In this document: positions 1 to 40,933 of the stretch, piece after piece | Position numbering within the stretch: position 1 is the first letter of the stretch | Layout of the letters: every line of letters begins with the position of its first letter | Assembly (NCBI GenBank): GCA_017853315.1 | Contig: JAFMJW010000007.1 | Coordinates: forward strand, 1 to 40,933 | Source of the DNA: Alphaproteobacteria bacterium | Lineage (GTDB): Bacteria; Desulfobacterota; Binatia; UBA12015 | Reading direction: 5' to 3' | Length of the DNA stretch: 40,933 bases | Position numbers and translations under genes: made by a program | Notes under the pieces: generated by a model | Databases searched by the model: none | What the model saw: only the letters and a program-made list of their open reading frames with translations | What the model was told of the DNA's origin: nothing

Positions 1-31
1 GGCAGTCGTGCCGCGGCCCGGCGCGCGGGTC

Positions 32-880
32 TCAGTGGACGGCGGGCGCGTTGCGAACGAGCTGCGCGAGGGCTCTCCGGACGACCGCCCTCTCCGGGTC
101 GCCCGGCGCGCGCTCGCAGAACCGCTCGAGGTCGGCGATCGCGGCGTGGGTGCAGCCGAGGTGCTGGTAGAGGGCGGCGCGGTCGCGGAGCCAGTGAGGC
201 TGGTCGGGATTCAGGAGGACGAGCCGGTCCACGTCGGCGAGCGCGCGTTCCATCTCGCGTCGGCGGAGGTGGATCGCCTTCAGGTTGCGAAGCACCCGGC
301 TCAGGATCTCGCGGTGGCCCGGGGGGTGGGCGAGCAGGAGCGCGGCCGTCGACCCGACGTCCTCGACGCCCGCGGCGCGCAGTCGCCGGGTGAAGTCTTC
401 GGCGGAGACCTCGCGGCCACCGGTGAAGGCGTCGATCAGGGCCTCGCCGTGGCGTACCAGGAAGTGGCCGGGCGCGTTCACCCCGAAGGCGCGCTGGCCG
501 ATCCGGGCGGCGGCGGCGACGTAGAGGATCGAGAGCGTGATCGGGATGCCGCGGCGCCGGACGATCACCTGGTCGAGGAAACTGTTGCGCGGGTCGTCGT
601 AGTCGTCGGCCGCACCCTCGAAGCCGCGGCGCACGAAGATCTCGTCGACGAGCGCGCTCCTCGCCGCGGCCGGGTCCGCGTCCGAGCACAGGCGCGCGGC
701 GGCCGATGCGGCGATGCCGTCGACGAAGTCGAGCGAGTCGGCGAAGGCGAGCGCCGGGTTCTCCTCGGCGGCGACGAGCAGGGCGCCCTCGGCGAGATCG
801 GCCGAGGGAGACTCGGCGATGCGCACGAGGCGCGCGCGGATCTCCTGGATCGAATCCAAGGGCAAACCTTCCCTCGTCAT
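32..880 (-). CDS. SirB1-family transglutaminase-like/TPR protein
   Basis: The 282-residue product matches the SirB1 family: a transglutaminase-like domain at about residues 65-200, followed by a helical TPR-like tail at about 205-270. The hallmark stretch around residues 95-145 is present (an 'FLDQVIVRRRGIPITLS' segment, then 'GVNAPGHFLVRHG' and 'IDAFTGG'). Its biochemical role is not established for the family; bacterial members are often called regulators of sirC or are left uncharacterised. The ATG at 878-880 is used; upstream on this strand a TAG triplet abuts the start and no clear ribosome site is seen. The gene is divergent from the DHH phosphoesterase at 1012. Family assignment is good, function unknown. 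Confidence 0.85.
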   Translation of the reverse strand: MTREGLPLDSIQEIRARLVRIAESPSADLAEGALLVAAEENPALAFADSLDFVDGIAASAAARLCSDADPAAARSALVDEIFVRRGFEGAADDYDDPRNSFLDQVIVRRRGIPITLSILYVAAAARIGQRAFGVNAPGHFLVRHGEALIDAFTGGREVSAEDFTRRLRAAGVEDVGSTAALLLAHPPGHREILSRVLRNLKAIHLRRREMERALADVDRLVLLNPDQPHWLRDRAALYQHLGCTHAAIADLERFCERAPGDPERAVVRRALAQLVRNAPAVH

Positions 881-1011
881 CTACCACTCCGCCGTCTCGT
901 CGTCATGGGTGGCCCGCGGAGGCTCCTTCCCCCGCCGGACTGGCGGGCCGCAGGGGCGAGCGCTAAGCAACGCCCCACGCGCCGGCAGGATGTGAGAGGC
1001 CGCCGCGACCT

Positions 1012-2025
1012 ATGGGCCAATCGAAGGGACCCCTGGTCTCGCTGCTCGAGGCGGTGGAGGGAGGCGACCCGGTCGTCATCCTGCCGCACGACAACCCGGA
1101 TCCCGACGCGCTCGCGAGCGCCGCGGCGCTGCAATACCTGCTCGAGGAGGTCGGGGAGGTCGAGTCCGTGATCGGCCTCGGTGGCATCATCGGCCGGGCC
1201 GAGAACCGGGCGATGGTCAAGTACCTGAACATCCAGCTCGTGCCGGTGAAGGAGATCGCCTTCGGCCCGGCCTCCCGGGTCGTGCTGGTCGACACGCAGC
1301 CCGGGCGGTCGAACAACTCCCTCCCGCCCGAGGTGAAGCCGATCGGCGTGATCGACCACCACCCGGCCTACGGCAACCACGAGGGCGTCGCCTTCGTCGA
1401 CCTGCGCGACGAGTACGGCGCCACCTCGACGATCCTGACCGAGTACCTGCGCGACTCGCACGCGACGGTCGAGAGCAAGATCGCGACGGCGCTCTTCTAC
1501 GGCATCAGCGCCGAGACCCAGGACCTTGGCCGCGAGGCCACCCCCGCCGACTTCGCGGCGAGCCAGTTCCTCTACCCCTACGCGAACAAGCGTCGGCTCG
1601 GGAAGATCGAGAACGCGCGCGTGCCGCGCGAGTATTTCCGGACCTTCCGCGACGCGATCGAGGGAGCCGTGGTCTACGGCAAGGTCGTCGTGTCCGACCT
1701 GGGCGACGTGCTCTACCCGGACATGGTCGCCGAGGTCGCCGACTTCCTGCTGCGGCTCGACGAGGTCGACTGGTCGCTCGCCATGGGGACCTACAAGAAA
1801 TCGCTGCACGTCTCGGTCCGCACGACCGATCGCGAGGCCAATGCGGGCGACGTCCTCCAGAAGGTGCTCGGCAGCCGCTCGGCCGGTGGTCACGACATGA
1901 TCGCCGGCGGCAAGCTGCGGATCGAGGGCAACGGGCTCGAGCGCGAGAAGGTCGCCGTCCGGGTGAAGGAGCGCTTCCTCCGGCGCGTCGGCGTCGAGTC
2001 GGCGGAGTCGCGCGACCTCGTCTGA
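1012..2025 (+). CDS. DHH/DHHA1 family phosphoesterase (NrnA-like)
   Basis: The 337-residue protein has the DHH phosphoesterase motifs in order: H26-D27-N28-P29-D30-P31-D32 (motif I), D94 (motif II, 'VLVDTQPG'), D115-H116-H117 (motif III) and a motif IV-like aspartate in 'SAETQDLG'. A C-terminal DHHA1 domain carries 'GGHDMIAGG', the nucleotide-binding glycine motif. Relatives are Mn-dependent nanoRNases or pAp phosphatases that finish RNA degradation, or cyclic-dinucleotide phosphodiesterases; the exact substrate cannot be read here. A weak promoter (TGGCGG 941-946, 17-base spacer, TAAGCA 964-969) lies upstream. Convergent with QueG. Confidence 0.88.
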   Translation: MGQSKGPLVSLLEAVEGGDPVVILPHDNPDPDALASAAALQYLLEEVGEVESVIGLGGIIGRAENRAMVKYLNIQLVPVKEIAFGPASRVVLVDTQPGRSNNSLPPEVKPIGVIDHHPAYGNHEGVAFVDLRDEYGATSTILTEYLRDSHATVESKIATALFYGISAETQDLGREATPADFAASQFLYPYANKRRLGKIENARVPREYFRTFRDAIEGAVVYGKVVVSDLGDVLYPDMVAEVADFLLRLDEVDWSLAMGTYKKSLHVSVRTTDREANAGDVLQKVLGSRSAGGHDMIAGGKLRIEGNGLEREKVAVRVKERFLRRVGVESAESRDLV

Positions 2026-2070
2026 CGTCGCGATCGCGCCGCTGCCGAACGGCTGGCGCGCCGTCTCCGG

Positions 2071-2084
2071 GCGGGGCGCCCCGC
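2071..2084. terminator. GC palindrome between convergent DHH and queG genes
   Basis: A perfect 14-base palindrome (GCGGGGC/GCCCCGC) lies in the 126-base gap between two converging genes. There is no T-tract, so termination is only a suggestion from position. Confidence 0.3.
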
Positions 2085-2151
2085 GCCGCCCGCGCGCGGC
2101 CCTCGTCGGGGACGGTACCGCCCGCGACCGGCTGCAGGCGCGTCGGCTCGA

Positions 2152-3276
2152 TCAGCCGCCGCCCGCGAGCGCCGCGGTCGACTCGGCGCGGACCGCCTCG
2201 TCGGGATCGCGAAGTGCCGCATCGAGGGCGCGCCTTCCCCCCGGCCCACCGCCGTCGGGGAGCGTGCCCATCGCCCACGCGGCGTGCGCGCGGACCAGCG
2301 GGGCGTCGTGCGAGACGATCGCGGCGGCGAGGATCGGAACCGCGCCGGGCTGTCCGCCGTTGCCCAGGGCGACCGCGGCGTTGCGCGCGACCCGGATGCG
2401 CCCCGAGCGCCGCAGGGCGGTCGTCCCGTAGGCGCGGTCGAACGCGTCGTCGTCCATCGCGAGCAGGTCCGCGAGCCGTGGCGAGAGCTCCGTGCGATCC
2501 CGCCCCCGCTCTCCGCCGTTCCACGGGCACGGCTCCTGGCAGAGGTCGCAGCCGAACACCCATGCGCCGAGCAGCGGACGGAGCGGCGGGTCGATCGACC
2601 CCTTGTGCTCGATCGTCAGGTAGGAGATGCAGCGGCGCGGGTCGAGGCGGTAGCCGTCCTCGATCGCCGCCGTCGGGCAGGCGGCGACGCAGCGGTCGCA
2701 GGTGCCGCAGCGGTCGATCGCGGCATCGTCCGGCTCGATCTCGAGGTCGAGGAGCACCTCGGCGAGGAAGCCCCAGGAGCCTCGCTCCTCGTTCAGCGTG
2801 AGCGTGTGGCGACCGGTCCACCCGACGCCGGCCCGGGCGGCCCACTCGTGCTCGAACACCGCCCCGGTGTCCACGAAGACCGCGGTCCTGCAGCCGGGCG
2901 CGATCCGCGCGATCTCGTCGCGCCAGGCATCGAGCCCGCGCGCGATCACGTCGTGGTAGTCGGGTCCGTAGGCGTAGGCGGCGATGCGGCCGCGCATCTC
3001 GCGCCGCCAGTCGATCGGCGGTGGTGGCGGCTCGTGCGGCACGAACGCGCTCACGAGCGATCGCGCCCAGGGGTAGCGAGTGTGGGGATCGACGCGCGCC
3101 CTGCGGTGGTGGAGCAGGAATCGCATGTCGCCGGCCCGCCCCTCGGCGATCCAGCGTTCGTAGAACTCGCGGCGGTCGACCGGGCCGACGCGGGCCACCC
3201 GCGGGCGGGTGAAGCCGAGCCCGATGCCGGCCTCGAGGATGCGCCGGCGGCGCTCGTGTACGGTCACGCGGCGCAC
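2152..3276 (-). CDS. queG: Epoxyqueuosine reductase QueG with HEAT-like tail
   Basis: QueG reduces epoxyqueuosine to queuosine in the wobble base of GUN tRNAs, using cobalamin and two [4Fe-4S] clusters. This 374-residue protein has the expected layout: the active-site segment 'VDTGAV' with D136, the 'GVGWTGRHT' loop (151-159), the first cluster cysteines C190, C193, C196 and C200-Pro, then C243, C246 and C250-Pro ('CDLCQEPCPWN'), and a C-terminal helical repeat region (about 275-374) like the HEAT tail of typical QueG. The start is GTG at 3276, with a second in-frame GTG at 3267 equally possible. No other queuosine gene is in the window. Confidence 0.93.
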   Translation of the reverse strand: MRRVTVHERRRRILEAGIGLGFTRPRVARVGPVDRREFYERWIAEGRAGDMRFLLHHRRARVDPHTRYPWARSLVSAFVPHEPPPPPIDWRREMRGRIAAYAYGPDYHDVIARGLDAWRDEIARIAPGCRTAVFVDTGAVFEHEWAARAGVGWTGRHTLTLNEERGSWGFLAEVLLDLEIEPDDAAIDRCGTCDRCVAACPTAAIEDGYRLDPRRCISYLTIEHKGSIDPPLRPLLGAWVFGCDLCQEPCPWNGGERGRDRTELSPRLADLLAMDDDAFDRAYGTTALRRSGRIRVARNAAVALGNGGQPGAVPILAAAIVSHDAPLVRAHAAWAMGTLPDGGGPGGRRALDAALRDPDEAVRAESTAALAGGG

Positions 3277-3519
3277 AGCAGCATGCGGGACCGGGCCACG
3301 ACAAGAGGCGGAGACGGCGTCGGCGCGCTGGCCGGGGTGCCGTCCCTCGCGCTCGAGTCGTGCCCGACCTGCCGCCCGCGTGCGGCAAGACCTCGCCGAT
3401 CGTCACCGTCTCGTCGACCCTGGCGAAGCGACGCCGCCCGCGAGGCGCTCCCGGGCGGGCACGCCGGTTGCATTGGACGCGGTGGCCCCCGGAGGGGCCG
3501 GTCGAGGGACGAATCGACG

Positions 3520-4269
3520 ATGGCGCAGGCGGCGAGAGCACGAGAGGCGCGGCAGAGGCCCGGCGAGGACGCCGCGGTCGCCCTCCACCTGCCGCTCGTC
3601 CGGCAGGTGGCACGGCAGATGGCCGCGGCGCTGCCGCCGTCGGTCGAGGTCGAGGAAATCGAGAGCTGGGGCACCGACGGACTCCTCGACGCACTCCGCC
3701 GCTACGAGGAGGGCGAGTCGGCGAGCTTCCCGACCTACGCGAAGTTCCGCATCCGGGGAGCGATCCTCGACCAGCTCCGCGGTCTCGACTGGCTCTCGCG
3801 CACGGGTCGGGAACGGGCCAGTCGGCTCGAGCAGGGCCGCCTGCAGGTGGAACACCGGCTCGGTCGGCCGGCGACGCACGAGGAGGTCGCGGGTGCGCTC
3901 GGCGTCGACCTGGGCGAGTTCCATCGCTGGCTCGGCGAGGTCGGAGACCTGGTCCTCGTGTCCGTCGACGACCCGGAGGGCTGCGCGCTCGATCGGATCG
4001 GGCGATCGACGGGAATCGAGGCCGACGACCCGGCGGACGTCCTCGCCTCCCGCGAACGGACGCGCGACCTGTGTTCCGCGATCGAGCGGCTGCCCGGCAA
4101 GGAGCGCGAGGTGCTGCCGCTGTACTACGCGGGGGACCTCACGATGAAGGAGGTGGGCGCCCGTCTCGGCGTGACCGAGTCGCGCGTCTGCCAGCTCCAC
4201 GGACAGGCGATCGGCCGACTGCGCGAGATGCTCGCGGCCTGGGCTCCCGGGGCGGACGCGGGGCACTGA
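3520..4269 (+). CDS. RNA polymerase sigma factor, FliA/WhiG type
   Basis: This 249-residue protein is a sigma-28-like factor. Region 2 (about 20-90) contains 'HLPLVRQVA', 'LPPSVEVEEIESWGTDGLLDAL' in two adjoining parts and 'TYAKFRIRGAILDQLRGLDW'. Region 3 spans about 96-145 ('GRPATHEEVAGALGV'). Region 4 (183-238) ends in a helix-turn-helix with 'LTMKEVGARLGVTESRVCQLH'-like residues 207-227. FliA-type factors drive flagellar and motility genes, but no flagellar, chemotaxis or anti-sigma gene is in the window, so its regulon is unknown. ATG 3520 is preceded by GAGGGA about 10 bases upstream and gives the usual family length. It converges on the MobA-like gene. Confidence 0.9.
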   Translation: MAQAARAREARQRPGEDAAVALHLPLVRQVARQMAAALPPSVEVEEIESWGTDGLLDALRRYEEGESASFPTYAKFRIRGAILDQLRGLDWLSRTGRERASRLEQGRLQVEHRLGRPATHEEVAGALGVDLGEFHRWLGEVGDLVLVSVDDPEGCALDRIGRSTGIEADDPADVLASRERTRDLCSAIERLPGKEREVLPLYYAGDLTMKEVGARLGVTESRVCQLHGQAIGRLREMLAAWAPGADAGH

Positions 4270-4333
4270 GCGCAGCGGCGTCGCGGCGGGCGCTCGACGC
4301 GCGGAAAGAGCCGGTGCCCGCCGGGCACGCCGC

Positions 4334-5029
4334 TCACGTCGATCCGCGGCCGGCGCGCGCGCGAGCCTGCGCGAGTTCGGCGGGGTCGTTCACGCCGAGG
4401 AAGCTCGAGCCGTCGACGTCGAGCCGCGCGAGCGCCTCTCCTTCGACCGCGACGACCAGCATCGCGGCCCACGAGGCCGTGGGCCGCAGCTCGCCCTGCT
4501 CGAGCTGGGCCGCGTAGACCCGCGCCATCGACGCGCGCCGCAGGACGACGGGCATCGGCTCCCAGAAGCCGCCGCGCCGCGCGGCCACGACGTCGGGCTT
4601 CCCGGGTTGCTCCGCGAACTCGAAGAACCCGCGGACGAGATCGGGCGAGAGGAAGGGGAGGTCGCAGGGCGCCACGAGCACCGTGTCGGCCCGCGACTCC
4701 GCGAGCCCGGCGGCGAAGCCGGCGACCGGCCCCCTCCCGGGCGACGCGTCGCAGGCGAAGCGGAGGCCGCCGGGGCGGGCTGCGAACGCGGTCCCCGCCA
4801 GCACCTCGCGCAGCTCGCGCTCGGGTGCCACGGCCGCGGAGCCGGGTTCGCCGGCCGTCACCACGACGAGCTCGTCGCAGGCCCGCTCGAGCGCGTGCGC
4901 GACGCGGGCGACCATCGCCAGCCCCCCGACGCGGAGGAGTGCCTTCGGCTGCCCCATCCGCGAGGAGCGGCCGCCCGCGAGCAGGACCGCCCCGCGCGCG
5001 CGACGGGGCAGGTCGTCGGCCGTCCCCAA
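4334..5029 (-). CDS. Molybdenum cofactor guanylyltransferase-like NTP transferase
   Basis: The 231-residue protein belongs to the MobA/MocA nucleotidyltransferases that attach GMP or CMP to molybdopterin. The nucleotide-binding signature 'LLAGGRSSRMGQPKALL' is at residues 16-32 and the metal-binding 'APCDLPFLS' motif lies mid-protein. The C-terminal 'GVNDPAEL' resembles the MobA 'NTPEDL' element. The P-K in the first motif is MocA-like rather than the D-K of many MobA proteins, so the nucleotide cannot be decided. No other molybdopterin gene is nearby. It lies 16 bases downstream of the PfkB kinase and may be cotranscribed with it. Confidence 0.8.
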   Translation of the reverse strand: MGTADDLPRRARGAVLLAGGRSSRMGQPKALLRVGGLAMVARVAHALERACDELVVVTAGEPGSAAVAPERELREVLAGTAFAARPGGLRFACDASPGRGPVAGFAAGLAESRADTVLVAPCDLPFLSPDLVRGFFEFAEQPGKPDVVAARRGGFWEPMPVVLRRASMARVYAAQLEQGELRPTASWAAMLVVAVEGEALARLDVDGSSFLGVNDPAELAQARARAGRGST

Positions 5030-5045
5030 CGCCGGTCCGGCCGCC

Positions 5046-5957
5046 TCAGATGGTGTGGAAGTCCGTGAGCCGCAGGAAGGCCTGCCGGCGCGCCTCGATG
5101 TCGGCGCCCGAGAGCTCCCAGAGACGGCGCATGCCGAACTTCTCGACCACCAGCGAGGCGAGCACCGAGCCGTGCGCGATCGCGCGCCGCAGCGACGCCG
5201 CGTCGACCCGGCCGCCGTCGCGGGCGAGCGACCCGATGCACCCGCCGGCGAACGTGTCGCCGGCGCCGGTGGGGTCGAAGACCTCCTCGAGCGGGTAGGC
5301 CGGCATGGCGAAGGTCGAGCCGTGCTCGAAGGCGATCACGCCGTACTCGCCGCGCTTGATGAGCACGCGCTGCGGGCCCATCTTCAGGATCGCGTGGGCC
5401 GCCCGCACGATGTTGTGCTGCCCGGAGAGGAGGCGCGCCTCCTCGTCGTTCACCACCAGCAGGTGGACCCGCTCCAGCACCCGCATGAGCGCGGGCCGCG
5501 CGATGTCGAGCCACAGGTTCATCGAGTCGCAGGCGACCAGGCGCGGTTCCCGGAGCTGGTCGAGCACCTGGGCCTGCAGCACCGGGTCGATGTTGCCGAG
5601 GAACACGGTCTCGGCCGAGCGCAGGTGCTCGGGAACCTTGGGCGAGAAGGAGGAGAGCACGTTCAGCTGGGTGTCGAGCGTGTCCCGGTTGTTCAGGTTC
5701 TCGTGGTAGCGGCCCGACCAGCGGAAGCTCTTCCCCGGCGCGTGCTCGACCCCGGCGAGGTCGATGCCGCGTCCCGAGAGGTCGTCGAGGGTCGCCTTCG
5801 GGAAGTCCTCGCCGACCACGGCGACGATGGCGGTCTTCGTGCAGAAGCTCGCTGCGAGCGCGGCGTAGCCGGCCGAACCGCCGATCTCGCCCTCGACGCG
5901 TCCGGAGGGGGTCTCGATGTCGTCGAATGCGAGCGTGCCGACGATGAGCAGCGACAT
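5046..5957 (-). CDS. PfkB-family carbohydrate/nucleoside kinase
   Basis: A ribokinase-fold sugar kinase of 303 residues. The N-terminal substrate-binding part includes 'GGSAGYAALAAS' and the C-terminal PfkB signature 'DPTGAGDTFAGG' carries the catalytic aspartate and anion hole near residues 228-239. The substrate is not evident: relatives include adenosine kinase, ribokinase and sulfofructose kinases. The start 'MSLLIVGTLAFDDIETP' is typical of an adenosine-kinase-like subgroup common in deltaproteobacteria (family impression only). Upstream on this strand is an extended -10-like TGTTATGG nine bases from the ATG. Followed closely by the MobA-like gene. Confidence 0.85.
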   Translation of the reverse strand: MSLLIVGTLAFDDIETPSGRVEGEIGGSAGYAALAASFCTKTAIVAVVGEDFPKATLDDLSGRGIDLAGVEHAPGKSFRWSGRYHENLNNRDTLDTQLNVLSSFSPKVPEHLRSAETVFLGNIDPVLQAQVLDQLREPRLVACDSMNLWLDIARPALMRVLERVHLLVVNDEEARLLSGQHNIVRAAHAILKMGPQRVLIKRGEYGVIAFEHGSTFAMPAYPLEEVFDPTGAGDTFAGGCIGSLARDGGRVDAASLRRAIAHGSVLASLVVEKFGMRRLWELSGADIEARRQAFLRLTDFHTI

Positions 5958-6026
5958 GGGCGGCTTCCATAACAGGATCCCGCCTGCACGCCACGGGTCC
6001 CTGCGGACGGCGGCCGCGCCCCGGGG

Positions 6027-6683
6027 CTAGTCGAGGTCGCCCTGCCGGGGTGCCGGTCGCGCGACCTCGAAGAGGCCCAGGTCGGTGAGCAGGGCGTCGA
6101 CCGGCGCGTCGTGGGGCTCGCTCGGGACGCGTTCGAGCAGGTGGGCCGAGTGGCAGACGCCGATCGCGCGCCAGCCGAGATCGCGCAGGCCTCCGAGCAC
6201 GCGATCGTACGCGCCGCCGCCGCGCCCGAGCCGACGCCCGGCGCGATCGAGTGCGACCGCGGGCACGAGGACCGCCGCGGGGAGGGCGACGCGGGAGGGG
6301 TCGACGGCCGGGCCCGACGGCTCGAGGATGCCGCCGCGTCCGAGCGAGAACCCGGGCGGCGTCACGCCGTCCGCGACCGAGGCGAGGACGGTCGCAGCCG
6401 ACTTCCCGTCGAGGGCCACGAAGTCGATGCCCCCGTCGGCGCGCATGCGGGGCAGGAGGACGGACGCGCCGTCCCGGAGCGCCCGAAGGAGGATGCCGTC
6501 GACGGGAATCTCGCCCTCGGTGGCGAGGTATCCCGCGACCGTGCGCAGGCCCGCGATCGGAGCGTGGCGCTCGGCGGACTCCCGCGCGGACGCCACCTCG
6601 GATGCGCCCAGCCGCCGTCGTCGCTCGCGGAGGCGGCCGCGGAGCTCCCGCTTGTGCTCCGAGGGATCGTCGGCTCCCGGCAT
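6027..6683 (-). CDS. 5-formyltetrahydrofolate cyclo-ligase
   Basis: The enzyme converts 5-formyl-THF to 5,10-methenyl-THF with ATP, rescuing a dead-end folate. The 218-residue sequence has the N-terminal basic helix ('[15 protein letters not shown]'), the central '[11 protein letters not shown]' block and the C-terminal signature '[16 protein letters not shown]' that binds ATP phosphate. It is divergent from metK, which also draws on one-carbon units. A near-consensus -10, TACAAT (6692-6697 complement), ends eight bases before the ATG and no ribosome site is visible, so a leaderless transcript is likely. In many proteobacteria 6S RNA adjoins this gene; there is no room for it here. Confidence 0.92.
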
Positions 6684-6691
6684 GGCGCGGA

Positions 6692-6721
6692 ATTGTACCC
6701 CCCGGGGGGGCTTGGTACACC
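6692..6721. promoter_or_regulatory. Overlapping divergent promoters of 5-FCL and metK
   Basis: On the plus strand TTGTAC (6693-6698), a 17-base spacer and TACACC (6716-6721) form a promoter for metK. On the minus strand TACAAT (6692-6697) is a strong -10 for the cyclo-ligase and reads back through the same bases. This creates the inverted repeat TGTACC-N14-GGTACA around a C6G7 core. Because the -35 of one promoter overlaps the -10 of the other, the two should compete. A regulator site on the inverted repeat is also possible. Confidence 0.55.
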
Positions 6722-6794
6722 CCGGCGTCCGCGTTCAGCGCGGCGGCCCCTCTCCGGTCGTCGCCCCACCCCTGGCCGAGAGGAACCTCGATCG

Positions 6795-7979
<1,185 letters not shown>

Positions 7980-8008
7980 GAGCGGCTTCCCGCGCCGCGA
8001 CGAGACGA

Positions 8009-8044
8009 CGAGGGCCCGCGCGGGACGTCCCGCGCGGGCCCTCG
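8009..8044. terminator. Perfect 36-base palindrome after metK
   Basis: Two perfect 18-base arms (CGAGGGCCCGCGCGGGAC and its complement) abut with no spacer between converging metK and the SCP2 gene. As RNA this makes a very stable hairpin with a minimal ACGT loop. No T-tract follows, so it may stop polymerase by strength alone or through Rho, in both directions. Confidence 0.65.
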
Positions 8045-8127
8045 TGCGTCGAGCCGCCGGCAGGACGGCGCGGGCGGCGACCCGGTGATCGCCGCCGCCC
8101 GCCGGCGCTTCGCGGAATCGTCCGGGC

Positions 8128-8694
8128 TCAGCGCCCGGTCGCCATCGCGACCTGCATCAGGAAGCCCATGTCGCCCTGGACCTTGATCTTGCCGGTCATG
8201 AAGGCTTCCTGGCCGTTCATCCGCCCCTCGTCCATCGCGATGCGGTCGACGAGTGCGACCGTCATCTCGGTCTTCGGCGCAGCGGCCCCGTTGAAGCACA
8301 TCTCCATCTCGAGCGGGTCGCCGTCGGGACGCGTCAGGTGGAGCACCATCGTGCCCTTCAGGCTTCGCGCCGCGGCACTGCCGCCGCCCTTGCCGGGCTG
8401 CTGGATCGGCAGGACCAGGCCGGGGACCGCGCCGTTGCGCGAGTTCACGGCGTCGAGCAGGTCCTTCGACGAGAGCTTGAAGGTGACGAGCGCCGGCTCC
8501 GGTGCCGGCCCCGCGGCGACGGTCATCTTGCCGTCGGCGACCTTCACGTTCCACTCGCCGCCTCCGTCGCCGGTGACCACGTAGTGCAGGCTCGCGTTCT
8601 CGGCCCCGGCTCCGTGGTCCTGGGTCGCGAAGCCCTCGGGCAGGATCTTCTCGAAGAATTCCTCGGCGCTGTTCACGGCAGGCTGGTCGGCCAT
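8128..8694 (-). CDS. SCP2 sterol-binding domain protein
   Basis: The 188-residue protein is a stand-alone SCP-2-like lipid-carrier fold: a beta sheet with 'GEWNVKVADGKMTVAAG' followed by 'VTFKLSSKDLLDAV', and a C-terminal 'FMTGKIKVQGDMGFLMQVA' helix, the classic SCP2 ending. Such proteins bind fatty acyl-CoA or sterol-like lipids in a hydrophobic tunnel; the ligand here is unknown. There is no signal peptide, so it should be cytosolic. An insert of glycine and alanine-rich sequence sits at about residues 100-108. The start has a strong AGGAGG nine bases upstream. It follows the SMP-30-like lipoprotein gene by 30 bases. Confidence 0.85.
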   Translation of the reverse strand: MADQPAVNSAEEFFEKILPEGFATQDHGAGAENASLHYVVTGDGGGEWNVKVADGKMTVAAGPAPEPALVTFKLSSKDLLDAVNSRNGAVPGLVLPIQQPGKGGGSAAARSLKGTMVLHLTRPDGDPLEMEMCFNGAAAPKTEMTVALVDRIAMDEGRMNGQEAFMTGKIKVQGDMGFLMQVAMATGR

Positions 8695-8724
8695 CGATCG
8701 ATTCCTCCTGGGTTCGGTTGAGGT

Positions 8725-9639
8725 TCAGGGCAGCAGCGGGAGTCCGGGCACCCCGAGCGGGACCGAGGCGACCGTGGTGCCGCTGCCGAGAGCGGGAAAT
8801 CCGTAGTTGGTGAACCAGGCGCGCCCCGGGTCGCGTCCGCGGCCCGCGCCGAAGGCGAGGCTCGCGGGGCCGGCGATGTCGCCCTCGACGACGTAGGGCC
8901 GGGGAGCGGCCGGCTCGCCGGCGGGCACGAGCCAGATCTGCCCGGCGCCGGTCACGAGCAGGTCGCCGTTCACGTCGAAGGCGATGCCGTCGGCGAGCAG
9001 GGTGCCGTTGGCGAACGTCCCGGGCGCGCCGACCGAGCCGTCGGTCACGTCGTAGTCCATGCGGACGACGCGGTTCTGCAGGGTTTCGGCGACGTAGAGG
9101 CGCCCGTCGGATCCGAACGCCATGCCGTTCGGCGAGATCACGCGGTCGGTGAGCGTCCGCTGTCCGCCCCCGTCCACGATTGCGATCTGCGGACGCCCGC
9201 CGAAGCCGCTCGCCGACACGAGCACGCGTCCGTCGGCGTCGAGGGCGATGCCGTTGGGGCTGTCGAGACCACTCGCGATCACGGTCTGCGAGCCGTCGGG
9301 CCCGACGCGAACGACCTTGCCGTCGGCGAACAGCGCGGCGAGGATCGCGCCGTCGGGCGTCGCGGCGAGCCCGGCGAGCTGTCCGCCGACCTCGGCGAAG
9401 GTCGACGACGCGCCGTTTCGCGAGACGCGGACGATGCGCCCGGTGGTGCTGCCGACGTAGAGGTTGCCCGCGCGGTCGAAACAGAGTCCCTCGGGACCGT
9501 CGAGGCCGGTCACCTCGGCGACGGCCGGGGGGGGCGGGTCGGGCAACGTCCGTGGTCCCGAGTCGACGTTGCCGCAAGCGACGAGGGTCAGGAAGGCGAG
9601 GGAAGTCCGGAGATGGCCTCGCGGAGACGAGAGTCTCAT
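8725..9639 (-). CDS. SMP-30/gluconolactonase-like beta-propeller lipoprotein
   Basis: This 304-residue protein has an N-terminal lipoprotein signal with lipobox LVA-C22, then a Pro-rich spacer and a beta-propeller of repeated blades such as 'GPEGLCFDRAGNLYVG', 'SPNGIALDADGRVLVS' and 'SPNGMAFGSDGRLYVA'. The NHL/SMP-30-like repeats are found in lactonases and in non-enzymatic virginiamycin-lyase-like proteins. The enzyme activity, if any, is not evident. The ATG at 9637-9639 follows GAGGAA at good spacing and places the lipobox correctly. It should be anchored in a membrane facing the periplasm or the outside. Confidence 0.8.
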   Translation of the reverse strand: MRLSSPRGHLRTSLAFLTLVACGNVDSGPRTLPDPPPPAVAEVTGLDGPEGLCFDRAGNLYVGSTTGRIVRVSRNGASSTFAEVGGQLAGLAATPDGAILAALFADGKVVRVGPDGSQTVIASGLDSPNGIALDADGRVLVSASGFGGRPQIAIVDGGGQRTLTDRVISPNGMAFGSDGRLYVAETLQNRVVRMDYDVTDGSVGAPGTFANGTLLADGIAFDVNGDLLVTGAGQIWLVPAGEPAAPRPYVVEGDIAGPASLAFGAGRGRDPGRAWFTNYGFPALGSGTTVASVPLGVPGLPLLP

Positions 9640-9692
9640 GGGCGTTTCCTCGGCTGAGAGGTCGGAGCAGGCGTGGCGGCCGCCCCCGGGGA

Positions 9693-9896
9693 TCAGTGGA
9701 AGGACTTGGCGGGGGGCGCGTCGATCCCGCCCATCGCCTCGACGAAGTGCCCGAATTCCTCGTCCGGCATGTAGAGGTCGATCCCGTTCGCGTTGAACGT
9801 GATGCAGACCTGCACCTGGCCCTCGTCGTCGGTGAACCGGATGACGCGGAAGCAGTCGCACTCGTAGAGGGTCTCGTCGTCGTCGCGATCGCTCAT
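9693..9896 (-). CDS. Small conserved-looking hypothetical protein
   Basis: A 67-residue acidic protein that I do not recognise. It begins with a charged head (MSDRDDDETLYEC) and has Cys13, Cys15 and Cys31, a beta-rich core ('FRVIRFTDDEGQVQVCITFN') and an amphipathic end with 'MPDEEFGHFVEAM'. The ATG has a GGGGGA purine run about 7 bases upstream. It sits between the SMP-30-like gene and the Hsp15-like gene on the same strand. The compositional order looks like a genuine small fold, but it could be spurious. Confidence 0.6.
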   Translation of the reverse strand: MSDRDDDETLYECDCFRVIRFTDDEGQVQVCITFNANGIDLYMPDEEFGHFVEAMGGIDAPPAKSFH

Positions 9897-9995
9897 GGCC
9901 GTCCCCCGGAGTCCCCGGCGGGACTCCTCGCGAAAGGGTCCTACCCGGTCGGCAAGCGGAAGCCAACCGGCTCCATCGGCCGCACGCGACCGGGG

Positions 9996-10385
9996 TCAGC
10001 GCCCTCTCAGCCTCGAGATCGCCCTGCGGTCCCGCTTGCTCGGCCTCCCGGCGCCGCGCTCCGCGACCGGGAGTCCGTGCGCGCCGGGCCCGGGTCGCGG
10101 CTCGGGCGGAGGGCTGTGGTCGGCGTAGAGAAGCTCGGCCTCGCTCGCTGGCAGCCGCTTCTCGCCGAGCCGCAGGATCTCGAGGTCGCGCAGCCCGCGC
10201 TCGGTCCGGATGCGCACCCGGTCTCCCGCGCGCACGGCCTTGTGCGCGTTCGCGCGGGTCCCGTTCACCTCGACCCTGCCGCCCTCGCAGGCCTGCTGGC
10301 AGAGCGGGCGCGTCTTGAACACCCGCGCGGCGAGCAGCCAGCGGTCGATGCGCACCGAGGGCGATCCGTCGGGAGCCGAGTCCAC
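9996..10385 (-). CDS. hslR: Hsp15-like S4-domain RNA-binding protein
   Basis: The 129-residue protein carries one S4 domain at about residues 12-60 ('RIDRWLLAARVFKTRPLCQQACEGG' split over two helices, then 'VEVNGTRANAHKAVRAGD') and a basic, disordered tail. HslR/Hsp15 binds stalled 50S subunits carrying peptidyl-tRNA and helps recycle them. The length fits the family. Start is GTG at 10385; six bases upstream lies a -10-like CAATCA with TTGCGC 17 bases further, and no ribosome site is seen. Divergent from the GNAT gene. Confidence 0.85.
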   Translation of the reverse strand: MDSAPDGSPSVRIDRWLLAARVFKTRPLCQQACEGGRVEVNGTRANAHKAVRAGDRVRIRTERGLRDLEILRLGEKRLPASEAELLYADHSPPPEPRPGPGAHGLPVAERGAGRPSKRDRRAISRLRGR

Positions 10386-10391
10386 GCCGTT

Positions 10392-10420
10392 TGATTGCCG
10401 CCGTGCCGCGCGCGGCGCAA
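10392..10420 (-). promoter_or_regulatory. Candidate leaderless promoter of hslR
   Basis: TTGCGC (complement of 10415-10420), a 17-base spacer and a weak -10 CAATCA (complement of 10392-10397), six bases before the GTG start. The -10 match is poor; the layout repeats elsewhere in the window. Confidence 0.35.
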
Positions 10421-10431
10421 GTCGCCTCGCC

Positions 10432-10460
10432 TTGCACCTGGTGGCGTCACGGCGACATGC
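10432..10460 (+). promoter_or_regulatory. Candidate leaderless promoter of GNAT gene
   Basis: TTGCAC (10432-10437), 17-base spacer, ACATGC (10455-10460), seven bases before GTG 10468. It is back-to-back with the hslR promoter. The -10 is weak. Confidence 0.35.
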
Positions 10461-10467
10461 TGCGGAC

Positions 10468-10953
10468 GTGGGAACCGGGGACCCGGCAGAGCGGCTCTCG
10501 ATCCGTCGGGGCGAGCCGCGCGACCGCGCCTGGATCGTGCGGTCCTCGCACGCGACGTTCGCGGGCTTCGGCGACTACGGGGACATCATCGACCGCTGGC
10601 TTTCGGCCCGGGGCGTCGCGAGCGTGGTCGCGGAGGAGCAGGCGCGCCCGCTCGGCTTCTCGATCCTCTACCCGCACCGCCGCCTCGGCTTGCTCCGGCC
10701 GTCGTTCGTCGAGCTGGTCGCGATCGTGGTCGAGCCCGGACGGCGTGATCGCGGGCTCGGGCGTTCGCTGCTCGACCGCTCGGAGCTCGTCGCGCGGGCG
10801 TGGGGCGCCCGCGAGGTGCGGCTGCACACGGCGCGCGAGAACGACGGCGCGCAGCGCTTCTTCCTGCGCGCCGGCTACCGGCCGCGGGAGGCGGAACCGA
10901 GTTTCTACCCGCGCGGGCAGGCCGCGATCGAGATGGCTCGCCGGTTCGGCTGA
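10468..10953 (+). CDS. GNAT-family N-acetyltransferase
   Basis: A 161-residue GCN5-related acetyltransferase. The fold begins with 'LSIRRGEPRDRAWIV', continues to the acetyl-CoA motif A 'LVAIVVEPGRRDRGLGRSLL' (with the R-x-x-G-x-G/A-type pyrophosphate loop) and ends with 'ARENDGAQRFFLRAGYRPRE', the usual motif B. The acceptor substrate cannot be predicted. No ATG fits the start: GTG 10468 is chosen because a promoter-like TTGCAC/ACATGC pair lies directly before it; GTG 10441 would add nine residues. Confidence 0.8.
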   Translation: MGTGDPAERLSIRRGEPRDRAWIVRSSHATFAGFGDYGDIIDRWLSARGVASVVAEEQARPLGFSILYPHRRLGLLRPSFVELVAIVVEPGRRDRGLGRSLLDRSELVARAWGAREVRLHTARENDGAQRFFLRAGYRPREAEPSFYPRGQAAIEMARRFG

Positions 10954-10963
10954 CGGCGTCCGC

Positions 10964-11512
10964 TCAGCGGGCGCGCCGGAGCAGGAGCTCGAGGTAGCTC
11001 TCGGCGATGGGGGCGGCGTCCGCGAGCCCGAGCCGGCGCAGCGCGCCGTCGAGGGCCCGGCGTCCCGACGCGACGTCCTCGGCCGCGACCTCCACTTCGC
11101 AGAAGCGGCCGAGTCCCTCGACGTCGTCGATGCTCACGACGACGGCGTCGTCGGGGCCGGGCAGGCGCCACTCGACCCGCCGCTTCGCGACGGTCGCGAC
11201 GGCGCGAAACCCGAGTCGCTCGAAGAGCAGGGCCGCGGTGTCCCCGTCGGTCGCGAGCGCGAACTCGATCTCCTCGCGCGTCTTGCGCGGCGGATCGAGC
11301 TTCGGGCCCTTCCAGGTCACGCGCAGCTCGTCCCCGTCGTGCCGCAGGCGCAGCGCCTCGTCGGTCGCGGCGAAGTCGCGCGAGGGATGCGCGAGGTAGA
11401 CGTCCGATTGCAGGTGTTCCGGACCCGCGACGGCACCGAGCTCGGCCAGCCTCGCGAGCAGGCGCGCGTGGCGGTCGCCCTCGAGCGCGAGCTTGACCTC
11501 AGCCTCGAGCAA
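10964..11512 (-). CDS. CYTH-domain protein (class IV adenylate cyclase/triphosphatase-like)
   Basis: The 182-residue protein opens with the E3-x-E5-x-K7 signature of the CYTH triphosphate tunnel ('LEAEVKLAL') and keeps the charged strands 'LRLRHDGDELRVTWKGP', 'REEIEFALA', 'KRRVEWRL' and 'VSIDDVEGLGRFCEVEV'. CYTH proteins include CyaB-type adenylate cyclases, inorganic triphosphatases and thiamine triphosphatases. 'DDVEGLGRFCEVE' is typical of the CyaB-like group, but cyclase activity should not be assumed. It overlaps the 3' end of the upstream LeuD-like gene by 14 bases, implying translational coupling. Confidence 0.85.
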   Translation of the reverse strand: MLEAEVKLALEGDRHARLLARLAELGAVAGPEHLQSDVYLAHPSRDFAATDEALRLRHDGDELRVTWKGPKLDPPRKTREEIEFALATDGDTAALLFERLGFRAVATVAKRRVEWRLPGPDDAVVVSIDDVEGLGRFCEVEVAAEDVASGRRALDGALRRLGLADAAPIAESYLELLLRRAR

Positions 11513-11996
11513 GCAGCGCCTCCCGCAGCGCCGCGAGACGGTCCTCGCCCAGGTTGCGGATGGGAAAGCGGTCGCCCGAGCTCATGTTCACGACGCGCCC
11601 GCCCTCGAGGTCGACGCGAAGTCGCGCCCCGGTGTGGATGACCAGCGCCTCGTTCAGCTGCACGGCCGGCAGGCCGATGCGGTCGGCGGAGCGCTCGAAG
11701 GAGGGGTCGAACGAGTGCGCGACGACGGCGGCGATGCCCGCCTCCCGGAGCGCGCACGCGGCCGCGTCGGCGACCGCGCCGTGCCCGAATCCGCCGCCTC
11801 CGACCAGGAAGTCCCCCGCGGCGATCCGGTCGGCGAGCGTGGGGTCGATCGGGGAGAGGATCGGTCCGCCGCGCTCCCCGCCCGGGAGGATCAACTCCGA
11901 GGGGACGTCGAGCCCGAGCGCCCAGGCCGTGCCGACCAGGATCGGAAGGCGGACCTGCCAGCGCTCTCGCGCGGTCGACTCCTCGTCGGCGGCCAT
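11499..11996 (-). CDS. Degenerate aconitase-swivel (LeuD-like) protein
   Basis: This 165-residue protein aligns over its length with the small subunit of 3-isopropylmalate dehydratase: 'GTAWALGLDVPSELILPG' (usual DTD-x-I-x-P region), 'AGDFLVGGGGFGHG', 'ALREAGIAAVVAHSFDPSFE', 'RIGLPAV' and 'LRVDLEGGRVVNMSSGDRFPI'. The substrate-binding loop that is normally GCGSSREHA reads GHGAVADAA (71-79), and the DTD motif reads VPS (31-33), so the residues that hold isopropylmalate are missing. No large subunit is nearby. It is probably not a functional dehydratase; the role is unknown. The ATG at 11994-11996 is chosen by the domain start. Pairs with the CYTH gene. Confidence 0.75.
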   Translation of the reverse strand: MAADEESTARERWQVRLPILVGTAWALGLDVPSELILPGGERGGPILSPIDPTLADRIAAGDFLVGGGGFGHGAVADAAACALREAGIAAVVAHSFDPSFERSADRIGLPAVQLNEALVIHTGARLRVDLEGGRVVNMSSGDRFPIRNLGEDRLAALREALLARG

Positions 11997-12042
11997 GCCC
12001 CACCTATCGCGGACCGCGGCCGCGAACGCTAGGAGCAGGGCC

Positions 12043-12825
12043 ATGCGGATCCTCGTGTCCAACGACGACGGCATCCTCGCCCCGGGGATCGCGGCGCTCG
12101 CCGACGCGCTCGCGCAGGTGGCGGAGATCGACGTGGTGGCGCCGATGTCGGGGCAGAGCGGGGCGGCCCACGCGATCACGTTCATGACGCCGCTCATCAC
12201 CGAGCGGATCTCGGTCGGCGGGCGGCCCTTCGGCTGGGGAGTCGACGGGAGCCCGGCGGACTGCGTGAAGGTCGGAGTCCACGAGCTCTGCGAGGCGCGG
12301 CCCGACCTGGTCGTCTCGGGCATCAACGCCGGCTCGAACCTGGGCGTCGACGTGATCTACTCGGGCACGGTGGCGGCCGCCGTCGAGGCCGCGTTCATCG
12401 GGATTCCCTCGATCGCCTTCTCGCTCGAGGTCGGGGGCGGGTTCGATTTCGCGGGCGCGGGGCGCCACGCGCGCGAGATCGTGCTGCGTGCCGTCGAGCT
12501 CGGGATCAGCCCCGGCATGGTGCTGAACGTCAACATTCCGCGTCTCGACCGGGGCGAGCCGCGCGGCGTGCGCGTCGTGCCGCAGAGCACGGCTCCGTGG
12601 ACCGACAGCTACGATCGCAGGACCGACCCGCGGGGCCGCACCTACTTCTGGCTCGGCGACGCGGGAGGGCGGGCCGCCGAGGACGATCCGGACACGGACC
12701 TGATGGCGCTGCGCGCGGGCTACGTGACGATCACCCCGCTCCAGTACGACCTCACCCAGTACGCGCAGCTCGAGCACCTGCAGTCCTCGTGGGTCGCGGG
12801 CGGGTCGGGGCCGACGCGCCGCTGA
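12043..12825 (+). CDS. surE: 5'-nucleotidase SurE
   Basis: SurE is a metal-dependent phosphatase acting on nucleoside monophosphates and short polyphosphates. The 260-residue protein starts with the metal-binding 'ILVSNDDGILAPG' (D8, D9), has 'APMSGQSGAAHAIT' carrying the metal-ligating serine, and 'VVSGINAGSNLGVDVIYSGTVAAA' residues 93-116 with the conserved Asn. Length is typical. The AGGAG six or seven bases before ATG could be a ribosome site; it overlaps TAGGAG (12030-12035), which with TCGCGG (12007-12012) at 17 bases also fits the local promoter layout. Divergent from the LeuD-like gene. Confidence 0.95.
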   Translation: MRILVSNDDGILAPGIAALADALAQVAEIDVVAPMSGQSGAAHAITFMTPLITERISVGGRPFGWGVDGSPADCVKVGVHELCEARPDLVVSGINAGSNLGVDVIYSGTVAAAVEAAFIGIPSIAFSLEVGGGFDFAGAGRHAREIVLRAVELGISPGMVLNVNIPRLDRGEPRGVRVVPQSTAPWTDSYDRRTDPRGRTYFWLGDAGGRAAEDDPDTDLMALRAGYVTITPLQYDLTQYAQLEHLQSSWVAGGSGPTRR

Positions 12826-12878
12826 GGGTCGCAGCCGGCGTCGCCCGCATGCGGATCGCCGCGCGGGGCAAGCCCGAA

Positions 12879-12906
12879 TTGCCGATCCCGGGTCGCATGG
12901 TACCTC
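12879..12906 (+). promoter_or_regulatory. Candidate leaderless promoter of hisS
   Basis: TTGCCG (12879-12884), 16-base spacer, TACCTC (12901-12906), then eight bases to the ATG at 12915. The sequence before ATG is pyrimidine-rich and lacks a ribosome site, which favours initiation at the transcript end. Confidence 0.45.
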
Positions 12907-12914
12907 CTCCCGCC

Positions 12915-14197
<1,283 letters not shown>

Positions 14198-14201
<4 letters not shown>

Positions 14202-16000
14202 CGACGGAGGAGACGACCCAGGTCGCGACGGAACCGCTCGGCGACTGGCGGCGCGACACCAACTGCGGGGTGCCGCGCCTCGAGCACGTCGGCCGGGAGT
14301 TCACCGCGATGGGGTGGGTCGCGACCCGTCGCGACCACGGCGGCATCGTCTTCATCGACCTGCGCGACCGTACCGGCATCCTCCAGGTGGTCTTCGACCC
14401 CGACGACAGCCCGGATGCGCACCGCCGGGCCCACGGGCTGCGCAGCGAGTGGGTGATCGCGGTCCGCGGCCGGATCGCCGCCCGGCCGGCGGAGACCGTG
14501 AACCCCGACCTGCCGACCGGACAGGTCGAGCTGCGGGTCCAGGAGCTCCGGGTGCTCGGCTCTTCGCGGGCGCTGCCGTTCGCGCTCGACGACGACGACC
14601 AGACCAACGAGAGCGTCCGGCTGAAGCATCGCTACCTCGATCTCCGCCGCCCGCGGCTCACGCACAACCTGCTCTCGCGCCACCGCGCGACGTCGGCGGT
14701 GCGCCGCTACCTGGACGAGCAGGGATTCGTCGACCTCGAGACGCCGATCCTCACCCGCTCGACCCCCGAGGGGGCGCGCGACTACCTGGTGCCGAGCCGC
14801 GTGAACCCCGGCTCGGTCTACGCGCTGCCGCAGTCGCCGCAGATCTTCAAGCAGATCCTCATGGTCGCGGGCTTCGAGCGCTACTACCAGGTGTGCCGCT
14901 GCTTCCGCGACGAGGACCTGCGCGCCGACCGCCAGCCGGAGTTCACGCAGATCGACCTCGAGATGTCCTTCGTCGGGCAGGAGGACGTGCTGCGCCTGAC
15001 CGAGGGGCTGCTCGTCGCGGGCGCGTCGGCGATCGGCGCGCCGCCGCCGGAGACGCCGTTTCCCCGGATGACCTACCACGAGGCGACGACGCGCTTCGGC
15101 ACGGACCGCCCCGACACCCGCTTCGGGCTCGAACTGGTCGAGCTCTCCGACCTCCTGCGCGAGACCAAGGCGCGGATCCTGGCCGAGGTCGTGGCGCGCG
15201 GCGGGATCGTCTCGGGAATCGTCGCCGACGACGGCGCGCGGCTGTCGCGTCGCGAGCTCGACGAGCTGGTCGCCTGGGTCCAGACGCTCGGCGCGGGCGG
15301 GCTCGCCTGGATCCGCGCCAACGAGGACGGGTGGCAGTCGCCGCTCGCGAAGTTCTTCGACGAGGGCGAGCGCGAGCGGATCTGCGAGCGCACGGGCCTG
15401 CGCGTCGGCGGGGTGCTCTTCCTGGTCGCCGGACCGCGCAAGCATGCCCAGTCGGTGCTCGGCCAGCTGCGCCTGCGCCTCGCGCAGATGCTCGGCAAGA
15501 TCCCCGAGGGTCGCTGGAACTACCTCTGGGTGACCGAGTTCCCGCTGCTCGAGGAGAACGCCGAGGCGAAGCGACTGGTGGCGGTGCACCACCCGTTCAC
15601 CGCCCCTTTCGAGGAGGACCTCGACAAGCTCGAAAGCGCCCCGGAGTCGGTGCGCGCGCTCGCCTACGACGTGGTGCTGAACGGCACCGAGCTCGGCGGC
15701 GGCAGCATCCGGATCCACCGCCCCGAGGTGCAGGCGCGCGTCTTCCGCGCGCTCGGCATCGACCCGGAGCAGCAGCGCGAGCAGTTCGGCTTCCTGCTCG
15801 ACGCTCTCTCCTTCGGCGCGCCCCCGCACGGCGGGCTCGCGCTCGGTCTCGACCGCCTGTGCATGCTGTGGCTCGGCGAGAGCTCGATCCGCGACGTGAT
15901 CGCGTTCCCCAAGACCCAGCGGGCGGCGGACCCGATGAGCGACGCCCCGGCGCCGCCGGCCCCGGGCCAGCTGCGCGATCTCGGATTGCGGCCGATCTGA
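14198..16000 (+). CDS. aspS: Aspartate--tRNA ligase, probably non-discriminating
   Basis: The 600-residue enzyme has the OB-fold anticodon domain (about 20-125), class II motifs ('FRDEDLRADRQPEFTQIDLE' is motif 2, 'GLALGLDRLCML' motif 3) and the bacterial GAD insertion (about 295-440). In the anticodon domain 'RRDHGG' puts His at residue 47, the position where non-discriminating AspRS such as that of Pseudomonas aeruginosa has His31 and E. coli has Leu. The second determinant, Gly83 there, is Glu99 here, so the call is tentative. A non-discriminating enzyme would require GatCAB elsewhere. ATG overlaps the hisS stop (ATGA) and follows GGGGGAGG. Confidence 0.95.
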
Positions 16001-16030
16001 CGCATCCTCCCGCGCCGGGGCTGGCTCGCT

Positions 16031-17152
16031 TCAGCCGCGAGCCGTCTCGAGTCCCTCGGCGCGGGGCAGTCCGGGGAAGGCGGCGGCGACGCCGGGGTGC
16101 TCGATGCGGCCGTCGTCCACGTTGAGCGACCGCCGCAGCGCGGCGCTCGTCGCGAGCGCCGCGCCGACGCCGTGGTCGGCGACCTGGAGCGCGTAGCCGA
16201 GCGTCGCGTTCGTGAGCGCGTGGGTCGAGGTGTGGGGGACGATCCCGGGCATGTTCGTCACGCAGTAGTGGACGACGCCCTCCTCGACGTAGATCGGGTC
16301 GTCGTGGTTCGTCGGTCGCGACGTCTCCGACGAGCCGCCCTGGTCGATCGAGACGTCGACGATCGCCGCCCCGTCCTTCATCGCGGCGACGAGCGCCCGC
16401 GAGAGCAGCTTCGGGGCCCGCGCGCCGGGGATGAGCACCGTTCCCACCACCAGGTCCGCCGCGAGGCACTCCTCCTCGACGTTGGCGCGGTTCGACATGA
16501 CCGTGTTCACGTGACCGCCGAGGACGTCGCGGACGTAGCGCAGGCGGGCCGAGTTCACGTCGAGGATCGTGACGTCGGCGCCGATCCCGGCCGCGACCTG
16601 GCAGGCGCTCGTGCCAGCGATGCCCGCGCCGAGGATCACGACGCGGCCCGGTTTCACGCCCGAGACGCCCGAGAGCAGGATCCCGCGCCCGCCGTTCTGG
16701 TGCTCGAGGCACCACGCCCCGACCTGGATCGACAGACGCCCGGCGACCTCGCTCATGGGCGCGAGCAGCGGGAGCGATCCGTCGTCGAGCTGGAGGGTCT
16801 CGTAGGCGAGGGCGGTCGCGCCCGAGTCGATCAGCGCGCGGGTGAGTTCCTCGCCCGCCGCGAGATGGAGGTAGGTGAAGAGCACGAGGCCCCGCCGCAG
16901 CCGCGACATCTCCGGCCCGACCGGCTCCTTCACCTTGAGCACGAGCTCGGCGTCCGCCCAGAGCCGGTCCGGGTCGTCGACGATTCGCGCGCCGGCCTCG
17001 AGGTAGCGCGCGTCCGGGAGCCCGGAGCCCGCACCGGCTCCGCGTTCGAACAGCACCTCGTGCCCGTGGGCGACGAACGCGGCCGCGCCGGCCGGCGTGA
17101 GCGCGACGCGCTTCTCCTCGGCCTTGATCTCCCGGGGCACGCCGACTCGCAT
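16031..17152 (-). CDS. ald: Alanine dehydrogenase
   Basis: Ald interconverts L-alanine and pyruvate with NAD and ammonia. The 373-residue length is standard. Visible features are the N-terminal '[19 protein letters not shown]' with substrate-binding R15, K75 in 'LKVKEP', catalytic H96 in 'TYLHLAAG', the Rossmann motif '[20 protein letters not shown]', and '[20 protein letters not shown]' with the catalytic aspartate. The ATG at 17150-17152 has no ribosome site but lies eight bases after a TACGGT -10 with TTGGAT at 17 bases. Divergent from the folD-glycine cleavage operon, so both strands here handle small amino acid nitrogen and carbon. Confidence 0.95.
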
Positions 17153-17160
17153 CGGCCGCG

Positions 17161-17189
17161 ACCGTATCCGCAGAGGCGCGGAGATCCAA
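17161..17189 (-). promoter_or_regulatory. Candidate leaderless promoter of ald
   Basis: TTGGAT (complement of 17184-17189), a 17-base spacer and TACGGT (complement of 17161-17166), ending eight bases before the ATG. No ribosome site follows. Confidence 0.55.
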
Positions 17190-17222
17190 GCGTCTCGCAT
17201 CGGGGCCGAAGCGCGGCGCGGC

Positions 17223-17251
17223 TGGACACGATCGGGGGGTGCCTGTACGAA
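17223..17251 (+). promoter_or_regulatory. Candidate leaderless promoter of folD-gcv operon
   Basis: TGGACA (17223-17228), 17-base spacer, TACGAA (17246-17251), then eight bases to ATG 17260. It is back-to-back with the ald promoter. No glycine-riboswitch-like leader could fit. Confidence 0.5.
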
Positions 17252-17259
17252 ACGCGGCG

Positions 17260-18126
17260 ATGGCGGACACGGAGAGCGGTCGGGCACGCGTGATCGACGG
17301 GAAGGCGGTCGCGGCGAAGGTGCGCGCCGAGGTGCGCGAGCGGGTCGCGGCCTTGAAGACGCGCGGCGTCGAGCCCGGCCTCGCGACGGTGCTGGTCGGC
17401 GACGACCCGGCGTCGGCGATCTACGTCGGGAACAAGGAACGGATCTGCCGGGAGATCGGCATGGCCTCCTTCGGCTTCCGCCTGCCCGCCACGACCGGCC
17501 GCGCGGAGCTCCTCGCCCTGGTCGACGAGCTGAACCGGCGGGACGACGTGCACGGCATCCTCGTCCAGCTGCCGCTGCCCGCCGGGCTCGATGCGAACGA
17601 GGTCATCGAGCGCATCGACCCGGCCAAGGACGTGGACGGCCTCCACCCCGCGAACCAGGGACGGCTCCTCGCCGGCACACCGGGTCTGCGGCCGTGCACG
17701 CCGAGCGGGGTGATGCGGCTCGTCGACGAGACCGGCGTCGACCCGAAGGGGCTGCAGGCAGTGGTCGTCGGCCGCAGCCTGCTGGTCGGCAAGCCCGTCG
17801 CGCTCATGCTCCTCGAGCGCCACGCGACCGTGACGATCTGCCACACGCGAACCCGCGACCTCGGCGCCGAGATCTCGCGCGGCGACCTCGTCGTCGCGGC
17901 GGCCGGCAAGCCCGGGGCGGTGCGCGGCGAGTGGATCAAGCCCGGCGCCATCGTGATCGACGTCGGCACGAACCGGACCGAGGCCGGGCTCGTCGGCGAC
18001 GTCGAGTTCGCAGCGGCCTCCCTGCGCGCCGGTTGGATCACGCCGGTCCCGGGGGGCGTCGGCCCGATGACCATCGCCATGCTCATGTCGAACACGGCCG
18101 ACGCGGCGTCGCGGCGGGCTCGCTGA
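17260..18126 (+). CDS. folD: Methylene-THF dehydrogenase/cyclohydrolase FolD
   Basis: FolD oxidises 5,10-methylene-THF to methenyl-THF and hydrolyses it to 10-formyl-THF. In this 288-residue protein the catalytic Tyr55 and Lys59 lie in 'SAIYVGNKE', followed by 'GILVQLPLP', '[13 protein letters not shown]', '[10 protein letters not shown]', the NADP loop '[18 protein letters not shown]' and '[15 protein letters not shown]'. ATG 17260 is preferred over GTG 17239 because it follows a promoter-like pair and gives the usual start. gcvT begins one base after the stop, so the product of glycine cleavage, methylene-THF, is used by the neighbour. Confidence 0.96.
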
Positions 18127-18127
18127 G

Positions 18128-19210
18128 ATGCGCCGCACGGCGCTCTTCGAGCTCCACCGCGAGGCGGGAGCCCGCTTCGTCGAGTTCGGCGGCTGGGAGA
18201 TGCCGGTGCAGTACCGCGGGGTCCTGGCCGAGCACGCGGCCGTGCGCGAGCGGGCCGGCCTCTTCGACGTCTCCCACATGGGAGAGATCGAGGTCGAGGG
18301 CCCCGGGGCGCTGGCACTCTGCCAGGACGTCGCGACGAACGACGCCTCGCGCATCGAGCCCGGGCACGCCCTCTACACGCCCTGGTGCGACGAGCGCGGA
18401 GGGACGATCGACGACACGATCCTCTACCGGCTCGCGCCCGAGCGCTGGATGTTCTGCGTGAACGCGTCGAACGCGGCCACCTGCGCCGCCTGGATCGCGG
18501 AGCGTGCACGGGGTCGCGAGGGTGTCCGCGTGCGCGATGCGAGCGACGCGACCGGCCTGCTCGCGCTGCAAGGGCCGGCCGCGGCCGAGGTGGCGGCGCG
18601 GCTCGGTGCCGGCGACCTGGCCGGGCTCCCCCGCTTCGGGGTCGCGGAGACCCGGGTCGCCGGGGTGTCCTGCATCGCCGCCCGCACCGGGTACACGGGC
18701 GAGGACGGGTTCGAGCTGTTCGCGCCGGTGGAGGACTCGCCGAGGCTCTGGCGGGCGATCCTGGAAGCGGGCGCACCGCTCGGGATCGAGCCGATCGGAC
18801 TCGGGGCGCGGGACACGCTGCGGCTGGAGGCGGCGCTTCCGCTCTACGGACACGAGCTCTCCCGCGAGATCTCCCCGCTCGAGGCGGGGCTCGGCTGGGC
18901 GGTTCGGCTCGACAAGGGCCCGTTCCGTGGACGCGACGCGCTCGCGGCGCAGAAGGCGAGCGGCCCTCCGCGGCGGCTCGTCGGGCTCCGGCTGGTCGAC
19001 CCGGGGATCGCCCGGGCCGACCACCCGGTGACGGCCGGCGACGAGGTCGTCGGCGTGGTGACGAGCGGCACGAAGTCGCCGACGCTCGGCCACGCGATCG
19101 CGCTTGCGCTGGTTCGCCGCGAAGCGGTAGACGCAGCCCTGGCCGTGGACGTGAGGGGCCGCCGTCTCCGGGCCGAGAGGGTGCCGCTCCCGTTCTACCG
19201 ACGCACCTGA
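18128..19210 (+). CDS. gcvT: Glycine cleavage T protein (aminomethyltransferase)
   Basis: GcvT releases ammonia from the aminomethyl-lipoyl arm of GcvH and passes the carbon to THF. The 360-residue protein has the canonical opening '[24 protein letters not shown]' (two adjoining pieces), '[16 protein letters not shown]', 'LALQGPAA', '[13 protein letters not shown]', '[19 protein letters not shown]' with the catalytic aspartate in 'ARDTLRLE', and a C-terminal barrel with '[19 protein letters not shown]'. It lies one base after folD and 31 bases before gcvH in one operon. Confidence 0.96.
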
Positions 19211-19241
19211 ACCCCGCCCCCGACACCGACAGGACGAGAGC

Positions 19242-19634
19242 ATGGAATTCCCCGAGGAGCTCCGGTACACCCGCGACCACGAGTGGATCGCCGTCGACGG
19301 CGACGTCGCCACGGTCGGCATCACCGACCACGCCCAGCACGAGCTCGGCGACGTCGTCTTCGTCGAGCTTCCCGCGGTCGGCGAGAAGCTCGAACGGGCC
19401 GAGTCGCTCGGCGTGGTCGAGTCGACCAAGGCGGTGTCCGACGTCTTCGCGCCGATCTCGGGCGAGGTCGCCGAGGTGAACGACGGGCTGCCCGGCAGTC
19501 CCGAGCTCATCAACGAGGATCCCTACGGTGACGGCTGGATGGTGAAGATCAAGCTGGCGGGACCGCTCGATTCCGCGGGCCTCATGACCGCCGCCGAGTA
19601 CCGTGCCTACCTCGAGGAGTCCCCGGGGAGCTGA
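19242..19634 (+). CDS. gcvH: Glycine cleavage H protein
   Basis: GcvH is the lipoyl carrier that shuttles the aminomethyl group from GcvP to GcvT and electrons to the L protein. The 130-residue protein contains '[20 protein letters not shown]', '[13 protein letters not shown]' and the lipoylation site Lys63 in '[18 protein letters not shown]'. Length matches the family. The upstream GACGAGAG gives a modest ribosome site. No lipoyl-protein ligase, LipA or dihydrolipoyl dehydrogenase is in the window, so these must come from elsewhere. Confidence 0.97.
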
Positions 19635-19673
19635 CGCGAGTCGCCCGAACGGCGCCCCGCGGGGGCTCGACCC

Positions 19674-19701
19674 TTGCCCGGTTGCGGGGCGTTGCTAGCA
19701 A
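19674..19701 (+). promoter_or_regulatory. Possible internal promoter before gcvPA
   Basis: TTGCCC (19674-19679), 16-base spacer, TAGCAA (19696-19701), 25 bases before the gcvPA ATG, in the longest gap (92 bases) of the operon. It may allow separate expression of the two P subunits. Confidence 0.3.
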
Positions 19702-19726
19702 GGAAGTGGATTCGCCGGCGATCGCC

Positions 19727-21079
19727 ATGGACTTCACGCCCCACACCGAGACGGACGTCGCCGAGATGCTGACGGCGATGGGCCTCTCGCGGACCGCCGA
19801 ACTGTTCGGTCACATTCCGGCGGACCTTCGCCTCTCGCGTCCGCTCGCGATTCCACCCGGACTCTCCGAGCCCGATCTCCGCGCGAGACTCGCGGCGCTC
19901 GCGAGCCGAGACCGCGCCGAGACGCTCTCGTTCGTCGGGGCCGGGGCGTATGCCCACTTCGTTCCCGCAGCGGTCGACGCGCTCGCCTCGCGCTCCGAGT
20001 TCGCGACCGCCTACACGCCCTACCAGCCCGAGGTGAGCCAGGGCACGCTGCAGGCGATCTTCGAGTTCCAGACGATCTCCTCGATCCTGCTCGGCGTCGA
20101 GGTCGCGAACGCGAGCATGTACGACGGCGCCTCGGCCGCCGCGGAGGCGGTGCTGATGGCCCTGCGTCTCGGCGCGCGTGAAGAGCGGCGGACGGTGCTC
20201 GTCGCGCGCTCGCTGCATCCCGGCGTGCGCCAGACCATCGCGACCTACGCGAGCGACCTCGAAGGAGTGGAGATCCGCGAGATCCCGTTCGGCCCCGACG
20301 GTCGGGTGGACCTCGCGCGGGCGGGCGGCGGCGAGCGGCCCGCGTGCGTCGTCGTGGGGTACCCGAACTTCTTCGGCGTGGTCGAGGACCTGCGCGCCGC
20401 GGCCGCGTTCGCGCGCGAGGCCGGGGCGCTGCTCGTCTCGGTGACGCTCGAGCCTCTCGCGCTCGGCTGGCTCACGCCGCCGGGCGCCCTCGGGGCGGAC
20501 ATCGCGGTCGCGGAGGGGCAGGGGCTCGGGCTCCCGATGGCCTGGGGCGGGCCCGGCGTCGGCCTCTTCGGCACCCGCGAGCGCTTCCTGCGCGCGATGC
20601 CGGGCCGTCTCGTCGGGGAGACCGTCGACCTCGAAGGGCGACGCGCGTTCTGCCTCACGCTCTCCACGCGCGAGCAGCACATCCGCCGCGAGAAGGCGAC
20701 CTCGAACATCTGCACGAACCACAGCCTGTGCGCACTCGCCTTCACCGTGTGCGTCTCGCTGCTCGGGCCGCGCGGGCTGCACGACCTCGCCCGGCTGAAC
20801 GCGCGCAAGCTTCGCTACGCGGTCGCTCGACTGCGCGAATCGGGGCTGGCCGAGGTGTTCTCGGGCCCGACCTTCAACGAGGCCGTCCTCCGCGGCCCGG
20901 GTGCCCCCGCGACCTGGGAGCGGCTGCTGCGCCGGGGCATCGTCGCGGGGCTCCCGCTCGGCCGCTGGTACCCGGAACTCGCCGACGCGATCCTCGTCTG
21001 CGCGACCGACGTGCACCGCCGCACCGACGTGGACCGGCTGGCGAGCGAGTGGTCGGCGGCGAAGGCGGAAGCGGCGTGA
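19727..21079 (+). CDS. gcvPA: Glycine decarboxylase P protein, subunit 1
   Basis: This is the N-terminal half of glycine decarboxylase as a separate 450-residue subunit. It keeps 'FTPHTETDVAEMLTAMG' at the start, 'FVGAGAYAHFVPAAVDAL', 'AYTPYQPEVSQGTLQAIFEF', 'NASMYDGASAAAEAVLMA' and 'REQHIRREKATSNICTN', all typical of the split form. It does not bind PLP covalently and works as a heterodimer with GcvPB. ATG 19727 matches the family N-terminus; GTG 19706 and the first in-frame codon at 19682 would add a non-conserved tail. The stop overlaps the GTG of gcvPB. Confidence 0.96.
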   Translation: MDFTPHTETDVAEMLTAMGLSRTAELFGHIPADLRLSRPLAIPPGLSEPDLRARLAALASRDRAETLSFVGAGAYAHFVPAAVDALASRSEFATAYTPYQPEVSQGTLQAIFEFQTISSILLGVEVANASMYDGASAAAEAVLMALRLGAREERRTVLVARSLHPGVRQTIATYASDLEGVEIREIPFGPDGRVDLARAGGGERPACVVVGYPNFFGVVEDLRAAAAFAREAGALLVSVTLEPLALGWLTPPGALGADIAVAEGQGLGLPMAWGGPGVGLFGTRERFLRAMPGRLVGETVDLEGRRAFCLTLSTREQHIRREKATSNICTNHSLCALAFTVCVSLLGPRGLHDLARLNARKLRYAVARLRESGLAEVFSGPTFNEAVLRGPGAPATWERLLRRGIVAGLPLGRWYPELADAILVCATDVHRRTDVDRLASEWSAAKAEAA

Positions 21080-22563
21080 CCGACGAGCGGCTGATCTTCG
21101 AGTCGAGCGCACCCGGCCGGCGGGGTGCCTCTCTGCCCGCCGACGACGTACCGGCGGACGTCGGCCTGCCGGCGATCGAGCCGGAGCTTCTCCGGCCGGG
21201 CACCGGCGATCTCCCCGAGCTCTCCGAGCTCGACGTGGTCCGCCACTTCACGCGCCTCTCGCAGTGGAACTTCTCGATCGCGACGAACTTCTACCCGCTC
21301 GGCTCCTGCACGATGAAGTACAACCCGATCGTGAACGAGTGGTCGGCGCGCCTGCCCGGCTTCGCGGGGATCCATCCGATGTGGCCCGCGCCGCTGGTGC
21401 AGGGGGCGCTCGCCCTGTGTGCGGACCTCGAGGCGATGCTCGCCGAGGTGAGCGGCATGGACGCCGTCACGCTCACGCCCGCCGCCGGCGCGCAGGGCGA
21501 GTTCGTCGGGATCAAGATGATCCGGGCGCACCACGTGCGCGCAGGGCACCCGCGGCGCAAGGTGCTCATTCCCGCGAGCGCACACGGCACGAATCCCGCG
21601 ACCTCGGCGCTCTGCGGCTACGACGTGGTCGAGATCCCGGTCGGCTCCGACGGACTCGTCCACCTCGGCGACGTGACGCCCCACCTCGACGACGAAGTCG
21701 CGGCGATCATGATCACGAACCCCAACACGCTGGGGCTCTTCGAGCGCGAGATCGGGGCGATCGCCGCGGCGGTCCACGAGGTGGGCGGTCTCGTCTACAT
21801 CGACGGCGCGAACATGAACGCGCTGTGCGGCGTGTCGCGCCCGGGCGACGTCGGCGCGGACGTGCTCCACATCAACCTGCACAAGACCTTCTCGACGCCG
21901 CACGGCGGGGGGGGGCCGGGGGCGGGCCCGGTGTGCGTCAAGTCGGTGCTCGAGCCCTATCTCCCGGTGCCGCGCGTCGTCCGTGTCGAGGGCGCTCTCG
22001 CCCTCGACGAGGATCGTCCGCTGTCGATCGGCCGCGTGCGGACCTTCCAGGGCAACTTCGGCATGCTGGTCCGCGCCTACACCTACATGGCCGGGCTCGG
22101 CGGCGACGGCATCGCGCGGATGAGCGAGCGCGCGGTCCTGAACGCGAACTACCTGCGTGCACGGCTCGGCGGGACCCTCTCGATCGCGCAGGACCAGCCC
22201 TGCCTGCACGAATGTGTCTTCACCGACCAGTCGCTCGCGGGCACGGGAGTGAAGACGCTCGACGTCGCCAAGCGGCTGCTCGACTTCGGCTTCCATGCGC
22301 CGACGATCTACTTCCCGCTGGTGGTTCCCGGTGCGCTCATGATCGAGCCGACGGAGACCGAGAGTCGCGAGACGCTGGACGCGTTCGTCGCCGCGATGGA
22401 GACGATCGTGGCCGAGGCGAAAGCCGACCCCGATCGCCTCTCGGGCGCGCCGCACTCGGCGCGCGTCCGGCGTCTCGACGAGACCCGGGCCGCTCGCAAG
22501 CCGGTGCTCCGCTGGCGCCCCGTCGGCGCGACCCCGGGCACAGGCGGCGGCGACGAGGCCTGA
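21076..22563 (+). CDS. gcvPB: Glycine decarboxylase P protein, subunit 2
   Basis: The PLP-bearing half of split glycine decarboxylase, 495 residues. The Schiff-base lysine is K270 in 'LHINLHKTFSTPHGGGGPG'. Other family blocks are 'FYPLGSCTMKYNP', 'GIHPMWP', 'SAHGTNPATSALCGY', 'NPNTLGLFE' and 'FQGNFGMLVRAYTYM'. The start is the GTG that overlaps the gcvPA stop (GTGA), giving strict coupling of the two subunits. The protein is at the long end of the family because of a C-terminal tail rich in Gly, Arg and Ala. The last codons form part of a hairpin shared with the convergent tonB-like gene. Confidence 0.96.
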   Translation: MTDERLIFESSAPGRRGASLPADDVPADVGLPAIEPELLRPGTGDLPELSELDVVRHFTRLSQWNFSIATNFYPLGSCTMKYNPIVNEWSARLPGFAGIHPMWPAPLVQGALALCADLEAMLAEVSGMDAVTLTPAAGAQGEFVGIKMIRAHHVRAGHPRRKVLIPASAHGTNPATSALCGYDVVEIPVGSDGLVHLGDVTPHLDDEVAAIMITNPNTLGLFEREIGAIAAAVHEVGGLVYIDGANMNALCGVSRPGDVGADVLHINLHKTFSTPHGGGGPGAGPVCVKSVLEPYLPVPRVVRVEGALALDEDRPLSIGRVRTFQGNFGMLVRAYTYMAGLGGDGIARMSERAVLNANYLRARLGGTLSIAQDQPCLHECVFTDQSLAGTGVKTLDVAKRLLDFGFHAPTIYFPLVVPGALMIEPTETESRETLDAFVAAMETIVAEAKADPDRLSGAPHSARVRRLDETRAARKPVLRWRPVGATPGTGGGDEA

Positions 22564-22569
22564 GGCCTC
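22555..22569. terminator. Small hairpin over both stop codons of gcvPB and tonB-like gene
   Basis: GAGGCC-TGA-GGCCTC: the loop is the gcvPB stop codon and the 3' arm runs into the complement of the opposing stop. No T-tract. It could act as a weak two-way terminator or be chance. Confidence 0.35.
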
Positions 22570-24082
22570 AGAGCAAGCCGACCCGCAGCCGGCTCTCGAT
22601 CATCCGAACCTGGGGGCCGCCCGGTCCGTCGCCCACCTGGGCCGCGATCTGGGAGACGAAGACGAACTCGTAGTCGCCGTTCGCGTTGGCGGCCGATCGA
22701 GGCGGGTTCGAGTCGAAGGCCGCCTGTCGCAGGGCGTCGAGCAGGGTCTGGTCGACGGCGAGGCTTCCCGAGCGGTCCTCGACGGTGATGTCCTTCAGGT
22801 GTCCCTCGGGGTCCAGCAGGCAGCGCACCGTGACCGGCTCGTGCGCGGCGAGAATGTCGTTGATCCCCAGGTTCTGGCGCTGGAAGATCAGCAGGTTCTG
22901 GAACACGCGCGTGCCCACGCGTCGCACGAAGGGCGCGAACCGGTCGGCCTTCGTGTTGAGCATCGTGAGACTGCCCTGGGCGACGCCGGGGAGGCTGTCG
23001 AAGGTGCCGCGCGGCCCGCCGAAGAATCCCGGCTTGGGTGGAGGCGCGCTCACGAGATCGCGGCGCGGGTCGTCGCGTCCCTCGGTGCGGCCGCCGGCGT
23101 CCCGCCGGGCGCCGGCCCCGGCGGCGGGGCCCGCGTCGGCGAGCACCTCCGCTGCGGGCGGAAGCAGGGCGTCGAGCCCGGGCAGCGCGCGCTTGCCGCC
23201 ACGCGCGGCCGGGCGAGTCCTGGCGTCGGCGCGCGAGGGGGCGGAAGGCGGCTGCGGTTCCGCGAAGGCGTCGGGCTCTGGGCGCGGCCGGGGCGCCGGG
23301 GGCGCTCGGCGCGACCTCGGCTCGACTCGGGGCGGCGCATCGAGGCGATCGGCCGGAGGCTCGAGCATGGGGCGGGCGTCGGCACGCTGGACCGGTTCGG
23401 GGGGCGAGGCGTCCTCGCGTTCGGCGGGCGGGGGTGCCGGCTGCGGTCGGGGCCGCGCCTGTGCCGCCGGGCGCGGCGGAGCGGGCTTCGGCGCGGGCGC
23501 CGCGCGCGGCGCGACGGGCTTCGGTGCCTCCGCCTTCGCGAGCTGGCCCGGTGGCGGCTTCGGTGCCCCGGTCTTCGGGGCGGCCGGTGCGGGTTTCGGA
23601 GCAGGCCGGGCCTCGGCAGCCTTCGGCGGCGGGGGCTTCTCGCCGGCCTCGGGATTGCCGCGTTTCACCGTTTCCTTCTCGACGCGGTTGTCGCGGTCGC
23701 TCAGCAGGGCGGTCTTGTCGGGAGCCTGCCCGTTCTCCTCGTCCGAAGGGGCGACGACCTGGTTGCGAAGCGGAGCCGCGGGCGGCTGCATCTTCTGCGG
23801 GGCCTGCGCCGTCGGCGCCTGCGGCTCGGGCGGCCGGGCCGCGGGAGGAGCGGCCGGAGCGGGTTTCGCCGGGACGGACGCGGGCGGCTGCGCCGGCGCG
23901 AGCTGCACGACGATCGGCCGGTCGGGCGGCGGCGCGACGGAGAAGTGCGCACCCCGGAGCCACGCGAGCAGGAGCGCATGCAGCAGCAGCGAGAGCCCGA
24001 CGAACGTCGCGAGGGTCGAAAGGCGAGGACGTTCGGGGTCGAAGGTCCAGTTCAAGCGCGCGCCTTGCGGGGGAGCGGCCAC
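22568..24082 (-). CDS. TonB-like energy-transducer family protein
   Basis: The 504-residue protein has a short cytosolic head, one membrane span at about 23-43 ('TLATFVGLSLLLHALLLAW'), a long Pro/Ala-rich periplasmic linker (about 50-345) and a C-terminal TonB-like domain ('VTVRCLLDPEGHLKDITVED', 'VDQTLLDALRQAAF'). TonB proteins transmit proton-motive force to outer-membrane receptors with ExbB and ExbD, neither of which is present here. The domain is followed by about 35 extra residues. The start is GTG at 24082. It is divergent from tatA with starts only 18 bases apart. Confidence 0.75.
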   Translation of the reverse strand: MAAPPQGARLNWTFDPERPRLSTLATFVGLSLLLHALLLAWLRGAHFSVAPPPDRPIVVQLAPAQPPASVPAKPAPAAPPAARPPEPQAPTAQAPQKMQPPAAPLRNQVVAPSDEENGQAPDKTALLSDRDNRVEKETVKRGNPEAGEKPPPPKAAEARPAPKPAPAAPKTGAPKPPPGQLAKAEAPKPVAPRAAPAPKPAPPRPAAQARPRPQPAPPPAEREDASPPEPVQRADARPMLEPPADRLDAPPRVEPRSRRAPPAPRPRPEPDAFAEPQPPSAPSRADARTRPAARGGKRALPGLDALLPPAAEVLADAGPAAGAGARRDAGGRTEGRDDPRRDLVSAPPPKPGFFGGPRGTFDSLPGVAQGSLTMLNTKADRFAPFVRRVGTRVFQNLLIFQRQNLGINDILAAHEPVTVRCLLDPEGHLKDITVEDRSGSLAVDQTLLDALRQAAFDSNPPRSAANANGDYEFVFVSQIAAQVGDGPGGPQVRMIESRLRVGLL

Positions 24083-24093
24083 TGGCCTACACG
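24065..24093 (+). promoter_or_regulatory. Candidate leaderless promoter of tatA
   Basis: TTGCGG (24065-24070), 17-base spacer, TACACG (24088-24093), seven bases to ATG 24101 with no ribosome site. The -35 lies within the first codons of the divergent tonB-like gene. Confidence 0.5.
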
Positions 24094-24100
24094 ATCGGCC

Positions 24101-24289
24101 ATGGGTCTCGGCGTTCCCGAGCTGCTGATCATCCTGGCGGTGGTCCTGATCCTGTTCGGCCCCGGCCGGCTCCCCGGCCTCGGTTCCGGAATCGGTAGCG
24201 CGATCCGCAACTTTCGCAAGGCCGTCAACGAGCCGGACTCGATCGACGTGACCCCGTCGAAGGGCTCCGACCCCGCCGAGAAGCGCTGA
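24101..24289 (+). CDS. tatA: Sec-independent translocase subunit TatA
   Basis: A 62-residue TatA/TatE protein that oligomerises to form the pore for folded, twin-arginine-tagged proteins. It has the N-terminal membrane helix 'ELLIILAVVLILFGPGRLPGLG' (residues 7-28 in part) with the conserved F-G-P hinge and the amphipathic helix 'IGSAIRNFRKAVNE', then a short polar tail. TatB and TatC are not in the window. It is below the usual length range of longer TatA proteins but complete. No ribosome site is seen. Confidence 0.93.
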   Translation: MGLGVPELLIILAVVLILFGPGRLPGLGSGIGSAIRNFRKAVNEPDSIDVTPSKGSDPAEKR

Positions 24290-24303
24290 CCGCCTTCAGG
24301 CGG
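24290..24303. terminator. Short hairpin between convergent tatA and zinc-finger gene
   Basis: CCGCC-TTCA-GGCGG starts at the end of the tatA stop and its loop holds the complement of the opposing stop codon. No T-tract; low confidence. Confidence 0.35.
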
Positions 24304-25453
24304 CCCTCGCGTCCACGATCCGGCAATCGACCTCGCTGGCGTTCGCGGGCGGGTCGGGAAAGACGAGCAGGAACGTCGCCGACTCTCCCGGCCGGACGAC
24401 GAACCGGCGATTCGGCTCGAGCCGCAGGAGCATCTCGACTTCGCTCGCGGAGAGGTCGCGGATCGTCTTGCGCGCCTGGTTCGCGGCGTAGACGACCTGG
24501 CGGCGGCGCTCGACGCCGTCGGCGACGAGGCGGCCCTCGACCTCGATCAGGCGCAGCGGCTGACCGGTGGTGTTGGTGACGCGACCCGAGACGACGAGCG
24601 CGGACCGGTCCCCCTTGATCTTCTCGACGGTTCCTTCGAGCCCGCTGACCTCGAGGCGCGCGAGCACGAGTCGACCGTCGCCGACGAGACGGCCGAGAAG
24701 CGGCACGGCGGCAAGGCGCTCGAGCGCGAGTTCCGGGTTGCGACGCAGCAGGCCGGCGAGGCCGAGGAACCCCGCGAGCACGAGGCCCACGCCCGCGAGG
24801 ACGGGTCGCATCGGCGAACGACTCGGGGCCGCGGTCGAGCGCCGGGTCGTCACGGGCGACCGATCCGCCTCGCGGATCAGGAGCGGTCCCTCGTCCTCCT
24901 CGGCGGTCGCCTCGTCGTCGGAGGGCGGGGGCGCAGGGGTTGCCCGGCGTACCCGGCGCCTGGGCGGCGAGGGGGCCTCGTCGAGGTCCGGCGGGCCGGC
25001 CTCGCGGTCGCGCGGCTCGTCGAGTTCGAGGTCCTCCTCGTCCGCCGATCCGTCCGCGGAGACGAAGGCCGGTTCGTCCTCGGCCTGCGCCGGATCCTCG
25101 TCGGCCTCGGGCTCCTCCGGTTCGTCGGCGAGGCCCGTCACCCGCTCGTCGGCCGTCTCGTCTTCCGGCTCCGCGGCCGGCCGCGCGGCGGCGCGGCGCG
25201 TTGCGGGTGCCGCCTCCTCGGGCTCCTCGGGTCGTTCGGCCGCGGCGGAAGCAGGGCGCCCCGCCGCGCGTCGCCCGCCGAAGGGCAGAGGCAGGTTCCG
25301 ATCCTCGGCCGCGCGCGAGCCGCGGCTCGCGGTGCGCTCGCCGCTCGCGAACACGTGGTTGCAGCGCGTGCACTTGAAGACCGGGCGCGCGTCGCTCAGG
25401 CGAGCATCGGGCACCCGGTACTGGGTTCCGCACCGCGGACACTGAACGGTCAC
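24296..25453 (-). CDS. MJ0042-type zinc-finger and DUF3426-like membrane protein
   Basis: The 385-residue protein begins with a zinc ribbon, C5-x2-C8 and C28-x2-C31 ('CPRCGTQYRVPDARL', 'FKCTRCNHVF'), as in the MJ0042 finger family. A long acidic, low-complexity stretch (about 70-205) follows, then one membrane span at about 215-237 and a C-terminal domain resembling DUF3426 ('ALVVSGRVTNTTGQPLRLIEVEGRLV', split here over two strands). The function of this arrangement is unknown; it is common in deltaproteobacteria. The GTG at 25453 has GGAGG seven bases upstream. The acidic middle part could be a linker holding the finger away from the membrane. Confidence 0.82.
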   Translation of the reverse strand: MTVQCPRCGTQYRVPDARLSDARPVFKCTRCNHVFASGERTASRGSRAAEDRNLPLPFGGRRAAGRPASAAAERPEEPEEAAPATRRAAARPAAEPEDETADERVTGLADEPEEPEADEDPAQAEDEPAFVSADGSADEEDLELDEPRDREAGPPDLDEAPSPPRRRVRRATPAPPPSDDEATAEEDEGPLLIREADRSPVTTRRSTAAPSRSPMRPVLAGVGLVLAGFLGLAGLLRRNPELALERLAAVPLLGRLVGDGRLVLARLEVSGLEGTVEKIKGDRSALVVSGRVTNTTGQPLRLIEVEGRLVADGVERRRQVVYAANQARKTIRDLSASEVEMLLRLEPNRRFVVRPGESATFLLVFPDPPANASEVDCRIVDARAA

Positions 25454-25522
25454 GGCATCGCCTCCATCCTCCCCGCCTCTCCCCGACCGTCCACCGCGGG
25501 GCGACGGCGCCCCTGGTCGAGT

Positions 25523-25605
25523 GCGAGAGGGGGGACTTGAACCCCCACGGGTGTTACCCCACAGGCTTCTGAGACCTGCGCGTCTGCCAGTTCCGCCACT
25601 CTCGC
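25523..25605 (-). tRNA. tRNA-Leu (CAG)
   Basis: The complement folds as an 83-base class II tRNA: a GCGAGAG acceptor arm closing with CTCTCGC, D-loop with GGCAGACGC, anticodon stem CAGGT/GCCTG around loop CTCAGAA (anticodon CAG, reading CUG), a long variable arm and the T-loop GTTCAAGTC. CCA is not encoded; the next bases are ACTC. Upstream is a clear promoter ending nine bases before the 5' end. It stands alone between the zinc-finger gene and nadC, and no integrase or duplicated 3' end marks it as an attachment site. Confidence 0.95.
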
Positions 25606-25614
25606 GCGCCTTGC

Positions 25615-25643
25615 GCCCTACCAGTCGCCGCCCGGGCCTTCAA
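25615..25643 (-). promoter_or_regulatory. Promoter of tRNA-Leu
   Basis: TTGAAG (complement of 25638-25643), 17-base spacer, TAGGGC (complement of 25615-25620), nine bases from the mature tRNA end. Because the RNA end is known, this site calibrates the -35/-10 spacing for the rest of the window. Confidence 0.65.
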
Positions 25644-25668
25644 TGCGCTGTCGTCGCCGCCGCGCAAA

Positions 25669-25697
25669 TTGACTCGTGTCGCGGAGGCGGGTAGCCG
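25669..25697 (+). promoter_or_regulatory. Candidate leaderless promoter of nadC-birA operon
   Basis: TTGACT (25669-25674), 17-base spacer, TAGCCG (25692-25697), only five bases before the nadC ATG. It is divergent from the tRNA-Leu promoter. Confidence 0.55.
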
Positions 25698-25702
25698 CAG
25701 CC

Positions 25703-26635
25703 ATGGCCCGGGGAACGTCGAGAAAGGCCGGGTCGGGGAGCGGCGCCCCCGATCCGTTCGACCATCCCTCGACACGCGCGCTCGTCGCCCGCGGCCTCGA
25801 AGAGGACGTCGGGCGCGGCGACGTCACGACCGCCGCGACCATCGACCCGGGCCTGTCGGGCCGCACGGCGCTGGTGGCCCGCGAGGACTGCGTGGTCGCC
25901 GGCCTGCCGCTCGTGTCGATCGTGCTCGAGGCCGTCGCCGGGCGCCGGGCGCGCGTGCCCTCGGTCTCGGTCGAGGTCGGGGAGGGCGAGGCGGCCCGGA
26001 AGGGCCGCAGGCTCGCGGTCGTCGCCGGCCCGCTCGCGGTCACGCTCACCGGCGAGCGTCTCCTGCTGAACCTCGTGCAGCACCTCTGCGGCGTCGCGAC
26101 CGAGACGCGACGCTACGTGGAAGCCGTCCGCGGCACGCGAGCCGCGATCGTCGACACGCGCAAGACGCTGCCAGGGATGCGCCTCCTGCAGAAGTACGCG
26201 GTCCGCTGCGGCGGCGGGCGCAACCACCGCTTCGGGCTCGACGACGGCGTGCTCGTGAAGGACAACCACGTCGCCGCCTGCGGCTCGGTCGCGGCGGCCG
26301 TCCGCGCCGCGCGCGCCTCGGTGCCGCACTCGCTGCGGGTCGAGGTCGAGTGCGACCGCATCGCGCAGGTCGAGGAGGCGCTGCGGGCCGGGGCCGACGC
26401 GATCCTGCTCGACAACATGACCCCGGAGCAGGTCCGCGCCGCGGTCCGCCGCATCGACGGGCGGGCGATCGTCGAAGTGTCGGGCGGGGTGAACCTCGAC
26501 ACCGTGCGCGCCTACGCGGAGAGCGGAGCCGACCTGGTGTCGATCGGGCGACTCACCCACTCCGTTCGGGCGGTGGACGTTGGCCTCGACTTCCTCTCGC
26601 GCCGCGCCTCGCGGGCCGGGGCCCGCCGGGCCTGA
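25703..26635 (+). CDS. nadC: Nicotinate-nucleotide pyrophosphorylase (carboxylating)
   Basis: NadC makes nicotinate mononucleotide from quinolinate and PRPP in NAD synthesis. The 310-residue sequence includes 'EEDVGRGDVTT', 'ERLLLNLVQHLCGVAT', 'VDTRKTLPGMRLLQKYAVRCGGGRNHR' (in two parts, with the PRPP-binding basic residues), 'DGVLVKDNHVA', 'VEVECDRIAQVEEAL', 'ILLDNMTPEQVR' and 'VEVSGGVNLDTVRAYA'. ATG 25703 is preferred to GTG 25676 because a promoter ends just before it. The stop overlaps the birA ATG (TGATG). NadA and NadB are not in the window. Confidence 0.96.
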   Translation: MARGTSRKAGSGSGAPDPFDHPSTRALVARGLEEDVGRGDVTTAATIDPGLSGRTALVAREDCVVAGLPLVSIVLEAVAGRRARVPSVSVEVGEGEAARKGRRLAVVAGPLAVTLTGERLLLNLVQHLCGVATETRRYVEAVRGTRAAIVDTRKTLPGMRLLQKYAVRCGGGRNHRFGLDDGVLVKDNHVAACGSVAAAVRAARASVPHSLRVEVECDRIAQVEEALRAGADAILLDNMTPEQVRAAVRRIDGRAIVEVSGGVNLDTVRAYAESGADLVSIGRLTHSVRAVDVGLDFLSRRASRAGARRA

Positions 26636-27612
26636 TGACCCGGGACCCGGTGCTCTCCGCCCTCGCGGGCGGGGACTGGCGCTCGGGCGAGGCGCTCGCC
26701 GCGGACCTCGGCGTCACGCGCGCCGCGGTCTGGAAGTCCATCGAGCGGCTGCGGCGCGACGGCTACGAGATCGAGGCCGAGGCCGGGCGCGGCTACCGAC
26801 TCGTGCGTGCGACCGAGCGGCTCCTGCCGGCGGAGATCGCGCGCCACTTCCGGCCGCGGCGGCTCGCCGGGGCCATCGTCCACCGCGACGAGGTCGACTC
26901 GACGAACCGGCTCGCGATCGAGCTGGCGCGCGAGGGCGCCCCGGAGGGCACCGCGGTCGTCGCCGAACGGCAGACCGCCGGTCGCGGACGGCTCGGGCGG
27001 ACCTGGGAGTCGCCCGCCCGCCTGAACCTCTACCTGTCGGTGATCCTGCGTCCGGAGCTCTCCCCGGTCGAGGTGCCGCGGCTCACGCTCGCCGCGGCCG
27101 TCGCGGTCGCGGACGCGATCGCCGCGACGACGGGCCTGCGACCGGAGATCAAGTGGCCGAACGACGTGCTGCTCGGCGGTCGCAAGGCGTGCGGCATCCT
27201 GACCGAGCTCGAGGCGGAAGCCGAGCGCGTGCGGTTCGTCGTCGTCGGCATCGGCGTGAACCTGAACGCGTTGCCCGACGACTTCCCGCCGGAGCTCCGC
27301 GCGAAGGCGACGAGCCTCGCCATGGAGATCGGGCGCCCGGTCGATCGCGCCGCCTTCGCCGGAGCGCTGCTCGGTGCGCTCGACGAGGTCTACGGCGAGA
27401 TGCTGCGCGGGGGCTTCGCGGCGGTCCGCGAGCGTTACGAGGCGTGGCACGGGCTTCCCGGCCGGGTCGTCTCGGTGGAGGGCGGTCCCCGGCTCGAAGG
27501 CGTCGTGCGCGGCATCGACGACGAAGGGGCGCTGCTCGTGGAGACCGCCGACGGGGTGCGCCGCGTGCTCTCGGGGGAGGTCACGTTGCGGAGCACGTAC
27601 CCGGCGTCCTGA
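26635..27612 (+). CDS. birA: Biotin--[acetyl-CoA-carboxylase] ligase/repressor BirA
   Basis: The 325-residue protein is the group II form: an N-terminal winged helix-turn-helix (about 1-58, 'GEALAADLGVTRAAVWKSIERL') suggests it also represses biotin genes. The ligase core has 'DEVDSTNRLA', the biotinyl-AMP loop 'GRGRLGRTW' (116-124), 'KWPNDVLLGGRKACGILTE' (173-191) and 'VVVGIGVNLN', and a C-terminal SH3-like cap. It overlaps the nadC stop by one base, so it is cotranscribed with nadC, and lies 54 bases before coaX. Confidence 0.95.
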   Translation: MTRDPVLSALAGGDWRSGEALAADLGVTRAAVWKSIERLRRDGYEIEAEAGRGYRLVRATERLLPAEIARHFRPRRLAGAIVHRDEVDSTNRLAIELAREGAPEGTAVVAERQTAGRGRLGRTWESPARLNLYLSVILRPELSPVEVPRLTLAAAVAVADAIAATTGLRPEIKWPNDVLLGGRKACGILTELEAEAERVRFVVVGIGVNLNALPDDFPPELRAKATSLAMEIGRPVDRAAFAGALLGALDEVYGEMLRGGFAAVRERYEAWHGLPGRVVSVEGGPRLEGVVRGIDDEGALLVETADGVRRVLSGEVTLRSTYPAS

Positions 27613-27626
27613 GCGGTCGGCGGCGC

Positions 27627-27655
27627 TTGCGCAGCGCGGCGCAGGGCGCTTAGGT
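27627..27655 (+). promoter_or_regulatory. Candidate promoter of coaX
   Basis: TTGCGC (27627-27632), 17-base spacer, TTAGGT (27650-27655), eleven bases before the coaX ATG. The short leader has no ribosome site. Confidence 0.4.
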
Positions 27656-27666
27656 CCCCGTTCGCG

Positions 27667-28467
27667 ATGCTGCTCGGGATCGACGTCGGGAACACCCACG
27701 TGGTGCTGGGGCTGTTCGAGGGCCCCCGGCTCCTGCGTCACTGGCGCGTGCTGACCGACCGCGGCCGCACCGCCGACGAGTACTCCGTCATCGTCTGGAA
27801 CCTGCTGCGGATGGCGGAGCTCGAGCCGTCGCGGGTGGCCGGGGCGATCGTGTCGAACGTCGTGCCGCCGATGCAGCCGATCGTCGACGAGATGTGTCGC
27901 AACACCTTCGGCTGGACCCCGCTCGTCGTCGGCCCGGGCACGCGCACGGGGATGCCGATCCTCTACGACAACCCGCGCGAGGTCGGGGCCGACCGGATCG
28001 TGAACTCGGTGGCGGCCTACGAGCGTCACCGGGACCTGTCGATCGTGGTCGACTTCGGGACCGCGACGACCTTCGACGTCGTGAGTGCGCGCGGGGAGTA
28101 CCTGGGCGGCGTGATCGCGCCGGGCGTGGGGATCTCGCTCGAGGCACTCTACTCGCGCACCGCCAAGCTGCAGGCCGTCGAACTCCAGAAGCCGCCCAAG
28201 GTGGTGGGCCGCAACACGGTGAACGCGATCCAGGCCGGCGTCTTCTTCGGCTACGTCGCGATGGTGGACGGCGTCGTCGAGCGGATCCAGAGGGAGCAGG
28301 GCGGGCCGGCCCGCGTGCTCGCGACCGGCGGTTTCGCGTCCCTGATCGCGGCGGAGTCGCAGACGATCACCGAGGTCGACGAGTTCCTGACGCTCCACGG
28401 GCTGCGCATCATCTGGGACCGCAACCGGGAGGGCGGGCAGGCGAGGTCGGGCGGCGGCAACGCGTGA
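27667..28467 (+). CDS. coaX: Type III pantothenate kinase
   Basis: CoaX phosphorylates pantothenate, the first step of CoA synthesis, and is not feedback-inhibited by CoA in characterised members. The 266-residue protein has the ASKHA phosphate-1 motif 'GIDVGNTHVVLGLF' with D6 and N9-T10, the catalytic 'GADR' (107-110, D109), the 'VVDFGTATTFDVV' phosphate-2 block with metal-binding D129, and 'APGVGISLEALYSRTAKL'. All active-site residues seem intact. A second, unrelated pantothenate kinase lies at 32223. The stop overlaps the GTG of the next gene. Confidence 0.95.
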   Translation: MLLGIDVGNTHVVLGLFEGPRLLRHWRVLTDRGRTADEYSVIVWNLLRMAELEPSRVAGAIVSNVVPPMQPIVDEMCRNTFGWTPLVVGPGTRTGMPILYDNPREVGADRIVNSVAAYERHRDLSIVVDFGTATTFDVVSARGEYLGGVIAPGVGISLEALYSRTAKLQAVELQKPPKVVGRNTVNAIQAGVFFGYVAMVDGVVERIQREQGGPARVLATGGFASLIAAESQTITEVDEFLTLHGLRIIWDRNREGGQARSGGGNA

Positions 28468-29126
28468 CTCCGGGAATCAAGCCCGATTCGATCCCTTCCG
28501 AGGAGCGCACGCCCGAGTTCGAGGAGATCCTCGCCGGGCGCGACGCGATCGTGCTCGACGCGGATCTCCTCGCCGACGCTCCGGCCGGGGCCGCGCGTGC
28601 CACGCCGAGCCTCGAGGGCGCGAGCGTCGAGGAGATGGAGGCGGGGCTCGGGCGGAACGCGATCCGGTCCGGCGAAGACCCGGACGACCCGTCCCTCCCG
28701 GGACGCTACGTCCCCGAGAACGAGGCGATCTCGATCCGCGTGAAGCGGATGCCGGTCGCCCACCGGATCAAGCTCGCGCTCGCCGGCGGGCACGAGGCGC
28801 GTGTGGTGCTCGGCCGCGACCCGGTCCGCCTCGTGCAGCGCTGCGTGCTGATGAACCCGCGCATCACGCTGGAGGAGGTGCTGGCGATGGCGAAGAACCG
28901 CAGCATCCACGGCAGCCTCCTGCGCCAGGTGGCCGACCAGCGCGACTGGGTCCGGCAGTACTCGATCCGGCTCGCGCTCGTGACGAACCCGAAGACGCCG
29001 CTGCAGATTTCGCTGAAGCTCATGCCCGGCCTGCACGAGCGCGAGGTCCGAGCGCTCGCGAAGAGCCGCAACGTGTCGAGCGTGATCCAGGCCCAGGCGC
29101 GCCGGATGGTCCTGCGCAAGAACTGA
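28464..29126 (+). CDS. Unrecognised helical-repeat protein after coaX
   Basis: A 220-residue protein that I cannot assign to a named family. The first 80 residues are acidic and probably flexible. Residues 85-220 are basic and helical, with repeats of the form 'MNPRITLEEVLAMAKNRSI' and 'TNPKTPLQISLKLMPGL' ending in 'ALAKSRNV', reminiscent of leucine-rich-repeat-variant or HEAT-like helices in which 'NPxTP' starts each unit. There is no signal peptide or membrane span. It begins at the GTG overlapping the coaX stop (GTGA), so it is translationally coupled to CoA synthesis. RNA or protein binding is a guess from charge and repeats. Confidence 0.75.
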   Translation: MTPGIKPDSIPSEERTPEFEEILAGRDAIVLDADLLADAPAGAARATPSLEGASVEEMEAGLGRNAIRSGEDPDDPSLPGRYVPENEAISIRVKRMPVAHRIKLALAGGHEARVVLGRDPVRLVQRCVLMNPRITLEEVLAMAKNRSIHGSLLRQVADQRDWVRQYSIRLALVTNPKTPLQISLKLMPGLHEREVRALAKSRNVSSVIQAQARRMVLRKN

Positions 29127-29149
29127 GGCTGGCCCGGGGGCGGGCTCAG
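29123..29149. terminator. Hairpin between convergent genes at 29.1 kb
   Basis: CTGAG and CTCAG arms flank an inner GCCCG-GGGG-CGGGC hairpin. The 5' arm contains the stop of the helical-repeat gene and the 3' arm runs into the complement of the lipoprotein stop. No T-tract. Confidence 0.4.
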
Positions 29150-29688
29150 GGCGTCGGCTGCGGTGCCGGGGTCGGCGTGGGCGCTCGGCCCACGGTGATC
29201 GTCGCGGTCGCGGTCTGGATCGGGAAGTCGACCACGGCGTTGGTCACGGAGACCTGCTCTCCCGAGCCGACACCGACGAGCTTCCGGTTCGGATCCGAGA
29301 GGCGGGCGAGCGGGTCGCCCGGGTCGATCTGGCCGTTCTGGTCCTCGTCGATCCAGAAGAAGATCGTCTCCGAGCCCGGCTCGACGCCGCTCCGGGCGAA
29401 GGTGAAGCTCGAGGTGACCTGCGCGAGGAAGCTCTTCGGGCAGGCGCTCGCGTCGTCTCCCTCGGGCAGGCCGACGCAGACGATCACGGTCACGGTGGTG
29501 GGATCGCTCACCAGCGTGGTGAAGCGGCTCACGTTCCCGGACACGGAGACGGTGTAGGACGGCGTCGGGGACGTGTCGGGGTCGCAGTTCCCGGAGAGGC
29601 AGATGTCGTCGCCGCCGCAGGCCGCGATCGCGGCGGCGACCAGCGCCGAGCCGGCGAGCGAGACGAGGAGGGCGGCGATCCGCGACAT
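29146..29688 (-). CDS. Predicted lipoprotein with one EF-hand-like loop
   Basis: The 180-residue protein has a signal peptide ending in lipobox AIAA-C24, a Cys/Asp-rich linker (C30, C35), a beta-rich domain and a Pro/Thr tail. Residues 114-125 read [12 protein letters not shown], which fits a calcium-binding EF-hand or dockerin-like loop except for Asp in place of Glu at the last position. Another Cys pair, C71 and C83, may form a disulfide. I do not recognise the family. The gene is divergent from icd with a 166-base gap holding the icd promoter. Confidence 0.7.
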
Positions 29689-29756
29689 CGCGGAGGACCC
29701 TAGGCCCGCGCCGGACGCGCGTCAAACCGCCTTCGCGGCACGCGAGCCCCGCGAAG

Positions 29757-29786
29757 TTGGCGCCGGAACGGCGCGAGCGCTAGACG
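29757..29786 (+). promoter_or_regulatory. Candidate promoter of the icd operon
   Basis: TTGGCG (29757-29762), 18-base spacer, TAGACG (29781-29786), giving a leader of about 60 bases. Unlike the leaderless set, the gene has a ribosome site. Confidence 0.35.
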
Positions 29787-29854
29787 CTTCGCGGCGCCGG
29801 GGCACCCGTTCCGGCCGCCTCGTACCCGGGCCGAGGAAATCGAGGGAGTCTTCG

Positions 29855-32210
<2,356 letters not shown>

Positions 32211-32222
32211 GGAAGACGGGCG

Positions 32223-33107
32223 GTGGCCCGACCGCGCCCGCGCTGGTCGGCGGCCGTCGACTTCGGCGGCACGCTGACCGACGTGATCCTGCGCCCCTCG
32301 CCCGACGACGGGTGCGGGGACCGCCTTTCGTCGCTCCTCTCGGAGGGGCCGGCCGACCCGTCGCGCCTCGACGCGGCGCTCGCCGGGGCGCTCGCCCGCC
32401 ACGGCGTCCTGCCGGGCGACCTCGACGTGGTCGCGGCGACCGGCGGGCGCTCGTTCGCGCTGCCGGATCGCTGGCGCGGACGTCCGCTCCGGCGGGTCGC
32501 CGAGACCCGCGCGATCGCGCGTGGCGGGCTGGTCTCGGGTGCGGCGGCCCCGGCACTGGTGGCGAGCCTCGGCACCGGGACCGCGCTGGTCCTCGCCCGC
32601 GAGGAGGAAGATCCGATCCACCTGGTCGGCAGCGGGATCGGGGGCGGCACGCTGCTCGGGCTGTCGCGACTCCTGCTCGGCACGACCGACGTCGGCGAGA
32701 TCGACGCGCTCGCGCGGGAGGGGGACCCCGGCGCGTGCGACCTCCAGGTGCGCGACATCCTGGGTGGCGGGATCGGCTCGGTCCCGGCCGAGGCGACCGC
32801 GGCCCACTTCGGACGACTGGGGCGAGAGCCCGGGGGCGGGGCGGCCGGGCGGGCCGACGTCGCCGCCGCGTTGGTGAACCTCGTCGCGCAGTCGATCCTG
32901 CGCCTGGCCTTCGAGGCGGCGCTCCACCACCGTGTCCGCTCGATCCTGCTCGCCGGACACCTCCTCGACGTCGCGGAATTCCGCGCGGCCGTCCTGCGGA
33001 TCCCCTCGCTCGACCCCGGGTTCGTCCGGTTCGCGCCCGACCCCGGGCACGCGGTCGCCCGCGGAGCGCTCGAGGAGGCCTTGCGGGAATCCGCGGCCCG
33101 GGCGTGA
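32223..33107 (+). CDS. Type II (Fumble-like) pantothenate kinase
   Basis: The 294-residue protein resembles the CoaW/eukaryotic PanK family: phosphate-1 motif 'VDFGGTLTDVIL' (13-23), 'TGGRSFALP' then Glu94 in 'RVAETRAIARGG' at the catalytic-base position, 'SLGTGTALVL' (115-124), 'GSGIGGGTLLGL' (136-147) and 'DLQVRDILGGGIGSVPAEATAAHFG' (in adjoining pieces), matching the Staphylococcus aureus enzyme block by block. It would phosphorylate pantothenate. It starts with GTG 12 bases after mdh and precedes succinyl-CoA synthetase, whose substrate is CoA. A type III kinase is also present at 27667. An alternative is a related phosphatase-like or regulatory ASKHA protein. Confidence 0.75.
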   Translation: MARPRPRWSAAVDFGGTLTDVILRPSPDDGCGDRLSSLLSEGPADPSRLDAALAGALARHGVLPGDLDVVAATGGRSFALPDRWRGRPLRRVAETRAIARGGLVSGAAAPALVASLGTGTALVLAREEEDPIHLVGSGIGGGTLLGLSRLLLGTTDVGEIDALAREGDPGACDLQVRDILGGGIGSVPAEATAAHFGRLGREPGGGAAGRADVAAALVNLVAQSILRLAFEAALHHRVRSILLAGHLLDVAEFRAAVLRIPSLDPGFVRFAPDPGHAVARGALEEALRESAARA

Positions 33108-33201
33108 GCTGCCTGACGGGAAGCCCGAGGCGTGGCGACCACGGCGTCGGTCTGTTTAACGAGTCCGGTTTGATCGCGTCCGGACCGGAGGGAAGGGATC
33201 G

Positions 33202-34368
33202 ATGAACATTCACGAATACCAGGCGAAGGAGATCCTCCGCCGTCACGGGGTCGCGACGCTGCGCAACATCGTCGCGAGTTCGCCCGACGAGGCCAAGGCC
33301 GCCGCGCAGGAGCTCGGCGGCAACGGTCCGTGGGTGGTGAAGGCCCAGATCCACGCCGGCGGTCGCGGCAAGGGCGGCGGCGTGAAGCTGGTGAAGACCC
33401 CGCAGGAGGCGCACGACTTCGCGAAGGCGATCATCGGCAAGCCCCTGGTCACCCATCAGACGGGTCCGGGCGGCCGCATCGTCCACCGGGTGCTGGTCGA
33501 GGAGGGCTGCGCGATCGACCGCGAGCTCTACCTCGGCATGGTGCTCGACCGGGCGACGAGCCGCCTCGCCTTGATGGCGTCGGCCGAGGGCGGCGTCGAG
33601 ATCGAGGAGGTCGCGGCGAAGACCCCCGAGAAGATCTTCCGCGAGGCGATCGAGCCGGTGGTCGGACTCCAGGGCTTCCAGGCGCGCAAGCTCGGCGCGG
33701 CGCTCGGGCTCCCGGGCGGCTCGCTCGGGAAGTTCGCGAAGTTCGCGACCGGGCTCTACGAGGCCGTGCTCGCGACCGACGCCTCGCTGGTCGAGATCAA
33801 CCCGCTCGTGCTCACCAAGGGTGGCGACCTGGTCGCCCTCGACGCGAAGATGGGCTTCGACGACAACGCGCTCTTCCGCCACGCCGAAATCCGGGCCATG
33901 CGTGACCCCAACGAGGAAGATCCTCGCGAGGTGCAGGCCCAGGAATACGACCTCTCCTACATCGGTCTCGACGGCAACATCGGCTGCATGGTGAACGGCG
34001 CCGGGCTCGCGATGGCGACGATGGACATCGTCAAGGTCGCGGGCGGGTCGCCCGCGAACTTCCTCGACGTCGGCGGCGGCGCGAGCGAGGAGAAGGTCGC
34101 CGCGGCGCTGCGCATCATCCTCGCCGACAAGAACGTGAAGGCCGTCTTCATCAACATCTTCGGCGGCATCATGCGCTGCGACGTGCTCGCGTCGGGCGTG
34201 GTGGCGGCCGCGAAGCAGGTGAGTCTCTCGGTCCCGGTCGTCGTCCGCATGGAGGGCACGAACGTGGAGCAGGGCAAGAAGATCCTCGCGGACTCCGGCC
34301 TCGACGTGACGGCGGCCGTGGACATGGCCGACGGCGCGCGCAAGGCCGTCGCCGCGGCGAAGGGCTGA
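33202..34368 (+). CDS. sucC: Succinyl-CoA synthetase beta subunit
   Basis: The 388-residue ATP-grasp subunit binds nucleotide and closes the active site with SucD. It has '[16 protein letters not shown]', '[19 protein letters not shown]', '[32 protein letters not shown]' (adjoining segments) and '[17 protein letters not shown]'. Length equals the E. coli subunit. A good GGAGGGAAGG lies upstream, after a 94-base gap from the kinase gene that could hold another promoter. sucD begins nine bases after the stop. Confidence 0.97.
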
Positions 34369-34377
34369 GGTGGCGCC

Positions 34378-35250
34378 ATGAGCATCCTGGTCGGCAAGGG
34401 CACCAAGGTCGTCACGCAGGGCATCACCGGCGCGACGGGTCAGTTCCACACGCGCACCTGCAAGGAGTACGGCACGCAGATGGTGGCCGGCGTCACGCCG
34501 GGCAAGGGCGGCACCGACTTCGAGGGCATCCCGATCTTCGACACGGTCGGCGAGGCCCGGGCGAAGACCGGCTGCGACGCGAGCGTGATCTACGTCCCGC
34601 CGCCCTTCGCGGCCGACGCGATCATGGAGGCCGCGGACGCGGGCGTCGAGCTCGTCATCTGCATCACCGAGGGCATCCCGATCCTCGACATGGTGAAGGT
34701 GAAGCGCTACCTCGCCGGCCGCCGAACGCGCCTCGTCGGGCCGAATTGCCCGGGCGTCATCACGCCGGGCGAGTGCAAGATCGGCATCATGCCCGGCTAC
34801 ATCCACAAGCCCGGCAAGATCGGCGTCGTCTCGCGCAGCGGCACGCTCACCTACGAGGCGGTCCACCAGTTGACCGGCCTCGGCATCGGCCAGTCGACCT
34901 GCGTCGGCATCGGCGGCGATCCCGTGAACGGCACGAGTTTCCTGGACGTCCTCGAACTCTTCAACGCCGACCCCGGTACGGAAGGCGTGATCCTGATCGG
35001 CGAGATCGGCGGGAGCGCCGAGGAAGAGGCGGCGGACTACATCCGGCGCGAGATGAAGAAGCCGGTCGCCGGCTTCATCGCCGGACAGACCGCGCCCAAG
35101 GGCAAGCGGATGGGCCATGCCGGCGCGATCATCGCGGGCGGCAAGGGCACCGCGGCGGACAAGATCGAGGCGCTGAAGGCGGCCGGCGTGAAGGTCGCCG
35201 CGAGCCCGGCGGACCTCGGGACCACGATGCGCGACGCGCTCGCGCGCTGA
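34378..35250 (+). CDS. sucD: Succinyl-CoA synthetase alpha subunit
   Basis: The 290-residue subunit carries the CoA-binding Rossmann domain ('[12 protein letters not shown]', 'GVTPGKGG', '[10 protein letters not shown]', '[10 protein letters not shown]') and the phosphorylated catalytic H247 in '[16 protein letters not shown]'. With SucC it converts succinyl-CoA to succinate with ATP or GTP formation. Spacing of nine bases from sucC and 14 to ndk shows one transcript. Confidence 0.97.
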
Positions 35251-35264
35251 GGAGCGACACCGAC

Positions 35265-35696
35265 ATGCAGCAGAGAACCCTTTCCATCGTCAAGCCCGAC
35301 GCGGTCGCGAAGCACGGCATCGGACCGATCCTGGCCCGCATCGAGAAGGGTGGGCTTCGGATCGTGGCGGGCCGCCTTCTGCGCCTCTCGCGCGGGGAGG
35401 CCGAGGCCTTCTACGCGGTGCACTCGGCGCGCCCGTTCTTCGGCAGCCTGTGCGACTTCATGAGCTCGGGCCCGGTCTTCGTGTCGGTGCTCGAGGGCGA
35501 GAACGCGATCGTGCGCTACCGCGAGGTACTCGGCGCGACCGACCCGGCCAAGGCCGACGCCGGCACGGTGCGCAAGGACTTCGGCACCGACGTCGAGCGC
35601 AACGCGGCGCACGGCTCCGACGCTCCCGAGACGGCGGCGCAGGAGATCGGCTTCTTCTTCTCCGCGCGCGAACTCGCCGGGCTCGGCGTCCGCTGA
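35265..35696 (+). CDS. ndk: Nucleoside-diphosphate kinase
   Basis: The 143-residue protein has '[18 protein letters not shown]' with the NDP-binding Lys, and the active-site His116 in '[20 protein letters not shown]'. Ndk equalises NTP pools; behind sucCD it can pass the terminal phosphate of GTP or ATP made by succinyl-CoA synthetase to other nucleotides, a pairing seen in many genomes. GAGGAG lies about ten bases before ATG 35265. A two-tier hairpin follows the stop. Confidence 0.97.
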
Positions 35697-35702
35697 CGCT
35701 CG

Positions 35703-35739
35703 CCGGTCCGGTGCCCGCCGCGGGCGCGCGCCGGACCGG
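35703..35739. terminator. Two-tier hairpin at the end of the icd-ndk operon
   Basis: Outer arms CCGGTCCGG and CCGGACCGG pair perfectly around an inner GCCCG-CCG-CGGGC stem, seven bases after the ndk stop. A 16-base palindrome GCCGCGCCGGCGCGGC follows at 35768-35783 before the end of the converging peptidase gene. Neither has a T-tract. Confidence 0.55.
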
Positions 35740-35802
35740 GGCACCCTGCGGCCCGGGTGGCCCGGTCGCCGCGCCGGCGCGGCGCGGACAGGTCGATCCG
35801 GC

Positions 35803-36651
<849 letters not shown>

Positions 36652-36752
36652 CGGTTGCTCCTCGCCGACGCCGAACCCGTCGGGCCCCCCCCGGGAGCGC
36701 GCCGGCCGCCTGCCGTCGGTGATCCGGTTCGACCCCGGTGTTACAGGGAATC

Positions 36753-37856
36753 ATGATCGCGGTCCACGGGCTCACTCCTGCCGTGCTCGGTCCGGTCCTC
36801 GAACGGCTCGGCGCTCCGCCGTGGCGCGCCGCGCAGGTGCTCGACTGGGTCTACCGCCGGGAAACGGCCGACCCCGGGTCCATGGCGACGCTCCCGGCCG
36901 CGCTGCGGCAGTCGCTCGCGGACGAGCTGGCCGGCCCCGCGGTCGAGGTCGCGGTCCGGTCGGTCTCGGGCGACGGAACGCGCAAGCTCGCGGTGCGCCT
37001 CGCCGACGGGGAGCTGGTCGAGAGCGTCCTCATCCCCGACCGGCACCGGCTCACGCTCTGCATCTCCTCGCAGGTGGGCTGCGCGATGGGGTGCCGGTTC
37101 TGCGCCACCGCTCGCCTCGGGCTGCGCCGCCACCTCCGGGTCGAGGAGATCGTGGGGCAGGTGCAGCTCGCCCGGGCTGAGGTCGGCCGGGAGCCCTTCT
37201 CGGCGCCGGGGCTCACGAACCTCGTCTTCATGGGCATGGGCGAGCCGCTCCACAACCTCGACGCGCTCGTGCCGGCGCTCGAGATCCTCTCGGCGCCGTG
37301 GGGCCTCGGCATCTCGCCGCGTCGGATCACGGTCTCGACCGTGGGCCTCGTGCCGCAGATGCACGAGCTGCTCGACCGCACCGGCGTGAACCTCGCGGTG
37401 TCCCTCACCGCGACGACCGACGAGGTCCGTCGCGACCTGATGCCGATCGACCGGAGGTGGGATCTCTCGGACCTGCTCGGGGCCTGCCGCGCCCTGCCGT
37501 TGCCGCGCCGACGCCGGATCACCTTCGAGTACGTGATGCTCTCCGGCGTGAACGACTCGGACGAGGACGCCCGCCGCCTCGTCTCCCTCCTCCACGGCAT
37601 CCGCTCGAAGGTGAACCTGATCTTCTTCAACCCGTTCCCCGGAGCGCCGTTCGCGCCGAGCCCGCGCGCACGCGTGGAGTCGTTCCAGCGCCTGCTGCTC
37701 GACCGGGGCGTGAACGCCACGGTGCGCGAGAGCCGCGGCTCGGACGTCGCGGCGGCCTGCGGGCAGCTGGCGGCGCAGGGGAGGGCGGCGGAGGGGGCGC
37801 GCGCGGGCGGCGGCGCGGAGACGGCGCCGCCGGCAAACGAGCAGCGAGCCTCCTGA
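36753..37856 (+). CDS. rlmN: 23S rRNA/tRNA (adenine-C2) methyltransferase RlmN
   Basis: A radical-SAM enzyme of 367 residues that methylates C2 of A2503 in 23S rRNA and A37 in some tRNAs. The cluster cysteines are C110, C114 and C117 ('CAMGCRFC'); C103 precedes them as in E. coli, where both C118 and the C-terminal cysteine take part in catalysis. The matching C-terminal block 'RGSDVAAACGQLA' is present. A variable Ala/Gly-rich tail follows. ATG 36753 follows AGGGA closely; GTG 36738 would add five residues. The start of the lipid kinase-like gene is two bases after its stop. Confidence 0.95.
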   Translation: MIAVHGLTPAVLGPVLERLGAPPWRAAQVLDWVYRRETADPGSMATLPAALRQSLADELAGPAVEVAVRSVSGDGTRKLAVRLADGELVESVLIPDRHRLTLCISSQVGCAMGCRFCATARLGLRRHLRVEEIVGQVQLARAEVGREPFSAPGLTNLVFMGMGEPLHNLDALVPALEILSAPWGLGISPRRITVSTVGLVPQMHELLDRTGVNLAVSLTATTDEVRRDLMPIDRRWDLSDLLGACRALPLPRRRRITFEYVMLSGVNDSDEDARRLVSLLHGIRSKVNLIFFNPFPGAPFAPSPRARVESFQRLLLDRGVNATVRESRGSDVAAACGQLAAQGRAAEGARAGGGAETAPPANEQRAS

Positions 37857-37858
37857 GC

Positions 37859-38794
37859 ATGGGCGGGATCGCGGTCATCCTGAACCCGCATGCGGGCGGG
37901 AACGTCGAGGAGTCCGCGCGGGCCGAGAAGCTCCGGCGCATCGTCGGTGACCAGGGCGAGGTCTTCGAGACGCAGGACCTCGACGAGCTCTCCGGCGCGA
38001 TCGGCCGGGCCCTGGAATCGCGTCCCGAGATCCTCGCGCTCTGCGGCGGCGACGGCAGCTACTTCCGGGCCTTCACGGCGATCGAGCGGCTGCTCGGCGA
38101 CGCGCCGTGGCCCGAGATCCTTCCGCTCCCCGCCGGCACGATCAACAACCTCGCGCACGCCGTGCAGTCGATGGCGCTGTCCCCCGAGCGGCTGCTCTCG
38201 CGGGTGGCCTTCGACCACGCGCGCGGGATCGCGCACGCGAAGGCCGAGGTCGACCTGTTCCGCGTCGGCCCGCACGACGTCGGCTACATCTTCGGGGCGG
38301 GCATGATCGTGAACTTCCTGCGGGCCTATTATGCGACCGAGCGCCCGTCGCCCGCTTCGGCCGCGCGGCTGATCGCGCGCCTGATCGGGTCGGCCGCGGT
38401 GCGGGGGCCGCTGCAGGCGAAGATCTTCCAGCCCTTCGAGGCCGACGTGGTCTGCGACGGGGAGCGGGTGCCGCACCGGGCCTTCCGCATGCTGATCGCG
38501 AGCAGCGTGCGCGCGATCGGGCTCGGCTTCGAGCCCTTCTACCTCGCCGGCCGCCATCCCGGGCACTTCCACGTGCTCGGCGGGCCTGCGCGGGCGACCA
38601 GGCTCATCCGCAGGCTGCCCCGGTTTCGCAAGGGCTTTCCGGCGAACGACCCGCAGCTCTACGACAACCTCGCCGGCGAGATGCAGGTCGAGTTCGCGCG
38701 CCCGTCCTGGTACACGGTGAACGGCGACCTGCTCGGTCCCGTCCGGCGCATCGAACTGCGGAGGCTGCGCCGGATCACGGTCGTGCGCGGCTAG
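37859..38794 (+). CDS. Diverged lipid-kinase-like (DAGK catalytic fold) protein
   Basis: The 311-residue protein has the diacylglycerol/sphingosine kinase fold: 'AVILNPHAGGN' at the N-terminus, 'LCGGDGSYFRAF' (62-72) and 'LPAGTINNLAHAV' (90-102), which match the canonical GGDGT and P-x-GT-x-N-D blocks but with Ser for Thr and Asn for Asp. A C-terminal beta domain follows, ending in the typical 'VNGDLLGPV' in place of 'DGE'. The substrate is probably a lipid or lipid-linked compound, but activity is uncertain given the substitutions. It begins two bases after rlmN. A hairpin follows the stop. Confidence 0.72.
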   Translation: MGGIAVILNPHAGGNVEESARAEKLRRIVGDQGEVFETQDLDELSGAIGRALESRPEILALCGGDGSYFRAFTAIERLLGDAPWPEILPLPAGTINNLAHAVQSMALSPERLLSRVAFDHARGIAHAKAEVDLFRVGPHDVGYIFGAGMIVNFLRAYYATERPSPASAARLIARLIGSAAVRGPLQAKIFQPFEADVVCDGERVPHRAFRMLIASSVRAIGLGFEPFYLAGRHPGHFHVLGGPARATRLIRRLPRFRKGFPANDPQLYDNLAGEMQVEFARPSWYTVNGDLLGPVRRIELRRLRRITVVRG

Positions 38795-38802
38795 GGCTCG
38801 CC

Positions 38803-38833
38803 CGGCCCCCGCCGTTGCCCGCGGCCGGGGCCG
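38803..38833. terminator. Hairpin after the lipid-kinase-like gene
   Basis: CGGCCCC (38803-38809) pairs with GGGGCCG (38827-38833) around a 17-base loop, eight bases after the stop and before the MTA phosphorylase start. No T-tract. Confidence 0.4.
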
Positions 38834-38851
38834 TGTGCCAAGGATTCCCCC

Positions 38852-39718
38852 GTGGACGACCGGAACACCCCCTCCCTCGGCGTGATCGGAGGCAGCGGCC
38901 TCTACGATTTCGCCGAGCTCACCGAGGTCGAGCGCAAGCGCGTCGAGACCCCGTTCGGCGACCCCTCCGACGAGATCGTCGTCGGCACGCTCTCCGGGCG
39001 GCGGGTCGCCTTCCTGCCGCGGCACGGGCGCGGGCACCGGATCCTGCCGGGAGAGCTCGACTTCCGCGCGAACGTCCACGCGCTGAAGCAGCTCGGGGTC
39101 GTCCAGCTCGTGTCGATCGGGGCGGTCGGCAGCCTGCGCGAGGAGATCGCGCCGGGGCACCTCGTCGTGCCCGACCAGTTCTTCGACCGCAGCTTCAACC
39201 GCGTGTCGACCTTCTTCGGCGACGGCGTGGTCGCGCACGTCCAGTTCGGCGAGCCGACCTGCGCGGGGCTCGCGGCCGCGGTGGCCGCCGCGGCGGAGAC
39301 GACCGGCGCGCCGGTCCATCGCGGGGGCACCTACGTCTGCATGCAGGGCCCGCACTTCTCGACGCGTGCCGAGTCGAACTTCTACCGTTCGATCGGCGGC
39401 TCGGTGATCGGCATGACGGCGCTGCAGGAGGCGAAGCTCGCCCGCGAGGCCGAGATGTGCTTCGCGTCGCTCGCGCTCTCGACCGACTACGACTGCTGGC
39501 ACGAGAGCGAGGCCGAGGTCGATGCGGCGGCGATCCTGCGCGTGCTCCACGAGAACGCGGACCGGGCGCGGGCGACCGTCGCGGCCGTCGCGGCCTCGCT
39601 GCCCGGCGGCGACTGCGCGTGCCGGCACGCCCTCGAGGGCGCGATCGTGACCGACCGGGCGACGATCCCCGAGGCGACGCGACGCCGGCTCTCCCTGGTC
39701 GCGGGCAAGTACCTGTGA
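38852..39718 (+). CDS. mtnP: S-methyl-5'-thioadenosine phosphorylase
   Basis: The 288-residue enzyme cleaves MTA to adenine and methylthioribose-1-phosphate. It has 'GVIGGSGLYDF' (10-20), 'FLPRHGRGH' (54-62), 'YVCMQGPHFSTRAES' (161-175) and 'TDYDCWHE' (211-218), whose Asp212 and Asp214 match the MTAP adenine-binding pair rather than purine nucleoside phosphorylase. It starts at GTG 38852, seven bases after AAGGA. The stop overlaps the GTG of the glycosyltransferase. No other salvage gene (MtnA, MtnB and so on) is in the window. Confidence 0.93.
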   Translation: MDDRNTPSLGVIGGSGLYDFAELTEVERKRVETPFGDPSDEIVVGTLSGRRVAFLPRHGRGHRILPGELDFRANVHALKQLGVVQLVSIGAVGSLREEIAPGHLVVPDQFFDRSFNRVSTFFGDGVVAHVQFGEPTCAGLAAAVAAAAETTGAPVHRGGTYVCMQGPHFSTRAESNFYRSIGGSVIGMTALQEAKLAREAEMCFASLALSTDYDCWHESEAEVDAAAILRVLHENADRARATVAAVAASLPGGDCACRHALEGAIVTDRATIPEATRRRLSLVAGKYL

Positions 39719-40674
39719 CCTCGGGGCACCCGGCTCCCGCGGTCTCGGTCGTGGTGCCGTTCTTCGAGGAGGAGGAGTCGGTTCCGCGCTTCTTCGAGGA
39801 ACTCCTGGGCGTGCTCGACCGGCACGGGATCGACGCCGAGGTCGTGGCGGTCGACGACGGGTCGGGGGACGCGACCTGGCAGCGGCTCGCGGAGGTGCGG
39901 ACGCGGGACCCGCGCGTGCGGGCGATCCGCTTCCGTCGCAACTTCGGCCAGACCGCGGCGCTCGCCGCCGGCTTCGAGGCGGCGCGCGGCGCCGCGATCG
40001 TGACGATGGACGGCGACCTCCAGAACGACCCGGCCGACATCCCCGCGCTGCTCGGCCGTCTCGACGAGGGATGGGACGTGGTGTCCGGCTGGCGCCACCA
40101 GCGACAGGACGACGCGCTCACCCGGATCCTCCCGTCCCGGATCGCGAACGGGATGATCTCGTGGGCGACCGACGTCCGGCTCCACGACTACGGGTGCGGG
40201 ATCAAGGCGTACCGCGCGGAGATCGCGAAGTCGCTGAATCTCTACGGCGAGATGCACCGCTTCCTGCCCGCGATCGCGGGCGACCAGGGCGCGCGCGTCA
40301 CGGAGATGCCCGTGAACCACCGGGCGCGCACGATGGGTCGCTCCAAGTACGGGCTCTCGCGCACCGTGCGCGTCATCCTCGACCTGATGACCGTCAAGTT
40401 CCTCTCGGACTACTCGACACGCCCGATCCAGGTGTTCGGGCTGCTCGGGCTCGGCGGAGCGGCGATCGGCCTCCTGATGCTGCTCGTGCTCGGGATCCAG
40501 CGCGTCTTCCTCGGCATCGACCTGGGCAACCGCCCGATCGTCCTGCTCGCGATCCTGCTCGTGGTGACCGGTCTCCAGTTCATCACCTTCGGGCTGCTGG
40601 GCGAGATGCTGGCCCGGACCTACCACGAGTCGCAGGGCAAGCCGGTCTACGTGGTGCGCGAGCGCCTCGGCTGA
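39715..40674 (+). CDS. Polyprenyl-phosphate-type family 2 glycosyltransferase
   Basis: The 319-residue protein has a GT2 domain (about 8-230) with 'VVVPFFEEEESVP', 'VVAVDDGSGDAT' and the metal-binding DGD at 99-101 ('VTMDGDLQNDP'), then two membrane helices at about 237-262 and 274-298. This is the architecture of DPM1/GtrB/ArnC-like enzymes that attach a sugar to polyprenyl phosphate. The donor sugar is unknown. The GTG overlaps the upstream stop (GTGA), and another glycosyltransferase follows after six bases, so this is the start of a glycan assembly block running out of the window. Confidence 0.9.
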   Translation: MTSGHPAPAVSVVVPFFEEEESVPRFFEELLGVLDRHGIDAEVVAVDDGSGDATWQRLAEVRTRDPRVRAIRFRRNFGQTAALAAGFEAARGAAIVTMDGDLQNDPADIPALLGRLDEGWDVVSGWRHQRQDDALTRILPSRIANGMISWATDVRLHDYGCGIKAYRAEIAKSLNLYGEMHRFLPAIAGDQGARVTEMPVNHRARTMGRSKYGLSRTVRVILDLMTVKFLSDYSTRPIQVFGLLGLGGAAIGLLMLLVLGIQRVFLGIDLGNRPIVLLAILLVVTGLQFITFGLLGEMLARTYHESQGKPVYVVRERLG

Positions 40675-40680
40675 GCGGCC

Positions 40681-40933
40681 GTGACCCGGATCGCGATCGA
40701 CGCGCGCAAGTTCGAGGACGGCGGCATCGGCCGGTACGTGCGCGAGATCCTCGCGCGGGCGCCGGCGCTGCTCACCGACGCCGAGATCACCGCGGTCGTG
40801 CCGGCGGGTGGGCAGGCTCGGATCGCCGAGATCGCTCCCGGACTCCGGACGCTCGAGGCGCGCTCGAAGGGCTACTCCCTCGCGGAGCAGGCGGAGATGC
40901 CGAGACTGCTCCGCGGCGGGCGCTTCGACCTCG
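40681..40933 (+). CDS. Glycosyltransferase, family 1/4-like, partial
   Basis: Only the first 84 residues are present. They begin 'VTRIAIDARKFEDGGIGRYV', the typical opening of GT4 (GT-B fold) glycosyltransferases, where this glycine loop contacts the acceptor. The start is a GTG. The gene continues beyond the window end. Confidence 0.7.
   Translation, partial: MTRIAIDARKFEDGGIGRYVREILARAPALLTDAEITAVVPAGGQARIAEIAPGLRTLEARSKGYSLAEQAEMPRLLRGGRFDL

Follow-up and report, generated by a model that had tools for sequence, protein, structure and literature searches.

An orphan LeuD-like swivel protein of Candidatus Binatia, probably reused outside the isopropylmalate isomerase

A stand-alone gene for a LeuD-like protein is found in the window, that is, the whole 40,933-nucleotide stretch of DNA analysed here. 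Its product is rather likely to be a paralog, specific to this lineage, of the isopropylmalate isomerase small subunit of short archaeal type, and to have left the isomerase and become a stand-alone swivel-fold protein. Reuse for another job is probable rather than decay. The fold has been retained and the catalytic and substrate loop lost; on this reading the active surface would have moved to the C-terminal hairpin, away from the former loop. The protein would illustrate clearly how an ancient subunit can part from its enzyme, the catalytic loop drifting and a new invariant motif arising elsewhere on the fold. No paper on such an orphan LeuD-like protein was found in the open-access literature.

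Fold and sequence of the LeuD-like protein

The original prediction, made from the sequence, described an open frame of 165 residues that keeps the fold of the LeuD small subunit, with GHGAVADAA in place of the substrate loop GCGSSREHA and VPS in place of the DTD motif. The frame and both replacements are confirmed (Table 1), and the strand, missing from that description, is the minus strand. A comparison with LeuD and aconitase-C profiles had been proposed as a check. The frame passes Pfam Aconitase_C (PF00694) with 24.0 bits against a gathering cut-off of 22.8, a level under which some of its relatives score. Its top NCBI-family model is TIGR02087 (LEUD_arch; 68.7 bits, E 4.8e-19), with the cut-off of 108.95 missed, and TIGR02084 also stays below its threshold (55.5 bits against 245.85). 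A sequence search against solved structures matches LeuD 3vba with an E value of 4e-15. Given the Pfam, TIGR02087 and 3vba matches, the resemblance to LeuD, judged from sequence, is far above chance. The LeuD-like fold spans residues ~16-165, residues 1-15 forming a variable extension.

Table 1. Features of the LeuD-like gene and its neighbours in the window
Feature	Position	Strand	Basis or remark
LeuD-like swivel protein, 165 aa	11499..11996	-	ATG start at 11996, TGA stop 11501-11499
Residues 31-33, VPS, at the position of the LeuD DTD motif	11898..11906	-	Sequence and joint alignment
Residues 71-79, GHGAVADAA, at the position of the LeuD substrate loop GCGSSREHA	11760..11786	-	Sequence and joint alignment
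Arg127, same in 30/30 aligned family members	11616..11618	-	Joint alignment; Arg in 28% of LeuC-linked LeuDs
Residues 137-148, NMSSGDRFPIRN, motif gained by the family, in the C-terminal beta-hairpin; R143 and R147 never vary	11553..11588	-	
CYTH/CyaB-type gene, downstream of the LeuD-like gene, 14-nt overlap	10964..11512	-	TIGR00318 cyaB, 121 bits; keeps ExExK (MLEAEVK)
Divergent SurE homolog, 46 bp away from the LeuD-like start	12043..12825	+	Conserved neighbour in family f1

An AlphaFold2 model built with ten relatives reaches a pLDDT of 88.5 and a pTM of 0.83. Its superposition on solved LeuD structures gives Z scores of 22.6 (2pkp), 21.6 (3vba) and 20.1 (1v7l) over 145-150 residues, and Foldseek retrieves 3vba with an E value of 2e-14. 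The predicted fold is thus that of the aconitase/LeuD swivel, as had been claimed; a fold unlike it, which would have spoken against the original prediction, was not obtained.

Comparison with known systems places the protein nearest to archaeal-type LeuD (TIGR02087; 3vba, 2pkp, 1v7l), with which it shares length, fold (Z 20-23), ~24-30% identity and a common core made of DPxF, GDxxVxG, GLP and the C-terminal beta-meander. It differs by the absence of DTD, of the GSSREH loop and of a linked LeuC, and by the acquired R127 and SSGDRxxIRN. The swivel domain of aconitase (domain 4) has the same fold (Z ~15), whereas the LeuD-like protein stands alone and lacks equivalents of Ser642, Ser643 and Arg644. 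The small subunit of aconitase X (UPF0107/DUF126; 7cnr, 2hi6) is likewise a small separate swivel protein (Z ~10), but LeuD is far closer, and a Pfam scan with E values up to 1 gives no DUF126 match for the frame. RraA-type proteins are swivel-like and act by binding; their broad arrangement is similar (Z 6.6-7.1, within the range of common arrangements), with low similarity and no sequence match. By its defining features the LeuD-like family lies outside LeuD, though it has the same fold.

A lost loop and an acquired motif in one lineage

Among 148 searched genomes of the class, uncultured bacteria that are most likely Candidatus Binatia, ~37 hold a family member as called by score. Members occur in all 14 genomes of the window's own taxonomic family (f1), in 11 genomes of f5, six of f8 and three of f6, and in one each of f7, f13 and f15. 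Thirty-two homologs from these 7 families were read, every one of them without the serine-arginine loop; 30 enter the tree and the joint alignment. In a tree of 61 proteins, a single branch (support 99/97) separates the 30 family members from 31 LeuC-linked LeuDs, and the split remains at 99/97 after the addition of ordinary LeuDs from other classes of the phylum. The tree is unrooted, so that the direction of the loop change is inferred; loss in the LeuD-like family is the simple reading, since the GSSRE-bearing LeuD encoded beside LeuC is the widespread form.

Spread beyond the class was considered and rejected. Scanned for the motif, 84,980 species genomes returned class members and one ordinary LeuD from a leu operon only, with patterns that would miss some members, for instance those of f8. 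Twelve high-scoring profile matches elsewhere in the phylum, whose sequences were inspected, are all ordinary LeuDs with GSSREHA, LeuC being present in the stretch for 10 of them. A viral or plasmid origin was considered and rejected: viral contigs hold no relative, there is no viral fold match, and the plasmid matches are ordinary LeuDs only, on two Peribacillus plasmids.

The joint alignment reveals what the family has given up. Conservation of T33, D34, S74, R76, E94 and N103 amounts to 77-94% among LeuC-linked LeuDs and is lost in the family; the second D of DTD is present in 94% of the former against 32% of the latter. The SSRE pattern is found in the substrate loop of 0/30 aligned members, and the loop differs even among sister species. 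It had been proposed that homologs with intact serine loops in the same gene position would refute the original prediction; all 14 such homologs (14/14) are without the serine-arginine loop. In aconitase this loop contains Ser642, the general base (PMC8184944), and in the small subunits GSSRE is the substrate-binding motif (PMC7308503). Since both functions sit in the lost loop, isomerase catalysis of the known kind appears unlikely from the sequence. Some members retain threonine or serine at the loop serine positions (e.g. GTSDD) and may conserve a residual chemistry.

What the family has acquired lies at the C-terminus, in the motif S-S-G-D-R-x-x-I-R-N, which in the model spans the hairpin that joins strands 134-137 and 143-145 as well as the first part of the last helix. 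No member lacks Arg127, Arg143 or Arg147; S139, G141, D142 and N148 are almost universal, f5 departing from the rest at D142 and N148. The pattern [ST][STAG][GS]xRxx[IVL]R[NDG] is present in 30/30 family members of the tree, from which it was itself derived, and in 0/43 ordinary LeuDs, which are independent of the derivation and beside 41 of which LeuC was seen. With the motif, automatic annotation has a simple test to tell LeuD-like proteins and true LeuD apart, and the residues for a first mutation are named.

Such conservation bears on the question of decay, as the original prediction had left the choice between a repurposed swivel domain and a degenerate paralog misannotated as LeuD. The lost catalytic loop and the weak scores of the family would suit a degenerate copy or pseudogene. 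Reading frames are, however, open in all members, and pairwise dN/dS is ~0.14-0.4, mostly lower across the C-terminal 45 codons, values from which the gene is judged to be in use under purifying selection. The family is old and lineage-specific, kept in 7 families of the class, neither a one-off nor a decaying copy, and it has gained an invariant motif. Degeneration, rejected on dN/dS and conservation, is therefore most improbable, and the repurposed domain is the alternative that stands.

Large subunits and the leuCD genes

The original prediction that no large subunit lies near is borne out. No LeuC is encoded near the LeuD-like gene in any family locus (stretches of mostly 6 kb per side, less at contig ends), whereas LeuC adjoins nearly every control LeuD in the loci inspected. 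Nor does the window's own assembly, a draft of 3.98 Mb in 398 contigs, yield a LeuC or an ordinary LeuD, its sole PF00330 match being a 911-aa open frame of aconitase. In the same assembly (G000), leuA and leuB are adjacent on contig C6, with no leuC or leuD in the assembly.

From the presence of leuA and leuB without leuC or another leuD, it might be supposed that the LeuD-like protein is the organism's sole LeuD, serving leucine synthesis with a diverged loop. The sister genomes speak against it: they carry the LeuD-like gene and, elsewhere, a separate bacterial-type leuC-leuD pair with GCGSSREHA, so that the LeuD-like protein is additional to ordinary LeuD. In the sister genome G001, the leuCD region has no counterpart in the window's assembly although the orphan region matches the window at ~78% over 8 kb. 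For this reason the absence of leuCD is probably a gap of the draft assembly; real loss is not favoured, and a role as sole LeuD has very little to recommend it.

The main rival to a stand-alone protein is a pseudo-subunit without a part in catalysis that would dock on LeuC of the same cell, or on a different aconitase-family large part from another locus, and would modulate or inhibit that partner. Fold and core are unchanged, nearly all genomes with the LeuD-like family contain LeuC, and small subunits can pair with heterologous large subunits, one large subunit being able to serve several small ones (PMC7308503). The partners seem ill matched, however: LeuC in f1 genomes is bacterial-type and the LeuD-like family archaeal type, no matching short-type LeuC was seen in the f1 genomes, and the family has lost, or varies at, the DTD motif, E94, R102 and N103, all of which LeuC-linked LeuDs conserve well. 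Docking of this kind is judged unlikely.

Less probable still is activity as the small subunit of a hydro-lyase not yet described, with a different loop chemistry and a large subunit encoded far away. Odd loops are indeed tolerated by LeuC-linked LeuDs of the same class (QSSGRAI, GHDHDHA), and the threonine or serine of some family loops would be compatible with such an activity. Within each LeuC-linked group, however, the odd loop is constant, whereas the family loop varies between close relatives, and most f1 genomes show no visible spare large subunit, holding just one aconitase and the LeuC already mentioned.

The LeuC-linked LeuDs of the class are themselves diverse. In five loci of family f2 (L058, L102, L105, L109, L110), one LeuC-LeuD pair lies close to a second; one LeuD per set carries the constant loop GQSSGRAIA and the other GCGSAREQA, against the usual GCGSSREHA. 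These f2 proteins, being LeuC-linked, are probably hydro-lyases for other substrates. LeuC-linked LeuDs with the loop GFGHDHDHA or GYGHDHDQA are found at L100:1576-2145 and L101:1424-2624, a set in which one LeuC-linked LeuD has an 11-residue loop insertion (GCSAACLDGLPGDPHLHALA).

Gene neighbourhood and putative function

The overlap with a CYTH-domain gene, noted in the original prediction, is confirmed and amounts to 14 nt. On the other side lies a divergent gene whose product we take to be SurE from its N-terminus, MRILVSNDDG. The divergent SurE gene flanks the LeuD-like gene in 14/14 f1 genomes and CYTH follows downstream in 13/14, the contig of the remaining genome stopping before the CYTH start; in f1, the LeuD-like protein is probably co-translated with the CYTH nucleotide enzyme. 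Conservation of the pair, which had been raised as a question, holds in f1 and fails in the other families, in whose loci no SurE or CYTH neighbour was found. As a general partner, CYTH was rejected: f5, f6, f7, f8, f13 and f15 have other neighbours, and a general explanation of function cannot rest on CYTH, the pair being kept only in f1.

Elsewhere, f8 shows a divergent DEAD-box helicase in the four loci checked and, in one locus, an M16 peptidase (Pfam). A family B DNA polymerase lies just upstream on the same strand in f6 (L049, L050, L054). In f5, a Hel308-like helicase (archaeal helicase domain 4) adjoins the gene in three loci by Pfam (L055, L057, L108); a DUF309 gene is also present, in L055 on the side opposite to the helicase. 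The neighbours are a flavoprotein in f13, a radical SAM protein in f7 and an antiporter in f15. Since neighbours change between families, the protein, not its genomic context, is the constant feature.

For the repurposed stand-alone protein, the putative new functional surface would be the C-terminal hairpin with Arg127, Arg143, Arg147 and Asn148, with a small anionic molecule or another protein as the possible binding partner. The protein would then act by binding, as a sensor, carrier or regulator, without dehydration or hydration. The original prediction spoke of a repurposed swivel domain with a new ligand; repurposing is supported, and the new ligand is putative. A more specific idea, judged unlikely, is that the arginine hairpin binds nucleotides, nucleic acid or enzymes acting on them; the family would then be a novel kind of binding protein with a swivel fold. 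It would fit the DEAD-box RNA helicase of f8, the Hel308-like helicase of f5, the family B DNA polymerase of f6 and the CYTH and SurE nucleotide enzymes of f1, but the link of several neighbours to nucleic acids is no more than a hint.

One locus from the same genus as the window (L064) belongs to a public record titled Klebsiella pneumoniae, apparently a mislabelled metagenome bin.
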